A DNA stretch of 64,000 nt from Sulfobacillus sp. (GTDB lineage Bacteria > Bacillota > Sulfobacillia > Sulfobacillales > Sulfobacillaceae). A program made the position numbers and the translations under genes. This document shows, piece after piece, positions 1 through 64,000 of the stretch. The DNA is taken from assembly GCA_027309085.1 (NCBI GenBank), contig DAIDDL010000005.1:1-64000 (forward strand), read 5' to 3'. How positions within the stretch are numbered: position 1 is the stretch's first letter; each line of letters begins with the position of its first letter. A model generated the notes under the pieces. It ran no database searches. It was not told where the DNA came from and saw only the letters and a list, made by a program, of their open reading frames with translations.

Positions 1-1
1 G

Positions 2-190
2 ATTGACCGCCCCGTATTTACCGACAGCGCGCTGCAAGCCGGGGCGGAATGGTCCCAAGGCCTCCCCCGCCGCATTAACACGTGGGCCACCGCCTGCTTG
101 CTGGCGGCTTACAGTGGACAACACCCCGTGATTGATGACGAGGTGGTCGCCACGGCGCAGGCCGAATTGCAATGGGCTGGCGCGCTGTAA
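2..190 (+). CDS. C-terminal fragment of ExeA/TniB-like AAA ATPase (partial, 5' end outside window)
   Basis: The frame from base 2 is open to TAA at 188-190 and encodes about 62 residues. The stretch RRINTWATACLLAAYSGQ followed by an I-D-D-E-V-V segment resembles the C-terminal helical lid of ExeA-like AAA ATPases that serve as target-selection helpers for DDE transposons (TniB/IstB-like role). No Walker motifs fall inside the window, so the family call rests on the C-terminus alone. A second gene starts 20 bases downstream with its own ribosome site, and an inverted repeat lies at 774-821, which fits the end of a mobile element. It could instead be a stand-alone ExeA-like chromosomal ATPase. 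Confidence 0.5.
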   Translation: MDRPVFTDSALQAGAEWSQGLPRRINTWATACLLAAYSGQHPVIDDEVVATAQAELQWAGAL

Positions 191-210
191 TATCCCAGAA
201 AAGGAGCGCA

Positions 211-699
211 GTGAGGGTGAGAACCTTCAAACAAATGGCGTGCTATCGCGTCCAACCCCTCCGGCAATTCCCGGGGGTCATGGTGTGGACCCCCGAGCAC
301 CAGCGGGCTGACCGGGTGCAGGATTTCCTCGAATTTGCGGTGAGCCAAGGACGCCCCAGGCGGCGAGTGCGCCGCACGGGCCGCATTCTCGCGGAGGCGG
401 CGACATGGATCTACCACACCCACACCGATTGGAGCGCCATGACGTTGGCCCACTGGGGGGACTATCTCACCACGATCGTCGCTGAGGGGCCGCCCATGGA
501 TGCGCCGCGAGTATTTCCCGTGGTCGATGCCCTCTATGAATTTTATGCGTTTTGGTGGTGGATCGATCCGCCATTTCTGCCGTGTCAACCCTGGCCCCAG
601 CAGGAACGACGTCGTCATCAATGGGTGCAGCATTGGCTGAGTTATCGCGCACATATCCAAGACTTCCCCGGGGACTTTCACGATCCGCTGCCATTTTAA
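211..699 (+). CDS. hypothetical protein next to mobile-element ATPase
   Basis: A 162-residue protein starting at GTG 211, chosen because AAGGAG lies at 201-206; GTG 217 is an equally possible start with more usual spacing, while the longer ATG-started version (172) would overlap the previous gene. The protein is rich in Trp and Arg, with a WWW cluster near the middle, has no signal peptide and no clear membrane segment, and matches no family I recognise. It follows the ATPase fragment by 20 bases, so the two are probably co-transcribed. A passenger or accessory gene of the transposon is the simplest reading, but this is inference from position only. Confidence 0.45.
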   Translation: MRVRTFKQMACYRVQPLRQFPGVMVWTPEHQRADRVQDFLEFAVSQGRPRRRVRRTGRILAEAATWIYHTHTDWSAMTLAHWGDYLTTIVAEGPPMDAPRVFPVVDALYEFYAFWWWIDPPFLPCQPWPQQERRRHQWVQHWLSYRAHIQDFPGDFHDPLPF

Positions 700-700
700 C

Positions 701-750
701 GGGCATAGCAGGGGGGCCGGTCAACCTTGATCGGCCCCCCTGCTATGCCC
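701..750. terminator. long perfect hairpin after the mobile-element genes
   Basis: A 19-bp perfect inverted repeat (701-719 and 732-750, arms beginning GGGCATAGCAGGGGGGCCG) surrounds a 12-base loop whose ends can also pair. It starts one base after the stop codon at 699. No T-run follows on either strand, so it is not a textbook intrinsic terminator, but its position fits transcript termination or 3' end protection. Confidence 0.45.
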
Positions 751-773
751 AAAAGGCGGTCAGCTAACGTGAG

Positions 774-821
774 AAAACTGTGGACGCCGATCTTGAGACT
801 CGACATGATTGGGACAGTTTT
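774..821. repeat. 8-bp inverted repeat, possible transposon end
   Basis: AAAACTGT at 774-781 and its complement ACAGTTTT at 814-821 flank 32 bases. The pair sits just outside the two element-like genes and the long hairpin, where a transposon end would be expected. No second copy is visible in the window, so the assignment is tentative. Confidence 0.3.
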
Positions 822-943
822 AGGAGGACAAAAGTTCGCCAGCAATTGTCAGGATGATGTGCATGTGGTAAGGTCAAACATACTCGGCAAAAAATAGCCT
901 AATATTATAGGCAGGATTTCACCGAAAATAGTGTTTCTCCTTA

Positions 944-981
944 TTGACACATACTTCACAATCGGAGATTAATTGTATAAC
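944..981 (+). promoter_or_regulatory. AT-rich promoter region of pnt operon
   Basis: The A+T-rich stretch 822-1031 contains no gene. TTGACA occurs at 944-949 and TATAAC at 976-981, but they are too far apart (26) to pair; TTCACA (955-960) with TATAAC at 15 bp spacing, or TTGACA with a weak hexamer around 967-972, are the options. The exact elements are uncertain. Confidence 0.3.
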
Positions 982-1046
982 ATTACATTACTTATTCATT
1001 AAAATCCTTTCACTTTCCGCGGCGGCGGCATGGAGGCAAACGGACC

Positions 1047-2222
1047 ATGATTATAGCGGTACCCCGTGAACGCGGGCCAAGAGAAAAACGCGTGGCGCTG
1101 ATACCCGAAACGGCGGGCAAACTGATCAAGGCAGGTCACGTGGTGTGGGTGGAAGAAGGGGCGGGGACCTCGGCGGGTTTTGCAGACCAGCAATACCGCG
1201 ATGCGGGGGCGCAAGTGGTGCCGGGTTCCGATCCCGACTGGATGAAAGAGGCCGACATTGGGGTCACCGTGCAGACAATTGATGCCTCTACAGAGGCCTC
1301 CCCGTTCGCCTACCTCCGCCCTGGAGCGATCGTTATCGGCATGCTGGGGCCCCTGTCAGCGGACATTCAAGGATTTGAGTCGTTGCGCGAACGCCGGCTG
1401 ACAGCGTTCAGCATGGATGCGATTCCCCGAATAAGCCGGGCTCAAAGCATGGACGTGCTGTCATCAATGAGCACCGTGGCAGGGTACCGTGCGGCCCTTA
1501 TCGGGGCGGAACGCCTGCCGCGCTTTTTCCCGTTGCTGATGACGGCGGCCGGCACTATCACCCCGGCGCGTGTCTTGATTCTTGGCGCTGGGGTGGCGGG
1601 ACTGCAGGCTATCGCCACCACTCACCGTCTGGGGGCTGTCGTGCAGGCGTTTGACACCCGTCCCGTTGTCCGGGAACAGGTGGAAAGTTTGGGAGCCTCG
1701 TTCCTTACATTGGAAGTTCAGTCGCAGCAAACGCAAGACGGTTACGCCCAAGCTTTGGCAGAGGATGCCCACCAGTTGGAGGTCGATCTGCTGTCCAAAC
1801 CTGTGGCGGAAGCCGATGTTGTGATCACGACCGCCCTGATCCCCGGGAGGCCTGCCCCGGTGCTCGTCACCGAGGATATGGTGATGAGCATGCGGTATGG
1901 GGCGGTCATTGTCGATTTGGCTGCGGAAGCGGGGGGCAACTGTGAGCTGAGCCGTCCTGGCGAGACGGTTGTGACTGCCAATGGGGTTACTATAGAGGCT
2001 CCGCTGAACATCGCCTCGCAGCTCGCTCCACATGCCAGCCAGCTTTACTCCCGCAACGTCTACAACTTCCTCACCCACTTGTTTTCAATGGGTCTGGGAG
2101 TACCGGACAAAGGTCTGGATTTTGAAGATGAAATTGTTGCGCGGACGATGATCGCGCATGATGGGCAGATTACCCATGACGCTTTGGCAAAGCGTATGAC
2201 GGGTGTAAGGAGTGGAGAGTAG
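1047..2222 (+). CDS. pntAA: NAD(P) transhydrogenase subunit alpha, part 1
   Basis: This 391-residue protein is domain I (NAD(H)-binding, soluble) of proton-translocating transhydrogenase, which moves hydride between NADH and NADP at the expense of the proton gradient. It shows the alanine dehydrogenase/PntA fold with the dinucleotide motif GAGVAGLQAIATTHRLGA in the middle and the early RVALIPETAGKLI segment. GGAGG at 1032-1036 supports the ATG at 1047. It is followed after one base by pntAB and then pntB, the usual three-subunit bacterial arrangement, and all three must work together. It resembles alanine dehydrogenase at 46.2 kb, but synteny excludes that role here. Confidence 0.93.
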   Translation: MIIAVPRERGPREKRVALIPETAGKLIKAGHVVWVEEGAGTSAGFADQQYRDAGAQVVPGSDPDWMKEADIGVTVQTIDASTEASPFAYLRPGAIVIGMLGPLSADIQGFESLRERRLTAFSMDAIPRISRAQSMDVLSSMSTVAGYRAALIGAERLPRFFPLLMTAAGTITPARVLILGAGVAGLQAIATTHRLGAVVQAFDTRPVVREQVESLGASFLTLEVQSQQTQDGYAQALAEDAHQLEVDLLSKPVAEADVVITTALIPGRPAPVLVTEDMVMSMRYGAVIVDLAAEAGGNCELSRPGETVVTANGVTIEAPLNIASQLAPHASQLYSRNVYNFLTHLFSMGLGVPDKGLDFEDEIVARTMIAHDGQITHDALAKRMTGVRSGE

Positions 2223-2223
2223 G

Positions 2224-2526
2224 ATGGCGCACAATCTGCTGACAGAAGTATACATTTTTGTTCTGGCCGTGTTCGTGGGATTCCAACTGATATCGAAAGT
2301 GCCGTCGGTCTTGCACACCCCCCTGATGTCTGCTACGAATGCGATTCACGGAATCATCCTGGTGGGGGCAATCGCCTTGGCAGCGACAGTGCATGGGGCT
2401 CTGGATGTGGGGATCAGTGTGGCGGCAGTATTTTTGGCCACGCTTAATGTCGTGGGTGGCTACGTTGTCACGGACAGAATTTTAGGTATGTTTAAGAAAA
2501 AATCTGCCGAACGGCCTACGGAGTGA
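2224..2526 (+). CDS. pntAB: NAD(P) transhydrogenase subunit alpha, part 2
   Basis: A 100-residue membrane subunit, forming part of the proton channel (domain II) of transhydrogenase. Three hydrophobic segments are visible, with the family-like stretch KVPSVLHTPLMSATNAIHGI that typically follows the first helix. The ATG at 2224 is preferred over an upstream in-frame start at 2212 because that would overlap pntAA and because a purine-rich GGAGTGGAGAG stretch precedes it. The gene sits one base after the pntAA stop and abuts pntB, so it is translated as part of the same operon. Its length is normal for split alpha subunits. Confidence 0.92.
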   Translation: MAHNLLTEVYIFVLAVFVGFQLISKVPSVLHTPLMSATNAIHGIILVGAIALAATVHGALDVGISVAAVFLATLNVVGGYVVTDRILGMFKKKSAERPTE

Positions 2527-2531
2527 ATGGG

Positions 2532-3923
2532 ATGGACATGCTGTTACAGGTAGGATACTTAATTACGGCGATTCTCTTTATTCTGGGGGTGATGCGGCTC
2601 AGGTCACCCGCTACCGCCAAGTCAGGCAATCTTGTCGCAGCCAGCGGGATGGCGGTCGCTTTTATTGTGACGCTTATCCGCTATCATTCTTTTTCGTGGC
2701 TGTGGATTGGTTTGGCGCTGGTTTTGGGCGCGGTGGCGGGAGGGTATGCCGCCCGGAAAGTGCGCATGACGGCCATGCCGCAGATGGTCGCGCTCTTTAA
2801 TGGCATGGGGGGCGGCGCCGCCGCACTGGTGTCTATCGGAGAACTTCATTCGGAGTGGATTCACGGGGTGTCCTCGGCCGCGGCTTCGATAACCGCCCTG
2901 CTCACCGTGTTAATTGGTTCGATCAGTTTTACCGGCAGTCTGCTGGCTTTTTCAAAACTGCAGGAATGGGTCCGGGGCAGACCCATAACATTTCCCGGTC
3001 AAAAAATTGTCAACGCTGTGCTGCTTGTGATTGTTTTAATTTTTGGGGTCGACATGATTGTGTCGGGGGGAATTCATGCGCTGCCCCTGCTGGCCCTGTA
3101 TATTCTCCTGTCAGCTCTGACGGGACTGCTGCTGGTACTGCCCATTGGAGGGGCTGACATGCCAGTAGTGATTTCACTGCTCAATGCTCTGACCGGTCTT
3201 GCAGCGGCAGCGACCGGGTTTCTCCTGTCCAACAATGTGCTGATTATTGCGGGGGCTCTGGTAGGCGCATCTGGGACCATCCTCACGCAGCAGATGAGCC
3301 GGGCTATGAACCGGCCCATTCACAATATTGTGTTTGGGGCGTTCGGCCAGATAGCGCCGGGGGCGGCTGGCGTGGAGGCCGGCGGCGGAGGGGTCGTTCA
3401 GTCGGCCACTGTGGACGACGTGGCGACGATGCTGGCGTACTCCCGGAGTGTTGTCATTGTACCCGGTTACGGGCTGGCGGTGGCGCGCGCGCAGCAAGAA
3501 GTGCGGCAGTTGACGGAGAAATTGAGTGAGCGAGGGGTAACCGTGCGGTTTGGCATCCACCCAGTGGCGGGGCGCATGCCCGGGCACATGAATGTCCTAC
3601 TGGCCGAGGCAGAGGTGCCATATGACCAGCTGTATGAGATGGACGCGATTAACCCGCAGTTTCCCCAGACCGATGTGGTGCTAGTTATTGGCGCCAACGA
3701 TGTGACGAATCCCGCGGCGCGCAATCAGCCGAGCAGCCCTCTATACGGCATGCCGATCTTGAATGTAGACCAGGCGAAGCGTGTGGTCGTATTGAAACGG
3801 GGAATGAGCCCGGGGTTTGCCGGCATTGACAATCCTCTGTATACCAATCCTAAAACATCCATGCTCTTCGGGGACGCCAAAGCTTCTTTGGACCACGTGA
3901 TCCGGGCCCTGGATGAAGTGTGA
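2532..3923 (+). CDS. pntB: NAD(P) transhydrogenase subunit beta
   Basis: The 463-residue beta subunit carries the remaining membrane helices (roughly the first 270 residues) and the NADP(H)-binding domain III at the C-terminus. Domain III is marked by IVPGYGLAVARAQ, by GIHPVAGRMPGHMNVLLAEA and by VIGANDVTNPAAR, all hallmarks of this subunit. ATG 2532 is chosen because GGAG at 2519-2522 is well spaced; a GTG at 2523 overlapping the pntAB stop is possible. In an acidophile with a large inward proton gradient, this complex would make NADPH, which is an inference from physiology. A hairpin follows the stop. Confidence 0.93.
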   Translation: MDMLLQVGYLITAILFILGVMRLRSPATAKSGNLVAASGMAVAFIVTLIRYHSFSWLWIGLALVLGAVAGGYAARKVRMTAMPQMVALFNGMGGGAAALVSIGELHSEWIHGVSSAAASITALLTVLIGSISFTGSLLAFSKLQEWVRGRPITFPGQKIVNAVLLVIVLIFGVDMIVSGGIHALPLLALYILLSALTGLLLVLPIGGADMPVVISLLNALTGLAAAATGFLLSNNVLIIAGALVGASGTILTQQMSRAMNRPIHNIVFGAFGQIAPGAAGVEAGGGGVVQSATVDDVATMLAYSRSVVIVPGYGLAVARAQQEVRQLTEKLSERGVTVRFGIHPVAGRMPGHMNVLLAEAEVPYDQLYEMDAINPQFPQTDVVLVIGANDVTNPAARNQPSSPLYGMPILNVDQAKRVVVLKRGMSPGFAGIDNPLYTNPKTSMLFGDAKASLDHVIRALDEV

Positions 3924-3930
3924 CCGTGGC

Positions 3931-3976
3931 AAAAAAAGCCGTGAAGGGTCCGGAACTGTTCCGGACCCTTCACGGC
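3931..3976 (-). terminator. intrinsic terminator of prp operon (also faces pntB)
   Basis: A perfect 19-bp stem (3938-3956 with 3958-3976) has a seven-A run at 3931-3937, which becomes a T-run after the hairpin on the minus strand, directly downstream of the prpB stop. The same hairpin, without a T-run, lies just after the pntB stop on the plus strand, so it may serve both convergent operons. Confidence 0.85.
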
Positions 3977-3978
3977 GC

Positions 3979-4896
3979 TCATTCCAAGGAATCTTTTCCT
4001 GGCAAAACCGTACGCGCGATATGCGAGTCCAGCGCTTCATAGTCCCAATAGCGGATGATGCCGTAGAGTTCCTTTCGGGTCTGCATGTCGTCCAGAAGAG
4101 ACTGCTGTGTGCCTTCTTCCATCAAGACCCGGTAGAGGCGCTCATAGGCATGGGCGGCTATGCGGAGAGAGGAGACGGGGTACAGCACCATTTTATAACC
4201 CCATGCTTCGAATTGCTGAGCGGTAAAATACGGGGTGCGGCCAAATTCCGTCATATTGGCTAAGAGAGGCGCCGAGACGCTCTGGGCCATGAGGGCGAAC
4301 GCCTCCTCCGAATCCAAAGACTCGGGGAAAATGCCGTCCGCTCCCGCTTCCATATACTGCAGGGCCCGTTCGACTGCCGCGTTCATCCCCTCTACCAGAT
4401 AGGCGTCTGTGCGGGCGATAATGGCGAGCGAAGGCACTGTCTCCCGAATGGCGCGGATTTTAGCGGCCATTTCATCTGCGGGCACTAGATTTTTGCCATT
4501 GAGATGTCCGCATTTTTTTGGAAGATCCTGGTCCTCTATCTGCACAGCGGCCACGCGTATTTCCGCCATTTCTTTGGCGGTGCGGGCGGCATTCAGAATG
4601 CCGCCGAAGCCAGTGTCAATGTCGACGAGGAGCGGGAGATTGGTGGCCCGGACAATGTCCTGGGCGCGTTGGGCGACTTCGGGAGCGCTGACTAGGCCGA
4701 CGTCTGGCAACCCGCGGCTGGCCGTGTAGGCTCCCCCAGAAAGATAGAGGACGTCGAATCCCGTGGACTGGGCGACCAGACCAGCCATGGCGTCATGCGC
4801 GCCTGGAATTTTGACAATGCCCGGACTCTTTATGCGATCCAGAAAGCGTGCGGACAACTGCGCCTGTGGAGTATCTTCTTGAAATAACCATGACAT
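3979..4896 (-). CDS. prpB: methylisocitrate lyase
   Basis: A 305-residue enzyme of the isocitrate lyase/PEP mutase superfamily that splits 2-methylisocitrate into pyruvate and succinate, the last step of the 2-methylcitrate cycle. It shows the family signature KKCGHLNGK with the catalytic Cys, the metal-binding DIDTGFGG segment and IARTDAY. Length matches PrpB (about 295-305) and is too short for isocitrate lyase proper. It is the last gene of prpC-prpD-prpB on the minus strand, 25 bases after prpD, and is followed immediately by a strong terminator. A GAGGG site precedes the ATG. Propionyl-CoA from odd-chain lipids or branched amino acids would be the source of substrate. Confidence 0.92.
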   Translation of the reverse strand: MSWLFQEDTPQAQLSARFLDRIKSPGIVKIPGAHDAMAGLVAQSTGFDVLYLSGGAYTASRGLPDVGLVSAPEVAQRAQDIVRATNLPLLVDIDTGFGGILNAARTAKEMAEIRVAAVQIEDQDLPKKCGHLNGKNLVPADEMAAKIRAIRETVPSLAIIARTDAYLVEGMNAAVERALQYMEAGADGIFPESLDSEEAFALMAQSVSAPLLANMTEFGRTPYFTAQQFEAWGYKMVLYPVSSLRIAAHAYERLYRVLMEEGTQQSLLDDMQTRKELYGIIRYWDYEALDSHIARTVLPGKDSLE

Positions 4897-4921
4897 GAGG
4901 TTCCCTCATTTCTGTATTGGT

Positions 4922-6364
4922 CTAAACCATCCAGGCCTTCATGAACTCGGTGACAGTCCACGCTTCCAACCCATCGTCCTGCGCCAGAGCCATCAGCCGC
5001 GTGACCTTGGCAGGCACGTACCACGAGGCGAGATTGCTCTCTAGCTTGGCCCATAGCGGTCCTTCGGCTTCTCGGCGCCTCCTGTGATGGCCTAACGGGT
5101 ATTCCACCACCACGTTGGGAGACAGGGAGCCGTCCCGGAAACGGATCTGCACGGCGTTTGCGATCGAGCGTTTGTCTGGATCGAGGTAATCCCGCGAGAA
5201 ATCCAGGTTTTCCCGCACAACCATCTTTTCACGCAGGGCGTCAATGCGAGGATCATGGGCCGCTTCATCCAAATAGTGATCCGCCGTGAGGTGCCCGTGG
5301 ATGAGGCCGATGGCGGTCATATATTGCAAACAGTGGTCCCGGTCGGCAGCATTAAGCAGCGGTCCCGTCTTATTAATGATGCGCATGGCCGATTCCTGGG
5401 TTTCAATCACCACCTGCTCAATCTGGTCAAGACGGCCCGCTACGCTTGGGTGCAGCTGGATAGCGGCCTCCACGGCTGTCTGCCCGTGGAATTCGGCAGG
5501 ATAGGAGATTTTAAACAGCACATGCTCAATGACATAAGACCCCAAGGGCTGGCTCAGGCGTATGGGCTGGGAGTGCATGACCACATCATTAAATCCCCAG
5601 TGCGGCGCAGACAGGGCCGTATCATATCCCATTTCGTCTGCGAGGGCCATCAGGCTCAGCCGGACGCCGCGGCTGGTGGCGTCCGCTGCGGCCCATGATT
5701 TGCGTGAGCCGGTGTTGGGCGCATGGCGGTAGGTGCGTAGGCTGCCATTGTCGATCCAGGCGTTAGACAGGGCGTGGATAATTTGATCCCGGGTAGCGCC
5801 GAGAAGGTGCGCGCTGACCGCGGTGGAGGCGACCTTCACAAACAGGACATGGTCCAGCCCGACGCGGTTGAGACTGTTTTCCAGAGCCAGTATGCCTTGA
5901 ATTTCGTGAGCTTGAATAATAGCCGTCAGCACATCATGCATGGACAGCGGGGGGCGGCCGTTGCAGAGATTGTCACGGCTTTTCCAATCGGCAGAGGCCA
6001 AAATAGCGCCGATATTATCCGAGGGGTGACCCCATTCTTGGGCCAGCCAGGTATCATTGTAATCCAGCCAGCGATTCATGCAGCCGATATTGAAGGCGCC
6101 TTGTACGGGGTCGAGTTCGTAAGGGAGCCCTGGCACCCGGGACCCGCCCGGAAACGTAGCGCCCGGAACGACGGGGCCCAGCAGTTTCCGGCACTCAGGG
6201 TAATTCAGCGCCAAAATGCCGGAACCTATGGCGTCCATTAGCACCCAGTGGGCCATGGTGTAAGCCTCGCTGTGGACGATCGGCGTCGTTGTCACGTAAT
6301 CGGCAATAGCCGTCAGGACAGAATCAATGGCGGCATTAGGAGAATCTGCGTCTTTCGTCGGCAC
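4922..6364 (-). CDS. prpD: 2-methylcitrate dehydratase (MmgE/PrpD family)
   Basis: A PrpD-family protein of 480 residues from a GTG start at 6364, matching the roughly 483-residue length of the family. It dehydrates 2-methylcitrate to 2-methyl-cis-aconitate. Visible family features are [21 protein letters not shown] and, later, [17 protein letters not shown]. The GTG is chosen because AAAGGA lies nine bases upstream (6374-6379) and the resulting N-terminus begins directly before the AIADYV helix. An ATG at 6397 is in frame, but sits exactly at the centre of a 28-bp perfect palindrome. The gene lies between prpC and prpB on one minus-strand operon. A role on other MmgE/PrpD substrates cannot be excluded, but the context makes methylcitrate likely. 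Confidence 0.9.
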
Positions 6365-6382
6365 AAAACCCAGTCCTTTCAG

Positions 6383-6410
6383 GGCCCGCCCCGTCATGAC
6401 GGGGCGGGCC
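6383..6410. promoter_or_regulatory. 28-bp perfect palindrome between prpC and prpD
   Basis: Two 14-base arms (GGCCCGCCCCGTCA and its complement) meet with no spacer at 6396/6397. It begins nine bases after the prpC stop and ends 19 bases before the GTG chosen for prpD. In RNA it would form a strong GC hairpin, without T-run, so it may stabilise prpC mRNA or attenuate prpD; as DNA it could be an operator. Confidence 0.55.
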
Positions 6411-6419
6411 AGGGAGTGA

Positions 6420-7532
6420 TCACGGGTGCAAATTGCGGGGGCCCGTGTAGCGGACACGCGGCCGGAACAGACGGTTATTGCCGTATTGCTCGCGGACGTG
6501 AGCGACCAGTCCAGCCGTGCGTGCCGCAAAAAATATGGGAGTATACAGGTCAATAGGCACGCCCAGCAGATAGTACACGGGAGCCGCGTAATAATCGAGG
6601 TTGGGATACAGACCCTTTTCCCGCTGCATGACGGTCTCGCCGATGACGCACATATCGTAGAGTTCCTGGTGGCCTTTGGTCGTCACCAGGCGCTTGAGAG
6701 AGTCCTTCATCAGCATTGCCCGGGGGTCCGGCTTTTTCATGTAGACGCGGTGGCCAAATCCCATGATGCGCTCTTTACGCGCAAGTTTTGCCAGCAGTTG
6801 GGGCTCCACTTGGTCGGGGGTCTTCATCTCCAGCAGCATCCGCATGACAGCCTCATTGGCTCCGCCATGCAGTGTGCCCTTAAGCGAGGCAACGGCTCCC
6901 ACCAGGGCTCCATACATGTCCGAGAGGGTAGAGGCGATCACAATGGCGGTGAAGGTGGAATTGGGCATCTCGTGTTCGCTGTAAACGGTGAGCAGCTGGT
7001 CGAATGCCCGCGCTTCGGTGTCGTCGGGCACCGTACCGGTAATCATGGCCAGAAAGTTGGCGGCGTAAGGGAGTTCCGGACTGGGCATGACGATGGCCTC
7101 ATGATTTTTGATGTGGTAGCTGTTAGCCACAATCACGGGCATGCGCGCCAATAGGGTCATGGCCTGCTCGGCTGTGCTTTGCGGGTCGAGGCGGCTGAGG
7201 GAGGTGTCAAAAGTTGCGAGACCGGAGAGAGCCGTCCGCAAAGAATCCATCAAGTGAGGATGGGGTCCCAATGCTTTCATGATGGCAAAAATTTCATCCG
7301 GCACAGCCTGGCGTTCTGCTAGGCTGTGGGTGAATTGGTGGTATTCACTCGGCGACGGGAGATTCCCCTCCATTAGCAGGTGGGCGACTTTGAGGTAGTC
7401 CACGGTATTGGCCAGTTCAATCAAGTCGTAGCCGCGGATGACGATTTGCTCCTGGTCAACGTCCAGGTAGGAGAGTGCAGTCTCGGTGGCAATAATTCCC
7501 TCCAGCCCGGGCCGGTATGTATTTTCACTCAT
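6420..7532 (-). CDS. prpC: 2-methylcitrate synthase / citrate synthase
   Basis: A 370-residue type II citrate synthase-fold enzyme. The family active-site histidines are in [10 protein letters not shown] and in [15 protein letters not shown], and the aspartate is in [16 protein letters not shown]. It condenses oxaloacetate with propionyl-CoA (or acetyl-CoA). Being the first gene of an operon with prpD and prpB argues for methylcitrate synthase, although Gram-positive enzymes of this group are often dual-function and it might also serve the TCA cycle. GAGAGG precedes the ATG at 7532, and a good sigma-A type promoter lies at 7585-7614. Length is normal for the short Bacillus-type citrate synthases. 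Confidence 0.88.
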
Positions 7533-7584
7533 GCTGTCACATCCTCTCGTTTGGGCGGCCAGATTTCTGCAGCCCGCTTAAGAT

Positions 7585-7614
7585 ATCATAGCCAGATTGT
7601 AGCTCGATTGGCAA
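7585..7614 (-). promoter_or_regulatory. promoter of prpCDB operon
   Basis: On the minus strand TTGCCA (7609-7614) and TATGAT (7585-7590) are separated by 18 bases, 50-60 bases upstream of the prpC start. This is close to a housekeeping consensus promoter. Confidence 0.55.
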
Positions 7615-7671
7615 AGGACTGCCTTATTCTTTTAATGATAGAAAAATCTCAATAAACACGCAATGAAAGGT

Positions 7672-10065
7672 TTAAGGCTGCAAGGCGATATCCACTGTCC
7701 CTGTCTGTTGTGAGAGATCCACGGAAACGTAGGCAAAAAGGGACTTCTCCCCCTTTTGAAGGACGTGCCCGTCTCCTGTGATGCGGGGCAAAACTCCGGG
7801 CGGGAAGGGACCAGCCTTCAGGACGACAGGACCTGGGGGAACAAGGAAATCTCCCCCCTGCTGGCGCGACCACCCAATGCGGATCGTGCCCGCGCTTTCA
7901 CGAACCGTGAACCGGATTATCAGGTAGTGCCCAGTACTGTACTGATTGGTATAGCCATCGTCGGCATAAAGGTCCAGAGCCCCGTCGCCAGGAATCACCC
8001 AGATTGTGGCAGGCCATGGGCTGGTGTGTCCCCATTCGGCTGTGGACTGAACTAGGTCGGCTAAGGGGAGAATGGCGCCCGCGCGGAGGAAGAGAGGAAG
8101 TTGGTCGAGGGGGGCCTCCACGGTCATACGCAGGGGACCCTCGAGCCACTGTCCCCGCCACGGGTCATACCACCGCCCGGAGGGAAGAGACACCGGGCGC
8201 GAGACGGCGCCTTCTTCCACGACAGGCGCCACCAGCATGGCGTCGCCAACAAAAAACTGGTCGTCCACGGTCATGAACTCGGGAGAGGGGTCATCCCAGA
8301 ACATCGGGCGCATCAGTGGCGTGCCGGAGAGATGCGCCTGGTATAACAGGGCGTACCAGTACGGAAGCAGGCGGTACCGGTACTGGATGTAGCGCCGCGC
8401 GATGTCCAGCACTTCGTCCCCGAAGGACCAGGGTTCATGGCGGTCGGTGCCGATTGCGCTGTGGGCGCGCACAAAGGGAAAGAACACCCCGGCCTGAATC
8501 CACCGCGCATAAAGCTCAGGGCTGGCATTGTCGAGAAATCCGGCAATGTCGGGACCGACCATGGGGATCCCGGACAATCCCAAATTGAGGCACATGGGAA
8601 TAGCCATGGCTAAATGGTCCCAACGGCTGGAGTTGTCTCCGGTCCACACCGCCGCGTAGCGCTGAATACCGCTGAAGCCTGAGCGGCTGAGAATAAAGGG
8701 GCGCATGCCGCTAGACGCTAAAGCATCATAGGTGGCGTGGGCTTCCAGCAGAGCATACATATTGTGAACCAGGCGGTGCGGCAGTTCCTGGCCCCGGGCA
8801 TGGTGAATGATGCCGCCTTCTTCATCGGGGTGGCAGGAAGTGCCGGCGCTTCCGTCACCCCACCAAGCCGGTTCATTCATGTCGTTCCAAATACCCCGGA
8901 TCCCGGCTGTGACGAGCGCGTGATGCAAACTGCCCCACCACTTCCGTGTTTCATCCTGTGCGAAATCAGGGAAAGCGCAGACGCCTGGCCAGACCTGAGA
9001 ATGAAATTCTTCCCCGTTGAGGTACTCCATAAAATGCCGGCCCTGGCGTCCTTCGGCGTACACGGAGTAGCTGCAGTCAGCCTTGACCCCCGGGTCAATG
9101 ATGGAGACTACAGAGACACCCAATTGCGACAGGGCGCTAGTCAATTCTTTAGGGTCAGGGAAGGTTTGTGGGTTGAACGTGAACACTCTGTAGCCGTCCA
9201 TATAATCGATGTCGAGGTAGATCACGTCAAGGGGCAGCGAATATTCGCGAAATGTCTGGGCCAGTTTGAGCACCTCGCGTTGGTCCATGTAACTGTAGCG
9301 GCTTTGCTGGAAGCCAAGCGCATACTGGGGCGGCAGGGGAAATCGGCCGGTAATCTCAGTATATAGGCCGACAACATTTTGCGGTGTGGGGCCAGGAATG
9401 GAATAGAGGCTTAACGGCCCGTCATCCACCCCGATCCAGAGGGTGTCCGGGACGGTGGCGTCGAAATAGGTGCGGCCGCTGTTGGCCAGAAACACCCCGC
9501 GAAATCCAGCGCTCTGGCCCAGCAACGCGAAGGGGATGGCTTGGTACAAGGGGTCGGTGTGGTCCTCGTGAGGCACGGCATCTGTCGCCCACTGGGTCCA
9601 GAACCTGCCCTTCTTATCAAGGGCGCCGACCTTTTCACCCAGACCGTACAGATGTTCTTGCGCAGATGACTGCAATGCGCAGCGGAGATGGTGGTTGTGG
9701 CGGTAGAAATGGCTGTACGAAAATGCTGTGGTGAGAGTTTGCACCCGGATGGCGCCTTCTTTGAGCACGTCGACGGTCATGGCACCTCCAGAAAGCCGCC
9801 AGCCTGCCGCATTGCTCTCCATAGTCATACGCGTCATAGTTTCGGGCCAGGAATACAGTTCACGGGTCAGCCACTCGTAGGCATCGGGGCCATTGTGCCA
9901 TGTCAGGTGCACCACCCCAGAATCTGCCAGACGCAGTTCCCAGCGCTCATCGTGGGCCTCGCCAGTAATGATGGCGCGCTCGTGGTCGCTAGAAAGCGAT
10001 AGGCTGCTGAATTGCGCACAAGTTAGGGGAATGTCTGGTGCAGATAGAGACTTCAAAGGTTTCAA
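7672..10065 (-). CDS. GH31 family alpha-glucosidase
   Basis: A glycoside hydrolase family 31 enzyme of 797 residues from a TTG start at 10065. The nucleophile region GIWNDMNEPAWWG lies near residue 395 and the acid/base region AAVWTGDNSSRWDHL follows; VIYLDIDYMDGYRVF is the family's substrate-pocket motif. An N-terminal beta domain and C-terminal beta domains flank the barrel, as is usual. No signal peptide is visible, so it probably acts in the cytoplasm on malto- or isomalto-oligosaccharides. The TTG is preferred because GAGGAG lies ten bases upstream (10076-10081) and because a promoter at 10121-10149 would place longer ATG-started versions (10125, 10185) before the transcript start. Alpha-xylosidase activity is possible in this family. 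Confidence 0.85.
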   Translation of the reverse strand: MKPLKSLSAPDIPLTCAQFSSLSLSSDHERAIITGEAHDERWELRLADSGVVHLTWHNGPDAYEWLTRELYSWPETMTRMTMESNAAGWRLSGGAMTVDVLKEGAIRVQTLTTAFSYSHFYRHNHHLRCALQSSAQEHLYGLGEKVGALDKKGRFWTQWATDAVPHEDHTDPLYQAIPFALLGQSAGFRGVFLANSGRTYFDATVPDTLWIGVDDGPLSLYSIPGPTPQNVVGLYTEITGRFPLPPQYALGFQQSRYSYMDQREVLKLAQTFREYSLPLDVIYLDIDYMDGYRVFTFNPQTFPDPKELTSALSQLGVSVVSIIDPGVKADCSYSVYAEGRQGRHFMEYLNGEEFHSQVWPGVCAFPDFAQDETRKWWGSLHHALVTAGIRGIWNDMNEPAWWGDGSAGTSCHPDEEGGIIHHARGQELPHRLVHNMYALLEAHATYDALASSGMRPFILSRSGFSGIQRYAAVWTGDNSSRWDHLAMAIPMCLNLGLSGIPMVGPDIAGFLDNASPELYARWIQAGVFFPFVRAHSAIGTDRHEPWSFGDEVLDIARRYIQYRYRLLPYWYALLYQAHLSGTPLMRPMFWDDPSPEFMTVDDQFFVGDAMLVAPVVEEGAVSRPVSLPSGRWYDPWRGQWLEGPLRMTVEAPLDQLPLFLRAGAILPLADLVQSTAEWGHTSPWPATIWVIPGDGALDLYADDGYTNQYSTGHYLIIRFTVRESAGTIRIGWSRQQGGDFLVPPGPVVLKAGPFPPGVLPRITGDGHVLQKGEKSLFAYVSVDLSQQTGTVDIALQP

Positions 10066-10120
10066 CAGGGCTTCGCTCCTCAAATATCCGTCTGGTGATT
10101 CCGCTGTATTGTTCCTTGAC

Positions 10121-10149
10121 AGCATACTATGAACGTCGGCAATAGCCAA
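10121..10149 (-). promoter_or_regulatory. promoter of GH31 alpha-glucosidase gene
   Basis: TTGGCT (10144-10149) and TATGCT (10121-10126) are spaced by exactly 17 bases on the minus strand, about 55 bases upstream of the proposed TTG start. Confidence 0.45.
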
Positions 10150-10273
10150 ATATTGCCCACTGTTCGATCTCGCCGCCATCTGCATTTATAATGAGGTTGC
10201 GATGGAATTTATGGTGTTGGAGTCGGCCGGAGCACTAGGCGCGCAGACGAGCCCATAGTGATGGGGTGAAGGG

Positions 10274-11080
10274 ATGGACAGTTTTGAGAAAATGGCTGAA
10301 ACAGTCGTAGGGGCCGTGTCTCGGGCCCGCACGAAGATTTTGGATGTCATGGCCCGGCCGTTTGATGTGGAGTACAAAGAGGACCGATCTCCCGTAACGG
10401 CGGCTGACATGGCGTCCCAAGAGGTGCTGGTGCGGGTCCTGCAAGACAGCTATCCTGATATTCCCATTATCTCGGAAGAGAAAGCGGCGGAGCCGTACGC
10501 GGTGCGGCGGCAGTGGGATCAGTTGTGGCTTCTCGACCCGCTGGACGGGACGAAAGAGTTTGTGCGCCGCAACGGAGAGTTCACGGTCAATGTGGCCTTG
10601 ATTGTTGGTGGGCGCCCAGTGATTGGTGTGCTGGACTGGCCGCAGGGCGGAATCACCTATGTGGCCGTAGCCGGAGCCGGCTCTTACCGCTTGAGCGGGG
10701 GGCAGACGGCACGTATTCATACCCGGCCTTTATCGCCCCCCTGCCGTGCGATTATCAGCCGCTCGCACCGGCAGAGCGAGGTGGACTGGCTTGACAGCGC
10801 TGGGCTCGGCGACCATTCTTTGCTGCTCATGGGCAGCGCGCTGAAATTTTGCCGGATTGCTGAGGGGGCGGCAGATATTTACCCCCGTCTGACACCCAAT
10901 ATGGAGTGGGACAGTGCAGCTGGCCAGCTGCTCATCGAAGAGGCGGGAGGGCAGGTGGTGGATTTCGCCGGAGAGCCTCTGCACTATAACAAGCCAGATT
11001 TGCACAACGAAGGATTTATTGCGGTCGGGGAATGGGAAACGTGGCATCAATACTTCCGCGGTCATAATCTATTACAATAA
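10274..11080 (+). CDS. cysQ: 3'(2'),5'-bisphosphate nucleotidase, CysQ type
   Basis: A 268-residue inositol monophosphatase-superfamily protein with metal-binding signatures SPVTAAD near residue 45, WLLDPLDGTKEF near residue 90, and MEWDSAAGQLLIEEAGG in the C-terminal half. The K-E-F after DGT and the GSALKFCRIAEGAADIYPR segment are typical of CysQ rather than of inositol phosphatases. The enzyme removes the 3'-phosphate from PAP and PAPS, clearing by-products of sulfate activation and acyl-carrier protein turnover. The ATG at 10274 has only a close GAAGGG. It is followed by murQ 21 bases later, so the two are likely co-transcribed although functionally unrelated. Confidence 0.85.
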   Translation: MDSFEKMAETVVGAVSRARTKILDVMARPFDVEYKEDRSPVTAADMASQEVLVRVLQDSYPDIPIISEEKAAEPYAVRRQWDQLWLLDPLDGTKEFVRRNGEFTVNVALIVGGRPVIGVLDWPQGGITYVAVAGAGSYRLSGGQTARIHTRPLSPPCRAIISRSHRQSEVDWLDSAGLGDHSLLLMGSALKFCRIAEGAADIYPRLTPNMEWDSAAGQLLIEEAGGQVVDFAGEPLHYNKPDLHNEGFIAVGEWETWHQYFRGHNLLQ

Positions 11081-11101
11081 CTAGCTCGGTGGAGGAACTT
11101 T

Positions 11102-12031
11102 ATGGAACCGGATAAAACGATTGAGCGTTTGCTGACAGAAGCATGGGACCGGACGATTCCTTCTCTGGAAACGCTGGGTACAGTAGATATGCTGAAGGTG
11201 ATGAATGCTGGTGACCAGACCGTTCCCCTCTTGGTCCGGGACCACCTCGCAGAGATCGCCGAGGCAGTGGATGCGATCAGCGACCGGCTAAGGCGCGGGG
11301 GCCGGATGTTTTATGTGGGCGCAGGAACCAGCGGCAGGCTGGGGATTCTTGATGCGGCCGAATGCCCGCCGACTTTTAACACAGATCCTGCCATGGTGCA
11401 GGCATTTATAGCGGGAGGGCCTGCCGCTTTGGTTCATGCTGTCGAAGGCGCTGAAGACAGTGTAGAGGCAGGACAGGCGCAAATGCACGAGGCAGACGTT
11501 CATCCTCAGGATGTGGTTGTGGGCCTGTCTGCCTCCGGGAGAACACCGTTTGTGCTGGGGGCCCTGGCGGAAGGCAGGCGCCGGGGAGCCTGCACGGTGT
11601 CGGTAAGCGCTAATGCCGACCCGGAGGTCAAAGAATTCTCTGACATTGTCATAGCCATTCCCACCGGTGCCGAGGTCATAATGGGATCGACCCGGCTGAA
11701 AGCCGGCACAGCGACCAAACTGGTGCTGAACATGCTCACTACGGCTGCCATGGTGCGCTTGGGCAAAACATACCGGAACCTGATGGTGGATCTGAAAGCC
11801 ACAAATTACAAACTGGTGGACCGGTCGCGGCGCATTGTGATGCTGGCTCTGGAGATAGATTATGACGCGGCGGCCGCTCTGTTGGACCACTGTGAGCAGG
11901 AGGTGAAGACGGCCATCGTGGCAGGGCTATTGAAAGTTAGCCCCGACAGTGCGCGCGGACTTTTGCGCCAACAGCAGGGAGCGCTTGCTGCGATTGTCAA
12001 AGGCGCGGAGGCCATATCTGGGAATTTGTAG
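11102..12031 (+). CDS. murQ: N-acetylmuramic acid 6-phosphate etherase
   Basis: A 309-residue SIS-domain enzyme that cleaves the D-lactyl ether of MurNAc-6-phosphate to give GlcNAc-6-phosphate, a step in cell-wall sugar recycling. The phosphosugar-binding GAGTSGRLGILDAAECPPT segment near residue 75 and later VGLSASGRTPFVLGAL are diagnostic, and the length matches MurQ. GGAGGAAC stands seven bases before the ATG. The next gene encodes an extracytoplasmic peptide-binding lipoprotein, which would fit uptake of muropeptide fragments, although no MurNAc phosphotransferase component is present here. Confidence 0.92.
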   Translation: MEPDKTIERLLTEAWDRTIPSLETLGTVDMLKVMNAGDQTVPLLVRDHLAEIAEAVDAISDRLRRGGRMFYVGAGTSGRLGILDAAECPPTFNTDPAMVQAFIAGGPAALVHAVEGAEDSVEAGQAQMHEADVHPQDVVVGLSASGRTPFVLGALAEGRRRGACTVSVSANADPEVKEFSDIVIAIPTGAEVIMGSTRLKAGTATKLVLNMLTTAAMVRLGKTYRNLMVDLKATNYKLVDRSRRIVMLALEIDYDAAAALLDHCEQEVKTAIVAGLLKVSPDSARGLLRQQQGALAAIVKGAEAISGNL

Positions 12032-12132
12032 CAGTTCGGCCGCAGTGCAGGATTTTGGTGATTTTTTGTCGAATCAATTACGGGTGATTGTGAAATTTGC
12101 TGGCAAGCCATATCCAAAAAAGGAGGGGAACC

Positions 12133-13878
12133 ATGAAGCGGTCCGCATTGGCAATTTTATCGTCGGTCCTAGTAAGTGTCGGGGCAGTGGGGCTGGCGGG
12201 ATGTGGGAGCAGCCAGTCGGCCAGTGCCCAACCTGTAAAAGCTGCAACCGTTGTTGTCGCTATGACGCCGCAGTCTTCGCCTAATTGGTTTTTTCCTGTC
12301 ATCAGCTCAACGTCCTACACGGAGATTAACGCGCAGGTCCAGTATCTCATGTACAAACCGCTGATAGACCTGAACAAGGAGAACCAGGTGAGTTATGCCA
12401 CCTCGCTGGCGAAGAGCATTCATTACAACGCGCAGGGTACGGAGTACACGATAACCTTGGGATCCAAATACAAGTGGTCCAATGGCAACCCGGTCACTGC
12501 CCAGGATGTGGTGTTTACGTGGGACATCATCAAGGCTGCAGCCGCTAACGGCGCACCGTGGGTGTATGGCGCGTCAGGCAGCGGCGGGGTGCCTTCTGAC
12601 TGGAAGAGCGTGGTGGCGACCGGAAGCCACACCGTGGTGATCACTCTCGACAAACCAGCCAATCCCCAGTGGTTTATCCATAACGGTCTGAGCCAGATCA
12701 CACCGGTTCCAGAGTCGGTGTGGAATAAGTACCCCACGAATATGACGCAAGAACTCAAGTATATCTTGAAGGTGAGCAACTCCCCTACGAATGCGGCTTA
12801 TGATGTGGTGGACGGTCCCTTCAAATTTGACAGCTGGCAGCCTAACGATTACTGGTCGCTCGTGCCGAATCCTTCTTATGGAGGGCATAAAGCCACGATT
12901 GGAAAATTGGAATTCGCTTATGAAGCGTCGGCCAGCAGCGACTTTACCGGTTTAAAGACCGGGACGGTGGATGTAGGATATCTTCCGGCGTCTCTTTGGA
13001 AGACGAAGAGCCAGCTGGCTTCTACCGACGATTTCAGTTCCAGCTATCTGTTTGGTATGAATTATCTGCTTCTGAACATGGACCCGAAAGCTCCTGGCGG
13101 CGTTGGCACGGTTTTCCAGCACCGTTATGTGCGGGAAGCCTTGGAGATGGGAATTGACCAGCAGGGCATTATCGACTCCCTGTACCATGGGCTGGGGGTG
13201 GCTACGGACGGGCCTGTGCCGTCGCAACCCAAGACCGCATTTTATGACAATGCATTAAATGTGCCACCCTATCCCTACAACCCGGCCCAAGGGGAGAAGC
13301 TGCTGGAATCCCACGGATGGCATCTGGTCAACGGGGTGATGACCAAACACGGTCAGAAACTGGAGTTTCCCTTCATCTACGTTTCGGCTAGTCAAACCAT
13401 CGCTAATATGGCCCAGCTTCTTAAGACCGACTGGGCTAAAGAAGGCATTCAAGTGAGTCTGCAGAGTCTGCCGCTCGATGAGTTGCTGGGGGAAGCTGTT
13501 CCTGCCTCCGCCAACCAATGGGCCATGGCCTATTGGGGCGCTGGGTGGACGTACCAGTTGGATTACTACCCGACAGGCGGCAATCTCTTTGCCACCAACG
13601 CGGGAGAAAACAGCGGCTCCTACAACAGCAAGACAATGGATGCTCTCATCCAGGCGACATACGAACCGGGAACACCCCAACAGATCCAGTCGCGCATGGA
13701 TGCTTATGAAGCGTGGGGGGCGAAAGATTTACCCGTCTTGTGGATGCCGTGGCTTCCTCAAGGATATGCCCGTGAAATCGGTCTCAATGTTCACGCCAAG
13801 AATGTGCACGGCACGGTCAGCACGTTCAATCCTGTGACGGATTTTCTCTATGCGCAGTACTGGACGGTGTCGAAGTAA
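12133..13878 (+). CDS. peptide/nickel-type ABC transporter substrate-binding lipoprotein
   Basis: A family 5 extracellular solute-binding protein of 581 residues. It begins with a charged KR segment, a hydrophobic stretch and the lipobox LAGC with Cys24, so it should be lipidated and anchored outside the membrane. YTITLGSKYKWSNGNPVTA followed by QDVVFTWD is the typical OppA/DppA motif. AAAAGGAGGGG precedes ATG 12133; the earlier in-frame start would destroy the signal peptide. No permease or ATPase genes adjoin it, so the transporter core must be elsewhere. Substrate is unknown; peptides or muropeptides are plausible because murQ lies directly upstream. Confidence 0.85.
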   Translation: MKRSALAILSSVLVSVGAVGLAGCGSSQSASAQPVKAATVVVAMTPQSSPNWFFPVISSTSYTEINAQVQYLMYKPLIDLNKENQVSYATSLAKSIHYNAQGTEYTITLGSKYKWSNGNPVTAQDVVFTWDIIKAAAANGAPWVYGASGSGGVPSDWKSVVATGSHTVVITLDKPANPQWFIHNGLSQITPVPESVWNKYPTNMTQELKYILKVSNSPTNAAYDVVDGPFKFDSWQPNDYWSLVPNPSYGGHKATIGKLEFAYEASASSDFTGLKTGTVDVGYLPASLWKTKSQLASTDDFSSSYLFGMNYLLLNMDPKAPGGVGTVFQHRYVREALEMGIDQQGIIDSLYHGLGVATDGPVPSQPKTAFYDNALNVPPYPYNPAQGEKLLESHGWHLVNGVMTKHGQKLEFPFIYVSASQTIANMAQLLKTDWAKEGIQVSLQSLPLDELLGEAVPASANQWAMAYWGAGWTYQLDYYPTGGNLFATNAGENSGSYNSKTMDALIQATYEPGTPQQIQSRMDAYEAWGAKDLPVLWMPWLPQGYAREIGLNVHAKNVHGTVSTFNPVTDFLYAQYWTVSK

Positions 13879-13909
13879 CTGCCGTCTGACGGCGCGCCTA
13901 TCAATCCAG

Positions 13910-13954
13910 CGAGCGGCGCCTCCACCCCGAACGGCCGGGTGGAGGCGCCGCTCG
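13910..13954. terminator. hairpin downstream of binding-protein gene
   Basis: An 18-bp perfect stem (13910-13927 with 13937-13954) around a nine-base loop starts 31 bases after the stop codon. There is no T-run, so it may act as a transcript-stabilising structure or a weak terminator. Confidence 0.5.
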
Positions 13955-14088
13955 GGATTACGGCACATGCAGAGACGCTGGCCAATGCTTTTGGGACCCC
14001 TGGTTTTGTGTCAAAGGCTCCCCCGAAATGGTAGGATGACGAACATGGGAACATCTCGCACATCTTGGCCTACTAGTACGGTGGGGTT

Positions 14089-15273
14089 ATGAACCAGCCC
14101 GGAAATGGGAAGTTCTGGGCTGACAATTTGATTTACGGATTGGCGACAGCCGGGGCCGGCGTGTTTAACTGGCTGTATGCTATTGTCCTCGCACACGGGG
14201 TCGGGCCCATATGGTATGGTGGCGTCTCCACACTGAACAATGTGGTGGCCATTATGACGCTGCCGGCCTCCGTCATCACATTGGCCGCCATCCGCCGCGG
14301 GAAGCCGGCCGAACGCCTTTGGCGGTGGCGGGCAGCTTACGGTGCCAGCGGGATGGTGCTGTGGGCAATTCTGGCTGGGCTGGCCAGATTTTTGAGCCAA
14401 ACATTCCACGTGGCGCCGGGACTGTTTCTACTGTTTGGGCTGTCGTCGTGGCCCGTTATTGATTTCGCAGCCAACCTGGGCTACTTGGCCAGAGCGCGGC
14501 GCTATCAGTGGCTGGGCGGGCTGACTATGGCGGGGTCGGGGCTTAGCGTGGCAGACGTTGTGATAGCGATTCACCTCAAGAATCCTGTCGCAGCCTTGGG
14601 GATTTTGCAGTCCCTGTCTGTGTGGGTCTTATGGGCTGTCAGCGTGCGCATGGTGGCGAGCCTGACGGTTGAACCACCGGCATCCAGACGGTCTATTGCC
14701 TTGTCAGCTGGCGTGGGTGTTGTGCAGGGGCTCACCACACTAACCGATGGGGTGGTCGCCAAAGCCCGGCTGGCACCAGAAGCAGCGGGGCTGTACAATG
14801 GCCTGGCCACAGTGGGGCAGGCGCTTCCGTTCGCGGCGGCGAGTCTGGCTCTGGTGATGCTCACCGCAATGCTGGAGAACCCCGGGGGGCGCAAGCGCTG
14901 GCTAAGGTGGACCCTGGCTGTTTACCTAGCACTTGGTTTGGGCCTGGAGAGCCTGTTTCTGGCAGTGCCGCATGTCGTTGTGCAGTCGGTCTTGGGTGCC
15001 CGGTTCGATCCGGTGGTGCCGTGGCTGGCAGCTTACGGGGGCGGGATGTTGGCGTTGGGCACCGTGTTGATCTTCCTGGCGGAGGCCATTGCCCGCGGCT
15101 GGTGGGCGCTCCTAGCAGCAGCCACGGCAGGGATGGTGTTATGGGTTGCGCTTTTGCTCCGGGCGCAGGGACTGGGGGGGCTGGTCCACGCGACGGCCTT
15201 ATCTTTGCTGTTTACGGCCATAGGCATCGTGCTTCTGCGCACATGGCTTCAGCACCGCGCCATGACGGCCTGA
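14089..15273 (+). CDS. flippase-like polytopic membrane protein (MOP superfamily)
   Basis: A 394-residue integral membrane protein with about 12 predicted hydrophobic helices, paired in a way that resembles oligosaccharide flippases (Wzx/MATE-like fold). The N-terminus FWADNLIYGLATAGAGVFNW is similar to the first helix of such proteins. There are no glycosyltransferase or polysaccharide genes next to it, so the substrate cannot be inferred. GGTGGGG lies just before the ATG. The gene is followed by a bidirectional terminator at 15316-15341, which separates it from the convergent ABC ATPase gene. A general membrane protein of another superfamily remains possible. Confidence 0.6.
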   Translation: MNQPGNGKFWADNLIYGLATAGAGVFNWLYAIVLAHGVGPIWYGGVSTLNNVVAIMTLPASVITLAAIRRGKPAERLWRWRAAYGASGMVLWAILAGLARFLSQTFHVAPGLFLLFGLSSWPVIDFAANLGYLARARRYQWLGGLTMAGSGLSVADVVIAIHLKNPVAALGILQSLSVWVLWAVSVRMVASLTVEPPASRRSIALSAGVGVVQGLTTLTDGVVAKARLAPEAAGLYNGLATVGQALPFAAASLALVMLTAMLENPGGRKRWLRWTLAVYLALGLGLESLFLAVPHVVVQSVLGARFDPVVPWLAAYGGGMLALGTVLIFLAEAIARGWWALLAAATAGMVLWVALLLRAQGLGGLVHATALSLLFTAIGIVLLRTWLQHRAMTA

Positions 15274-15315
15274 ATATACAGCGTTTCGGGGCGACCGGAT
15301 CGCTTGGAAAAGAGA

Positions 15316-15341
15316 AAAAGCCGCATGAACCAGCGGCTTTT
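15316..15341. terminator. bidirectional intrinsic terminator
   Basis: AAAAGCCGC (15316-15324) pairs with GCGGCTTTT (15333-15341) around an eight-base loop. T-runs are present at the end on both strands. It lies between the convergent flippase-like gene and the ABC ATPase gene, whose stop is only four bases away. Confidence 0.8.
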
Positions 15342-15344
15342 GCC

Positions 15345-16439
15345 TTAATATAACAAGGAAGCCTCGGTAGAGGGGTCGAAGGCATGCAGCCTCTGCAGAT
15401 TCAACTTCATCCCCACGGTGTCTCCCGCATGGCCATTCCACGAATTATCCGTCCGTGCGACTACCGGCTGGCCCTCGACGGAGAGATAGACAATGTGTTC
15501 ATGCCCCATGGGTTCAATGACCTGGACCGTAGCATTGAGAACGGGATCGCTGTCATGCCCATCGCCCAAATAGATATCCTCGGGGCGCAGCCCCAGAGTC
15601 AGTGCATCGGTGCTAAGGCGGGACAGCGTCTGGCGGATGCGGTCCGGCAGTTCAAACGCTTGCGGTCCAATTTGGATTGACGCCCCGTCGCCATGCGCCA
15701 CCACGTTGCCTTTGACGAGATTCATGGCCGGGGTGCCGACGAACGTGGCGACGAACTGGTTGGCGGGCTTGTTGTAGATCCCGTCAGGCGTGTCCACCTG
15801 CTGCACGAGCCCATCGCGCATGACCACAATCCGGGTGCCCATGGTCATGGCCTCTGTTTGGTCATGGGTCACGTAGATAATGGTGGCGCCCAGCCGGTGG
15901 TGAAGATTTTTCAGCTCCACACGGGTTTGAGTCCGCAGCTTGGCATCTAGGTTGGATAGCGGCTCGTCCATTAAGAAAGCCTTCGGTTCCCGCACAATAG
16001 CCCGCCCCAGCGCGACCCGCTGGCGCTGCCCGCCAGACAGCTCTTTCGGCTTGCGGGAGAGGAGCTGGCCGAGGCCTAGGATTTCCGCAGCTTCCTTGAC
16101 CCGGCGGTCAATCTCGCTTTTAGGCGTTTTCCGCAGCTTGAGTCCAAATGCCATATTTTCATACACGGACATGTGCGGATATAGAGCATAGTTTTGAAAG
16201 ACCATGGCAATGTCGCGGTCTTTGGGAGGTTTCTGGCTGACGTTCTCCTCGCCGATGAAGATATCGCCGCCCGACAGTTCTTCGAGGCCGGCAACCATCC
16301 TGAGCGTTGTGGTTTTCCCGCAGCCGGAAGGGCCTAAAAATACTAAAAACTCCTGGTCACGGATATCCAGATTGACATCGTGCACTGCTTCGACAGAGCC
16401 GTAGCGCTTGCTCACATGCTGCAAAACCACACTAGCCAT
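15345..16439 (-). CDS. sugar-type ABC transporter ATP-binding protein (MalK/UgpC/MsmX-like)
   Basis: A 364-residue ATPase with Walker A GPSGCGKTTTLRMVAG, Q-loop MVFQNYALYPHMSVYEN, signature LSGGQRQRVALGRAIVREP and Walker B FLMDEPLSNLDAKLR, followed by a C-terminal MalK-type regulatory domain of about 130 residues. This combination defines the carbohydrate importer ATPases (CUT1). No sugar permeases or binding proteins are adjacent, so it is probably a shared ATPase that energises several sugar importers, as MsmX does in Bacillus; that is inference. It may serve uptake of the substrates for the GH31 enzyme. Confidence 0.88.
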   Translation of the reverse strand: MASVVLQHVSKRYGSVEAVHDVNLDIRDQEFLVFLGPSGCGKTTTLRMVAGLEELSGGDIFIGEENVSQKPPKDRDIAMVFQNYALYPHMSVYENMAFGLKLRKTPKSEIDRRVKEAAEILGLGQLLSRKPKELSGGQRQRVALGRAIVREPKAFLMDEPLSNLDAKLRTQTRVELKNLHHRLGATIIYVTHDQTEAMTMGTRIVVMRDGLVQQVDTPDGIYNKPANQFVATFVGTPAMNLVKGNVVAHGDGASIQIGPQAFELPDRIRQTLSRLSTDALTLGLRPEDIYLGDGHDSDPVLNATVQVIEPMGHEHIVYLSVEGQPVVARTDNSWNGHAGDTVGMKLNLQRLHAFDPSTEASLLY

Positions 16440-16516
16440 AGGAATGCCCCTTTATAAGTGAAGTCTGAACAGGCCACGGCAACTGACGGCTGAAACGTGG
16501 CCGGATGTGGTGAAAC

Positions 16517-17320
16517 CTAATACCCCGCCCGACTGATGACTTTTGCCCATGGCCGTCCATGATCCCATTGTACTTCAATCGGTACACCAAAAGCAGTAGA
16601 CAACGATGCATTTGTGATGACGGTGGACAAGGGTCCCTGCTGCACCGCCTGGCCGTGGTCCAAGAGCAGGGCGTGGGTAAATCCGGACCGCAGTTCCTCT
16701 ACATGGTGCGTGACATAAATCACGGAAAGGTCGGAGCGCAGGGTCAGCTGTTCGACACCCTCCAACAAAAGCTCCCGGGAAGGAATATCGAGTCCGGTGC
16801 ACGGTTCATCGAGAATGAGCAGACGAAATGCCGCCATACGGGAGCGGGCTAGGAGAACCCGCTGTCGCTCGCCCTGGGACAGGACGCGAAAAGGACGGTC
16901 GAACTTGTCTTCCAGGCGCACGGACTGCAACGCCTCGAGTCCTCGGTCACGCAACTCTGGGGAAATATTTCGAAATGCTGCGCCAATAGACGCGTCCTCC
17001 CCGCTGACAGCCACTTGCAGCACGGTATTCTCCCCGTGGTGGCTGTAAAACCAGTCGCCCAATGCGATGCTGACCCACCCGATAGCCTTTCGCAGCTCCC
17101 GCAGATCGACTTGGCCAAACCTCTGGCCCATCACGGCTACGCTGCCCGATGAGGGCCACAGGTAGCCGGTAATCATGTTAAGCAACGTGCTTTTCCCAGA
17201 GCCGTTGGCTCCAATCAGTGCCCAGTTTTCCCCCTCCTCGATGATCCACGACACATCTTTTAGAATGGATTCGCTGTTGCGGGAAAAGTTGACATGTTGC
17301 AGTTCGGCAATGGCTGGCAA
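16517..17320 (-). CDS. ABC transporter ATP-binding protein, YlmA/ModF-like
   Basis: A 267-residue ATPase with Walker A IGANGSGKSTLLNMITG near residue 37, signature LSQGERQRVLLARSRM and Walker B LLILDEPCTGLD, and the switch histidine in VTHHVEE. The GDWFYSHHGENTVLQVAVSG stretch resembles YlmA/ModF-type ATPases, which occur as orphan cytoplasmic ATPases without cognate permeases. The start is TTG 17320 with AAAGGGGAC upstream. It lies 54 bases downstream of the cimA stop on the same strand, so co-transcription is possible. The substrate or function is not known for this group. Confidence 0.75.
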   Translation of the reverse strand: MPAIAELQHVNFSRNSESILKDVSWIIEEGENWALIGANGSGKSTLLNMITGYLWPSSGSVAVMGQRFGQVDLRELRKAIGWVSIALGDWFYSHHGENTVLQVAVSGEDASIGAAFRNISPELRDRGLEALQSVRLEDKFDRPFRVLSQGERQRVLLARSRMAAFRLLILDEPCTGLDIPSRELLLEGVEQLTLRSDLSVIYVTHHVEELRSGFTHALLLDHGQAVQQGPLSTVITNASLSTAFGVPIEVQWDHGRPWAKVISRAGY

Positions 17321-17374
17321 GATTTCTGTCCCCTTTTTGGTGGCGTGAGGTTGTGCAGAGATTATGTGCGGCCG

Positions 17375-18964
17375 TCAGCCATGAGAAGGGCGGGAACGCT
17401 GGGTGGCCTTTGCGGGAATCGCATTCGATACCCACAAAGTGTAGTGGACGGAATCCAACAGCGCTTCCCACGAGGCTTCCAGAATATTCCTGGACACGCC
17501 GACGGTCTGGATGGTTTCCTCTCGGAATTCCGACCGGATCCATACGCGCACCAAAGCTCCCGTCCCGTCCCGCCCGTCAAGGACCCTGACTTTATAGTCC
17601 TTCAGCCGCAGGCCCTCAATCACCGGATAAATTTGGGTAAGGGCTTTGCGCAAGGCCACATCCAGCGAATTGACCGGCCCGTCGCCCTCTCCCACTTCCA
17701 CGAAGTGCTCGTTACCAATGACAATGCGAACCGTCGCCTCGGAAATTGTGCGCTGGTCCCTGGTGACTGATGCATGAAACCGATCTATCTCAAAATATGA
17801 CGGGATGTTCCCCAAAGACCGTTCCACCAGCAATTTCATCGAAGATGGCGCGTCTTCATATTGGTATCCGCGGGCTTCGAGCTTCTTCACGGTCTGCACC
17901 AATTCAGTGACGGTTTCGGAAGACGCTTCGAGATTGCGGAAATTGTACAGCAGATTGGATTTTCCGGCAAGTTCGGACACAAGAATGCGCCGGCTCTGGC
18001 CAACTGTTTCCGGACGGACGTGTTCGTATGCCTCTGGATATTTGCGGACGGCGCCAACGTGCACGCCAGCTTTATGGGTAAAGGCGTTATCACCCACAAA
18101 AGGTGCTGAGTCATCAGGCATCAGGTTAGTGATTTCCGCCACAGTGCGGGAGAGGCGGGTCAAATCTGTCAGCATGGGCTCGCGCCCGGCATGCATAGCC
18201 ATTTTGTAGACCAGGTTGGGCCATATGGTGCAGAGGTTGGCGTTGCCGCAGCGCTCACCGTAGCCGTTGATCGTGCCTTGCACCATGGACGCGCCGCTCA
18301 GGACGGCGGCAAGGGAATTGGCCACCGCCAGGCCGCTGTCGTTATGGGCATGGATGCCTAACGGCACCGTAACCGCGCTGCGCGCCTGATCCGTGAAATG
18401 ACTCAGTTCCTGAGGCAAGGTGCCGCCATTGGTATCGCACAGCACAATCCATTGGGCTCCGCCTGCTTCGGCGGCTTTCAGCACCTGCAAGGCATATTCC
18501 AGATCATCTTTACACCCGTCAAAGAAGTGCTCTGCATCGAAAATGACTTCGAGCCCGCGGCGGCTCAGATAATGAACGGACTCCTCTACCAGTTCCAGGT
18601 TTTCTTGCAGGGACAGACCGAGAATCTTGGTGGCCTGAAATACGGATGATTTCCCAAACAAAGTGGCAGCGGGGCACTGCGCATCCAAAATGGCCCGCAG
18701 GCTGAGGTCATCCTCCACAAAGACGCCGCGGCGGCGGGTGCTGCCAAAGGCTGTGATGCGGGCATGGGACATGCGGCTCTGTACCGCGGTGAAGAACGCA
18801 GTGTCCTTAGGATTGGAAGCAGGCCACCCGCCTTCGATATAGTCAAAGCCGAATTCATCAAGCAATTGGGCTATCTGCAACTTGTCCTCGACCGAAAGGC
18901 TGATGCCGCGCCTTTGGGTCCCGTCACGCAGAGTCGTGTCATATAATTGGATACGGTTTGTCAT
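17375..18964 (-). CDS. cimA: (R)-citramalate synthase
   Basis: An enzyme of the LeuA/HMG-CoA lyase-like family, 529 residues from ATG 18964. The N-terminal IQLYDTTLRDGTQRRGISLS motif, the catalytic TIM barrel with HAHNDSGLAVANSLAAV, and a C-terminal regulatory domain of about 140 residues with NSLDVALRKAL are all visible. The sequence pattern (DTTLRDGTQ and EGGWPASNPKD) matches the GSU1798-type citramalate synthase that condenses pyruvate and acetyl-CoA for threonine-independent isoleucine synthesis, rather than 2-isopropylmalate synthase. In-frame GTG 18979 and ATG 18976 are alternative starts sitting right on the AGGAAG site. No other branched-chain amino acid genes adjoin it. Confidence 0.85.
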   Translation of the reverse strand: MTNRIQLYDTTLRDGTQRRGISLSVEDKLQIAQLLDEFGFDYIEGGWPASNPKDTAFFTAVQSRMSHARITAFGSTRRRGVFVEDDLSLRAILDAQCPAATLFGKSSVFQATKILGLSLQENLELVEESVHYLSRRGLEVIFDAEHFFDGCKDDLEYALQVLKAAEAGGAQWIVLCDTNGGTLPQELSHFTDQARSAVTVPLGIHAHNDSGLAVANSLAAVLSGASMVQGTINGYGERCGNANLCTIWPNLVYKMAMHAGREPMLTDLTRLSRTVAEITNLMPDDSAPFVGDNAFTHKAGVHVGAVRKYPEAYEHVRPETVGQSRRILVSELAGKSNLLYNFRNLEASSETVTELVQTVKKLEARGYQYEDAPSSMKLLVERSLGNIPSYFEIDRFHASVTRDQRTISEATVRIVIGNEHFVEVGEGDGPVNSLDVALRKALTQIYPVIEGLRLKDYKVRVLDGRDGTGALVRVWIRSEFREETIQTVGVSRNILEASWEALLDSVHYTLWVSNAIPAKATQRSRPSHG

Positions 18965-19197
18965 CAGTGCAATCATCACTTCCTAAAGGTTGCTTGAATG
19001 CCAGCCGAGGATCAGGCATTAGGAAAATATGCTGGTTCCGTAAATTTTATCTCATTTGTGAATGAATATCAAAGCTTTCTAACAAATGAAGATGTCTGGT
19101 GGAAGGAACCATAGATGAAAAAGCCGCTGTAGTATACTGTTGTTATTTGATAATATTTGGTGTCTCTCGACAGGATCAGGTTCACTAAGGAGGATTT

Positions 19198-20154
19198 ATG
19201 AGTTCGATTTCGCACAATGGCCGCCGAATTCTTCTGGGGTCTGCGGCAGCGGGCGTCCTGATTCTGGTGCCGGCGGCTTATATGGCTGGAAGTATGGCAG
19301 AGATGAGTCAGGTCCGCCCGGTGCTGAGCCAGCTTGACCAGGCCCGCCAAGCGCTGGCGCGGCAAGAGGCCAATGTGCCCCAGGAGCCTCCGGCTCACAG
19401 TCCGTCCGGCATCCAACTTTCGTGGGGCGCCCAGCATGTGACCGTCACCTGGACGAGGGTAAAAGGCGCCGCGTCCTATGCAATATTCCGTGCTGAAGGC
19501 ACGCAAGCCTACCAGCAGGCCGTCAAAATTGGACAAGTCAGCCAGTCTGGAACGACGGTGACTTTTGTCGATGATGGGGTGACGCCGGGAACGCTCTACA
19601 CTTATTGGATCGCCCCTGTCAATACCGCGGGCCAGGGCCCCGTCAGCGCCGCTCTGGCCGCCCGCACGTACCTTCCCTGGCCATCTATTGTGGCTCAGGG
19701 AGAAAAGGCGGCCCGGACGGCCCAAGCGACGGCCTGGTCGCAGGGGGCTTGGGGACTGCTCCCTCCGAAAGGAACCACAGCGGGCACGGCCGCCTGGCGG
19801 GTCGGTGGGCAGTGGTACAGTGCATTCTCTTTCCCACCATCGGACCGGTCGTCGACATGGATGACCAAAAAGTGGACCACGTGGACGCTCGGTGGGCAGC
19901 AGGCCACAGTCACGCCGCAGCCCGGCAACATTTATGCGCTGAGCGGGGACCTCCCAACCGTGCGTTCCTTGCTGCGCGGCGCGATGACGGCTCAGGACAT
20001 GGCGGTGTGGGAGCGCTCAGGCCACTGGTACCATGAAGTGGTTGGCATGGGCGATTCGAGCTTTCCTCCCTATGCGCTGATCCTTAACCGCTATGCCCAG
20101 GCCGTGGCGCTGACTACCGGGCAGGGAACTGCCGCGGAATTTCCCGCCACCTGA
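19198..20154 (+). CDS. membrane-anchored fibronectin type III domain protein
   Basis: A 318-residue protein starting at ATG 19198 behind TAAGGAGG. Residues about 10-30 form a single N-terminal hydrophobic helix (signal anchor), followed by a short Gln/Ala-rich helical linker (SQLDQARQALARQEANVPQE) and, around residues 70-150, a fibronectin type III-like domain (IQLSWGAQHVTVTWTRVKGA through TLYTYWIAPVNTAG). The remaining 160 residues are Trp-rich beta-like sequence of no recognised family. It is likely exposed outside the membrane, perhaps for surface attachment or sugar binding. It is single-gene, between cimA on the other strand and a convergent unknown gene. Confidence 0.6.
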   Translation: MSSISHNGRRILLGSAAAGVLILVPAAYMAGSMAEMSQVRPVLSQLDQARQALARQEANVPQEPPAHSPSGIQLSWGAQHVTVTWTRVKGAASYAIFRAEGTQAYQQAVKIGQVSQSGTTVTFVDDGVTPGTLYTYWIAPVNTAGQGPVSAALAARTYLPWPSIVAQGEKAARTAQATAWSQGAWGLLPPKGTTAGTAAWRVGGQWYSAFSFPPSDRSSTWMTKKWTTWTLGGQQATVTPQPGNIYALSGDLPTVRSLLRGAMTAQDMAVWERSGHWYHEVVGMGDSSFPPYALILNRYAQAVALTTGQGTAAEFPAT

Positions 20155-20238
20155 GAAGCGAACAGATAGTCTTGTGCCGGCCCGGGGCCAGCGCGGTGTA
20201 TGTCGCAGCCGTGCTGGCCTCATTGCTGTCCTGTCAGG

Positions 20239-20598
20239 CTATTCCGGAAGGATGTTGGCAGAGGCCAGCGCTTTTTCACGTTCCGGCGACGGGCAGCGGA
20301 AAATCACCATACCACGCTCTTCACGCTCCTGGCTCTTTCCTTGCAGCACGATTTCCGCGCCGTCGGGAGAGGACAAGCGCAGCTGCCAATGGCCAATGGC
20401 GGGAGGCTTGCTTTCACCCTGGGGTGTCAGCAAGGCTTCCATGTACCATGAAAATCCCGGAGTCGCATGGCTGTATGGCAGATAATCCATTTTGCCCCGA
20501 TTAATATTGCGCAGAGCTTGATTGACGGGAATCAAAATGGCCGGGAGACCCGGATACCATGTTTCCAGGTAGGAAAGGGCGACGGGATAGGTGGTCAT
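20239..20598 (-). CDS. hypothetical protein divergent from the sulfur operon
   Basis: A 119-residue protein from ATG 20598, chosen because AAGGAGG (20608-20614) is nine bases upstream; GTG 20601 is the alternative. It has no membrane segment or signal peptide. The sequence contains a LETWYPGLPAILIPVNQAL region and a C-terminal RCPSPEREKALASANILPE tail, and I recognise no domain. It shares the A+T-rich intergenic region with dsrE3A and is transcribed away from it, so it might belong to the same regulon, but nothing in the sequence proves that. Confidence 0.6.
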   Translation of the reverse strand: MTTYPVALSYLETWYPGLPAILIPVNQALRNINRGKMDYLPYSHATPGFSWYMEALLTPQGESKPPAIGHWQLRLSSPDGAEIVLQGKSQEREERGMVIFRCPSPEREKALASANILPE

Positions 20599-20639
20599 CA
20601 CATTCTGCCTCCTTAAAGTGGGTGGTGTTGAAAAAAACC

Positions 20640-20776
20640 TTGGTATAGGAAAAGTCTCCCAACGTCAACGATAAAAGTTATTGTATTCACAAAATATGAA
20701 TTTGATTGTATTTTTAACTTAAACAATATATCATGAATCTAGACTAAAGTACTAGTCGTATTGAGCGAGAGTAGGG
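20640..20776. promoter_or_regulatory. AT-rich divergent promoter region of the sHdr operon
   Basis: About 130 bases are far more A+T-rich than the surroundings and contain TTGATT near 20703 and TATATC near 20728-20733, with spacing of about 19, plus other TATA-like hexamers. It lies between the divergent unknown gene and the 12-kb sulfur oxidation operon, and must hold the promoter of at least the latter. No operator palindrome stands out. Confidence 0.45.
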
Positions 20777-20791
20777 ATGGAGGCGAGTGCA

Positions 20792-21259
20792 TTGGCGCTA
20801 GACCGTTTGGCCATCATTGTTTCCAAAGGCAGTCTGGACATGGCGTACCCTCCATTTATCCTGGCGACCGCCGCGGCGGCCATGGATATGGAGTGTATGC
20901 TGTTTTTCACCTTCTGGGGTCTGGATGTAATCAACAAGGATAAAATCGACAGTCTGGGGGTATCCATTGCGGGAAATCCTGGAATGCCTACCATCGCGCG
21001 CGCGGCTGGAATGGTGCCTTTTGGCTCTAAAATGGTGTCGTTGATGATGCGCAGCCAATTTGCCAGCTCCGATGTCATGTCTATCCGGGAGTTTCTGACG
21101 GAGGCCAAGGAGCTGGGGGTGCATATGCTGGCGTGCCAGATGTCGATGGATGTGCTCGGCGTCAAGCGCGGAGATTTAGTCCCGGAAGTTGAAGATGTGG
21201 TGGGGGCGGCGACCTTTTTGGACTTCGCCCGGGATGCCAAAATCAGTCTCTTCGTCTAA
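20792..21259 (+). CDS. DsrE3A-type sulfur carrier
   Basis: A 155-residue DsrE/DsrF-like protein whose LAIIVSKGSLDMAYPPFILATAA start and late LACQMSMDVLGV motif match the DsrE3A subgroup; the Cys in ACQMS is the expected sulfane-sulfur carrier. These proteins accept sulfur from TusA or rhodanese and pass it to the sHdr complex in the cytoplasm. TTG 20792 is chosen because GGAGG (20779-20783) lies eight bases upstream; ATG 20777, five codons earlier, has only a weak site and overlaps this sequence. It is the first gene of the sulfur oxidation operon, 22 bases before hdrC1. Confidence 0.85.
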   Translation: MALDRLAIIVSKGSLDMAYPPFILATAAAAMDMECMLFFTFWGLDVINKDKIDSLGVSIAGNPGMPTIARAAGMVPFGSKMVSLMMRSQFASSDVMSIREFLTEAKELGVHMLACQMSMDVLGVKRGDLVPEVEDVVGAATFLDFARDAKISLFV

Positions 21260-21281
21260 GCTTTCTGAAGGAGGTCGGGCA

Positions 21282-21968
21282 ATGCCCTCAGATCTGTACA
21301 GAGAAGTCGCGCTAGAGGAAAAACAGAGATTATTTGATGAAGTCAAGGCAGACGCCCGGTACCAGGGCTATCTTTACGGCTGTTACGAGTGCGGCATCTG
21401 TGTGGCGGCGTGCCCGTCGGCCCGCTTTTATGATTTTTCCCCCAGGAAGATTACCCAGACCCTTGCGCGCGAAGATGTCGAGCTGTTCTATGAGCAGCTC
21501 AATGACGATGTGTGGAATTGCTCACAGTGCTTTTCCTGCAACCGCTGCCCACGGCAAAACAGTCCCGGGGGTCTGATTACGATCATGCGTGAGGTCGCCG
21601 TCAACAATGGGTTGCGTTCGATGAAAGAGGCTCTGGCTGGGTATACCCGGATCATCTACAAGATTATGACCACGGGGACACAGGTCTCGCCGGATATGCT
21701 GCAGGAAGACGCTTTTCCTGATTGGGGCCCCCAAGTCAAGACCGTGTCAGACAATCTTGACGTCTGGCGCCGAGCGCTTCCCCCTGAAACTCTTCACACC
21801 ACGGGGCTGTCGTGGCAGGTGGAAGAGAAAACCATGCATGAGCTGTACGCCATCTGGAAATTAACGGGCACTCTCGACATGATAAGCCAGGTGGACGAAG
21901 GACTGCACGACATCATGGAGGAGATTATGGACGACGCCCTGGAGGACAGCGGCTTGCGCGTAGATTAA
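21282..21968 (+). CDS. hdrC1: sulfur-oxidising heterodisulfide reductase-like subunit C1
   Basis: A 228-residue HdrC-type iron-sulfur protein. One classical [4Fe-4S] motif C34-C37-C40-C44-P is followed by a second Cys set, C80, C83, C86 and C89-P, in which the last spacing is two residues rather than the usual three. The helical C-terminal half contains no further cysteines. In sHdr complexes this subunit moves electrons between HdrB1 and HdrA. GAAGGAGG precedes ATG 21282. Next gene is hdrB1 after 58 bases. The order dsrE-hdrC1-hdrB1-hdrA is that of known sulfur oxidisers, not of methanogens. Confidence 0.9.
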   Translation: MPSDLYREVALEEKQRLFDEVKADARYQGYLYGCYECGICVAACPSARFYDFSPRKITQTLAREDVELFYEQLNDDVWNCSQCFSCNRCPRQNSPGGLITIMREVAVNNGLRSMKEALAGYTRIIYKIMTTGTQVSPDMLQEDAFPDWGPQVKTVSDNLDVWRRALPPETLHTTGLSWQVEEKTMHELYAIWKLTGTLDMISQVDEGLHDIMEEIMDDALEDSGLRVD

Positions 21969-22026
21969 AAAATCGGAACGAGTGAGCGGGTTGCTGACCG
22001 ACGCCTGGCGGATAAGGAGAGATGAT

Positions 22027-23226
22027 ATGGAGCCGTTGAATTTGCCAATTGCAGGGACAAAGGTCGAGACGGCCAAAGTGTTTGACCGGGATCCCGAGAC
22101 CGTCCGGGATGAAGATCTTCGCGAAGCCATCCGGGAACTGGGGCGGGAAGGCGAGTGGATTGTCCAGCCGGTTCCGGAACCGTATTACCTGGCGCCAACT
22201 AAGTTCGGAAGGGAGAAGAAAATCCCCTTAACCCATACATGGCACCACAAGAGCTGTGGACAGTGCGGGCATATTCCCGGGTACTCGACATCCATCTTCT
22301 GGTTAAACCGGGTTCTGGGGTTGGACTACTTCGACCCCCGTGACCAGACATCGTGCACGGCGTGGAATTATTACGCATCGGCAACGTCCAATCAAGCGGC
22401 GCAGGCCGCTGTGGCCATGAGGAATTTTTCCGCTGCCTATGAGACCGGATACTATCCCATAATCCACTGCGGCACCAGCTTTGGCCACTATAAAGAAGTT
22501 CGCCATGAACTGGTTCACGACGCCAAACTGCGGAGACAGGTCCGGGCGATTATTGAAAAGCTGGGCCGGCCCTTTGTGATGCCGGAGGAAATTGTGCATT
22601 ACAGCGAGTGGATGTATGCAGTGCGCCGGGATCTGGCCCAGCGCGTGCAGTTTGACCTGTCTCCCATTACCGCGACGGTTCATCCAGCCTGTCACTACTA
22701 TAAACTGCAGAGCGGCGACGCTATTTACGATCCGGAAATTTACGGGGGCCAGCGCACTGCCGCGGTGACGGGGGTGGTTCAAGAACTGGGAGCCCATGTC
22801 GCCGATTACTCGACCTGGTACGACTGCTGCGGCTTTGGATTCCGCCATATTCTCGTTCAGCGGGATTTTACAAGAAGCTTTGCCACACTCCGCAAGATTG
22901 AGGTGATGAAGGAAGAGGCTAATCCCGATGTGGTGCTCACGCATGACACGGGGTGTGTGACATCGCTTGATAAGAGCCAGTTTGCGGCCCAGGCGCATGG
23001 CCGCAATGTCGGGGTGCCGGTCATGTCTGAGTCACAGTTCGCGGCTTTGGCTATGGGCGCCCACCCTTTCCGGGTCTGTCAGCTGCACTGGCATTCCGTG
23101 GATTACCGCCCGCTGCTGCGGAAAATGGGAATCGATGTGGATAAGGCCTGGGCCGAATTTGAGGACGATGTCAGAAAAATAAAGAGTGGCGAGTTGGAGT
23201 ATGTCACGTGGGAGCATGTGCTCTGA
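22027..23226 (+). CDS. hdrB1: sulfur-oxidising heterodisulfide reductase-like subunit B1
   Basis: A 399-residue HdrB-type protein with CCG-domain cysteines: HKSCGQCGHIPGY and TSCTAWNYYASA in the first half, HPACHYYKLQSG and YDCCGFGFRHI in the second. These domains hold the non-cubane iron-sulfur sites where disulfide chemistry occurs in HdrB; the first CCG is degenerate (SCT), the second is intact. It is longer than methanogen HdrB (about 290), as expected for the sHdr B1 type. AAGGAGA precedes ATG 22027; an earlier in-frame start at 21982 lacks a site. In the proposed pathway this subunit oxidises sulfur bound to a carrier protein. Confidence 0.88.
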   Translation: MEPLNLPIAGTKVETAKVFDRDPETVRDEDLREAIRELGREGEWIVQPVPEPYYLAPTKFGREKKIPLTHTWHHKSCGQCGHIPGYSTSIFWLNRVLGLDYFDPRDQTSCTAWNYYASATSNQAAQAAVAMRNFSAAYETGYYPIIHCGTSFGHYKEVRHELVHDAKLRRQVRAIIEKLGRPFVMPEEIVHYSEWMYAVRRDLAQRVQFDLSPITATVHPACHYYKLQSGDAIYDPEIYGGQRTAAVTGVVQELGAHVADYSTWYDCCGFGFRHILVQRDFTRSFATLRKIEVMKEEANPDVVLTHDTGCVTSLDKSQFAAQAHGRNVGVPVMSESQFAALAMGAHPFRVCQLHWHSVDYRPLLRKMGIDVDKAWAEFEDDVRKIKSGELEYVTWEHVL

Positions 23227-23262
23227 CGGAGTCTGACCAATTGCGGGAGGATGGGTGGATCG

Positions 23263-24324
23263 ATGGCAAACACAGATACCGTGTTGATTGTCGGTGCTGG
23301 CCCGGGCGGCATGGAAGCCGCCCGGACGGTGGCGGAATTGGGGAAGAAGGTGCTGTTGGTGGAGGCGCAAGCCGAGATTGGCGGAACGCCCTATGCATCC
23401 TATGCAACCCTCACTCCCGATTTGCAGGAGACGGAAGCAGCGATGGGCCATATTGTGCGCGGCATTCGCCACAATCCGTCTATAGATTTGCGCGTGAACA
23501 CACGTGTGGTCAAAAGTGAAGGGGACATAGGGGCATTTCATGTCACTCTTGAAAATCCCGACGCCACCCAAACGGTGGTGGAAGTGGGGGCGGTTGTCAT
23601 CGCCACGGGATTTCAGCATTTTGACCCGGGACGTGAAACGCAGATGTACGGGTATTACGAATATGACGACGTCATTACTCTGGTGGACGCGGAAGCGATG
23701 TTCAAGCAAGGCAAAATTATCCGCCCCTCGACGGGGCAAGCCCCTGACAGCGTGGCCTTTATCCAGTGTGTGGGCTCGCGGGACCGTCAGATTGGCAATA
23801 AGTACTGTTCCAAAGTCTGTTGCGGAATTGCCTCCAAGCAATCCATTGAAATCAAGCGCATGCTCCCCAACGCCAAAGTGTTCATCTTCTACATCGATAT
23901 GCGGATGTATGGGTTCTGGGAGGATCAGATCTATTGGAAAGCCCAGGAAGAATACAAAGTCAATTACGTGCGGGGGATTGTGACCGAGGTCATCCGCCGG
24001 GGAGGCAAGCTTCTCATCAAAGGCGAAGATACGACCATGGGACGGCCAGTGGAAGTTCTGATGGACTTGGTGATTCTATCTGTCGGCATGGAACCGTCCA
24101 AAGGCACGGTGCAAATGTCGAAGATCTTTTCCGTTCCCCGGGAGGAGCACGGCTTCTTGCAAACGGTGGGCGGACCACTGGATACGGTTTCTACACCGGT
24201 GCCGGGAATATTTGTGGCGGGAGCTGCGGCTGGCCCGAAAGATATTGAAGACACCGTGTCGATGGGAGGGGCTGCCGCCGCCAAAGCTGTGGGAGCGCTG
24301 AACCGGCTGGCGCTGGAAGTGTAA
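23263..24324 (+). CDS. hdrA: sulfur-oxidising heterodisulfide reductase-like subunit A (FAD)
   Basis: A 353-residue flavoprotein with an N-terminal Rossmann motif VLIVGAGPGGMEAARTVAE, a second nucleotide region, and the Fe-S ligating FIQCVGSRDRQ and YCSKVCCGIASKQS segments in the middle. The C-terminal GIFVAGAAAGPKDIEDTV closes the FAD domain. Like other sHdrA proteins it is much shorter than methanogen HdrA and lacks the extra ferredoxin domains, in keeping with a non-bifurcating role. ATG 23263 is taken; ATG 23251 directly abuts GGGAGG and is less likely. The next gene starts at the last base of this stop codon. Confidence 0.9.
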   Translation: MANTDTVLIVGAGPGGMEAARTVAELGKKVLLVEAQAEIGGTPYASYATLTPDLQETEAAMGHIVRGIRHNPSIDLRVNTRVVKSEGDIGAFHVTLENPDATQTVVEVGAVVIATGFQHFDPGRETQMYGYYEYDDVITLVDAEAMFKQGKIIRPSTGQAPDSVAFIQCVGSRDRQIGNKYCSKVCCGIASKQSIEIKRMLPNAKVFIFYIDMRMYGFWEDQIYWKAQEEYKVNYVRGIVTEVIRRGGKLLIKGEDTTMGRPVEVLMDLVILSVGMEPSKGTVQMSKIFSVPREEHGFLQTVGGPLDTVSTPVPGIFVAGAAAGPKDIEDTVSMGGAAAAKAVGALNRLALEV

Positions 24325-25031
24325 TGAGCGCGCTAGTCATTGATGCGGAAGCAGTATCGGAATTTTTGGATAAGGCTGAACCACTGGTCGGCGAGAATGA
24401 CATCGGCCGGTGGAATCAGGTGCTCGCCCTGCGCGCGCGGACTGTTCCGGACGTGCTGCGCGACGATAGGCGCAGTCTGCTGGCGGTGCCGGCGACTGCC
24501 CGGCTGGGCGAGGAAGCCCGCCGCATCTGGGATGGATGCAAAGAACCTCTCAGGGAAGACATTTTGTGGCACCCTCACCACGCCATTGCGGAATTGGCAT
24601 CGATGGCGGCCCCGCCTTGGCTTTGGGATTGGGCGACGTTTTGGCTGGGAGCGGTGTGGCCGGGGGATTTTGTCTGGTGGCCGCGCTGGATGTTTCTTCC
24701 CCAAACCCAGACGGGAGCGGTGGCGCTGGTGCTTGCGGACCCCGCCTGCCTCGTGGTGGATACCCGCCAACTGTACGCCCAGATTGGGCAAGCGGCGCGA
24801 TTTACGGAACAGGTGATGGAAAGCTTGCACCGCATCCCGAAAGTGGAGCCGCCGTACCGCCACCTCATCGCGCTGGCAATGGTTTACACCGTATATCTGT
24901 TCACAATGACCTCATGGCGGCTAACGGAGGAGTTTACCCATGTGCTCCCGCCTTTCCCCAAGGTGGTGACAAGTCTGCTGGGCATTCGGAGATGGGAGGA
25001 CTATGGCATTGCAAAAGGCGAAAGCAATTGA
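24324..25031 (+). CDS. conserved sHdr-cluster protein of unknown function (Hyp)
   Basis: A 235-residue protein whose ATG overlaps the hdrA stop codon (TAATG). It has no cysteine motif and no known domain; Trp-rich hydrophobic segments WLWDWATFWLGAVWPGDFVWWPRW and a later helix ALAMVYTVYLFTMTSW are notable. A gene of this size and position is a constant part of sHdr clusters and is simply called hyp there, so it is a real component of unknown job. It also overlaps the following gene by 29 bases, which indicates tight translational coupling and probably fixed stoichiometry with HdrA and HdrB3. A scaffold or membrane-contacting function is a guess. Confidence 0.8.
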   Translation: MSALVIDAEAVSEFLDKAEPLVGENDIGRWNQVLALRARTVPDVLRDDRRSLLAVPATARLGEEARRIWDGCKEPLREDILWHPHHAIAELASMAAPPWLWDWATFWLGAVWPGDFVWWPRWMFLPQTQTGAVALVLADPACLVVDTRQLYAQIGQAARFTEQVMESLHRIPKVEPPYRHLIALAMVYTVYLFTMTSWRLTEEFTHVLPPFPKVVTSLLGIRRWEDYGIAKGESN

Positions 25032-26289
25032 ATTGGAGATAGCTGTTGTCGATGGCGTAGAGCTCAATGGAACATGGAACCGCATGTTTGAGCCCCGGGT
25101 CATCTCAGAGTACGACCTCTCGGTGTTGGAAGAGATTACGAATATTCCTGGCGCTGAATCCTTGGGCTATTGCTACCAATGCGGAAAATGCACAGCCGTC
25201 TGCCCCGTCGACAGCGTTGGTGACTATTCGCCCCGGAAAATTTTCCGGCGCACCCAACTGGGAATTTCCCTGCTTGACTCACCGGACTTATGGCTGTGCA
25301 CGACGTGCCGAAACTGCCTCAGAGTCTGTCCGAAAGAAGTCAACATGATTGACATCATGCCGGCAGTGCGGGAACAGGCAGTGCTGGAAGGGAAGGCCCC
25401 AGCGGAACTTCTGACCGCGTTTGAAAACACCGCGCGCTATGGAAATCCCATTGGGGAGTCTGCGCGCAAGCGGGCGGACTGGACGAAAACTGCAGGGGTT
25501 CCGGTGCCGGTCATGTCGCAAAAGAAGGCTCCGGTTGACGTTTTATGGTTTGTGGAGTGCTACCCGGCGTACCATCCTCGCGGTAAAGAAGCGAGCGCGG
25601 CGCTTGCCAGAATTTTTGCCGCGCTGGGGGTCGACTTTGGGATTTTGGGCACCGAGGAGAAATGTGCCGGCGACTCGCAACGCATGGCGGGGGAGCGCGG
25701 ACTCTTTGAGATGCTTGCCGAACACAATATCAAAATGTTGTCCAAATACCGGTTCAATGAGATTGTCGTGACCGACCCGCACGCTTACAACGCATTTTTG
25801 CACGAGTATCCCAAGCTGGGCGGGGAGTGGCCCGTACGGCATTACACCCAGTTTCTTGCGGAGAAGCTGGCTGGCGTGAATTTCGTGAAGGGCATCAAGA
25901 AGCGCATTACGTTCCATGACCCCTGCTATCTGGGCCGCCATAACGGCGAGTACGAGGCTCCGCGGTCATTGCTGAGAGCCCTTCCTGACGTGGAACTGGT
26001 GGAGATGGGGCACTGCAAACAAACATCGTACTGCTGCGGCGGAGGGGGCGGCGGGATGTGGCTCGACGGCTTTACCCGGGACTACGCCAGCGAGCGCTTG
26101 TCGGAGAGGCGGGTCAAGGAGGCCGTGGAATATGGGGCGGAAATTTTGGCGGTCAGCTGTCCTTATGAGGTGCCCCGCTTTGAGGATGCCGTGAAGTCCA
26201 CAGGCCATGACGGGCAGATTCAGGTGATGGATATTGCTGAACTGATGGCGTACTGTATGGGCCTCAATGAGGGTCTGGCCATAAGCTGA
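25003..26289 (+). CDS. HdrC2-HdrB2 fusion subunit (HdrB3-like)
   Basis: A 428-residue fusion. The N-terminal HdrC part has two classical [4Fe-4S] motifs, C57-C60-C63-C67-P and C99-C102-C105-C109-P. The C-terminal HdrB/HdrD part has two CCG-type repeats: the first is degenerate (ECYPAY and EKCAGD), the second intact (HDPCYLGRH and SYCCGGGGGG). In type I sHdr clusters these are two genes, hdrC2 and hdrB2; a fused gene followed by etf genes is the type II arrangement. GGAGG precedes ATG 25003 inside the previous gene. The C-terminal half resembles that of the membrane protein at 28.1 kb, showing they are paralogous modules. Confidence 0.85.
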   Translation: MALQKAKAIELEIAVVDGVELNGTWNRMFEPRVISEYDLSVLEEITNIPGAESLGYCYQCGKCTAVCPVDSVGDYSPRKIFRRTQLGISLLDSPDLWLCTTCRNCLRVCPKEVNMIDIMPAVREQAVLEGKAPAELLTAFENTARYGNPIGESARKRADWTKTAGVPVPVMSQKKAPVDVLWFVECYPAYHPRGKEASAALARIFAALGVDFGILGTEEKCAGDSQRMAGERGLFEMLAEHNIKMLSKYRFNEIVVTDPHAYNAFLHEYPKLGGEWPVRHYTQFLAEKLAGVNFVKGIKKRITFHDPCYLGRHNGEYEAPRSLLRALPDVELVEMGHCKQTSYCCGGGGGGMWLDGFTRDYASERLSERRVKEAVEYGAEILAVSCPYEVPRFEDAVKSTGHDGQIQVMDIAELMAYCMGLNEGLAIS

Positions 26290-26326
26290 CAAAGAGTGAT
26301 GAGACGGGAACAGAGGAGGCAGACTC

Positions 26327-27100
26327 ATGCGCGTGGCAGTGCTGTTGAAGGCAGTTCCGGATTTAGTTGAGGAGTTGGTGCTGGATGAGGAGTCTGGTTC
26401 TCTTCAGTATGATGAGATGAGCTATGTGCCAAGTGAATGGGATGACCAGGCCTTGGAAGAAGCGCTGATTCTCAAAGAGGAGTCGGGGGCACAGGTGACG
26501 GCTATTGCGGTCAGTACAGGAGATGTTGATACCATGCTGTTTACGGCGTTGGCCAAGGGCGCTGACCACGTCGTGAAGATCACCGGTGATTTTGATGCGT
26601 CGATGTCAAATTGGCAACAGGCGCGGGTTCTGAGTGACTACGTCCGGGAGCAGGATTTTGACATGGTGCTGTCCGGAGTGCAAGCCATCGATGATGTGGA
26701 CGGTCAGATTCCTGGCTTGGTGGCAGGGTTTCTGAATTGGCCCCATGCTTCGGTCGTGACCGAGGTGCGTATGGGTGGGGACTCCAAGGTCTTGCTGCGT
26801 CAAGAATATTCTGGGGGATTGGTCGCGGAAATTGAGGTGGAATCGCCGGTGGTCATCGGCGTGCAGGCGGCCCGCAAACCCCCGCGATATGCGTCTGTCG
26901 CCAAAGTCCGGCAGGTGGCAAAATCGGTGGCCATTGAAGAGGTCTCCGCAGGAGCACCTGCGGGCCCGGCTTTTGCGGACATTCAGTTCGTGCGGCCTGT
27001 GGCTGCTGGCCGCGCGGAGATGATTGAAGGCGATGTGGATGCCGTCGCCGACCGCATTGTGCAAATACTCGCCGACCATAACTTGCTAAGGAGGGCGTAG
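26327..27100 (+). CDS. etfB: electron transfer flavoprotein beta subunit
   Basis: A 257-residue EtfB with the family start RVAVLLKAVPD, the central signature around DGQIPGLVAGFLNWPHAS and the C-terminal KPPRYASVAKVRQVAK segment. It pairs with EtfA and binds AMP or a second flavin. GAGGAGG precedes ATG 26327. It lies between the Hdr genes and a membrane Fe-S oxidoreductase, which implies that electrons from the Hdr-like complex are collected by this Etf. Whether it is a bifurcating type cannot be decided from the sequence by eye. Two bases separate it from etfA. Confidence 0.9.
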   Translation: MRVAVLLKAVPDLVEELVLDEESGSLQYDEMSYVPSEWDDQALEEALILKEESGAQVTAIAVSTGDVDTMLFTALAKGADHVVKITGDFDASMSNWQQARVLSDYVREQDFDMVLSGVQAIDDVDGQIPGLVAGFLNWPHASVVTEVRMGGDSKVLLRQEYSGGLVAEIEVESPVVIGVQAARKPPRYASVAKVRQVAKSVAIEEVSAGAPAGPAFADIQFVRPVAAGRAEMIEGDVDAVADRIVQILADHNLLRRA

Positions 27101-27102
27101 CC

Positions 27103-28053
27103 ATGGGACCTATTCTCATTGTAACAGAGAGTACTGCATCCGGAATCACGGACTCCACAAAGGAATGCGTGGGCAAAGCCAAGGAATTGGCGAAGGTGCT
27201 CGGCACCTCCACGGTGGCTCTGGGTTTCGGTCCGGGGGCTGTGGACAGATTGCGGCGGTTGGACGTCAACAAGGTGATTGCCGCTGAGGACGGAGAGTTT
27301 GCGGTGTATAATCCTGCCGTCTGCGAGAATGCCTTGGTGCAGGTAGTAGCGGAAACTGCCCCCTTTCTGACGATGATTCCCAACACGACTATGGGACTCG
27401 ATTTGGGAGCAGGTCTGGCCGGGCGCAACAACATTCCGCTTATCGCCTACTGCAGCGACCTGCAGGAACAAGACGGCAAGATTACGGCGGTCAGCCAGGT
27501 GTTTGCGGGAAAGCTTCTGGCCCGGGTGCCAGTGCCAGGTGACGGCGCGATTGTGACCGTTCTTCCGGGATCATGGCCAACTGGTGAAGAGACTGGAGAT
27601 CCGGTCGTTGAAACAATCTCCGGTGACTATTCCAGCCGGATGCGGGTGATACGCGTGATAGAGCCCGAAAAGGGCGATGTCGACATCACGAAGGCGGACA
27701 TCTTGGTCAGTGTGGGCCGGGGTATTGAGAGCCCCGACAATTTGCCATTGGCTGATGAGCTGGCGGAGGCCATGGGAGGAGTGGTCAGCTGCTCGCGGCC
27801 GGTGGTGGATGCTGGCTGGCTGCCCAAAGCCCGTCAGGTTGGGAAATCCGGCCAGACGGTCAAACCAAAGCTCTATTTGGCATGTGGGATCAGCGGAGCC
27901 CCCGAGCACCTTCAGGGAATGCGGGATGCCGACTTGATTATTGCCGTCAATACGGATGAAGAGGCTTCTATCATGGAGGCGGCCCACTTTGGCACGACGG
28001 TGGATATGCTGGACCTTATGCCGGCTCTGGCCGAACGGTTGAGGGGGGGATAA
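27103..28053 (+). CDS. etfA: electron transfer flavoprotein alpha subunit
   Basis: A 316-residue EtfA. The C-terminal FAD domain is clear: SVGRGIESPDNLPLADELAE, CSRPVVDAGWLP, GKSGQTVKPKLYLACGISGA and IIAVNTDEEASIMEAAHFG. AAGGAGG precedes ATG 27103. Together with EtfB it forms a soluble FAD electron carrier. The gene is four bases from the following membrane Fe-S oxidoreductase, so the pair and its presumed quinone-reducing partner are translated together. In known systems such Etf proteins accept electrons from dehydrogenases and hand them to a quinone reductase; here the donor is inferred to be the sHdr complex or a lipoyl protein. Confidence 0.92.
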   Translation: MGPILIVTESTASGITDSTKECVGKAKELAKVLGTSTVALGFGPGAVDRLRRLDVNKVIAAEDGEFAVYNPAVCENALVQVVAETAPFLTMIPNTTMGLDLGAGLAGRNNIPLIAYCSDLQEQDGKITAVSQVFAGKLLARVPVPGDGAIVTVLPGSWPTGEETGDPVVETISGDYSSRMRVIRVIEPEKGDVDITKADILVSVGRGIESPDNLPLADELAEAMGGVVSCSRPVVDAGWLPKARQVGKSGQTVKPKLYLACGISGAPEHLQGMRDADLIIAVNTDEEASIMEAAHFGTTVDMLDLMPALAERLRGG

Positions 28054-28057
28054 GGCG

Positions 28058-30052
28058 ATGGCCCGCGACCTGCTCATGGCTCTGACTATCGCGCTGCTTT
28101 TGGGCGCGGCGGCGTTCTTTGCCGCGCGCATGCTGCCTCTTGTGCGGGTGATGCGCCGTGCGCGCCCCACCAGCCGGCTCGACCACTGGCCCCGGCGCTT
28201 GGGGTTTATGGCGGGCCAGGTGTTGGCGCACAAGAGACTATTGCAGATGAAGATGTCGGGGGTCCTCCACTTTTTCATCTTCAGCGGTTTTGTGATTTTG
28301 TTTATCGATATCGTTGATGCTGTGGGGCAAGTGTTTGCCCCCGGCTTCAATATCGGACCGGCGCTGGACTGTGTGGTGGATATCTTTGTAGCGCTGGTGC
28401 TGATTGGCATCGTCCTGGCGGTGTACCAGCGCGCGGTATTGAAGCCGGAGCGCTATCATGGGTCGGACGAACGCGACGGCTATGTTATTTTGGGAATGAT
28501 TGCCGTCATCATGATTGGCATTATCTTGCATGAGTCGTTCTACCCTTTCGCCGCTCCCTTGCTGTTTCATGTCCGTCCCGGCCTGGACCCCTGGGGGTTT
28601 TTGGGATATGCCCTGGCCCGCGTGTGGATGGCCACAGGCTTGGCTGCCCATCCCGCTATTGCCGAGACGGGATACATCACTGGGTATATTTTGGATATTG
28701 GTATGGTCTTTGCCTTTCTGGCCTACCTTCCCACGTCGAAGCATTTGCACATTTTCTTGGCGGTTCCCAGCATCTTCTTGCACAAGACACGTCCCCATGG
28801 AGAATTGGTGGAGCCCTTGCCGCCTGAGGAGGGGATGGCCATCCGTTCCGTTGCGGACATGAACTGGAAGGATGTTATGGACCTCTTTACCTGTACGGAA
28901 TGCGGGCGGTGCCAGGCGGTTTGCCCCGCCCATGCATCCGGGCAGCGGCTGTCCCCCAAAATGGTCATTATCGAGTTGCGTGATGCCGTGCGCCGGGAAC
29001 TGGCCGGGGAGCCGCCAGTGCCTCTGGCGGGAGGGGTGGTCAGTGCCGAAGAACTTTGGGCGTGCACGACCTGCGGCGCCTGTCAGGAAGCATGTCCCGT
29101 GTTTATTGAGCATGTTCCGAAAATCGCTGGACTGCGGGCAGCCCTGCTTGAGGACGGGGAAATCGACAAGAGTGCGCAAAAAGTTCTAGTGGGGTGGGAC
29201 CGGCAGGGGAACTCTTTCGGCCAGCCCGTGCGCAAGCGTCCAGCATGGGCCAAGGGATTGGATGTGCCCATCAAAGATGCGCGCAAGGAACCGGTGGATT
29301 GGCTGTGGTTTGTTGGTGATTTTGCTTCGTATGAGCCGCGTGTGCAGAATTTGTCACGCTTGGTGGCCCGGCTTCTGCAGCAGGCTGGAGTGGATTTTGG
29401 AATTCTCTACGAGGGAGAAGTGAACTCCGGCAATGACGCGTTGCGCATGGGAGAATATGGGCTCTTTGAGACGCTGGCGCAAAAGAACCTCGCTATGCTG
29501 GAAAAAGCGCAATTCAATCAAATTTTCACAACGGACCCGCACTCCTTTAACGCGCTCCGCAACGAATACCGGAAATTAGGATTCGAACGGCCCGTCCGCC
29601 ACTACACTCAGGCCTTTCTGGACCTCATTGAGGAGGGGAAGCTGAACCCGTCCCCTCTGAACCTAAAAGTGACCTATCATGACCCCTGCTATCTGGGGCG
29701 CTGGAACCGTGTTTTTGATGCGCCGCGCCAACTCCTGGAACGGATGGGAATTGAGCTCGTGGAAATGCCGCGCCACGGTGCCAACAGCTTCTGCTGCGGT
29801 GCTGGCGGGGGCAGGATCTGGATGGAAGAAAATGGGGTGAGCGACCGTCCGGCCAATATCCGTATTCGTGAGGCGTTGTCGCTGGAGGATGTGAACTATT
29901 TTGTGGTGGCGTGCCCCAAGGACATGTCGATGTTTTCGGCAGCTGTGCAGAGCACGAACGGTGAAGAGCGTATGAAGGTAATCGATGTGGCCGAGCTTTT
30001 AGCGCAGGCGGTCGGACTCAATGAACCGGTTGAGACCGCAGCGGCGACATGA
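28058..30052 (+). CDS. membrane Fe-S oxidoreductase, ETF:menaquinone oxidoreductase-like (EMO/FadF)
   Basis: A 664-residue protein with three parts. Residues 1-240 hold about six membrane helices of the NarI/HdrE-like haem b type. Residues 275-350 hold two [4Fe-4S] motifs (C279-C282-C285-C289-P and C336-C339-C342-C346-P). Residues 370-650 form an HdrD-like part with one intact CCG repeat (HDPCYLGRW and FCCGAGGGR); the first repeat has lost its cysteines (FVGDFASYEP and NSGND). This architecture matches FadF/EMO proteins proposed to oxidise reduced Etf and reduce menaquinone. It follows etfA by four bases. It is the probable exit point of electrons from sulfur oxidation into the respiratory chain. 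Confidence 0.85.
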   Translation: MARDLLMALTIALLLGAAAFFAARMLPLVRVMRRARPTSRLDHWPRRLGFMAGQVLAHKRLLQMKMSGVLHFFIFSGFVILFIDIVDAVGQVFAPGFNIGPALDCVVDIFVALVLIGIVLAVYQRAVLKPERYHGSDERDGYVILGMIAVIMIGIILHESFYPFAAPLLFHVRPGLDPWGFLGYALARVWMATGLAAHPAIAETGYITGYILDIGMVFAFLAYLPTSKHLHIFLAVPSIFLHKTRPHGELVEPLPPEEGMAIRSVADMNWKDVMDLFTCTECGRCQAVCPAHASGQRLSPKMVIIELRDAVRRELAGEPPVPLAGGVVSAEELWACTTCGACQEACPVFIEHVPKIAGLRAALLEDGEIDKSAQKVLVGWDRQGNSFGQPVRKRPAWAKGLDVPIKDARKEPVDWLWFVGDFASYEPRVQNLSRLVARLLQQAGVDFGILYEGEVNSGNDALRMGEYGLFETLAQKNLAMLEKAQFNQIFTTDPHSFNALRNEYRKLGFERPVRHYTQAFLDLIEEGKLNPSPLNLKVTYHDPCYLGRWNRVFDAPRQLLERMGIELVEMPRHGANSFCCGAGGGRIWMEENGVSDRPANIRIREALSLEDVNYFVVACPKDMSMFSAAVQSTNGEERMKVIDVAELLAQAVGLNEPVETAAAT

Positions 30053-30091
30053 CCGTGCAGGACATTAAAGACATTGAAGGAGGAGTTCTTG

Positions 30092-30532
30092 TTGGCAGAG
30101 GGAGAGGGCTGTATACTGCCGGACGACCTGTATTACTGGATTGAGAAGCATACATGGGCAAAGCCGCAAGAAGATGGGCTGGTCCTGGTCGGCTTGACAG
30201 ATGTAGCGCAGAGCATGGCGGGAAAAATCATCGTGGTCAATCTGCGGGCCAGCGGCAAGACTCTAGCTAGGGGCAAAAGCGGCGGCACGCTGGAGAGCGG
30301 CAAGTGGGTCGGATCCATTCCTACCCCCGTGGCGGGGGAGGTAGTGGAGGTGAACGGGGCGGTGAAAAATCAGCCGCAACTGGTCAATCAGGATCCTTAT
30401 GGCGGGGGCTGGCTGCTAAAAATCAAATCGGCCAGTTGGGATGCTGACGCTGCCCTCTTGGCATTTGGACCCGAAGGGATCGCCAGTTACCGCGCTAAAT
30501 TGGAACAGGACGGCATTCATTGCCAAAAGTAG
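30092..30532 (+). CDS. lipoate-binding protein LbpA, first copy
   Basis: A GcvH-like lipoyl protein, 146 residues from TTG 30092, which lies eight bases after AAGGAGG (30077-30083); the earlier TTG 30074 would begin before this site. The lipoyl-lysine is expected at K71 in TLESGKWVGSIPTP, followed by the typical GEVVEVN turn and an NQDPYGGGWLLKI segment. A cysteine lies four residues from the C-terminus. In sulfur oxidisers dedicated LbpA proteins, distinct from glycine-cleavage H protein, work with sHdr. No glycine cleavage genes are nearby, which supports that role. The second copy begins ten bases downstream. Confidence 0.85.
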   Translation: MAEGEGCILPDDLYYWIEKHTWAKPQEDGLVLVGLTDVAQSMAGKIIVVNLRASGKTLARGKSGGTLESGKWVGSIPTPVAGEVVEVNGAVKNQPQLVNQDPYGGGWLLKIKSASWDADAALLAFGPEGIASYRAKLEQDGIHCQK

Positions 30533-30542
30533 GGGGTGCGTG

Positions 30543-31019
30543 ATGTCGCAGGTCTTTGCATGTGAATTCCCCGATGATTACTGGTTCGATGTTGAGCGCG
30601 ATGTGTGGATGGCGCTGCAGCCTTCGGGCCGGGTGCGCTTGGGGATGACCGACCCAGCGCAGACCCGCGCAGGAAAAATTGTCTATGTGCGCGCCAAGTC
30701 TGGGAAACGCTGCGCTGTGGGGAAAAGCATTGCGACGATTGAGTCGGCAAAATGGGTGGGACCCTTTCCCGCGCCGTTTTCGGGCGTCGTGACTGCCGTG
30801 AATGACGATGTTCTGGAGGACCCGAACTGGATTAATCGTGATCCCTACGGGAGGGGATGGATTGTGGAGATGGTGGCGGCAGCGGATGGGTGGCAAGGCG
30901 ATGCGGTGCGGGGAGAAGATGCCGCAGGCATTTACCGGCAAAAGTTGAGAGATGAGGGGTTGAATTGCATGCGGTGCGCTCCGGATGCTGGTGAAGACAT
31001 TCCGGAACACGGGGAGTAG
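30543..31019 (+). CDS. lipoate-binding protein LbpA, second copy
   Basis: A second GcvH-like protein, 158 residues, with the lipoylation site at K70 in TIESAKWVGPFPAPFSG and the NRDPYGRGWIVEM segment. It shares the fold and spacing of the first copy but is clearly diverged, and has a longer C-terminus ending in a NCMRC pair of cysteines about 20 residues before the end. Its ATG at 30543 overlaps the purine-rich stretch after the first gene. Two different Lbp proteins in tandem suggest separate partners, such as one for HdrA/B1 and one for the Etf branch; this is inference. The operon may end here, since a 590-bp gap follows. Confidence 0.83.
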   Translation: MSQVFACEFPDDYWFDVERDVWMALQPSGRVRLGMTDPAQTRAGKIVYVRAKSGKRCAVGKSIATIESAKWVGPFPAPFSGVVTAVNDDVLEDPNWINRDPYGRGWIVEMVAAADGWQGDAVRGEDAAGIYRQKLRDEGLNCMRCAPDAGEDIPEHGE

Positions 31020-31610
31020 GCGTGCGCGGGTCTTGACATCATGGTGTCTGGCAGCGCCGAAATGACTCAACGTGGCGGAGCACCGCTCTGGTTGCCGCCT
31101 CGTAACCTTTCGTGCCCGTGCGGTATCATCAAGTGCGGCAGGCCCGCAGAACAACTAGGATGATGCCGGCCGCGGCGGGGAGGAGGTGGGGAGAAAGAGC
31201 TGTAGGGGAGCACGTGGTTGGCATCTGCTCCGGGTTCTGGCAGTCTCTATTGAGACGCGCAGGACTATAAGCATTGACGCCTCTCTCCGGCAGGTCAATG
31301 ATATTGTCGTAGGGCTCGAGTGCCGCCCGAGAGTCGTAAAGGCTACATGACTTCGCTCTTGCGCGCCCCCGGCCGGGGACGCGTATGATAGCTCAAATAG
31401 TGGACCGGTTGAGTTTTTGACGAGGCGGGTCTGGGCGGAGAGTTTGTCCTCCATGACGCCGTGGAACAGTCAGATCTGCGGCGCCAGGCACGCAAGCTTT
31501 CGGGGTGATGGACAACGAGCCGGAGGCTGCGTGGTTTCTGCAAGGGACGGCTTGGACGGGTGCGGAAGCGGGCGGAGATAAGCGCAATAGAATAGACAGG
31601 AGGATTCGTC
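31020..31610. other. gene-poor gap inside the sulfur gene cluster
   Basis: No open frame with a ribosome site was found on either strand. A 12-bp palindrome CCCCGGCCGGGG lies at 31367-31378, TTGACA at 31033-31038 lacks a matching -10, and TATGAT occurs at 31384-31389. The stretch 31395-31600 keeps a coding-like composition with scattered stops, so a decayed gene is possible. It may also carry the promoter for tusA. Confidence 0.4.
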
Positions 31611-31865
31611 GTGAGTGATATTGCAGGAACCCCTATTGAAGCAGATTTGAAAGTCGATGCGTCAGGACTCAAATGCCCGATGCCAGTGATTCGGGCCAAA
31701 AAGGGCATCACCAGCGTGGACGTTGGGCAGGTTGTGGAAATCTTATCAACGGATCCCGGGTCCATGGCGGATTTTAAGGCATGGTCGCGGTCCACGGGTC
31801 ACGAACTGCTGTCAGCCGAACAGGAAGGTGAAGTCTACCGGTTTTTCATCCGGCGGTCCAAATGA
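31611..31865 (+). CDS. tusA: TusA-family sulfur carrier protein
   Basis: An 84-residue TusA with the carrier Cys22 in the signature GLKCPMPVIRAKKGI, and a normal family length. It accepts sulfane sulfur as a persulfide and passes it on to DsrE-type proteins. The GTG start at 31611 follows CAGGAGG. The neighbouring dsrE 20 bases downstream, and the sHdr operon upstream, make dissimilatory sulfur transfer its likely job rather than tRNA thiolation. Together with dsrE3A at the start of the cluster and the rhodaneses at 39.8 and 41.1 kb, it completes a rhodanese-TusA-DsrE relay in this region. Confidence 0.9.
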   Translation: MSDIAGTPIEADLKVDASGLKCPMPVIRAKKGITSVDVGQVVEILSTDPGSMADFKAWSRSTGHELLSAEQEGEVYRFFIRRSK

Positions 31866-31884
31866 TGATGAGGGAGGGGCAACC

Positions 31885-32265
31885 ATGTCGTCTGACGTGA
31901 AAAAGTACCTGTATATTTTGACCACGGGTCCTGAAGTGGCTTACCGTGCCGCCTCGCCGTTTTTTCTGGCAACGACCGCTGCTCTCATGGACCATGAGGT
32001 TGCGATGGTTTTCACCATCCGCGCCACAGCTCTTTTGAAAAAGGGCGTGGCAGAGTCGTTAACGGTGAAGGAAGGGGGAGACGGGGCGCGGCTTCAGTTC
32101 TTTGTGGACCAAGCGCGGGAGGCCGGTGTGAAATTTTTTGTATGCGCGCCGAGCCTGGACTTGAATGACTGCACACTGGACGACCTCATTGCGACAGAAG
32201 GGGTGGTGGGCGGCACCGCGGTCAATGAGATGGCATTGGATTCGGATGTGGTGATCACATTCTAG
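31885..32265 (+). CDS. DsrE-family sulfur carrier, second type
   Basis: A 126-residue DsrE/F-like protein. It begins KKYLYILTTGPEVAYRAASPF, and the likely sulfur-carrying Cys lies in FFVCAPSLDLNDC, with a second Cys eight residues further. It differs from the DsrE3A at 20.8 kb and is closer to the small DsrE-like proteins encoded beside tusA in sulfur oxidisers and some other bacteria. ATG 31885 follows GGGAGGGG. It probably exchanges sulfur with TusA. It is 14 bases upstream of the GAF-domain gene, so these three genes appear to form one transcript ending at the hairpin at 32737. Confidence 0.8.
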   Translation: MSSDVKKYLYILTTGPEVAYRAASPFFLATTAALMDHEVAMVFTIRATALLKKGVAESLTVKEGGDGARLQFFVDQAREAGVKFFVCAPSLDLNDCTLDDLIATEGVVGGTAVNEMALDSDVVITF

Positions 32266-32279
32266 ATAAGGAGCTTGCA

Positions 32280-32729
32280 ATGAGAGGCACGGACCATCAG
32301 GAAAACTTGGAGCGGATTGACGGTTGGCTGAAACAAGGCGCTGATGACGTGGCGGTTATGGCTAATGTCGTGGCCTTGCTAAGACATTGGTGGCCTGAGT
32401 GGACTTGGCTCGGATTCTACCGGGCCGCCCATCCGGGGCAGGATTTAACGTTAGGGCCATTCAGTGGGGACACGGCCCCGGTCGTAATTCCGTGGGGGCA
32501 GGGCATTATCGGATCCTGCGCCCAAGAGCGCAGCGTGCAGATTGCCGGGTCGGTGAAACATTTTTCCGGATACATTCCGGCTATCGCCGAAACCCGCTGT
32601 GAGGCCGCTCTGCCCATTATTCACGGCGGGCACTTGCGCGCGGTTCTCGACTGCCAGTCGCCGCGGGAAGACGGTCTCGACTTAGCGGACATTGAGTGGC
32701 TGGGCGAGATTGCCAGCCGCCTCAGCTGA
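32280..32729 (+). CDS. GAF domain protein, free methionine-(R)-sulfoxide reductase-like
   Basis: A 149-residue single GAF domain. WTWLGFYRAAHPGQDLTLGPF, WGQGIIGSCAQE and the late RAVLDCQSPREDGLDLADI follow the layout of free methionine-R-sulfoxide reductases (YebR/fRMsr). The cysteines, however, do not match the usual pattern exactly: they fall in GSCAQE, TRCEAALP and LDCQSP. It could therefore be a reductase with shifted catalytic residues or a small-ligand sensor. Being the last gene of the tusA-dsrE transcript suggests a link with sulfur redox state. AAGGAGC precedes the ATG and an intrinsic terminator follows. Confidence 0.65.
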   Translation: MRGTDHQENLERIDGWLKQGADDVAVMANVVALLRHWWPEWTWLGFYRAAHPGQDLTLGPFSGDTAPVVIPWGQGIIGSCAQERSVQIAGSVKHFSGYIPAIAETRCEAALPIIHGGHLRAVLDCQSPREDGLDLADIEWLGEIASRLS

Positions 32730-32736
32730 CGCAGGA

Positions 32737-32781
32737 AAATACGCTGCTGGCTCTGGTTTTATGGGAGCCAGCAGCGTATTT
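32737..32781 (+). terminator. terminator of tusA-dsrE-GAF operon
   Basis: A 17-bp stem (32737-32753 with 32765-32781, inner arms ACGCTGCTGGCTC) with an 11-base loop starts eight bases after the GAF gene stop. The stem ends in A:T pairs, giving a short T-run on the plus strand. Confidence 0.75.
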
Positions 32782-32856
32782 GCGTCTGACTGGATGGCAA
32801 TAAGGCGCTACCGCCTGCAGAAAGGCACCGGGGACATCGACCCGAGAAAAATTCGC

Positions 32857-32862
32857 TATAAT
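32857..32862 (+). promoter_or_regulatory. consensus -10 element
   Basis: A perfect TATAAT about 105 bases upstream of the next gene. No convincing -35 hexamer lies 16-18 bases before it, so a regulator or extended element may be needed. Confidence 0.4.
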
Positions 32863-32966
32863 GCAGATCACAGCTTTCACAACAGAGCGCCACAGACCTG
32901 GCGCGCGGCACTTGGGCGGTTTTGTGCGTGCCGAGAATCGTTATAATAATGAAAGGAAGGGAACTG

Positions 32967-33311
32967 ATGGCTGAAAGTGAACTGAGACTCGACTACTGGA
33001 TAGGAACGCGAACTCACCCGCGATTTCCCTTATGGGTGATTTTTAAGGAGATCGGCCACAGCAGCGAGCAGGCCGATGGCCATCCTTATGGCCGCCGTTC
33101 ATCCCGGCCGGTGTCCGAGCTGCTGAACACTCTCGAGCGCAGCCCAGACATTTCGGCAGCAGCAAAAAGCATGGCGGTGCCTGAACAGGAATTGCGTGCC
33201 GCTTTATGGTATGCCGCATGGGTTCTCGATGGCTTGACCCCGCCAGCAGAATGGAAAGAATGGAATGATAAGGTTGACGAGGCGTGGCGCAGCGGGACGC
33301 TGGATGAATAG
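32967..33311 (+). CDS. hypothetical protein with DUF433-like helical region
   Basis: A 114-residue cytoplasmic protein from ATG 32967, preceded by AAAGGAAGGG; earlier in-frame starts lack a site. The central RPVSELLNTLERSPDISAAA followed by EQELRAALWYAAWVLDGL looks like the helical repeat found in DUF433 (antitoxin-like DNA-binding) proteins, but the usual N-terminal motif is missing. No toxin partner follows. The gene has its own promoter-like -10 element and stands alone. Function cannot be assigned. Confidence 0.55.
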   Translation: MAESELRLDYWIGTRTHPRFPLWVIFKEIGHSSEQADGHPYGRRSSRPVSELLNTLERSPDISAAAKSMAVPEQELRAALWYAAWVLDGLTPPAEWKEWNDKVDEAWRSGTLDE

Positions 33312-33448
33312 GATCTCACAAAGTGGCGCGAGCCGCAGTATTCCTAGATTTAGACAGACGGTATCCGGGACAAGGGAAGAGGGCCATTGACCTCCGGCTT
33401 TGTGCCCCGGGGTTTCACCGCTGAGAGCGTGCACAGGGAGATGATGTG

Positions 33449-34405
33449 GTGAATTTACCGCCGGGAATGAATCGGTGCGCCCAATGTGGCGACCCAGTAG
33501 ATGGGGTGCTGTGTGATGCCTGCCGGGGCCAGCGGGGCGGATTGTTTTCTATTGCCTACCGCCGGCTGCCCCACAATCCGCTGCTCTATATCGCGACTAT
33601 TGTCAAGTCCCGCCTGTTTCTGGGCCTGTTGATTTTCGCCACGGTGCCCATTTTGCTTGGAGACTTGAACCTGAATGTCGTGGATGGAATGATGGTGTAC
33701 TTTTCCTTGTTCTGGTTTTTTATTTTTCAGCCGTTGATGGCGGCACAGATGCAGATGCCACTGCGGTCAGTGGTCATGGATATTGCCGCATACGTTTTTA
33801 CGGGAATTATCGGAGTGCTCTTTGCTTTAGCCGTCGAGTCGTTTTGGATAGACCACGGAGCCAACCTGCTCCTCAACTCCCGCTACCTGCTGATTTCGGC
33901 CCCGGCTTATGTGCTGTTCATTGGGCTCACTGAGGAATTTGCCAAACAAATCTTCGTACTCATCATCTTTACGGTCAACCGGGTCAAGAACAAGGTCTGG
34001 AACCCTTTAGTTTATATGATGATTGGAATCAGTTCCGGCCTCGGGTTTTCGGCTGTAGAAAATATCTCTTACGTGCAGCACGGCATCTCGTTTGACGTAC
34101 TGCACCGCAGTGTCGGTTTAGGAACGATCACCGCCTTGACGCGGGCGCTGTACACACCATTTTTGCACGCCGTGTGGGCGGGCATTGTCGCCTACGGGCT
34201 GGGAGTGGTGGCGAAGAGAGGATATCATGACTGGCATCTGGCAGTTGGGGCGTTTCTTTTGGCCGCGATCTTCCACGGCTTTTACGACGCGTCGTTACAG
34301 GCCCATGGAGGATTATCAGTGCTGGATGTGGGAGTATCATACCTGGTTTTTCTGAGCCTGCTATTGAACAACCGGCGCCAAAAGGGCCTGTCAGTCTCTC
34401 CCTAG
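33449..34405 (+). CDS. PrsW-family intramembrane protease-like protein
   Basis: A 318-residue polytopic protein. The N-terminus carries a small zinc-ribbon-like segment (CAQCGDPVDGVLCDACRG), followed by about eight membrane helices. The PrsW motifs are visible: TEEFAKQ, GFSAVENI, HAVWAGIVAYGLG and HGFYDASLQ, with Glu, His and Asp residues expected to form the active site. PrsW in Bacillus cleaves the anti-sigma factor RsiW; here the target is unknown because no anti-sigma gene is near. GTG 33449 sits eight bases after AGGGAG; GTG 33446 is equally in frame. It converges on prs with only 15 bases between. Confidence 0.78.
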   Translation: MNLPPGMNRCAQCGDPVDGVLCDACRGQRGGLFSIAYRRLPHNPLLYIATIVKSRLFLGLLIFATVPILLGDLNLNVVDGMMVYFSLFWFFIFQPLMAAQMQMPLRSVVMDIAAYVFTGIIGVLFALAVESFWIDHGANLLLNSRYLLISAPAYVLFIGLTEEFAKQIFVLIIFTVNRVKNKVWNPLVYMMIGISSGLGFSAVENISYVQHGISFDVLHRSVGLGTITALTRALYTPFLHAVWAGIVAYGLGVVAKRGYHDWHLAVGAFLLAAIFHGFYDASLQAHGGLSVLDVGVSYLVFLSLLLNNRRQKGLSVSP

Positions 34406-34420
34406 GCTAGCCAGACCGGA

Positions 34421-35362
34421 TCACTCGAAAAGCCGGGACACGGACAGGTTTTCATGGATCCGCATAATCGCTTCGGCCAGCAATGGGGCAACAGAGATCA
34501 ACTGGGTTCGTTGGGGAGCGGCCGGCACAGGGATCGTGTCTGTCACGATAATCGCCTGCAGGGGCAGCTCTGAAAGATTCTCAGCTGCCTCCCCAGAGAA
34601 TACCGGATGGGTGGCGGCAACATAGATGCCATTGGCCCCAAGGCTGCGAATTGACTGTACGGCTCGCGCTACGGTCCCGCCGGTATCAATGAGGTCGTCC
34701 AAAATCACGACACTTTTCCCTCGAACATTACCGATGACATTGACTACTTCTGGCATCCCCGGTTCCGGCTGCCGCTTGTCAATAAACCCCAGAGGTGCTG
34801 ACAGCAGCTTGGCCATGTGCCGGGCTCGGTGAACGCCCCGGGCATCCGGAGAAAATATCATCAATTGGTCCAGTTCTTTGTCGCGGATGGCAGAAGCCAG
34901 AATCCCGGCGCTCTGGAGATTATCAACGGGAATGTCGAAAAATCCCTGCAATTGCGGGGTATGCAGGTCAATGGTCAATACGCGCTCCGCGCCTGCTGAC
35001 GTAATCAAGTTCGCGACGAGTTTAGCGGAAATGGGCTCCCGCCCGCGTTCTTTGCGGTCCTGCCGGCTATAGCCATAAAACGGCACCACCGCGGTCACGC
35101 GTCTGGCCGAGGCGCGGCGCACGGCGTCAATCATCAACAGCAACTCCATGATGTTGTCATTGACCGGAGATGAAGTGGGCTGCAAAATAAACACATCGCA
35201 CCCTCTCACATTGTCGAGAATGCGGATCCGTATTTCTCCGTTGGAGAACTTGCCCACATCCGCGTTCCCGATGGGGATGCCCAAATACTCCCCGATTTTT
35301 TCGGAGAGAGGGCGGTTTGCGCTGCCTGATAATAGTTTTAGCGGCCCTTCGCGCTCAAACAT
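34421..35362 (-). CDS. prs: ribose-phosphate pyrophosphokinase
   Basis: A 313-residue PRPP synthetase that transfers pyrophosphate from ATP to ribose 5-phosphate, supplying nucleotide, His and Trp synthesis. Signatures include GKFSNGEIRIRI, the ATP-binding PFYGYSRQDRK, and the PRPP-binding loop VVILDDLIDTGGTVARA. ATG 35362 is chosen because GGAAGGGG is seven bases upstream and the resulting length equals that of the family; the longer in-frame version adds 24 unrelated residues. It is transcribed alone, away from a 400-bp region with a weak minus-strand promoter near 35482-35509. Confidence 0.94.
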   Translation of the reverse strand: MFEREGPLKLLSGSANRPLSEKIGEYLGIPIGNADVGKFSNGEIRIRILDNVRGCDVFILQPTSSPVNDNIMELLLMIDAVRRASARRVTAVVPFYGYSRQDRKERGREPISAKLVANLITSAGAERVLTIDLHTPQLQGFFDIPVDNLQSAGILASAIRDKELDQLMIFSPDARGVHRARHMAKLLSAPLGFIDKRQPEPGMPEVVNVIGNVRGKSVVILDDLIDTGGTVARAVQSIRSLGANGIYVAATHPVFSGEAAENLSELPLQAIIVTDTIPVPAAPQRTQLISVAPLLAEAIMRIHENLSVSRLFE

Positions 35363-35776
35363 AATATCCCCTTCCGGTTTTTGGCTACCCTGAGGTACCG
35401 CCGTCCTTGTTCTTTCACCGGCGTGCACAGCCAAATTTCGCCCCGAGGCTTAATGTGGCCCCTTTGCCTCAACCCGCCTCTATCATAGGACATTTCGCGT
35501 TTTTGCACACTACAGTTTCTTACACGGTATTTCTTGCCTGGCAAGGGGTGGGGTTGGTTTCTAAGATGCGGCGGCGTTACCTAGCCCGCAGGCAGCACTT
35601 TCACAGGACTGGTTCGGCAGTGAAGAATATTTTGGGCCCGTGCGGCTTGACAATGATCCAGGCGGATCATTATTATTAGGGCAATTTATAAAATAGCGGC
35701 GAAAAAACCCCTTGGTTGACCTATGGGGATGCAACCCGCTGACCGCAGGTCACGTCTTTTGTGGTAGAATATTTTC

Positions 35777-35908
35777 ATGGAACAGGCTGAAAGCGCCGTT
35801 CCACGCCACAACATCAATGGGCTCGGACGGAGCCTTCGGGGAGCGGATGGAGAACACGCCACCGCTATGCACCGAGAAGCCCCGGCTTTAGCCGGGGGGA
35901 GTCGTCAA
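35777..35908 (+). mobile_element. IS200/IS605 (IS1341-type tnpB) right-end relic
   Basis: A 56-codon frame from ATG 35777 resembles a short TnpB-type C-terminal tail, and its last part contains the characteristic end structure GAAGCCCCGGCTTTAGCC: stem CCCCGGC (35880-35886) with loop TTTA and GCCGGGG (35891-35897), followed by GGAGTCGTCA. That stem-loop is typical of the right end and guide RNA 3' end of IS605-group elements. The rest of tnpB and the left end are missing, so this is a remnant. It lies right upstream of the proBA T-box leader. Confidence 0.6.
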
Positions 35909-35924
35909 TCGATTAGGTGCAGGA

Positions 35925-36174
35925 GGATTTCAGCTTTTCCATTGTGAGAAAGACTCCGGGCGCCAGTGCCGCAATGATGAAGCCAAGGACCCAAGCTCTT
36001 ATCCTAAGCGAGCCAGATGGTGTGAAAGCTGGTGTTAAGAGGGGGTGCTGCCCACTTCGGAGCAATTCTGCGATGAGCAGGACGGTCCGGCCGTTATCCG
36101 GGAGACAAGGGGCCGTTTTACGGCAACCGAGGTGGTACCGCGGAATCTTCCGTCCTCATGAGGGCGGATTTTTT
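35925..36174 (+). promoter_or_regulatory. T-box riboswitch upstream of proBA
   Basis: The conserved T-box sequence AGGTGGTACCGCGG lies at 36130-36143 and is followed by a terminator hairpin (TCCGTCCT 36149-36156 with AGGGCGGA 36161-36168) and six Ts. The long preceding leader, of about 200 bases, is consistent with the stem I region. Uncharged tRNA binding would favour the antiterminator and expression of proB-proA, so tRNA-Pro is the expected ligand; I could not locate the specifier codon with certainty and the 5' boundary is approximate. Confidence 0.85.
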
Positions 36175-36197
36175 ATTTTCTTCTAGGAGGATGTCCA

Positions 36198-36962
36198 GTG
36201 CGCGTCGTGGTAAAAATCGGCACATCAAGCATCTGCGGAGATGACGGCCTGCTGATGGATGACCGGGTGCAGCATCTCGCCGGGCAGATGGCGTGGGCAT
36301 GCCAAAACGGCTATGAACTGATTGTCGTCTCATCTGGAGCAGTGGGCGCGGGGATTGGCCGGACCGGCCGGCATCCCCATGATCTTATTGAGAAGCAGGC
36401 ACTGGCGGCTATTGGGCAGGCCCGGCTGATGCAAGCGTACCAGCGCCATCTGCCGGACATCGCTGTCGCCCAAATTCTCTTGACCCGGGCGGACCTCGAA
36501 CATGAGGAGCGGAGGGGAAATTCGTCGAATACCATTAAGCGCCTTCTGGCATGGGGAGCATTGCCGGTGGTTAATGAAAATGACACCGTAGCGCATGAAG
36601 AAATCCGCATCGGAGACAACGACACTCTGGCTGCGCGGGTGGCGGAGCTGGTCCAGGCTGATCTTTTGATCCTGCTCTCCGATGTGGACGGGCTATATAC
36701 GGAGGACCCCCGTACGGCGCCTCATGCGGAGCATATCAGCAGGGTGCGGTGGGTGACTCAGGAAATGCTGGCGCAGAATTCCGGAGCGCGTGGGCCGTGG
36801 GGGACTGGCGGGGTGCATACCAAACTGCAGGCCGCTGCCATGGCTCAGAAGAGCGGAATCCCCACAGTTCTTGCCGACAGCCAGACGCTGGGGGTGCTCC
36901 AACATTTGCTTCAGGGGGAGCCCTTGCGGGCCACCTATTTTCTCAGCCAGCCTGAAGCCTGA
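36198..36962 (+). CDS. proB: glutamate 5-kinase (short form without PUA domain)
   Basis: A 254-residue amino acid kinase that phosphorylates glutamate in the first step of proline synthesis. RVVVKIGTSSI, IVVSSGAVGAGI, VVNENDTVAHEEIRIGDNDTLAARVA and the LLSDVDGLYTEDP loop are all present. The protein stops after the kinase domain, so the C-terminal PUA domain of the E. coli enzyme (367 residues) is absent, as in some other bacteria. AGGAGG at 36186-36191 supports the GTG start at 36198. Expression is governed by the T-box leader directly upstream, and proA follows after 47 bases. Confidence 0.93.
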   Translation: MRVVVKIGTSSICGDDGLLMDDRVQHLAGQMAWACQNGYELIVVSSGAVGAGIGRTGRHPHDLIEKQALAAIGQARLMQAYQRHLPDIAVAQILLTRADLEHEERRGNSSNTIKRLLAWGALPVVNENDTVAHEEIRIGDNDTLAARVAELVQADLLILLSDVDGLYTEDPRTAPHAEHISRVRWVTQEMLAQNSGARGPWGTGGVHTKLQAAAMAQKSGIPTVLADSQTLGVLQHLLQGEPLRATYFLSQPEA

Positions 36963-37009
36963 GACGGGATTGGCAGACCGTTATGATGAAATTCGGGGAG
37001 GGAATGACG

Positions 37010-38242
37010 ATGCTTACCAACATGCTGAAGCGCGCGCAGACAGCGCAGAAGGTTTACGCTCTATCAACGTCGTGGGAACGCAATCATGTGCTCGACCTTA
37101 TGGGACAGATTGTGCGCACCCGTCAGGATGAGATCCTGGCAGCGAACGCGGAGGACACGGCGCGCGCGCAAGATCTGCCGCCCGCTCTGAGTCAGCGGCT
37201 GACTGTGGACAGCAAAGCCTTGGGCCGCCTTTTGGAGGGGTTGCAGGTGGTGTCTGCCCAGCCGGACCCGTTGGGATCAGGACTTGGGCAAAAAGTTCTT
37301 CCCAATGGGTTGGCCATTGAGGCGGTGCGGGTGCCATTGGGTGTGATTGGTCTGATTTTTGAGAGCCGTCCCGGAGTGGCGATTGAGGCGGTGGCGCTCG
37401 CACTGAAGGCCGGAAACGCGATGATCCTGCGTGGCGGCCACGAGGCTGTGGCCTCGGTGGCCGCGGTTGTCTCGTGCTGGCAGGAAGCGCTGGAAGCGGC
37501 GGGATTTTCTGCGGACCTCGTCCAGCAAATTGAGGACCCAGACCGGAGATATGTCGACACGCTGATGCATCTGCCAGGGCTCGACCTGCTCATTCCCCGG
37601 GGAGGGGCCGGCCTGATCCAGAGGGTGGTGAAGGGAGCCACCGTGCCCGTCATTGAAACCGGTTTGGGGAACTGTCACGTGTATATTGACCGTGAGGCTG
37701 ACTTGGAAATGGCCATAGCTATTGTGAGAAATGCCAAAGTATCGAGCCCGGGCGTCTGCAATGCGGCGGAGACCGTTTTGGTGCACCAGGATGTAGCCTC
37801 AACCTTCTTGCCCCAATTGGCTAGTGCCATGGGCAAAGATGGTGTGCGCCTGCATGCTGACTTGCCGTCTTTGCCATTTCTCCCCCGGGCGGTTCCCGCT
37901 ACCGAGGAGGATTACGCCACAGAATACTTGAGTCTGGATCTTGCGGTGCGCATCGTGGCCAGCATGGATGAAGCGGTGGCCCACATTGACCGCTACGGCA
38001 CCAAACATTCGGAAACTATTGTGACCAATGATTACGCGCAAGGAGAGCGATTTCTCAAAAGGGTGGATGCTGCCGTAGTATATATCAATGCATCGACGCG
38101 CTTTACGGATGGCTACCAATTCGGATTCGGAGGCGAAGTGGGGATTTCGACCCAGAAACTGCATGCCCGGGGACCCATGGGGATGGAAGCTTTGACCACA
38201 TGGAAGTGGATTGGCCGCGGACAAGGCCAAATCCGCTCCTAA
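37010..38242 (+). CDS. proA: gamma-glutamyl phosphate reductase
   Basis: A 410-residue aldehyde dehydrogenase-superfamily enzyme reducing glutamyl-5-phosphate to the semialdehyde, second step of proline synthesis. VPLGVIGLIFESRPGVAIEA, ALKAGNAMILRGGHEA, the catalytic-Cys region SPGVCNAAETVLVH and HSETIVTNDY are family hallmarks. ATG 37010 is preferred because GGGGAGGG (36995-37002) is seven bases upstream; ATG 37004 and the start at 36983 are alternatives. It is in one operon with proB under T-box control. The third enzyme, ProC, is not in the window. Confidence 0.93.
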   Translation: MLTNMLKRAQTAQKVYALSTSWERNHVLDLMGQIVRTRQDEILAANAEDTARAQDLPPALSQRLTVDSKALGRLLEGLQVVSAQPDPLGSGLGQKVLPNGLAIEAVRVPLGVIGLIFESRPGVAIEAVALALKAGNAMILRGGHEAVASVAAVVSCWQEALEAAGFSADLVQQIEDPDRRYVDTLMHLPGLDLLIPRGGAGLIQRVVKGATVPVIETGLGNCHVYIDREADLEMAIAIVRNAKVSSPGVCNAAETVLVHQDVASTFLPQLASAMGKDGVRLHADLPSLPFLPRAVPATEEDYATEYLSLDLAVRIVASMDEAVAHIDRYGTKHSETIVTNDYAQGERFLKRVDAAVVYINASTRFTDGYQFGFGGEVGISTQKLHARGPMGMEALTTWKWIGRGQGQIRS

Positions 38243-38321
38243 ATTGCCGCAGGGCACCCGAATCATGCTAGAGATCCCCTGACGTCACCCCAGACCGCTG
38301 ATAATTGAGTAATATAGAGGT

Positions 38322-38963
38322 ATGCGTAAATTGCTTTGGGTATGGCTGACGGGTTTCGTGATCGCTGCAATCGTGGCGCCAACGGTGCCGGTGATGGAGT
38401 TTAATACGGACCTGAGCCGTATTTTGGAGCCTGTGGGCCGCCAGTGGCCGGCGATCCAACTGATTTGGGTCGTGGGCGGCTTGCCGGTGACAACGCTTGT
38501 GGTCTTGTATTTTGCCAGCGGGCGGTTAGGACGCGGGTCGAGGCAGTGGAGCATCTTTTGGGTTTTTGTGGGGGGCAGTGTGGTGGAATTGCTGGTCAAG
38601 CACTTCGTTGCCACACCCTTTCCTCCTAATGTCGTGCCTGGCTCACCGTATGCGCAGATGATTACGTGGACCAATATCGAGCCCTCGACTGTGTTCGCAT
38701 GGCTGGCCCTGTGGAGCCATGCGCCGGTGGTGCGACATGCATCGGTGGGATTTCTCAGGGGAACGTTCCCCAGTGGCCATGTGTTTCGCATCACCTATGC
38801 CTACGGTCTCCTGCTGAAAAACTTTGGGTTTGCTGCTCTAGTAGCGGTTGCTGCATTCGCGGTGGTGGCTACGGGAGGCCATTGGCCTTGGGATGCGGTA
38901 GGGGGATTCCTGCTGGGAGCCGCCGGGGTGACGGCTGCCCAGAAAAGGAGACGATATGGCTGA
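38322..38963 (+). CDS. PAP2-family membrane phosphatase
   Basis: A 213-residue integral membrane protein of the phosphatidic acid phosphatase 2 superfamily with about six helices. The three-part phosphatase motif is recognisable but imperfect: KHFVATPFPP in place of KxxxxxxRP, TFPSGHVFR (PSGH) and GGHWPWDAVGG in place of SRxxxxxHxxxDV. It may dephosphorylate undecaprenyl diphosphate or a phospholipid. No strong ribosome site precedes the ATG. Its last eight bases overlap the start of the uracil-DNA glycosylase gene, so the two are co-translated although no functional link is obvious. Confidence 0.7.
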   Translation: MRKLLWVWLTGFVIAAIVAPTVPVMEFNTDLSRILEPVGRQWPAIQLIWVVGGLPVTTLVVLYFASGRLGRGSRQWSIFWVFVGGSVVELLVKHFVATPFPPNVVPGSPYAQMITWTNIEPSTVFAWLALWSHAPVVRHASVGFLRGTFPSGHVFRITYAYGLLLKNFGFAALVAVAAFAVVATGGHWPWDAVGGFLLGAAGVTAAQKRRRYG

Positions 38964-39561
38964 GCAGGTTGGAGACAAGGCTGCAGGTCTTGAGGCGCTG
39001 CGAAGACAAGTCGAGCAGTGCCACCGGTGTGGCTTGCGGGACCAGGCCCACGGGGTCGTGTTCGGGGAAGGAGACCCAGTTGCCCGCATAGTCTTTGTTG
39101 GGGAAGGGCCCGGGCAGGAAGAGGACCGCCTGCTGAGGCCGTTTGTAGGGCGGGCAGGCCAATTATTGGATAAAATGCTGGCCGCGGGGGGACTGGACCG
39201 ATTTCACGGGGTATACATTGTGAATGTGGTCAAGTGCCGTCCCCCGAACAACCGGACTCCCACACTGGATGAGCGCAAGGCCTGCTGGCCCAACCTGTCT
39301 GCGCAGTTGCGCATTTTATCCCCAAATATTGTCGTATTGCTGGGGGCGACGGCCGTTCGGACCCTTTTGGGAATCTCGCGCGTGTCGCAGGCGCGCGGCC
39401 AGTGGTATGAGCGTGGGGGTGTCTGGTTTCGAGCCACTTTCCATCCGGCCGCCCTATTGCGCAATCCCAGCTGGAAGGCGGGGGCGTGGGAGGACCTGCA
39501 GGCGGTAATCGCCAAATCTCAAGAGCTGGGCGCCGGCGGCGCCCAGCGTCAGGGCACGTAG
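38956..39561 (+). CDS. uracil-DNA glycosylase, family 4 (Fe-S type)
   Basis: A 201-residue thermostable-type uracil-DNA glycosylase that removes uracil from DNA. The uracil-binding FVGEGPGQEEDRLLRPFVG motif and the catalytic-loop HPAALLRNP are both present. The four iron-sulfur cysteines are C22, C25, and a CRPPNNRTPTLDERKAC pair, the pattern of family 4 enzymes common in thermophiles and acidophiles, which suffer cytosine deamination. AAAAGGAGACGAT precedes the ATG, inside the previous gene. It is the last gene of its transcript; no terminator was recognised in the 280-bp region after it. Confidence 0.9.
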   Translation: MAEQVGDKAAGLEALRRQVEQCHRCGLRDQAHGVVFGEGDPVARIVFVGEGPGQEEDRLLRPFVGRAGQLLDKMLAAGGLDRFHGVYIVNVVKCRPPNNRTPTLDERKACWPNLSAQLRILSPNIVVLLGATAVRTLLGISRVSQARGQWYERGGVWFRATFHPAALLRNPSWKAGAWEDLQAVIAKSQELGAGGAQRQGT

Positions 39562-39805
39562 GTCGCGGACAATAGCAAGGCGCTGGACAACACGAGCGAA
39601 TTCCGGCCACAGCAGTGGCTCGTGCTGAAAGTCTATCGTCTAAGGATTTGCTATACAAGCAGTCGCGTTACCGCTCCACTTCTGCGGCGAACTGTTTGGT
39701 CTGCGATGGGGGAAGCTAGTCCCGCTAGGTCACATCTCAGAGTGGGACGTGACTGCGCAAAGAATGGCACTATCTAAAGCCAAGGTTGTTATGAAAAGGG
39801 GGGCA

Positions 39806-39834
39806 GGCGGTTTCTGGGCTAAGGAGCAACCGCC
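39806..39834 (+). promoter_or_regulatory. hairpin presenting a ribosome site in its loop
   Basis: GGCGGTT (39806-39812) pairs with AACCGCC (39828-39834), and the only Shine-Dalgarno-like sequence, AAGGAG (39821-39826), is in the loop. It lies upstream of the rhodanese gene, 16 bases from the first in-frame start. The rest of 39562-39805 shows no gene or obvious signal. Confidence 0.35.
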
Positions 39835-39842
39835 GCAGAGCG

Positions 39843-40190
39843 TTGAATTTTTTCAATTTGTTTCGTCATCCCAAACAACTGGTGGACCTTACACCTGCGG
39901 AGCTTGAGACCTTCATACAGGAGCACGAGGCAGTGCTTGTTGACGTCCGAACACCGGGGGAATATCACAGCGGGCACGTAAAAGGTGCGCAGCCTGCGCC
40001 TTTGGGAACCACCGCGAGCCAGCTGTCCGGGCTCGACCGCAACGCCCCCGTCGTCCTCATCTGCAAGACGGGACATAGGAGCCAAGCTGCGGCCTGGGAA
40101 CTGATTGGCATGGGATTCACCAGCGTCCATCACCTGAAAGGCGGCATGGACACCTGGAAACGCGAACAGCGCGCTGTGGACAAGCCTTAA
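39843..40190 (+). CDS. single-domain rhodanese
   Basis: A 115-residue rhodanese-fold sulfurtransferase with the active-site loop ICKTGHRS (Cys74) and the preceding VDVRTPGEYHSGHVKGA motif. It would load sulfane sulfur onto its Cys as a persulfide and pass it to carriers such as TusA. The TTG at 39843 is the first in-frame start; TTG 39858 is an alternative. The site AAGGAG is unusually far (16 bases) and sits in a hairpin loop. Proximity to the sulfur cluster at 20.8-32.7 kb and to the double-domain enzyme at 41.1 kb suggests a role in sulfur metabolism, but it is not in the same transcript. Confidence 0.85.
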   Translation: MNFFNLFRHPKQLVDLTPAELETFIQEHEAVLVDVRTPGEYHSGHVKGAQPAPLGTTASQLSGLDRNAPVVLICKTGHRSQAAAWELIGMGFTSVHHLKGGMDTWKREQRAVDKP

Positions 40191-40201
40191 GGCTGACCAT
40201 C

Positions 40202-41032
40202 TTATCGCCACACGGGAGAGCCTGCGCCTAGATAGCCGACTATCGACACGGCCATCAACCCAGCCCAGAGAAGTCCGTATCCCCACTGGTGCCTAAGGGG
40301 GATGGCGGTATAGGCGGCGGGCATTGGGTGCCTGACCCGGCCGACGAAATTCCAAATGATAAAGGCCATAATGATCAGAGTAATGGGGTCAATGCTGAGG
40401 GATCCGGTCAATGGGTTGAAAAAGAGCAGGACGACCAAGCCAACTAACCCGGGGCCCCATGCCTTCCATCCTAGAAAGGCTACTGTGCGCCCACCGTCGA
40501 GCGGGACGACCGGGATCAGATTGAAGATGTGCATAAAGAACCCAAACACTGCGACCCAGCGGAACACTGCCAGATGCGTGGCCATGAAGATGCCGTAGGC
40601 GCCAATGGAGGCGGCGATACCGAATACGGGTCCCGCAATGCCGATAAACGCTTCATCGTCGGCATTGCGGGGAGCCTGGCGCAGGTTGATAATGGCGCCT
40701 AGAAAGGGAATAAAGGTGGGCCAGGAGGCAGCGATATGCTTGAGGCGGTTGGCCAGCACGTGTCCTGATTCATGAATCGAAATGATTGCGACCAGTCCAA
40801 TCCCGAAGGCCCACCCGAAAGCCAGTCCATACACAAGCATTGACAGAATGAGGCTGCCAAAAAGCAACAGAACTTTGGCCTTGTAGATCACCGCCAAAAT
40901 GGATAGAATGCGGTTTTTCCAGTTTTTCCTCTGTTTTGCTGCAGGCTTGCCAAGCGGATAGGGGGTGTAGGGCGCCCCTTGGGCCGTGACATGCATACCG
41001 TTCGAAACTTCGTCGTTAGAAGGTCCCGCCAT
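40202..41032 (-). CDS. site-2 protease family (M50) zinc metalloprotease
   Basis: A 276-residue membrane protein with about six helices. The zinc-binding motif HESGH occurs in IISIHESGHVLANRLKH, and the partner motif NLIPVVPLDGGRT follows about 85 residues later, as in M50 proteases. A cytoplasmic tail of about 40 residues precedes the first helix. The family cleaves substrates within the membrane, often anti-sigma factors, but housekeeping members of unknown target are common; no sigma or anti-sigma genes are next to it. GGGGAG precedes the ATG. It converges with the rhodanese gene, separated by 11 bases. Confidence 0.85.
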   Translation of the reverse strand: MAGPSNDEVSNGMHVTAQGAPYTPYPLGKPAAKQRKNWKNRILSILAVIYKAKVLLLFGSLILSMLVYGLAFGWAFGIGLVAIISIHESGHVLANRLKHIAASWPTFIPFLGAIINLRQAPRNADDEAFIGIAGPVFGIAASIGAYGIFMATHLAVFRWVAVFGFFMHIFNLIPVVPLDGGRTVAFLGWKAWGPGLVGLVVLLFFNPLTGSLSIDPITLIIMAFIIWNFVGRVRHPMPAAYTAIPLRHQWGYGLLWAGLMAVSIVGYLGAGSPVWR

Positions 41033-41077
41033 TAGCTGTCTCCCCGTTAATGAGAAATTCTTGCCGCAAAGAGCCGG

Positions 41078-41905
41078 TCAGACATCGCCGGTCGCCACCG
41101 GTGACTTGTAGGAAATCCAATCACTGTAACTCCCTGCATACAAAATAGCAGGAAAGTCAATCAGATACAGCGCCAGAACGTTGGAACACGCGGAAACACC
41201 TGAGCCGCAGTAGACAATTGGGGCCAACTCCGTCACTAAGCCGGAGAAATGCCGGCGGAGATCTTCTGGCGTCCGGTAGCGGCCCGGCGCATCATAAACA
41301 TCTACCCAATCATAGTGGACTGCTCCGGGAATGCGGCCCGCAATGGGATCGATCGGCTCGCGGGCTCCGGTGAAACGTTCGTAGGCGCGCGAGTCGATTA
41401 GCGCGCGGTTGCCTTCTCTGGCTAAGACCGCATCTCGGGTTGCCTTCCACTGGGGCTGGGCTTCCAGCAGCATCCGGGGGGTGTGCAAGAAACTTGGAGT
41501 GCCCGTCGAGACCGGGAGACCCATGGCCTGCCAATCGGTGAATCCGCCTTGCAGGACCTTGACCTGGTCGATGCCGTAGTAGCGGCTCAGCCACCACAGA
41601 TGGGCCGCGCCGGAACCGTCTGTATCGTACGCGATTAAAGTCTTGCCGGGCCCCATGCCTATTTTGGACAGAACGTTGGCGAATTGGATGGCATCAGGCA
41701 GAGGATGACGTCCGCCATGCCGGGATAAAGGCGCGCACAAATCCTTTTCCAGGTCTAGAAAGAAGGCTCCGGGAATATGCCCGGCCTGGTAATCGTCGGC
41801 GGCCTGGGAGGGACTCATCAAATTGTACCGACAGTCCGCGATGACGAGGCTGGCAGTATTCTGTTCTGCCAGCCATGATGCGCTTACCAGCACGGATCCG
41901 CTCAT
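41078..41905 (-). CDS. double-domain thiosulfate/3-mercaptopyruvate sulfurtransferase
   Basis: A 275-residue protein with two rhodanese domains. The N-terminal domain is structural (VIADCRYNLMS to LWWLSRYYG); the C-terminal one has the catalytic Cys233 in VYCGSGVSACSN. The CGSGVSA loop is typical of mercaptopyruvate and some thiosulfate sulfurtransferases, so the donor cannot be fixed from sequence. A thiosulfate-consuming role is attractive in a sulfur oxidiser. Its ATG overlaps the stop codon of the upstream small membrane-protein gene (ATGA), so the two are translationally coupled. Confidence 0.88.
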   Translation of the reverse strand: MSGSVLVSASWLAEQNTASLVIADCRYNLMSPSQAADDYQAGHIPGAFFLDLEKDLCAPLSRHGGRHPLPDAIQFANVLSKIGMGPGKTLIAYDTDGSGAAHLWWLSRYYGIDQVKVLQGGFTDWQAMGLPVSTGTPSFLHTPRMLLEAQPQWKATRDAVLAREGNRALIDSRAYERFTGAREPIDPIAGRIPGAVHYDWVDVYDAPGRYRTPEDLRRHFSGLVTELAPIVYCGSGVSACSNVLALYLIDFPAILYAGSYSDWISYKSPVATGDV

Positions 41906-42099
41906 GAAGACCCATCCTTGCCGTCAGCAGGCAGGGTGGCCAACTGACAACTGGAGAGGGCCGGCCACCGATTGCGGTGGGTGATGCGGCTCGCGAGGCT
42001 AGCCAGCACCGGGTAAATGGCGATGACAACCAGCCATGGATGAAAAAAGCTGGCCAGCACGCCTAATATCAACAAGTTCTTTGCCCAAGGGGTGCACAT
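41902..42099 (-). CDS. small membrane protein coupled to sulfurtransferase gene
   Basis: A 65-residue protein from ATG 42099, whose AAGGAGG lies eight bases upstream; longer in-frame versions have no site. The central NLLILGVLASFFHPWLVVIAIYPVLASL region forms two short hydrophobic stretches, probably one hairpin in the membrane, followed by a basic stretch (SRITHRNRW). I know no family for it. The stop codon overlaps the start of the sulfurtransferase gene by four bases, which suggests a functional pairing, for example docking the enzyme at the membrane or exporting a product. Confidence 0.6.
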   Translation of the reverse strand: MCTPWAKNLLILGVLASFFHPWLVVIAIYPVLASLASRITHRNRWPALSSCQLATLPADGKDGSS

Positions 42100-42361
42100 A
42101 ATTCTGCCTCCTTTTTTAAAATTATGCGCCGATGGAGTAAAAATGTCTATTCCTGCCCAGAGATAGACGGGTGGTTCGGCGGCACGCATCACGTCAACTG
42201 AAAAGATCCGGTGCCGTGCACGTCAATGCGCGAACGGGAAGATAGTGCCGGAGGCAAGAATCCCCCGGTAATTTCCGTTATTTTATCAGCAGAGCACGTC
42301 CGGGTACGGTAATATTAGGCAGGTCAGAACGTCATGAGATTACAAAGGGGAGGACCCGTCA

Positions 42362-42733
42362 ATGGATTCAGCGTTTTTGGTGGTGGGAGCGGTGGCCGCC
42401 CTGCTGGCAGTGGCGTTGGGGGCTTTTGGGGCACACGCTCTGCGCTCCAAACTGGATGATAAGGCCATGGCCAACTATCAAACTGGCGTACAGTACCAGA
42501 TGTACCATGCTGGCGGATTGATGGTGGTTGGACTGCTCGGGCACTTGGCTGTCGCTGGAACACTGCTGCTATGGGCAGGATGGCTCTTTGTGGCGGGCGC
42601 TGTCTTATTTTCAGGCAGTTTGTACGTCCTGTCCATCACGGGCAAGAAAAAGTGGGGTATGGTGACGCCCCTTGGCGGAGTCGCTTTCATCGCAGGCTGG
42701 GCTCTTCTGGCGGTGGCAGCGGCCGCACGGTAA
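42362..42733 (+). CDS. DUF423 membrane protein (YwdK-like)
   Basis: A 123-residue membrane protein with four helices. The conserved start ALGAFGAHALRSKLDD and the later YQTGVQYQMYHAGGL are diagnostic of DUF423. Function of the family is unknown. AAAGGGGAGGACC precedes the ATG at 42362. The 262-bp region before it, shared with the divergent small membrane protein gene, contains no recognisable gene. It is followed 84 bases later by an unknown gene in the same direction. Confidence 0.88.
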   Translation: MDSAFLVVGAVAALLAVALGAFGAHALRSKLDDKAMANYQTGVQYQMYHAGGLMVVGLLGHLAVAGTLLLWAGWLFVAGAVLFSGSLYVLSITGKKKWGMVTPLGGVAFIAGWALLAVAAAAR

Positions 42734-42817
42734 CGGACCGCGAGGGACTACAAAGGACAGCTCGCAAGACACAGCATTGGGACGCGAGAGGTCTTTAAGC
42801 AGAGGAGAGAATGTGTT

Positions 42818-43525
42818 ATGGCGCGTCGTCGGTCTCCCGACAGGTCGCTCTTGGCAGTGCCCACCATTGCGGATGATCTGAAACCTCCAGTCCACTCAGT
42901 GGTGTCGTTGGAAAGTCCCGATTCAGACCCTGAAACATGGACGTCGCGGCTTATCCGGCGCGATGGGATCTACGACTACCTTGATGCTCTGAAGGACGCA
43001 CGAGGACAGGTGCTGCAGGGCTGGACTCTGCAGGGAAGCCCCATGGTCTTGCATTGGGGACAGGACCGGTTCCTCTGGAAATACACGGTGCGGGTCGTTT
43101 TGGTGTTGGATCCGCTGCCGTCAATGCAAGTGGTTTATCTGGCGCCCCCAATTCGGACGAATCGGCGGAGCGAATGGCGCAGTGAGGACACGGGCTACCA
43201 TATGAGAGGCCGCGTCAATGTATGCGGTGACGCCGGCCCAGTGGCTCCGTCTGCTTGGACGAGCGTATCGCGGGATTTTTCCTTTTCAGCGGTGCGGTTT
43301 TTTAGCCCTGTCGTCCTTGCTCTCGGATGTCATGTGCAAACCGAGTGGCAGTGGGATCAGGCAGGGGTGTTCCGGGGCTCTTTAATGATCGTGCGCCGGG
43401 ATCCGGGCCGGGTGCAATACCGTGAAGCGGAGGGCGTTAATTTGGTGGGTGTATGGGACCCCCCCTTATCGTCTGAACTGGCTGGGACGTGGCAGGCATT
43501 CTGCCTTCGCCACCGCTACCACTAA
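42818..43525 (+). CDS. hypothetical protein, 235 residues
   Basis: The ATG at 42818 follows GAGGAGAGAATG. The protein is soluble, Trp- and Arg-rich, without signal peptide or membrane helix. A beta-rich pattern (MQVVYLAPPIRTNRR, RDFSFSAVRFFSPVVLALG, FRGSLMIVRRDPG) suggests a jelly-roll-like or lipocalin-like fold, but this is only an impression. Composition and codon use are like the neighbours, so there is no sign of recent transfer. No family recognised; the gene stands alone, and 220 bases without a gene follow, containing the 12-bp palindrome GGAGGGCCCTCC at 43527-43538. Confidence 0.6.
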   Translation: MARRRSPDRSLLAVPTIADDLKPPVHSVVSLESPDSDPETWTSRLIRRDGIYDYLDALKDARGQVLQGWTLQGSPMVLHWGQDRFLWKYTVRVVLVLDPLPSMQVVYLAPPIRTNRRSEWRSEDTGYHMRGRVNVCGDAGPVAPSAWTSVSRDFSFSAVRFFSPVVLALGCHVQTEWQWDQAGVFRGSLMIVRRDPGRVQYREAEGVNLVGVWDPPLSSELAGTWQAFCLRHRYH

Positions 43526-43744
43526 CGGAGGGCCCTCCTGCGCGCAGGAAAGGGATAGGCCAACGCCCGAGCTGTGCTCCGGCGTTCTCCGCAGGGCGGC
43601 TCCTTGCATGTTTTGCCAAACTCCGCAAATGGACCCGGAAAATAGTAGCAGTTACCCTCATAATTTGTTCATGCAAGACGAATAGTATAGAGAGAAGGCG
43701 AATAGGGCAACGATAACGGGAAAAGGCTTTGGGAGGTATCGAAG

Positions 43745-43918
43745 ATGAATTTAGTTGAGAGGGTGGCAGAAGCCGGCAGGCCCTTGAATGCCTCGCAACT
43801 GCAGGTACTTCTGGCGGGCTGTGAAGTCTATGTAACGCAATCTGAAGCCGCGAAGTTGTTTGCGCGTTACATCGCCGCTGCGGGCGAGGAGTTTGTCAAG
43901 ACAGTCTCCCGTGTCTGA
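43745..43918 (+). CDS. small hypothetical protein, 57 residues
   Basis: An ORF too short for usual cut-offs, starting ATG 43745 with GGGAGG nine bases upstream and ending TGA 43916-43918. The product MNLVERVAEAGRPLNASQLQ and onward is helical and amphipathic, without cysteine pairs except one internal Cys, and with a plausible LxxLLxGxEVYVTQSEAAKLF helix pair. It may be a small DNA- or protein-binding regulator. Coding status rests on its site and codon composition only. Confidence 0.5.
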   Translation: MNLVERVAEAGRPLNASQLQVLLAGCEVYVTQSEAAKLFARYIAAAGEEFVKTVSRV

Positions 43919-44339
43919 AGATAGGAGATGCAGAGGACGGTGCGGTCACCAGACGTTACGCATAGGGGCTTGGCGAGTTATAGGGCTGTCCGGGAATAAC
44001 ACTTCTCGCCAACAAATTCTCGTATACAGCCCCACCAATTGCCCCCGGAGAAATCGTCAAGGCCTTACCGGATACTATTTGAGAAGTTTGTTTGACGCGG
44101 GCCGAAAGCCGCTGACCTTGTTCCATGTCCCTTTGACAGTGCCCGGTGGGGTGTTGTGCGGCGGTCAGAACCATTTCCGTGGCTGCCCTGCCTCGGGTTC
44201 ATTCAAAGCTTCCAGCAGTTCGCCGCCGCACCTGCTGCGCCGTTGTTCCCCTTCATGTGTCGTGCTCCCGAATGGCTATCAACGATCGCTTTATGGGCCG
44301 TTTTGGCCACAGTGGCTGTAGACAGTTCATTTTTCATGA
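43919..44339. other. gene-poor stretch with an imperfect hairpin
   Basis: No credible gene was found. TTGGCGAG at 43970-43977 is the complement of CTCGCCAA at 44005-44012, and inner bases TTAT/ATAA can extend the stem. Long frames exist on the plus strand but have no ribosome site and no recognised similarity. It may contain decayed coding sequence. Confidence 0.35.
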
Positions 44340-44377
44340 CAAAAAAGCATTCTCCAGCGTTGGGTGCAGGAGAATGC
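44340..44377 (-). terminator. intrinsic terminator of the small membrane peptide gene
   Basis: GCATTCTCC (44347-44355) pairs with GGAGAATGC (44369-44377), and the A-run just before it on the plus strand (44340-44346) forms the T-run after the hairpin on the minus strand. It starts ten bases after the stop of the 36-residue gene. Confidence 0.8.
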
Positions 44378-44387
44378 CTGGAAAGCG

Positions 44388-44498
44388 TCAGTCATTCGTG
44401 TTGTAGTCACGGTACAAAATAGGCGCTACGATAGCAATGGCTCCTATGAAGACAATACCAATGACGGCGATCACCAGAAGGTCACCTGTTGTAATCAT
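44388..44498 (-). CDS. small single-helix membrane peptide, 36 residues
   Basis: A 36-codon gene on the minus strand, below usual ORF cut-offs. GGGAGGG (44505-44511) lies six bases before ATG 44498. The product is a hydrophobic helix, LLVIAVIGIVFIGAIAIVA, flanked by a short polar N-terminus and a charged C-terminus (LYRDYNTND), typical of bacterial membrane small proteins. A perfect intrinsic terminator follows ten bases after the stop, and A+T-rich promoter-like sequence with TTGAAT and TATAAC precedes it, so it looks like a complete, independent transcription unit. It lies divergent from the amino-acid permease gene, 158 bases apart. Function unknown. Confidence 0.65.
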   Translation of the reverse strand: MITTGDLLVIAVIGIVFIGAIAIVAPILYRDYNTND

Positions 44499-44656
44499 CG
44501 CGATCCCTCCCATCCAACCTTAACATTTAAAAGTTCTAGTTATATTGTATCACGAAATGATTCAAACGTTCCTATGGATTGTCTGGGTTAAGCTCCAAGA
44601 TTCGTCGGCTCGAGCAGAGTATAATTCGCGGGGGTTTGACGTACAGTACTGTCACT

Positions 44657-46093
44657 ATGAGCAAACTCAAATCACCCGCACAACCCAAAATCCCTACGCA
44701 ATCGAGACGGGTCAGCAGCAGGTACGGGGCGGGGCCGAAACCCCCAAGCCCTCGCAACATTGGGGCCATGAGCCTCACCTTAATGACAGTTGGCGGCATT
44801 ATGGGCTCCGGCTTGTTTCTGGCGATTGGACAGGCTATTAGACTGGCTGGGCCCGCTATTGTGGTCTCCTTGCTTATCGGGGTGACCATTATGGCTTTAG
44901 AGGTGTCCGCTCTTGCTGAAATGGCTGCTGCAGACAGGGAGCGAGGCTCTTTTCTCGCGTTCGCCCACCATGCCCTGGGGCCGGGGGCAGCGTTTGTTGG
45001 AGGCTGGATATTCTGGTTTTCGAGCATTCTCAATATCTCAGCTGAAGCGACTGCGGGAGCCATCTTCACCCGTCTGTGGTTTCCTTCGGTGCCAGTCTTT
45101 GTTTTCAGTGTGGGCTACGCTTTGATTGTGGTGGGCATCAATTTCCTCACGGTGCGCGGATTCAGTACGGTCGAATCGTGGATGTCCGGGACCAAAATCA
45201 CCGCCACCGTTTTGTTTATTCTGGTGGCCATTGGCGCGCTGGCAAAGATCCTGCCGGTGCACACTCAGGCGGGGATCCAGGGATGGTACCACGCGCCCAG
45301 CTTCTTTCCGCACGGTGCCGCTGGAGTTTTCGGTGCGATGGTTCTGGTGCTGTTTTCAATGTCGGGCACAGGCGTGCTGGGTCTGGCTGCTCCCAATGTC
45401 AAGGACGCGGAGCACACGATTGGCAAGAGCATCCGTAACACGATCATCACGATTTACGTCCTATACGTGGGCGCTGCCCTGGCTCTGACCTCGCTACTGG
45501 TATGGTCCTCCGTGCCTACCGCGCAAAGCCCGTTTACGGCCGCACTAAGGACCCTCCCATGGGGCTGGCTCGTCAATGTTTTTAACCTGGTCATTCTGCT
45601 GGCTGTGCTAAGTGCCATGAATGCCGGGTTATTTGCCACGGACAGAGTGCTGGCAACACTGGGGCGGATTCATTCGGCCCCCCACATTGTCAGCCGGGAA
45701 CCCCGCGGAATCCCCCGCATGGCCAACCTCGTGACGGGGATCTTGTTCGTGGTGGTCAGTGGCCTGGCCTACTTCCTGCCGAAAACGGCTTATCTGTATC
45801 TGGTGACCGCAACAGGGTTCCAAGCCCTCTTTGTTTGGGGACTGATCATTGTCACCCAGATTGTCTACCGCAAGATTCTCCTGAAGGAAGGGAAAGAGCT
45901 GAAATTCCGGCTGAAAGGCTATCCCTACTCGTCGATCTTTGGGGTGTTGCTGATTGTGGGAGTTGTGGCGACAGCCCCTCTCGCGCCCCATGAAATGATT
46001 GCCTTGGAGATTAGTGTGGGAGCTTCCCTAATATTTTTTCTCGCGTATCTTCCTGTCCGGGCGAAGAGACTGCACCGGGCACAAGAAAAATGA
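44657..46093 (+). CDS. APC-family amino acid permease
   Basis: A 478-residue transporter of the amino acid-polyamine-organocation superfamily with 12 predicted helices. The first helix bears the signature TVGGIMGSGLFLAIG (substrate/Na site loop), and helix 6 region FSMSGTGVLGLAAPNVKD and GKSIRNTI match the family. An N-terminal extension of about 40 basic and Pro-rich residues precedes helix 1. ATG 44657 is the most likely start, although no good ribosome site is seen; a TATAAT at 44621-44626 would give a short leader. Substrate is not decidable. The next gene, alanine dehydrogenase, suggests that alanine or another amino acid may be taken up and deaminated. Confidence 0.85.
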   Translation: MSKLKSPAQPKIPTQSRRVSSRYGAGPKPPSPRNIGAMSLTLMTVGGIMGSGLFLAIGQAIRLAGPAIVVSLLIGVTIMALEVSALAEMAAADRERGSFLAFAHHALGPGAAFVGGWIFWFSSILNISAEATAGAIFTRLWFPSVPVFVFSVGYALIVVGINFLTVRGFSTVESWMSGTKITATVLFILVAIGALAKILPVHTQAGIQGWYHAPSFFPHGAAGVFGAMVLVLFSMSGTGVLGLAAPNVKDAEHTIGKSIRNTIITIYVLYVGAALALTSLLVWSSVPTAQSPFTAALRTLPWGWLVNVFNLVILLAVLSAMNAGLFATDRVLATLGRIHSAPHIVSREPRGIPRMANLVTGILFVVVSGLAYFLPKTAYLYLVTATGFQALFVWGLIIVTQIVYRKILLKEGKELKFRLKGYPYSSIFGVLLIVGVVATAPLAPHEMIALEISVGASLIFFLAYLPVRAKRLHRAQEK

Positions 46094-46202
46094 AGGCAAG
46101 CCTCTATGAGGAAATGCCGGTATGTTAGAATGAGGCGTGATCCGGCCGTTTTGCATTTTTTGACACGAATCACAGAAGATATGGGGAAGAAGGGGCTCTA
46201 CG

Positions 46203-47321
46203 GTGCGAATAGGTTTGCCAACAGAAATTAAGGTGGACGAAAATCGGGTGGCATTGACCCCCGCGGGCGTTATGGCACTCAGCCGGGATGGCCATCAGAT
46301 TTTGGTTCAGGAAGGTGCCGGCATAGGCAGCGGATTTCCCGATGATCAATACCGGAGCGCAGGCGCGACTCTTGTCCGTGACGCGGCCTCAGTGTGGACG
46401 GAAGCGGAAATGATTGTCAAGGTCAAAGAGCCATTGCCCGAGGAGTACGGATACTTTCGGCGAGACCTCGTCCTGTTTACATATTTGCACTTGGCCCCAG
46501 AGCCCGGGTTGACCCAGGCGCTGATCAAGTCGGGTATTACTGCGATTGCCTATGAAACCGTGCAGGCTGCGGACGGTTCCCTGCCGCTGCTGACACCGAT
46601 GAGTGAAGTGGCAGGAAGAATGGCGACCCAAATTGGCGCGCACTTCTTGGAAAAGCCGCAGGGTGGCCGGGGGATTCTTCTGGGAGGAGTTCCGGGAGTT
46701 TTGCCTGGCAAGGTGCTGGTGGTCGGAGGAGGCATTGTCGGGACCAATGCGGCGCGCATCGCCTTGGGGCTTGGCGCAGATGTAACCATTGTAGACATCA
46801 GCGCGGATCGTCTGCGGCAGCTGGATGACATGTTCCACGGACATGTGCGCACTCTTATGTCCAACGAATACAATATTGCCGATGCGGTCAAATCTGCAGA
46901 CCTGCTGGTCGGAGCGGTTTTGATTCCGGGAGCCAGAGCTCCGCACCTGGTCAGCGAGGCCATGGTGCAAACGATGCAAGCGGGCTCGGTAATTGTGGAC
47001 GTGGCAATCGACCAGGGCGGATCTATCGCAACGATTGACCATGTCACGACTCATACCCACCCCACTTACGTCAAATTTGGCGTGGTCCACTATGCGGTGG
47101 CCAACATGCCGGGGGCGGTGGCTAGGACGTCCACCTTGGCGCTGACGAATGTGACCTTGCGTTATGCCCGACAGTTGGCGCAGTATGGGGCAGTTGAAGC
47201 GATGCAGCGGGATGCTGCGCTAGCGAAGGGGCTGAATGTGTGTCAGGGCCAGGTGACGTTCCGTGCTGTAGCCGAATCGCATAATCTTCCATATGTCCCG
47301 GTGGAGCAAATTCTGGCCTAG
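46203..47321 (+). CDS. ald: alanine dehydrogenase
   Basis: A 372-residue NAD-dependent alanine dehydrogenase, converting L-alanine to pyruvate and ammonia. [19 protein letters not shown] at the N-terminus, the catalytic region around [14 protein letters not shown], and the Rossmann motif [19 protein letters not shown] are typical. Length matches the family (about 370). The GTG start at 46203 follows GAAGAAGGGG. In spore formers alanine dehydrogenase supports sporulation and alanine use as carbon source. It is distinguished from the related PntAA at 1.0 kb by the [17 protein letters not shown] segment. It follows a permease by 109 bases and ends at an intrinsic terminator. Confidence 0.93.
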
Positions 47322-47358
47322 CCGGATTCATTGCCGTGCCCCTCATTTGTTCTGCCAG

Positions 47359-47396
47359 CCCCCCGGACGGTGTTCGCGGGGGCTTTTTATTTTCTG
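47359..47396 (+). terminator. intrinsic terminator of ald
   Basis: AGCCCCC (47359-47365) pairs with GGGGGCT (47380-47386) around a GC-rich loop and is followed by TTTTATTTT. It begins 38 bases after the ald stop. Confidence 0.8.
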
Positions 47397-47475
47397 GAGG
47401 TGTGGTGAGAAAGCAGGGAATTCCCACCGAGGTGTCGAACTTGTTGAAATATCTTTTAAATGGCGGGGCGACAAT

Positions 47476-48351
47476 ATGGATAAATGGGTAGATGAATTTC
47501 GCTATTACTTACGCTTTGAGCGCAATTTGTCCGTCAACACGATAGACTCTTACGGCCGGGATATTGTCGACTATATTAGTTTTTTGGATAATTATCCCGA
47601 TACAGCCGGCGAGGCGGCTGTGGTCGCTTATCTGGAACATCTGCGCACGGGCAATAAATCGGCGGCAACACAGGCGCGCCGGCTGGCTGCGATTAAGGCG
47701 TTTTACAGATATCTGCTGCGGGAAAACCACATCGCCGCGGATCCCACTGAACTGCTGGTGGCTCCTAAAATGGCGCGGCGGTTGCCGGGCGTTCTCAGTG
47801 TGGAGCAGGTGACGCGGCTGGTGGAGTCTCCCGATACGACCAAGCAGACGGGAATCCGCGACCGGGCGATGCTGGAAATGCTCTACGCCACGGGTGTCCG
47901 GGTTAGCGAATTGTGTCACTTGACGGTGGACGATTGGTGGGTCGACCCTGGCCGCATCCGCTGCCTGGGCAAGGGGTCGAAGGAGCGTTTTGTGCCGCTG
48001 GGACGGGTGGCGGTAGTCTGGCTGCTGCGCTACCTTGATGTGTCCCGGCCACTGTTAAGCAAAGATGCGTCGGTCAAAACCCTGTTCCTGAGCCGGCAGG
48101 GCAAAGGGCTGACGCGGCAGGGATTTTGGAAAGTCCTCAAGAAATACGCCGCGGGGCTGGGAATTTCCCAGACAATTACGCCGCATACTCTGCGCCATTC
48201 GTTCGCCACGCACCTTCTGGAAAATGGGGCCGATTTGCGGGCTGTGCAAGAGATGCTGGGACATCAGGACATTTCTACGACGCAAATATACACTCATGTC
48301 AGCCAGAAAAGGCTGCGGCCAGTTTATGATGAGACACACCCCCGGGCCTAG
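47476..48351 (+). CDS. xerD: site-specific tyrosine recombinase XerD
   Basis: A 291-residue XerC/XerD-type recombinase that resolves chromosome dimers at dif. The N-terminal SAM-like domain starts MDKWVDEFRYYLRFERNLS; the catalytic domain shows R in GVRVSELCHLT, HTLRHSFATHLLENGADLRA, LGHQDIST and the tyrosine in TTQIYTHVS. XerD rather than XerC is supported by position, since in Bacillus xerD (ripX) also lies upstream of dacF-spoIIA. ATG 47476 follows GGCGGGGCG; the longer in-frame version runs across the ald terminator and is unlikely. A 265-bp region without a gene follows, holding the dacF promoter. Confidence 0.88.
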   Translation: MDKWVDEFRYYLRFERNLSVNTIDSYGRDIVDYISFLDNYPDTAGEAAVVAYLEHLRTGNKSAATQARRLAAIKAFYRYLLRENHIAADPTELLVAPKMARRLPGVLSVEQVTRLVESPDTTKQTGIRDRAMLEMLYATGVRVSELCHLTVDDWWVDPGRIRCLGKGSKERFVPLGRVAVVWLLRYLDVSRPLLSKDASVKTLFLSRQGKGLTRQGFWKVLKKYAAGLGISQTITPHTLRHSFATHLLENGADLRAVQEMLGHQDISTTQIYTHVSQKRLRPVYDETHPRA

Positions 48352-48552
48352 TGCTGAGGGAGGCGGGATTATTTCGCCTGTTTGGTGAATCCTGGCTTTG
48401 CCATGCGGTCATCCCCGGTGCTGCCCGCCTTCACGCGCACCGGAAATCACGGGCGGTCCTTTTCGGTGACAGAAGGCTCGGGGTCGGCAGCAACGACTCG
48501 CGATCCGAAAGCCGGCGGCTGTGAAAGCTTGAGGCGGGGAATGATGGTTTGC

Positions 48553-48583
48553 GCATGAATTCGTGCGGCTTTGCCCCATACTA
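48553..48583 (+). promoter_or_regulatory. forespore-type (sigma-F/G) promoter of dacF operon
   Basis: GCATG (48553-48557) and CATACTA (48577-48583) match the sigma-G style GYATR and CATNHTA elements, but with 19 bases between them instead of 18. A very similar pair with the same spacing precedes spoVAC. In Bacillus the dacF-spoIIA-sigF operon has a late forespore promoter here, so the assignment fits known biology. Confidence 0.5.
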
Positions 48584-48616
48584 GCGTGCATGGAACACTA
48601 GCGGGGAGGGTAAACA

Positions 48617-49789
48617 ATGGGGTTGCCAAATGGCCTGAAGAGAGTTTTCCGCGCTGTAAGCGCGGTGTTTTTATTTGCCGCGTCCTGTTCGCCAATGGCA
48701 TGGGCACAAAGTGTGGCCGCACCACCTCCAGTCAACTCCAGAGCTGCTGAACTGGTGGATGCCAACTCTGGACAGGTCCTGTATCAGAAGAATGCGCAGG
48801 AGGAACTGCCTATGGCCAGTGTCACAAAATTAATGACGCTGTATATGGCGGTGAAAGCGGTGGACCGCCACCAGGTCAGCTTGCACGACATGGTGCCCGC
48901 TGACGTGGCGGCCTACCGCATTGGAGGGTCGCAGATCTGGCTGGAGCCGGGAGAGCGGTTGAGCGTTGACCAGATGCTCAAGGCTGTGGCGGTCGGTTCT
49001 GCCAATGATGCAGCCTATGCGCTCGGAGCTTACCTGGGAGGTTCGGAGGCGGCTTTTGTCCAGCAGATGAATGAAACGGCGAAGGCCCTGGGGATGACCC
49101 ACACGCATTTCGCGAATCCGCACGGGCTCCCTCAAGCCAATCACTACACATCGGCGCATGACCTGGCGCTTCTGGGCGAACAGGCGGTCGCCATGCCTCT
49201 ATTGCTGCATTATACATCCATGTGGGAAGATCGCAGCATTCGCAACGGGAAAGGGGGCACGCTGTGGCTCGTCAACCACAACCGCCTCATCCGGTCCTAC
49301 CCGGGCGCTGACGGGCTGAAAACCGGGTTTACGCGGGAAGCGGGCTACTGCATGGTGGCTACCGCCAAAAAAGGGACAACCCGCATGATCGTGGCAATTT
49401 TGGGGGCGCCCAGCGGGAAGAGCCGGGCACAGGATGCGGCTAGTCTGATGTCCTGGGGATTCCAAAATTTCCGGACCGTGTCTGTGGCGCCGGCCCATAA
49501 AATCATGGGGTATGTTGAGGTGAGGCGGGGAGTGCGGCCGAGGGTTCCGGCGGAAGTGGTGAATCCGGTGGCGGTTACCCTCCCGGTGGCGGATGGACCA
49601 GTAACTTCGGCGGTGACAATCCAGCGCGAGGTGCAGGCTCCCGTGCAAAAAGGGCAAGTTCTAGGCCGGCTCGAGGTGAAAACCTCGCAGCGCATCGTTC
49701 GGAAAGTTTCGGTTGTTGCGGTGCGCAGTGTGCGCAAGACAACGGTAGCTGAACTGACGTGGCAGTATTTATGGAAAATATTTGCCTGA
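48617..49789 (+). CDS. dacF: D-alanyl-D-alanine carboxypeptidase, DacF type
   Basis: A 390-residue penicillin-binding protein of the S11 family. A signal peptide ends near ...PMAWAQS. Active-site motifs are S68-V-T-K71 (SVTKL), SAN near residue 133, and KTG in GADGLKTGFTRE. The C-terminal all-beta domain, which holds the enzyme at the membrane surface, occupies residues 290-390. It trims peptidoglycan side chains, here probably of spore cortex, because the operon continues with the spoIIA genes as in Bacillus. GGGGAGGG precedes the ATG and a forespore-type promoter is located 34 bases upstream of it. Confidence 0.9.
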   Translation: MGLPNGLKRVFRAVSAVFLFAASCSPMAWAQSVAAPPPVNSRAAELVDANSGQVLYQKNAQEELPMASVTKLMTLYMAVKAVDRHQVSLHDMVPADVAAYRIGGSQIWLEPGERLSVDQMLKAVAVGSANDAAYALGAYLGGSEAAFVQQMNETAKALGMTHTHFANPHGLPQANHYTSAHDLALLGEQAVAMPLLLHYTSMWEDRSIRNGKGGTLWLVNHNRLIRSYPGADGLKTGFTREAGYCMVATAKKGTTRMIVAILGAPSGKSRAQDAASLMSWGFQNFRTVSVAPAHKIMGYVEVRRGVRPRVPAEVVNPVAVTLPVADGPVTSAVTIQREVQAPVQKGQVLGRLEVKTSQRIVRKVSVVAVRSVRKTTVAELTWQYLWKIFA

Positions 49790-49808
49790 GGGCGAGAAGG
49801 AGGAACCC

Positions 49809-50474
49809 ATGACACCACCAAGACAGCTCCTGGCCGTGCAGGAAACACTGGAACACATGCTGGCGGAACTGAGAGAACAGCTGGCTGTAAAAGAAACGGA
49901 ATCCGTGCAGGCGCTCAGCGCTTATGACAATCACCCCGCAGACTTGGCGACGGACACATCCGCGCGGGAACTCGACGTGGGTCTGGAGCGGGGCATGGCC
50001 GAACAGGTGGCCGAGGTCACCCGGGCTATCGAGAAAGCGGCGAACGGCAGCTATGGGCGGTGTGACCGCTGCGGGCAGCCTATTGGAGCGGAGCGGCTCC
50101 AAGCAAAGCCTGAGTCGATTTACTGTCTTGCATGCCAAAGGCTGCAGGAATCTGAATATGTGCCGGCAGACCATCCGGTGGTGCCCATGCCTTTTGGCGA
50201 CCGGGAAGATATTCATCACGGAAACGCTGCCACGGACGGCGAGGATATCTGGCAAAGCATTGCTCAGTGGGGCACGTCGGACAGCCCCCAGGATACCCCG
50301 CCGGCTGTGGATTATCACGAAACTTACGTGGGATTCGACGAGCCGGTGGGGTTTGTCGAAGAAGTCGAATCCGTTGTCGACGAGAATGGGGAGCCACTTC
50401 TGGATGCCGTGCGGGTGAAAATGAAACGGCAGGGCCGGAGCACCGCAAGCGAAAGTCACGAATATCCCTCATAA
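49809..50474 (+). CDS. TraR/DksA-type zinc-finger protein (YteA-like)
   Basis: A 221-residue protein from ATG 49809 behind AAGGAGG. Residues 1-80 are a coiled-coil-like helical arm (LAVQETLEHMLAELREQL), and the C4 zinc finger follows as CDRCGQPIGAERL and YCLACQRLQ. The C-terminal 100 residues are acidic and unstructured-looking, ending in a VRVKMKRQGR stretch. Such proteins resemble YteA of Bacillus and may bind RNA polymerase. In Bacillus no such gene lies between dacF and spoIIAA, so its insertion here is unusual and suggests a role in forespore transcription. A hairpin follows its stop. Confidence 0.8.
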   Translation: MTPPRQLLAVQETLEHMLAELREQLAVKETESVQALSAYDNHPADLATDTSARELDVGLERGMAEQVAEVTRAIEKAANGSYGRCDRCGQPIGAERLQAKPESIYCLACQRLQESEYVPADHPVVPMPFGDREDIHHGNAATDGEDIWQSIAQWGTSDSPQDTPPAVDYHETYVGFDEPVGFVEEVESVVDENGEPLLDAVRVKMKRQGRSTASESHEYPS

Positions 50475-50497
50475 GGCGGCCAAAAGCCGCCTTATTT
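50473..50497 (+). terminator. hairpin between traR-like gene and spoIIAA
   Basis: AAGGCGGC (50473-50480) pairs with GCCGCCTT (50486-50493) around CAAAA, followed by ATTT. It overlaps the stop codon region and is a moderate intrinsic terminator or attenuator that may lower read-through into spoIIAA. Confidence 0.55.
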
Positions 50498-50558
50498 CGC
50501 GCACGATCCCATGTATGATGGTAACAGGAAAAAATTGGCTGACATTGGAGGCCGTTTC

Positions 50559-50894
50559 ATGACCATCGTGCATACTATTCAAGGCAGTCGTATTCTGGTA
50601 GCGGTGAATGGGGATCTAGACCTGACCAGTGCAGCGCCACTGCGCGATGCGCTGGACGAGCTGATTGACCGTTACCGAGAAAAATCCCTCGTGCTGGATC
50701 TCGCTGATGTGGATTTCATTGACTCCTCAGGCTTGGGGGTCATTCTTGGCCGTTTCCGCCGGATGTCAGGGCGCCCGCTGTCCTTGGTTGGGGTGCGCCC
50801 GGCTGTCAAGGCGGTGCTCGAGCTGGCCGGCATTACCTCAATCCTGCCGGTGGCGGACGCTGTGCGGCCGCCTGTCAAAGATCAGCGCGCCTGA
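50559..50894 (+). CDS. spoIIAA: anti-sigma F factor antagonist SpoIIAA
   Basis: A 111-residue STAS-domain protein. The phosphorylated serine is expected at Ser57 in DFIDSSGLGVILGRF, as in Bacillus SpoIIAA. In its unphosphorylated form it binds SpoIIAB and frees sigma F in the forespore. ATG 50559 is chosen since GGAGG is eight bases upstream (50546-50550); the longer version starting at 50511 has no site. It is followed by spoIIAB and sigF in the standard order, with a 39-base gap. The usual dephosphorylating enzyme SpoIIE is not in the window. Confidence 0.93.
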   Translation: MTIVHTIQGSRILVAVNGDLDLTSAAPLRDALDELIDRYREKSLVLDLADVDFIDSSGLGVILGRFRRMSGRPLSLVGVRPAVKAVLELAGITSILPVADAVRPPVKDQRA

Positions 50895-50933
50895 ACCCAG
50901 CGGGCGGCGCGGAATAATGAGGAGGAATAATTT

Positions 50934-51377
50934 GTGACAAACACTATGCAGCTGCGGTTCCTTTCCGTGCCCGAAAACGTGGGCCTGGCACGGGTATCCA
51001 TCGCGGCCCTAGCCGGGCAGGCATCTTTTTCCCTCAACGATATTGACGAGATCAAGGTCGCGGTATCCGAAGCCGTGTCCAATGCGATTATTCATGGCTA
51101 CAGAGGTCAAAATGACGGCTGGGTCGAGGTGGCGGGAACACTGGACCCACACGGCATTACCATTGTGGTGGAGGATTTTGGTGTGGGTATCCGCGATATT
51201 GAGCAGGCCCGGCAGCCATCATACTCGACCGACCCTGAGCGGATGGGTCTCGGATTCGTGTTTATGGAATCTTTTATGCACGGACTGAACGTGCAGTCTA
51301 CGGTGGGCAAGGGCACCCGCGTGGAGATGCAGCGCTTTGTCACTATTCAGGGAGAGTTGTCCCGCGATGCCCAGTGA
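50934..51377 (+). CDS. spoIIAB: anti-sigma F factor SpoIIAB
   Basis: A 147-residue GHKL-type kinase and anti-sigma factor. The N box EAVSNAIIHGY, the G1 box VEDFGVGI and the G2 region ERMGLGFVFMESF are all present. It binds sigma F and phosphorylates SpoIIAA. GAGGAGG precedes the GTG at 50934. Its last 11 bases overlap the start of sigF, a layout that keeps the anti-sigma and sigma factor in balance. Length agrees with family members (about 145). Confidence 0.94.
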   Translation: MTNTMQLRFLSVPENVGLARVSIAALAGQASFSLNDIDEIKVAVSEAVSNAIIHGYRGQNDGWVEVAGTLDPHGITIVVEDFGVGIRDIEQARQPSYSTDPERMGLGFVFMESFMHGLNVQSTVGKGTRVEMQRFVTIQGELSRDAQ

Positions 51378-52128
51378 GGGGCATTGGCAGGATCCCCATG
51401 ACGAGTCCCAATTATATCGCTTAGCCCAGGCGGGGGATCCGGATGCCAGACGGGATTTGGTGGAAAAACACTGGAATTTGATTTGGCATATTGTCCACCG
51501 ATTCCAGGGACGGGGCTATGATCCAGAAGATCTGTTTCAAGTAGGTGCCATAGGGCTTCTCAAGGCCATCGAACGATTTGATGTAGACCGGGGCCTGAAG
51601 TTTTCCACGTATGCGGTACCCCTGATCATGGGGGAAATCCGCAGGCATATGCGCGACGACCAGCCGATTAGGGTGGCGCGGTCCCTAAGGGAGCTGGGCA
51701 TGCGTGTCGAACAGGTGCGGGCGCTTCTGTCCCAGCAGCTGGGCCGGGACCCGACACCGGCGGAAGTGGCCCACAAAATGGACATCGACCCTGCAGACAT
51801 TGCCGAGGCTGTGGAGGCGGTCCGGCCGCCCGCGTCGCTCAACCAGACAATCGAGTCATCGAGCGGGTCGGAAAAGCACCTCAGCGATGTCATCACGGAT
51901 AATCTGGGCGAAACGGAATGGCTGGAACAAATGGCCCTCAGCCAGGCTTTCCGGGCCCTTGACGAGCGGGAGCGCTTTATCTTGCGGGCGCGCTTTGTGG
52001 AGGGCAGGACACAGACGGAGGTGGCCCGCCAGCTGAAGGTATCGCAGGTGCAGATATCCCGCCTGGAGCGGCGGGCTCTAGACCGCATGAAAGTGGCCCT
52101 CACTGACGGCAGCGAGACGGACCCGTGA
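51367..52128 (+). CDS. sigF: RNA polymerase sporulation sigma factor F
   Basis: A 253-residue sigma-70 family factor directing early forespore transcription. Region 2 shows EDLFQVGAIGLLKAIERFD and FSTYAVPLIMGEIRRHMRDD, the latter being typical of SigF/SigG; region 3 runs LRELGMRVEQVRALL; region 4 ends with TQTEVARQLKVSQVQISRLE. ATG 51367 overlaps spoIIAB; an in-frame ATG at 51337 would extend into it and has no site. The order dacF-spoIIAA-spoIIAB-sigF is the classical operon. An intrinsic terminator lies 32 bases after the stop. Its regulon includes the downstream forespore genes. Confidence 0.94.
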   Translation: MPSEGHWQDPHDESQLYRLAQAGDPDARRDLVEKHWNLIWHIVHRFQGRGYDPEDLFQVGAIGLLKAIERFDVDRGLKFSTYAVPLIMGEIRRHMRDDQPIRVARSLRELGMRVEQVRALLSQQLGRDPTPAEVAHKMDIDPADIAEAVEAVRPPASLNQTIESSSGSEKHLSDVITDNLGETEWLEQMALSQAFRALDERERFILRARFVEGRTQTEVARQLKVSQVQISRLERRALDRMKVALTDGSETDP

Positions 52129-52130
52129 CG

Positions 52131-52161
52131 GAATAATGTCGCATGCCTATAGCCCATACTA
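52131..52161 (+). promoter_or_regulatory. forespore-type (sigma-G) promoter of spoVA operon
   Basis: GAATA (52131-52135) and CATACTA (52155-52161) fit sigma-G -35 and -10 elements with a 19-base spacer, the same spacing as at dacF. In Bacillus spoVA is sigma-G dependent. The predicted start point (about 52168) falls inside the sigF terminator hairpin, just after its left arm. Confidence 0.55.
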
Positions 52162-52198
52162 CTCCTGGACCATTACGGTCGCAGGAGTATTTTTGTTG
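52160..52198 (+). terminator. intrinsic terminator after sigF
   Basis: TACTCCTG (52160-52167) pairs with CAGGAGTA (52182-52189); GACC/GGTC extend the stem inside, and TTTTTGTT follows. It overlaps the -10 box of the spoVA promoter by two bases. Confidence 0.8.
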
Positions 52199-52214
52199 AG
52201 ACGAGGAGGGAACC

Positions 52215-52682
52215 ATGGCGAGCCAAGCTAAGCAGGGATCACAGAAAATGCAGGAATATCAAGATATGGCAAGCCAGATGCGCCCTAGAAAACCTTTGCT
52301 GAAGAATGCTCTGTGGGCATTTTTTGTCGGGGGGCTGATCAGTGAGGTGGGGCAGGGTGTGGAGTGGTTTTTCATGCAGCACGGACTCTCGGCCAAAGAA
52401 GCGACACCTCCCATGACGGTGGTGATGATTGGCCTAGGGGCTTTGCTGACCGGGTTGGGCTGGTATGACCGGGTTGTTAAACACGGGGGCATGGGAGGGT
52501 CTTTGCCCATCACGGGATTTGCTAATTCCATGGTCGCCCCCGCCATGGAATTCAGGACAGAAGGCCTGGTGCTGGGGGTGGGTGCCAAGTTGTTCACGGT
52601 AGCGGGGCCGGTGCTCGCCTACGGCCTGGCGGCGGCCTTTGTCGTCGGACTGCTCCGCCTTCTCATTACGGGGGGGGCGTAG
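52215..52682 (+). CDS. spoVAC: stage V sporulation protein AC
   Basis: A 155-residue membrane protein of the SpoVAC family with four hydrophobic segments. PLLKNALWAFFVGGLISEVGQ and GSLPITGFANSMVAPAMEFR match the family. SpoVA proteins form the channel for dipicolinic acid uptake into the spore and its release at germination. GAGGAGGG precedes ATG 52215. It starts the spoVA genes directly after the sigF terminator. No spoVAA and spoVAB are present between sigF and spoVAC, unlike in Bacillus. Confidence 0.92.
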   Translation: MASQAKQGSQKMQEYQDMASQMRPRKPLLKNALWAFFVGGLISEVGQGVEWFFMQHGLSAKEATPPMTVVMIGLGALLTGLGWYDRVVKHGGMGGSLPITGFANSMVAPAMEFRTEGLVLGVGAKLFTVAGPVLAYGLAAAFVVGLLRLLITGGA

Positions 52683-53708
52683 TTGGCCGTGACACGCCTC
52701 GGCCCATCCACCTACCAATTCGAGAACATCCGCATTCTGGCGGCTGCGGCAGTGGGGGGGCCTAAGGAGGGGGAGGGTCCGTTAGGGGCGTACTTTGACA
52801 GCATATGGCCTTCGGAGCTTAAGGACCATGCCAGTTTTGAAGTAGCCGAGCGCCACCTTCTGCTCGAAGCGCAGGACCTGGCGGTAAAAAAAGCGGCAGT
52901 GCCCTGGGAATCCATAGACATGGTCATGAGCGGGGACCTGCTCGACCAATTGGCCTCTACGAATTTTGCCGGCCGCGAACACCAGCGGCCTCTTGTGGGG
53001 CTGTTTGCCGCCTGCGCGGTGTTTACCGAAGCCCTGGGGTTGGGAGCTATGGCCATTGCCAGCGGCGGGCCCCGGAATGTTCTGGCCGCCGCTGCCAGCC
53101 ACCATATGGCGGCGGAACGCCAATTCCGGTTTCCCATTGAATTGGGATACCAGCGCACCCCGACGGCCGCATGGACCGCAACAGCGGCTGGAGCCTGCCT
53201 GGTTAGCGGCTCTGACGCCGTGGCAGGAGAGGGGGGCGTGTCAGTCGAATCCGTGACATTTGGGCGGGTGGTGGACTGGGGATCCAAAGACCCCAATGAT
53301 ATGGGCACGGCAATGGCCCCGGCAGCGTATGACACGATTTGCCGCCACTTTGAGGACACCGGCCGCTCGATTGAGGACTACGACCAGATTTATACGGGCG
53401 ACCTTGGGGTCTTTGGAGTGCGCTTGCTGTCGGCCTTAGCGCAAAAAGACGGGAAGCATTGGGATGAGCGCTTGGATGACTGTGGGAGGGCGCTCTATGC
53501 CATTGACAAGCAGGATGTCCACAATGGCGGTTCGGGGGCGGGTTGTTCGGCGAGTGTGTTCTCTGGGTTTATCTATAACCGGCTGGTCAAAAAAGACCTG
53601 CAGCGCGTGCTGTTGGTGGCCACTGGCGCCCTATTTTCCCCCACGACCTACCAGCAGGGGGAAAGCATTCCGTCGATAGCGCATGCTGTTTCCGTGAGGC
53701 GCCTGTAA
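52683..53708 (+). CDS. spoVAD: stage V sporulation protein AD
   Basis: A 341-residue thiolase-fold protein, the soluble part of the SpoVA channel that binds dipicolinic acid. The fold is recognisable from AACAVFTEALGLGAMAIASGG, ASHHMAAERQFRFPIELGYQ and QDVHNGGSGAGCSASVFSG. The start is TTG at 52683, immediately after the spoVAC stop and behind a G-rich site, so translation is coupled. Length matches family members (about 338). It is followed after 43 bases by spoVAEB. Confidence 0.93.
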   Translation: MAVTRLGPSTYQFENIRILAAAAVGGPKEGEGPLGAYFDSIWPSELKDHASFEVAERHLLLEAQDLAVKKAAVPWESIDMVMSGDLLDQLASTNFAGREHQRPLVGLFAACAVFTEALGLGAMAIASGGPRNVLAAAASHHMAAERQFRFPIELGYQRTPTAAWTATAAGACLVSGSDAVAGEGGVSVESVTFGRVVDWGSKDPNDMGTAMAPAAYDTICRHFEDTGRSIEDYDQIYTGDLGVFGVRLLSALAQKDGKHWDERLDDCGRALYAIDKQDVHNGGSGAGCSASVFSGFIYNRLVKKDLQRVLLVATGALFSPTTYQQGESIPSIAHAVSVRRL

Positions 53709-53751
53709 ACCGGGACGTGCCGCAACCGATCTACCGAGGAGGGAGTATGCC

Positions 53752-54102
53752 GTGATTTTTCTCTGGGCTTTTATCATTGGAGGACTTTTGTGTGTGGTGG
53801 CACAACTGACGCTGGACTTGTTTCCCCTGACTCCTGCCCACATTCTTGTGCTGTTTGTTGTAATCGGCGCCATCCTGGGCGGGGTGGGGCTGTATGGGAA
53901 ACTGGTGGCTGTAGCTGGAGCGGGGGCGAGCGTACCCTTGACCGGGTTCGGTTATACGCTGGTCACAGGAGTGGGCGAAGCTGTCAAAACCAAGGGCGTA
54001 TTGGGTCTCTTGACAGGAGGGCTGACGGCCGCCGCAGGGGGCATTAAAGCGGCCGTCCTGTTTGGACTGGCTGCCTCGCTGGTATTTAAGCCGAAAATCT
54101 AG
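53752..54102 (+). CDS. spoVAEB: stage V sporulation protein AEB
   Basis: A 116-residue membrane protein with three to four hydrophobic segments, related to SpoVAC. FIIGGLLCVVAQLTLDLFPL and GAGASVPLTGFGYTLVTGV are family hallmarks. GTG 53752 follows GAGGAGGGAG; it begins just after a non-coding ATG. It functions with SpoVAC and SpoVAD in the dipicolinic acid channel of the spore inner membrane. The gene order C-D-EB-EA-F is as in Bacillus. Confidence 0.92.
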   Translation: MIFLWAFIIGGLLCVVAQLTLDLFPLTPAHILVLFVVIGAILGGVGLYGKLVAVAGAGASVPLTGFGYTLVTGVGEAVKTKGVLGLLTGGLTAAAGGIKAAVLFGLAASLVFKPKI

Positions 54103-54136
54103 CCAGGAATTAATTGACAGCAAGGAGGAGCTACCT

Positions 54137-54712
54137 ATGGCAGAACGGAAACCCGTGATTATTGTGACGGATGGTGATGCAACGGCTTACCACGCTATAA
54201 AAGAAGCAAGCCAAGCCCTGAACTTGTACCCTCTAGAGGCATCGCGGGGGAATCCCACCCCCTTAACCGGGGCGGAACTGCTTGAGGCTATCGCTCGGGC
54301 GCCCCGGTCGCCCGTTGTGGTGATGGTGGACGACCGGGGGCAGGCTGGCACTGGCAAGGGAGAAAAGGACCTCGAAGCCCTCATGAATGCGGATTCGATT
54401 GAGGTCTTGGGAGTGGTGGCCGTGGCTGCCAATACTCACCCAGTGGAAGGGGTCCAGATTGACTCCTCTGTGTCAAAAACGGGTAAGGTGATGGCAGGGC
54501 GGGCGGTGGACAAGGGCGGCAATGCCGTACGGGGTGATGTGCTCCGGGGCGATACGGTCGATGTGCTGTCTGATGACGTGGGCACGGTGCCGATTATTGG
54601 GCTGGGAGACCCGGGAAAAATGGGTGGCCATGATTCGATAGGGCACGGAGTGCCCGCCACCCGCAAAGCATTGGAAGAAATACTGCAGAGGAGTGGATAC
54701 GGTGCGCGTTGA
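54137..54712 (+). CDS. spoVAEA: stage V sporulation protein AEA
   Basis: A 191-residue soluble protein beginning KPVIIVTDGDATAYHAIKEA and containing EASRGNPTPLTGAELLEAI and VVVMVDDRGQAGTGKGEKDL, matching SpoVAEA of Bacillus (about 200 residues). The fold looks like a Rossmann-type domain; its biochemical role in spores is unclear. ATG 54137 is supported by AAGGAGGAG; longer in-frame forms lack a site. Its final 11 bases overlap the start of the next gene, so it is coupled to spoVAF. Confidence 0.9.
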   Translation: MAERKPVIIVTDGDATAYHAIKEASQALNLYPLEASRGNPTPLTGAELLEAIARAPRSPVVVMVDDRGQAGTGKGEKDLEALMNADSIEVLGVVAVAANTHPVEGVQIDSSVSKTGKVMAGRAVDKGGNAVRGDVLRGDTVDVLSDDVGTVPIIGLGDPGKMGGHDSIGHGVPATRKALEEILQRSGYGAR

Positions 54713-56225
54713 GCATTTTCTGAACAGTGAGGCGGTGGTGAAACCCGAGAACATCTCCGAGGATTTGCGGCGCAATGTTGAGTGGCTGAAGGACTACCTC
54801 GGGTATAAAGAAACCTTTGACCTCATTGTCCGCGAATTTAAAATTGGCGCGCGCCAAGTAGCTCTCATCTATATAGACTCTTTTGTCAGCCAGACCGACT
54901 TGACCCTGATTATGCAAGAACTGTTTAAGACACCGGATGACCAGCTGAACCATCCTAGTTTGCGGACTCTGCTGAACCGGAAAGTGCCGTTTATCGAAAT
55001 CACACCGGAGACCCGTTTGGACAAGACCGCCGAGCAAATTTTATCAGGCCCGGCGGCATTGCTGGTGGATGGCATCACCCATGCCATTGTCATGGACGTG
55101 CGTCAATATCCTGACCGCACCCCCAGCGAGCCGTCGATGGAGCGGGTGTTGCGGGGGCCCAAGGACGGCTTTGTGGAGACGCTGATCTTCAATACCATCT
55201 TGATCCGGCGCCGGCTGCGCGACCCCAACTTGCGTATTGAGATTCATGAAGTGGGGCGCCGCTCCCATGCGGATGTAGCGATCATTTTCATTAAGGATAT
55301 TGCCAATGAGTTCTTTGTAAAACAGATTCGCGACCGCATCAAGCACATTGATGTGGATGCCCTGACGATGTCGGAAAAGGCTTTGCAGGAGTGGATTATC
55401 CGCAAACCGTGGTGGAATCCTTTTCCCACCAGCCGGTTTACCGAGAGGCCTGATGTGGCTGCAGAACATCTCACGGAAGGCCATGTGCTGGTGATGATCG
55501 ACACCTCTCCCAACGCGATGATCCTGCCCGTAACATTGTTTTCGTTTTTGCAGTCGGTGGAGGAATATCATGAGGACGTGATGATTGGCACCTATCTAAA
55601 ATGGGTGCGGTTTCTGGGAGTCGCCATCTCCTGGCTGGGGCCGCCTTTATGGTACGCTCTGCTCGCGAGCCATACCGCGCTCCCGGGAGGCTGGCAGGTG
55701 CTGGTGAAACCGTCGGTGACAGAAGTCCCCATTTTCTGGCAGATGGTGGCAGCCGAAATTGGCGTGGACCTGCTGCGCTTGGCGCTGACTTTCAGCCCGG
55801 ACCCGCTGACCCAGTCCATGGGGTTTTTTGGGGCTATTCTGTTAGGGAACGTAGCCGTTCAAGCCAAGCTGATTGATGCCCAGGTTATCGTGTATGTGGC
55901 ATTAGCGGCGGTAGGCACGTTTACGGCCCCCGACCTCGATTTTGGGATGGCCATGCGTCTTTTGCGCATGTTCTTGCTGATCTTGACGGGGGTGGGCGCC
56001 ATATTTGGAATGCCGTGGCTAGGGTTTGCCATAGGCATCATCATCCCCGTAGCGGTAATGGTGACAACCGATTCGTTTGGAATGCGGTATTCCTGGCCTC
56101 TATTCCCGTTGGACCGCAGTGCTCTGGCAGCGGAATTCATTCGCAAGCCCTTAAACCGCAAGGTCATGAGGCCTTCTTTGACTCTGCCGCTGGACCCGAC
56201 ACACAGGAGGCCCGAGAACAAATAG
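54702..56225 (+). CDS. spoVAF: stage V sporulation protein AF / GerA-family receptor A-type protein
   Basis: A 507-residue member of the GerA/SpoVAF family. A hydrophilic N-terminal domain of about 260 residues (with FDLIVREFKIGARQVALIYIDSF and PEATLIVDGI-like segments such as GPAALLVDGITHAIVMDVR) is followed by about five membrane helices. Position at the end of the spoVA genes, as in Bacillus, supports spoVAF, which helps open the germination channel. GTG 54702 follows AGAGGAG; it overlaps spoVAEA. No GerB/GerC partners follow, so a stand-alone nutrient receptor is unlikely. A weak hairpin terminator is found at 56243. Confidence 0.9.
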   Translation: MRVEHFLNSEAVVKPENISEDLRRNVEWLKDYLGYKETFDLIVREFKIGARQVALIYIDSFVSQTDLTLIMQELFKTPDDQLNHPSLRTLLNRKVPFIEITPETRLDKTAEQILSGPAALLVDGITHAIVMDVRQYPDRTPSEPSMERVLRGPKDGFVETLIFNTILIRRRLRDPNLRIEIHEVGRRSHADVAIIFIKDIANEFFVKQIRDRIKHIDVDALTMSEKALQEWIIRKPWWNPFPTSRFTERPDVAAEHLTEGHVLVMIDTSPNAMILPVTLFSFLQSVEEYHEDVMIGTYLKWVRFLGVAISWLGPPLWYALLASHTALPGGWQVLVKPSVTEVPIFWQMVAAEIGVDLLRLALTFSPDPLTQSMGFFGAILLGNVAVQAKLIDAQVIVYVALAAVGTFTAPDLDFGMAMRLLRMFLLILTGVGAIFGMPWLGFAIGIIIPVAVMVTTDSFGMRYSWPLFPLDRSALAAEFIRKPLNRKVMRPSLTLPLDPTHRRPENK

Positions 56226-56242
56226 AGGACCGTAGGGGGAGG

Positions 56243-56274
56243 GGGCTTGGGCGCGTTCCCGAAGCCCTTCTCTT
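56243..56274 (+). terminator. probable terminator of spoVA operon
   Basis: GGGCTTGGG (56243-56251) pairs with CCC (56258-56260) and AAGCCC (56262-56267) with one bulged base, and is followed by TTCTCTT. It is 18 bases downstream of the spoVAF stop. Confidence 0.5.
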
Positions 56275-56320
56275 CCCATACGGGAGTGTCATGGCTGCTC
56301 CCGAGCATTCGCCCCAAACC

Positions 56321-56353
56321 AAAAAGGCCCCAGATATTTGGCATCTAGGACCT
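56321..56353 (-). terminator. intrinsic terminator of the small membrane-protein gene
   Basis: AGGCCCCAGAT (56325-56335) and ATCTAGGACCT (56343-56353) form an 11-bp stem with two G:U pairs; the A-run at 56321-56325 gives a T-run on the minus strand, 26 bases past that gene's stop. Confidence 0.65.
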
Positions 56354-56359
56354 TCCCTG

Positions 56360-56373
56360 CCCCCCCCCCCCCC
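56360..56373. repeat. 14-base C homopolymer
   Basis: An uninterrupted run of 14 C lies between the stop of the minus-strand membrane gene and its terminator. Such tracts are prone to slippage and to sequencing or assembly error, so the true length may vary. Confidence 0.9.
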
Positions 56374-56378
56374 AAAAC

Positions 56379-56843
56379 TCAGCTCAGCAGGTCGTTGATT
56401 TTGGAACCCGGGTCCTTCTTCATCATCACGATGCCCATAATGAGCAGGTACAGCCATGCCACGAGCGAGAAACCCCGGCCGAAGGAATACTGGGCAAACT
56501 GGAGGTGACCGGCGAGCGGAGTCTTGTTGATGCCCCACGGCAAGGCCAAAAATCCGGATAGGAAGTACATGGTCATATTGTAGGCCGTAAATAGGATGGG
56601 CAAGAGATAATACCGGCGCAATCCCAGCAGGTACACTACCGCAATCAGTCCGTAAGTAGCCGTCTCAATATCAATCCAGTAGGACACAATCGGGGTCGAA
56701 CCCGGACTGGCGAACAGGTGGGCCGCCACGTCGACCAGAGCGAAAAATACCATCGATAAACGCAACCGGTCCAATCCGGGATGGTCCGTCGTAATAAGGT
56801 GCGTGGTGTTGTAGTCTGCGGTACTCTTTACAGCATTGGTCAT
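56379..56843 (-). CDS. four-helix membrane protein of unknown function
   Basis: A 154-residue protein from ATG 56843, behind AGAAAGGA. Four hydrophobic segments are visible (LSMVFFALVDVAAHLF, YGLIAVVYLLGLRRY, LLPILFTAYNMTMYFLSGFLALP, FSLVAWLYLLIMGIVM), with a charged C-terminus. No family is recognised. The gene is flanked by a CRP/FNR-type site upstream and its own terminator downstream, so it is a separate regulated unit inserted between spoVAF and lysA, which are adjacent in Bacillus. Confidence 0.65.
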   Translation of the reverse strand: MTNAVKSTADYNTTHLITTDHPGLDRLRLSMVFFALVDVAAHLFASPGSTPIVSYWIDIETATYGLIAVVYLLGLRRYYLLPILFTAYNMTMYFLSGFLALPWGINKTPLAGHLQFAQYSFGRGFSLVAWLYLLIMGIVMMKKDPGSKINDLLS

Positions 56844-56911
56844 GTGAATCGCGTCCTTTCTCTGGGTGACACGACAATGATTTCATAAAGAGAATACCAC
56901 AGGCCCCACCT

Positions 56912-56927
56912 TGTGAAGTGAGTCACA
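56912..56927 (-). promoter_or_regulatory. CRP/FNR-family binding site
   Basis: TGTGA (56912-56916), six bases, TCACA (56923-56927) exactly match the CRP consensus TGTGA-N6-TCACA; the palindrome extends by one base pair (CTTGTGA with TCACAAG). It lies 69 bases upstream of the minus-strand ATG at 56843 and overlaps a possible -35 (TTCACA) 15 bases before TATTCT (56891-56896). Confidence 0.6.
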
Positions 56928-57104
56928 AGGACCAAGAAGGCTGACCCATATGGACGGCAGACTCTGGGCACTGTGGCCCCAGATTTTTTCAGGACGGCAT
57001 GGCCTGTGGGTGGAAAGAAGAAGTCAGATGGCATCTGCAGTTGCGGGACATGCCGCTAGGACCGCCGCGCCGCGGTTCCAGCGGCTCTTTGCAGGCTCCA
57101 GTGG

Positions 57105-57133
57105 TTGACCTGGCCCGGGTTCAATGTTAGGCT
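57105..57133 (+). promoter_or_regulatory. promoter of lysA
   Basis: TTGACC (57105-57110) and TAGGCT (57128-57133) are spaced by 17 bases, about 50 bases upstream of the lysA start. Confidence 0.5.
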
Positions 57134-57184
57134 AACAACAAATAATACGCTGGGCGGCGTTCTCCTGCCGCGAGGAGGATTTGA

Positions 57185-58507
57185 TTGTTTCCCGATACGT
57201 ATACCGTAGATGGCCATTACCACATAGCTATTGGAGGGGTGCCGATTCGGCAATTGGCCGAAGAATATGGCACGCCTCTTTACGTTCTCGATTATGACAC
57301 CCTTATTCACCGCATCCAAAGCTTTCAGGAATCTCTGCGCGAAATGAATCCCCCTGGACAGGCATTTTATGCTGGCAAGGCTTTTTTAAGCACGGCTATG
57401 GCGGGCTTGCTCAAAGACCAAGGGATGGGGCTGGATGTCGTGTCGGGGGGCGAACTCTATACGGCCCTGGAGGCTGGCATGGATCCGGCCCGAGTGGTTT
57501 TTCACGGCAATGTGAAGACGGAAGACGAAATTCGGATGGGACTATCGCGGGGCGTCGGGTACTTTGTGGTGGACTCTTTGGCGGAACTGGCTGCCATTAG
57601 CCGCATTGCAGGCGAATTAGGGGAACAGGCAGCCATTTTGCTTAGACTGACACCGGGCATTGAAGCGCATACGCATGCATTCATCCAGACCGGCCAGTTT
57701 GATTCCAAATTCGGATTCGGCATGATAGACGGGATCCACGAGGAGGCCCTGGAGCAAGCTCTCCGGCTTCCAAACCTCGTGCTTAAAGGATTTCACGCCC
57801 ATATTGGATCCCAGATATTTGACGAAGATCCCTTTGTCCACAATGCGCAGAGACTGATGGAATTTATGCGTGTGGCGCTCGAACGGCACCGTTACTGGCC
57901 GGACGTGCTGGATATTGGGGGAGGGTTCGGGGTGCAGTACGGGCCAGATGACGACCCTCCCCAGGTGCCGCGCATTTTAGCCCGTGTTAATGAGACAATG
58001 CGCCGGCTGACACCTCCCGGCTATCCGGTTCCGACGGTATTCATTGAGCCGGGGAGGGCCATTGTAGCTGAAGCTGGGGTGACCATTTACCAGGTCCGGG
58101 CCACCAAGACGGTGCCGGGCGGGCGCCGCTACGTGGCGGTGGACGGCGGCATGGGGGATAACATCCGGCCCGCTCTGTACCAGGCGGCTTATGTGGCGCA
58201 GGTGGACGGAAAGAATCCCGAAACGCCGGCTGGTGTCTACACGATTGCTGGCCGCTACTGCGAGAGCGGGGACATTCTGGTTAAGGACATTGCTCTGCCG
58301 GAACCTGAAGTTGGGGACTACCTGGCCGTTTACGGGACAGGTGCGTACAACTACGCAATGGCGTCCAATTACAACCGGGTGCCCCGGCCGGCAGTGGTGC
58401 TGGTCGATAAGGCCCGTACGGTCCTGTGGGTGAAGCGGGAGAGTTATGAAGATCTGGTGCGCAACGACTTGCCCTGGCGGCGCCCCGAAGAAGGCCGCTG
58501 GCGCTGA
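57185..58507 (+). CDS. lysA: diaminopimelate decarboxylase
   Basis: A 440-residue fold-type III PLP enzyme converting meso-diaminopimelate to lysine. The PLP lysine is K65 in FYAGKAFLS; HAHIGSQIFD, DIGGGFGVQYG, IEPGRAIVAEAG and the catalytic-Cys region GRYCESGDIL followed by GAYNYAMASNYNR complete the family pattern. The TTG at 57185 is six bases after GAGGAGGA. It follows the spoVA genes, as in Bacillus. It has its own promoter and makes lysine, and may also limit diaminopimelate available for cortex synthesis. Confidence 0.95.
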   Translation: MFPDTYTVDGHYHIAIGGVPIRQLAEEYGTPLYVLDYDTLIHRIQSFQESLREMNPPGQAFYAGKAFLSTAMAGLLKDQGMGLDVVSGGELYTALEAGMDPARVVFHGNVKTEDEIRMGLSRGVGYFVVDSLAELAAISRIAGELGEQAAILLRLTPGIEAHTHAFIQTGQFDSKFGFGMIDGIHEEALEQALRLPNLVLKGFHAHIGSQIFDEDPFVHNAQRLMEFMRVALERHRYWPDVLDIGGGFGVQYGPDDDPPQVPRILARVNETMRRLTPPGYPVPTVFIEPGRAIVAEAGVTIYQVRATKTVPGGRRYVAVDGGMGDNIRPALYQAAYVAQVDGKNPETPAGVYTIAGRYCESGDILVKDIALPEPEVGDYLAVYGTGAYNYAMASNYNRVPRPAVVLVDKARTVLWVKRESYEDLVRNDLPWRRPEEGRWR

Positions 58508-58577
58508 TTTTGGATCATTGCCGGACCATCGTTCGTAGACGGCGGAGGCCGGAGTTTACAAGAAAAGAGGACCACAG

Positions 58578-59588
58578 GTGATTAGCGCAACCACTGCAAA
58601 GGACAGAGTGTTATCAGGCATGCAGCCTTCTGGGGCCCTGCATATCGGGAACTGGATGGGGGCCTTGGACAACTGGGTCAACATGCAAGATGTGTATGAT
58701 TCCTATTTTATGGTAGCCGACTATCATTCTCTGACCACGGGGTACCATGATACCCGGGGATTGCCCACCTTGGTATTCCAGATGGTGGTGGACTGGCTGG
58801 CGGCGGGCCTGGATCCAAAACGGTCGGTGATCTTCCGGCAGTCGGATGTCCCGGAGCACGCGGAACTCCACTTGCTCTTAAGCATGATCACGCCTTTGGG
58901 CTGGCTGGAACGGGTGCCGAGCTATAAAGAAAAACTCAAGGAACTGGCGCAAAGGGATATCCACACGTACGGGTTCCTAGGGTATCCGGTTCTGATGTCA
59001 TCGGATATTCTGCTGTACCGGGCTAGCAAAGTGCCCGTGGGCCAGGACCAGGTGCCGCATGTCGAGTTGACTCGGGAAATTGTCCGGCGCTTTAATGGCC
59101 TGTACGGCGAAGTGCTGCTGGAACCCGAGGCGATTCTGACGGAGGCCAAAGTGCTGCCGGGACTCGATGGCAAAAAAATGAGCAAAAGTTATGGCAACAC
59201 CCTGGCGCTAGGCGAAAGCGCGGAAAGCATTGCGAAAAAAATACGCGTGATGATGACAGATCCGGCCCGTGTCCGCAAGTCAGACCCAGGACATCCTGAG
59301 GTGTGTCCAGTTTTCAGTCTGCATAAAATTTTTACCGGGAGCCAGCAGGTGCAGGAAATCGACGGGGCCTGCCGCACAGCTCAGATCGGATGCGTGGACT
59401 GCAAGGCTATTTTAGCCTCACAGATTAATGCCCAGCTCGATCCCATCCGGGAGCGGCGGCTTGAGTGGGAAGAGCATCCCAAGCAAGTGCAGGAGATACT
59501 CCAACAGGGCGCCCGCGAGGCGCAGAAGACGGCGCATGACACGCTGACCATGGTGAAAGACGCCATGCACCTGAACTCACTCGAGTGA
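58578..59588 (+). CDS. trpS: tryptophanyl-tRNA synthetase
   Basis: A 336-residue class I aminoacyl-tRNA synthetase. The HIGH-type motif is HIGN at residues 22-25 (GALHIGNWMGAL), and the KMSKS motif is found in LDGKKMSKSYGN near residue 195. MSSDILLYRASKVPVGQDQVPH in the middle identifies the tryptophan enzyme. The GTG at 58578 follows AGAGGACC. No T-box was recognised in the 70-bp gap before it. The stop overlaps the start of scpA by four bases. Confidence 0.95.
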   Translation: MISATTAKDRVLSGMQPSGALHIGNWMGALDNWVNMQDVYDSYFMVADYHSLTTGYHDTRGLPTLVFQMVVDWLAAGLDPKRSVIFRQSDVPEHAELHLLLSMITPLGWLERVPSYKEKLKELAQRDIHTYGFLGYPVLMSSDILLYRASKVPVGQDQVPHVELTREIVRRFNGLYGEVLLEPEAILTEAKVLPGLDGKKMSKSYGNTLALGESAESIAKKIRVMMTDPARVRKSDPGHPEVCPVFSLHKIFTGSQQVQEIDGACRTAQIGCVDCKAILASQINAQLDPIRERRLEWEEHPKQVQEILQQGAREAQKTAHDTLTMVKDAMHLNSLE

Positions 59589-60289
59589 TACCAGAAGAGG
59601 TCTTGCCGGCAGAGCGCTCGTGGCAAGGAGATATTCAGGCACTGGCACTGAAAGTCCGCCGCAGTCCGATGCTGGCCCGCGAACTGCATCTGGTTTACCT
59701 CGTGCAGTTTGTTTCGGAGCGTTGGCGAGAGGCCGCAGACTTGCAGACGGTGAGCGATGAAGCTCCCGTAACCGCATGGATTATCCGGAGAAAATCTGAT
59801 TTGGTTCTGCCCCAACGGGAAGTTGCTGGGGAAGCCGCGTTGGAGGAATCTGGCGCGGACGGCACCGATGCGCTGTGGCTGGCGGGAGCCGTGCAAGGGC
59901 TCAGGTCGGTGTTTGAGGCGGCCCAGATGTACCACGGGCACGCTTCCCACAGTGGAGACCATGAGGTCTACCATCCCGTGAAGGGAGCGGACCTGCCCAA
60001 ACTGATGGCGTCCTGGCCACAGCTCCGCCCACCCAAACCCACCATAGCGCCCCAGCTTGTGAGGGACGATGAATATCCCCTGGAACAGCGGATGGAACGG
60101 TTGTTAAGGACTTTGCATCAGCGTGCGGGATTAGTGGGCTTTAGGGATGTGACTGGTTCGCCCCAACCTGGCGAGGTGGTGGGCGCGTTTTTGGCCGTTG
60201 TGCATTTATGGCACCAGAACCAGATTGCAGTCCACCAGGACAGTGCCTATGATGAGATCTGGCTGGGTGCTGGGGGAAAGAGACCATGA
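59585..60289 (+). CDS. scpA: segregation and condensation protein A
   Basis: A 234-residue kleisin that bridges the SMC heads with ScpB. It is diverged, but ALKVRRSPMLARELHLVYLV near the start, a middle acidic and Pro-rich part, and the winged-helix end (VVGAFLAVVHLWHQNQIAVHQ) fit ScpA. Position directly before scpB, with a four-base overlap, supports it. The GTG at 59585 overlaps the trpS stop, so no independent ribosome site is needed. Smc is not in the window. Confidence 0.8.
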   Translation: MIPEEVLPAERSWQGDIQALALKVRRSPMLARELHLVYLVQFVSERWREAADLQTVSDEAPVTAWIIRRKSDLVLPQREVAGEAALEESGADGTDALWLAGAVQGLRSVFEAAQMYHGHASHSGDHEVYHPVKGADLPKLMASWPQLRPPKPTIAPQLVRDDEYPLEQRMERLLRTLHQRAGLVGFRDVTGSPQPGEVVGAFLAVVHLWHQNQIAVHQDSAYDEIWLGAGGKRP

Positions 60290-60804
60290 GCGGCGAAACG
60301 GACAGGCGCCTCGAGGCTTTGCTGTTTGCGCAGACTGCTCCCTCATCTGCCGAGCAAATTGCTCTGTGGCTGGGCATAGAGCCAGATAGGGTGCCAGAGG
60401 CCATCGCCCAGTTGTCCGCGAGGCTGGAGCAGTCGGGCTCTGCGCTAGCAGTGCATATGGCGGGTGGGGGATACCTGCTGTCGACTTCTCCCGACCTGGA
60501 CAGTTTTCTCGCCGAGAGGCTGCGCCTGGCAGCTCCGGAACCGCTGTCTGCTGCGGCATGGGAAGTGCTGGCTGTCGTCGCCTACCGCCAGCCGATTACT
60601 CGCTTGGAGGTTGAGGCCGTGCGGCAGGTCAACTCCGAGAGGGCGCTGGACACACTTGTGAACCGGGAGCTGATCGGCCAGGTAGGCCGCAAGGAAGCTC
60701 CGGGACGTCCGATTTTGTATGGAACCACTCCTCAGTTTTTGAAAGAATTCGGCCTTAATGCGATTGAACAACTTCCTGAAGTGAATTTTTCTTCCCGCAC
60801 CTAA
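60286..60804 (+). CDS. scpB: segregation and condensation protein B
   Basis: A 172-residue protein with two winged-helix domains. RRLEALLFAQTAPSSAEQIA at the N-terminus and AWEVLAVVAYRQPITRLEVEAVR followed by GRKEAPGRPILYGTTPQFLKEFGL are typical ScpB. It dimerises and binds ScpA to complete the SMC condensin complex for chromosome segregation. ATG 60286 overlaps scpA. The length is slightly below the usual 190 residues. Confidence 0.92.
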   Translation: MSGETDRRLEALLFAQTAPSSAEQIALWLGIEPDRVPEAIAQLSARLEQSGSALAVHMAGGGYLLSTSPDLDSFLAERLRLAAPEPLSAAAWEVLAVVAYRQPITRLEVEAVRQVNSERALDTLVNRELIGQVGRKEAPGRPILYGTTPQFLKEFGLNAIEQLPEVNFSSRT

Positions 60805-60859
60805 ACTTCCTGGTATATTTTGGGCACAACATTCCCACCCTAAGGGGGGGCGAATCAGC

Positions 60860-61417
60860 ATGTGGATCTGGACGGGTGTTGTCGGCGCGGCAGGGTTGGT
60901 TGTGGCAACCCTGCTGTTTGCCAAAATCATCACCACAATCAGCGTCAGCGGCACAGGTCGGGACTGGTCGATGGCGTATGCCAGCCGATTTTTGGGATGG
61001 CGCGGCGGCTTTTCCTGGAAGGTGCCGATGAGTCCCGCGCAAAGCGCTAAGCCAACGACGGGATTTGACCCGAAAAAGGTCCATAAGGGCATGAAGATGC
61101 TGCGCGTCTTTTCACGTTTTACTGCCCTGCTGTGGAAACGGACGGTGGTCGACGAGTTCTCCTGTGTCATCCACATGGGCATTGATGACGCGTCCAGCAC
61201 AGCCTTGCTGGTGGGATTTGTGAATAACATTCTGGGCCCTTGGGTAAGCTTGCGCATAGCACCGCAATGCACTGCAGCTCCTGAATACGGAATTTATCCA
61301 CTGTGGGACCGTGCAGGAATTTCTGCGGATTTTCATGCCACCTTAAAGTTCCGCCTGTTTGACATCTCAAGCGCGGCAGTCCGGGCTCTGGGGCAGGTAG
61401 CTTTCCGTAAAGCCTAA
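60860..61417 (+). CDS. DUF2953 protein (YtfI-like)
   Basis: A 185-residue protein with an N-terminal signal-anchor helix (WTGVVGAAGLVVATLLFAKII), a soluble region and a hydrophobic patch in the middle. The pattern matches DUF2953 proteins (YtfI of Bacillus), which are encoded next to ytfJ in spore formers. Function is unknown. GGGGGGCGAA precedes the ATG. It is 21 bases before ytfJ, so it probably belongs to the same sporulation transcript. Confidence 0.75.
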   Translation: MWIWTGVVGAAGLVVATLLFAKIITTISVSGTGRDWSMAYASRFLGWRGGFSWKVPMSPAQSAKPTTGFDPKKVHKGMKMLRVFSRFTALLWKRTVVDEFSCVIHMGIDDASSTALLVGFVNNILGPWVSLRIAPQCTAAPEYGIYPLWDRAGISADFHATLKFRLFDISSAAVRALGQVAFRKA

Positions 61418-61438
61418 CGTAAAAAAAGGAGTGGGAAG

Positions 61439-61897
61439 ATGGACAGCATCACTGACAGCAATACTCCGTCGTACGGAGAGGGACATCCTATTGAAAGTCT
61501 GATGAAGACGGCCATGGAATCGATCAAGGGTATGATTGATGTCAATACCGTGGTGGGACAGCCGGTAGAGACACCTGACGGAGGCACCATCATCCCCGTT
61601 TCACGCGTCTCATTCGGGTTTGCGGCGGGAGGCGGGGAATATTGGAAGAGAGAGTCAGATTCCCCCGGCCATCCTTTCGGCGGAGGCAGCGGGGCTGGGG
61701 TGACCGTGCATCCTGTAGGATTCCTTGTTGCTCACGGCGACAATGTGCGGCTGCTCTCGGTTGACCGTGGCGATGTCCTGGAATCCCTAGTGAATAATGT
61801 ACCCCAGTTGATTGACCAAATTCAGCATCTGGTGGGGAAGCCGGGCGCGGATGCCAAGGACACAACGACGCTGGCAGACCCCCACTCCATGACTTAG
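61439..61897 (+). CDS. ytfJ: spore protein YtfJ (GerW family)
   Basis: A 152-residue GerW-family protein made in the forespore. HPIESLMKTAMESIKGMIDVN, GTIIPVSRVSFGFAAGGGE and FGGGSGAGVTVHPVGFLVA are the characteristic parts. AAAAAAAGGAG precedes the ATG at 61439. In Bacillus it is needed for lysozyme-dependent germination steps. It stands eight bases upstream of ku, which links the NHEJ genes to sporulation timing. Confidence 0.92.
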   Translation: MDSITDSNTPSYGEGHPIESLMKTAMESIKGMIDVNTVVGQPVETPDGGTIIPVSRVSFGFAAGGGEYWKRESDSPGHPFGGGSGAGVTVHPVGFLVAHGDNVRLLSVDRGDVLESLVNNVPQLIDQIQHLVGKPGADAKDTTTLADPHSMT

Positions 61898-61905
61898 GTC
61901 AGCGC

Positions 61906-62676
61906 GTGAGAAGCCTATATAAGGGCGTCATTGGATTTGGCATGGTGTCGATTGCAGTCCAGCTGTTTAAGGCGATGGAAGACGAAAAAGTGGAGCTTCA
62001 CCTTTTGCACAAAGTCTGCGGGTCCCGCATCCAGTACCGGAAGCATTGCCCCGTATGCCATATGGACGTGGATGCGTCAGAAGTGGTTCGCGGCGCAGAG
62101 TTGCCGGACGGGCGCTATGTCGTGGTGGAGAGTGAGGCGGCGGGGCCCGCTCCAGATCACACCATAGCGATTGTCAGTTTCCACGACCTTCCGGAGATTG
62201 ATCCGGTGCTGTACCGCCAGGCCTACTGGGTCAAGCCGCTTGCGGGCGCCGAGAAAGCCTACCGATTGCTGGCTGAAACTCTCCAGGACACTCATCTGGT
62301 GGCCTTAGCGACAATGGCTCTGCGGCAGAAGTTTTCTCTGGCGGTTGTCCGGTCAATGGAGCCTCATGTCCTGATGCTGCACAGTCTGTATTTTCCGGAG
62401 AGCTTGCGTGAAGGCGGCAGGGACTTTGGCCAGAACCAGGCTGCGATATCGGACAAGGAACGGGATATGGCCAAGATGCTGGTCATGCAGATGCAGGAAC
62501 CGTTTGTGGCCGCGAATTATCCTAACGAAGCGCGCCGGGAACTGTTGGAGCGGATTCAGGCTGCGTCTCCGCAGGGGGTGCATGCGCCAGATGAGGCGGT
62601 GACTGGAGAGGTGCTGTCCTTGATGGAGCAGCTGCGGGCATCGGTGGAGCAGACAGCTCATCCCCGCCAGGCATGA
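61906..62676 (+). CDS. ku: DNA end-binding protein Ku
   Basis: A 256-residue bacterial Ku. GVIGFGMVSIAVQLFKAMED and ELHLLHKVCGSRIQYRKHCPVC match the family start; the ring-forming core continues to about residue 200. It binds DNA double-strand ends as a dimer and recruits LigD for end joining. GTG 61906 overlaps no strong site, so translation may be coupled to ytfJ. Its stop overlaps the ligase ATG (ATGA), and ligase and polymerase genes follow. In Bacillus the Ku-LigD system works in spores and is under sigma-G. Confidence 0.94.
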   Translation: MRSLYKGVIGFGMVSIAVQLFKAMEDEKVELHLLHKVCGSRIQYRKHCPVCHMDVDASEVVRGAELPDGRYVVVESEAAGPAPDHTIAIVSFHDLPEIDPVLYRQAYWVKPLAGAEKAYRLLAETLQDTHLVALATMALRQKFSLAVVRSMEPHVLMLHSLYFPESLREGGRDFGQNQAAISDKERDMAKMLVMQMQEPFVAANYPNEARRELLERIQAASPQGVHAPDEAVTGEVLSLMEQLRASVEQTAHPRQA

Positions 62677-63491
62677 CCCGGGAGATGGGATTTGTCCAGC
62701 CCATGCTGGCCATCACGGCTGAAGCGCCGTTTGATGACCCAGACTGGCAGTATGAAATCAAATGGGATGGGTACCGGTGCCAGATTCACTGGAACGGCTC
62801 CTTGCACCTTTACTCGAGGCAGGGCCACGATATGGCAGGATGGTTTCCTGACCTCAAGGACACCGGCACTTTTCTGCGCTCGCCAGTGATCCTTGATGCT
62901 GAGCTGGTTGCCTGGGAAGCGGGCCGGCCGTCGTTTTCCGCGTTGCAGAGACGGGCTGCAGCGCCCCATCGCCTGATAGTGTTTGATTGCCTCTACGCCC
63001 AGAAGCGGTGGCTTCTTCATGAACCCCTGAGGGCCCGTCTGGCTATTTTACATGAGGAGATAGAATCCAATGAGCGGGTCGTGTTGTCTGAGGGGGTGGC
63101 TGGGCAGGGAGTGCGTTTGCTTGAGGCCGTGAGGGAGAAGGGGCTCGAGGGGGTAATGGCCAAGCGCTTGCAAAGCCTGTATATTCCCGGTCAGCGCGTC
63201 AGGACTTGGCAGAAGTTCTTGGCCCTCACCAGACTTTGGGCGACAGTCTCCTATGTTTCCCGATCTGAGACTGGGGCGGGCTGGATGTGGTGGGTAGCAT
63301 CAGCAGAAGATCCTGGACATTTTTTGGGGCGACTGCCTGCACCGGGATCGTGGCAGCCGCCGGCGCCGCCGCCAGATGCCCGGGCACAGACCATGCATCT
63401 GGCTAAACCCATTCATGTGGAGGTGTCTTGCCGGGAGATCACGCCCAGCGGGAAGATGAGGCACGGGCGGATCCGCCGGTGGCAGATTTGA
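62673..63491 (+). CDS. ligD: ATP-dependent DNA ligase, LigD ligase domain only
   Basis: A 272-residue ligase. The catalytic lysine is K30 in YEIKWDGYRCQI; DAELVAWE, the nucleotide-contacting GVMAKRL and the C-terminal OB-fold end HGRIRRWQI follow. It contains only nucleotidyltransferase and OB domains, without nuclease or polymerase parts. It matches the N-terminal half of the Bacillus-type LigD (about 610 residues). It overlaps ku by four bases and the following polymerase gene by one base. It would seal DNA ends held by Ku. Confidence 0.92.
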   Translation: MTREMGFVQPMLAITAEAPFDDPDWQYEIKWDGYRCQIHWNGSLHLYSRQGHDMAGWFPDLKDTGTFLRSPVILDAELVAWEAGRPSFSALQRRAAAPHRLIVFDCLYAQKRWLLHEPLRARLAILHEEIESNERVVLSEGVAGQGVRLLEAVREKGLEGVMAKRLQSLYIPGQRVRTWQKFLALTRLWATVSYVSRSETGAGWMWWVASAEDPGHFLGRLPAPGSWQPPAPPPDARAQTMHLAKPIHVEVSCREITPSGKMRHGRIRRWQI

Positions 63492-64000
63492 TGAGCATTC
63501 CTCATCCCGAGCGCGTTATCTTTCCCGGCGCCGGGATTACCCGCCAGCAGATGGTGGACTATTACAGGCAGATGGGACCGCTGATGCTCCCGTACTACCG
63601 GAACAGGGCCCTGACGCTGATTCGCTGGCCCCATGGACTGGGTGGGAGCCACTTTTATCAAAAGCACCGGGATTCGAGTTCGGCGGGCGCCAGTCCGATT
63701 ACCGTGGACAGCGTGGAGCAACTGGCGTGGTGGGCTGCTAGGGGGGCCATTGAATGGCATGTGCCGCTGGGCACGCTGTCCTCGCCAGCCCAGCATGACT
63801 GGGCTGTGATGGATATGGATCCTCCAGGCGAAGATTGGATGCAGGTGGTCGGGGCGGCGCGCATTATGGGCCATCTTTTGGATGTGCTCAGCATTCCTTG
63901 CGCCATGAAGACGTCTGGGCGCCGGGGACTGCACTTTTTTATCCGGATCGAGCCCGAGGATGCGGGCCGCGTGATCCTAGGACTCAAGGCAGTCGCTCAA
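63491..64000 (+). CDS. LigD polymerase/primase domain (partial, runs off the window)
   Basis: The first 170 codons of an archaeo-eukaryotic primase-type polymerase. PERVIFPGAGITRQQMVDYY, the metal-binding DMDPP (D-x-D) and KTSGRRGLHFFI match the LigD PolDom. The ATG at 63491 overlaps the ligase stop by one base (TGATG) and lies in a different frame, so a fused Bacillus-type LigD would need a frameshift. It fills gaps and adds ribonucleotides at ends during NHEJ. The 3' part is outside the window. Confidence 0.9.
   Translation, partial: MSIPHPERVIFPGAGITRQQMVDYYRQMGPLMLPYYRNRALTLIRWPHGLGGSHFYQKHRDSSSAGASPITVDSVEQLAWWAARGAIEWHVPLGTLSSPAQHDWAVMDMDPPGEDWMQVVGAARIMGHLLDVLSIPCAMKTSGRRGLHFFIRIEPEDAGRVILGLKAVAQ

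What the first reader, a model, noticed from the sequence alone, without database searches (positions are those of the whole stretch)
52131..52198. spoVA promoter embedded in the sigF terminator
A sigma-G-like promoter (GAATA, 19 bases, CATACTA) ends at 52161, two bases into the left arm of the sigF terminator. The predicted start point, about 52168, lies right after this arm. Transcripts from sigF can fold the hairpin and stop; transcripts from the spoVA promoter lack the left arm and escape. This would insulate spoVA from sigF read-through without extra sequence.
Basis: partly seen in the sequence, partly recalled or inferred. Interest (0 to 1): 0.6.

Follow-up and report, generated by a model that had tools for sequence, protein, structure and literature searches.

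The report
Forespore promoter nested in sigF terminator
In Sulfobacillus and its relatives the start site of the spore-membrane operon spoVA lies inside the hairpin that stops transcription of the preceding sigF gene, so transcripts arriving from sigF should be cut off while transcripts that start here escape; the layout is conserved across the family and disappears where the two genes have moved apart.

Summary
A forespore-type promoter (GAATA-19-CATACTA, 52131-52161) overlaps by two bases the left arm of a strong intrinsic terminator (52160-52189, about -18 kcal/mol, then TTTTTG) between sigF and spoVAC. In 31 of 31 Sulfobacillales loci with sigF next to dodecin/spoVAC the hairpin begins at -1 to +2 relative to the end of the -10. 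Stems covary; one other family has an entirely different stem in the same register. A matching -35 (GNRTR, 17-19 bases) is complete in 22/31 loci, against 6% of shuffles. Starts at +6 or later destroy the terminator in 30/31. Background at other -10-like sites is about 1%. In two lineages where sigF no longer directly adjoins the operon (three genomes), the promoter survives but hairpin and U-tract are gone. In other Bacillota sampled, terminator and promoter stand in tandem. New variant of a known kind (start-site-dependent escape from a hairpin); no description for sporulation genes was found, and no RNA data were available.

The parts
51367..52128 (+). sigF (spoIIAC), last gene of spoIIAA-spoIIAB-sigF; stop TGA 52126-52128
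   Evidence: best NCBIfam match TIGR02885 spore_sigF, 262 bits, below its 321 cut-off; SigB/F/G subfamily model over cut-off; neighbours are spIIAB (over cut-off) and a SpoIIAA-like STAS protein
52131..52135 (+). -35 element GAATA of the forespore (sigma-G-like) promoter
   Evidence: GNRTR at 17-19 bases in 22/31 orthologous loci versus 6.2% of shuffles
52155..52161 (+). -10 element CATACTA
   Evidence: present as [CA]A[TC]A[CA]TA in 31/31 order loci; same -10 upstream of some SASP genes
52160..52171 (+). terminator left arm: outer TACTCCTG 52160-52167, inner GACC 52168-52171
   Evidence: covariation
52167..52169 (+). predicted transcription start (first purines, +6 to +8 after the -10)
   Evidence: inference from spacing; first purine from position +5 on lies at +6 or +7 in 31/31
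52172..52176 (+). terminator loop ATTAC
52177..52189 (+). terminator right arm: GGTC, bulged G52181, CAGGAGTA
52190..52195 (+). U-tract TTTTTG
   Evidence: at least 4 T in the 8 bases after the hairpin in 31/31, at least 5 in 26/31
52204..52209 (+). Shine-Dalgarno AGGAGG of spoVAC, outside the hairpin in this genus
52215..52682 (+). spoVAC, first gene of the spoVA operon
   Evidence: TIGR02838 over cut-off, PF03862
52683..54712 (+). rest of the operon: spoVAD 52683-53708, spoVAEB 53752-54102, spoVAE(A) 54137-54712
   Evidence: PF07451, TIGR02839, PF14097

Best explanation
The short stretch between sigF and spoVAC is a promoter-in-terminator insulator. RNA polymerase coming from the spoIIA operon transcribes the whole inverted repeat, the RNA folds into a 12-bp hairpin followed by a U-tract, and transcription stops before spoVA. 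A forespore holoenzyme (sigma-G most likely, possibly sigma-F as well) binds GAATA/CATACTA and starts at about 52167-52169. The outer left arm is the stretch between the -10 and the start, so it is never in that RNA: the remaining GACC/GGTC stem ends nine bases before the U-tract, no terminator forms, and spoVA is made. Because the promoter lies upstream of the terminator, the start has to fall inside the left arm for spoVA to be expressed at all, which explains the fixed register. Shown: sequence, register, conservation, covariation, loss on uncoupling. Inferred: termination efficiency, exact start, sigma factor, biological benefit (keeping spoVA off until the late forespore stage).
For: Hairpin begins at -1 to +2 relative to the end of the -10 in all 31 loci (10 or so genera of the family plus one genus each of two other families of the order; L048 read by eye because the script anchored on an upstream motif). 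Outer stem kept in 31/31 with compensatory changes: pair 2 TA/CG, pair 5 CG/TA/TG, pair 7 AT/GC/TA; G035 has an unrelated stem GCGCCGTCGGC/GCCGACGGCGC in the same register; 11 double-changed cells versus 4.4 +/- 2.5 shuffled. Terminator-competent hairpin in 31/31 full-length RNAs, 1/31 for a start at +6. -35 in register. Covariance model finds one copy per genome at this place in 30 of 42 genomes of the order, with one additional copy in one genome, and 2 of 199 across the phylum, both of this family. Where sigF no longer directly adjoins the operon (G013/G021; G016) the promoter is kept and the hairpin with U-tract is gone. SASP promoters share the -10 but lack the CTCCYG arm, so the arm is not part of the promoter consensus. 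In other Bacillota with both elements recognised, the terminator ends 13 or more bases before the -10.
Against: No RNA ends measured. Spacer is 19 here. L074 and L023 have poor U-tracts (TTCACATT, GTTATCAT), so termination there may be weak or factor-dependent. Nine of 31 loci lack a complete -35 match. Relatives are not independent, so 31/31 is not 31 events; the independent points are about four (family f1 with its stem variants, f3 with an unrelated stem, and the two uncoupling events).
Confidence: 0.82

Rival explanations
1. Coincidence: an ordinary sigF terminator beside an ordinary downstream promoter that happen to touch.
For: Tandem terminator and promoter is the common layout in other Bacillota, and intergenic space is short.
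Against: Register fixed in 31/31 loci across many genera with changed stem sequences; background rate about 1%; promoter survives without hairpin where sigF is elsewhere.
Confidence: 0.04
2. The hairpin acts mainly on translation: the right arm (AGGAG/GGGAGG) is a Shine-Dalgarno hidden in read-through RNA and exposed in RNA that starts inside the repeat, as in IS10-type protection.
For: In nine dodecin-type loci the right arm is the dodecin SD and the U-tract is the SD-ATG spacer.
Against: In Sulfobacillus itself spoVAC has its own SD outside the hairpin (52204-52209), yet stem and U-tract persist with compensatory changes. Predicted SD exposure rises only from 0.25 to 0.37. Most likely a second layer in the dodecin-type loci, not the main function here.
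Confidence: 0.1
3. The hairpin is an attenuator or 5' stabiliser acting on spoVA RNA that starts upstream of the left arm.
For: A start at +1 or +2 would keep the hairpin in 30/31 and 23/31 loci.
Against: Starts 1-2 bases after a -10 are not expected for sigma-70 family enzymes; the hairpin is absent where sigF is not directly upstream, which a spoVA-specific attenuator would not predict.
Confidence: 0.04

Closest known systems
Protection of IS10/IS50 transposase genes from outside transcription (from memory: Davis, Simons and Kleckner 1985; not found in the held library)
   Same: Read-through RNA carries both arms of an inverted repeat and is silenced; RNA from the element's own promoter starts inside the repeat, lacks the left arm and is expressed.
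   Different: There the block is mainly hiding of the ribosome site; here it is an intrinsic terminator with a U-tract, and the promoter belongs to a developmental sigma factor of the host.
Phage T4 lysozyme-type early/late transcripts (from memory: McPheeters et al. 1986)
   Same: Long early RNA folds a hairpin over the start region; the late promoter starts within it and escapes; separates two developmental stages.
   Different: Translational block, phage late promoter, no terminator.
Tandem sigF terminator followed by a forespore promoter before spoVA/dodecin, as in Desulforamulus, Heliophilum and other Bacillota
   Same: Same gene order, terminator and CATAMTA promoter between sigF and the next gene.
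   Different: Terminator lies wholly upstream of the promoter and does not overlap it; nothing depends on start position.

Membership tests
Intrinsic (Rho-independent) terminator | Stable GC-containing hairpin | tested here: met
   -18.2 kcal/mol, 12 pairs with one bulge
Intrinsic (Rho-independent) terminator | U-tract directly after the stem | tested here: met
   TTTTTG at 52190-52195; at least 5 T of 8 in 26/31 loci
Intrinsic (Rho-independent) terminator | RNA 3' ends at the U-tract | not testable with these tools
   no RNA data
Sigma-G promoter | -10 CATNHTA | tested here: met
   CATACTA; conserved and shared with some SASP genes. Consensus recalled from memory
Sigma-G promoter | -35 GHATR at 17-18 bases | tested here: inconclusive
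   GAATA fits, spacer 19 rather than 17-18; 25/31 loci have their best match at 17 or 18. Consensus recalled from memory
Sigma-G promoter | Expression dependent on sigma-G | not testable with these tools
   C. difficile spoVAC operon is controlled by both factors yet has a consensus closer to sigma-F (PMC7438776), so sequence alone does not decide
IS10-type protection from outside transcription | Own transcript starts inside the repeat and lacks the left arm | tested here: inconclusive
   predicted by spacing; start not mapped
IS10-type protection from outside transcription | Repeat hides the ribosome site of the protected gene | tested here: not met
   spoVAC SD 52204-52209 lies outside the hairpin in the window; met by anatomy only in dodecin-type relatives

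The most novel reading that the evidence does not exclude
Sulfobacillales use a compact developmental insulator in which the sigF stop codon or its neighbourhood carries the -35, the discriminator is a terminator arm, and, in the ancestral dodecin form, the other arm is the Shine-Dalgarno and the U-tract its spacer, so that one short sequence blocks both transcription and translation from the earlier sigma-factor operon while allowing the later one. A second copy before an oxidoreductase gene in G011 suggests it can be reused.
Probability: 0.5. Interest if true: 0.68.

Novelty: new variant of a known kind. Interest (0 to 1): 0.57.

Why it matters
It would show how a terminator placed downstream of a promoter can still insulate a developmental operon: the start site decides whether the terminator exists in the RNA. 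It gives a directly testable, sequence-encoded rule (start at +6 or later frees the gene) and a compact natural insulator part. It also offers a handle on why spoVA might have to be kept silent until the late forespore stage, and a search template (-10 ending within two bases of a terminator arm) for other genomes.

Tried and rejected
Stock promoter/terminator scan missed both elements: it looks for sigma-70 consensus and unbulged stems. Rfam: nothing relevant. Looking for the element elsewhere in the phylum by covariance model: only this family, though a sequence model cannot find the same layout with other stems (it also missed L074). MAFFT alignment A1 is off register in a few rows, so the pair counts understate pairing; the per-locus folds were used instead. 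SD hiding as main function rejected for the window (own SD outside the stem). Family f2, genus g12 (L075-L078) has CAGACTA followed by possible hairpins without U-tract; left as inconclusive. Literature phrase search for promoter within terminator found nothing; the library lacks most subscription journals, so this is weak evidence of novelty. The B. subtilis spoVA promoter paper (Moldover et al. 1991, from memory) could not be read, so whether B. subtilis shares the layout is untested.

Full report
Where it is. The window belongs to a Sulfobacillus-like genome (G000; closest relative in hand G004, the S. thermotolerans Kr1 contig L004/L031; sigF 92% identical). The genes are spoIIAA, spoIIAB, sigF (51367-52128), then spoVAC (52215-52682), spoVAD, spoVAEB, spoVAE(A). 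The gap between sigF and spoVAC is 86 bases.

What is there. GAATA 52131-52135, 19 bases, CATACTA 52155-52161; hairpin 52160-52189; TTTTTG 52190-52195. The hairpin folds at about -18 kcal/mol and is far more stable than shuffles (z -4.35). The -10 overlaps the arm by two bases.

Is it chance. Among 42 -10-like motifs in the window only this one abuts a terminator. Over all fetched loci of the group, setting this element and one second copy aside, 2 of about 250 do.

Conservation. 31 loci of the order where sigF lies next to dodecin or spoVAC were compared. In all of them the hairpin's first pair lies at -3 to +2 relative to the last base of the -10, in 30 of them at -1 to +2 (in L022 the fold extends the stem back to -3; L048 was read by eye because the script anchored on an upstream motif). 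The stem varies while staying paired: CTCCTG/CAGGAG, CTCCCG/CGGGAG, CCCCT/GGGGG, and in G035 (another family) GCGCCGTCGGC/GCCGACGGCGC. The pair-count tool gives 11 double-changed cells against 4.4 +/- 2.5 in shuffles. A -35 of the form GNRTR at 17-19 bases is complete in 22/31 against 6.2% in shuffled upstream sequence; in several loci it overlaps the sigF stop codon.

The promoter is real and the arm is not part of it. SASP genes of the same group, standard forespore genes, carry -10 elements such as CATACTA, GATACTA or AATAATA but no CTCCYG after them. So CATACTA is a plausible forespore -10 in this lineage and the CTCCYG arm is extra.

Start site and escape. With the start at +6 to +8 after the -10 (the first purines), the terminator-competent hairpin falls from 31/31 loci to 1/31 (L023, whose U-tract is poor anyway); at +1 and +2 it is still present in 30 and 23 of 31. 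The remaining GACC/GGTC stem in the window ends nine bases before the U-tract and is not expected to terminate. Since the terminator lies between the promoter and spoVA, a start before the arm would shut the operon off, so the register is not free to drift.

A natural control. In G013 and G021 (same genus) sigF and dodecin-spoVAC lie on different contigs with unrelated flanks; in G016 about 250 bases separate sigF from dodecin. In all three the -35 and -10 before dodecin remain (GAGTA-17-CATACTA, GAGTA-17-AATACTA), but no hairpin with U-tract follows. These are two independent events. No strong conventional terminator was seen after sigF in these genomes. The simplest reading is that the hairpin is there because of sigF, not because of the spoVA message.

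Elsewhere. In other Bacillota sampled, including Desulforamulus and Heliophilum, the sigF terminator, where recognised together with a -10, lies upstream of a CATAMTA promoter and does not overlap it (13 or more bases apart). A covariance model finds the element once per genome in 30 of 42 genomes of the order between sigF and dodecin/spoVAC, plus one further copy in G011, and in 2 of 199 genomes across the phylum, both of this family.

The dodecin form. In nine relatives the first gene after sigF is dodecin (PF07311). There the terminator's right arm (AAGGGGG or AGGGAGG) is the Shine-Dalgarno and the U-tract is the 7-10 base spacer before ATG. Dodecin between sigF and spoVAC is common across the phylum sample, so Sulfobacillus has probably lost dodecin and kept the terminator. 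Folding predicts only a modest gain in SD exposure in the short RNA (0.25 to 0.37), so translational blocking is a possible second layer, not demonstrated.

Verdict. In kind it resembles start-site-dependent escape known from IS10 and phage T4 (from memory), but with an intrinsic terminator and a developmental promoter; no description of this arrangement for sporulation genes was found in the library available, which lacks most subscription journals.

Noticed in passing
L010, L011, L016, L025, L026, L030, L071, L073, and many phylum loci: A dodecin gene sits between sigF and spoVAC in much of the phylum sample, behind a forespore-type promoter; this points to dodecin as a forespore protein. 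No paper on dodecin in sporulation turned up.
   Followed up: partly
L150 (G011:C1:3378710-3378757): A second copy of the promoter-in-terminator layout between an ammonium-transporter-like gene and an FAD-dependent oxidoreductase gene, with ATG right after the U-tract and GGTTA as -35.
   Followed up: partly
L075-L078 (family f2, g12): The -10 candidate before dodecin is CAGACTA and GC-rich hairpins may follow it without any U-tract.
   Followed up: no
window 52196-52231: TTG mini-ORF of 11 codons, 8 bases after the AGGAG of the terminator's right arm; possibly a relic of the lost dodecin start.
   Followed up: no
L008, between sigF and spoVAC: The dodecin position holds an ORF that does not look like dodecin, with SD and ATG still at the terminator's right arm.
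   Followed up: no
L111-L126 (SASP loci): Some SASP genes have GGTGATACTA or GGTAATAATA as -10, closer to a sigma-F or dual sigma-F/G element, with GGGTAAA as -35.
   Followed up: no
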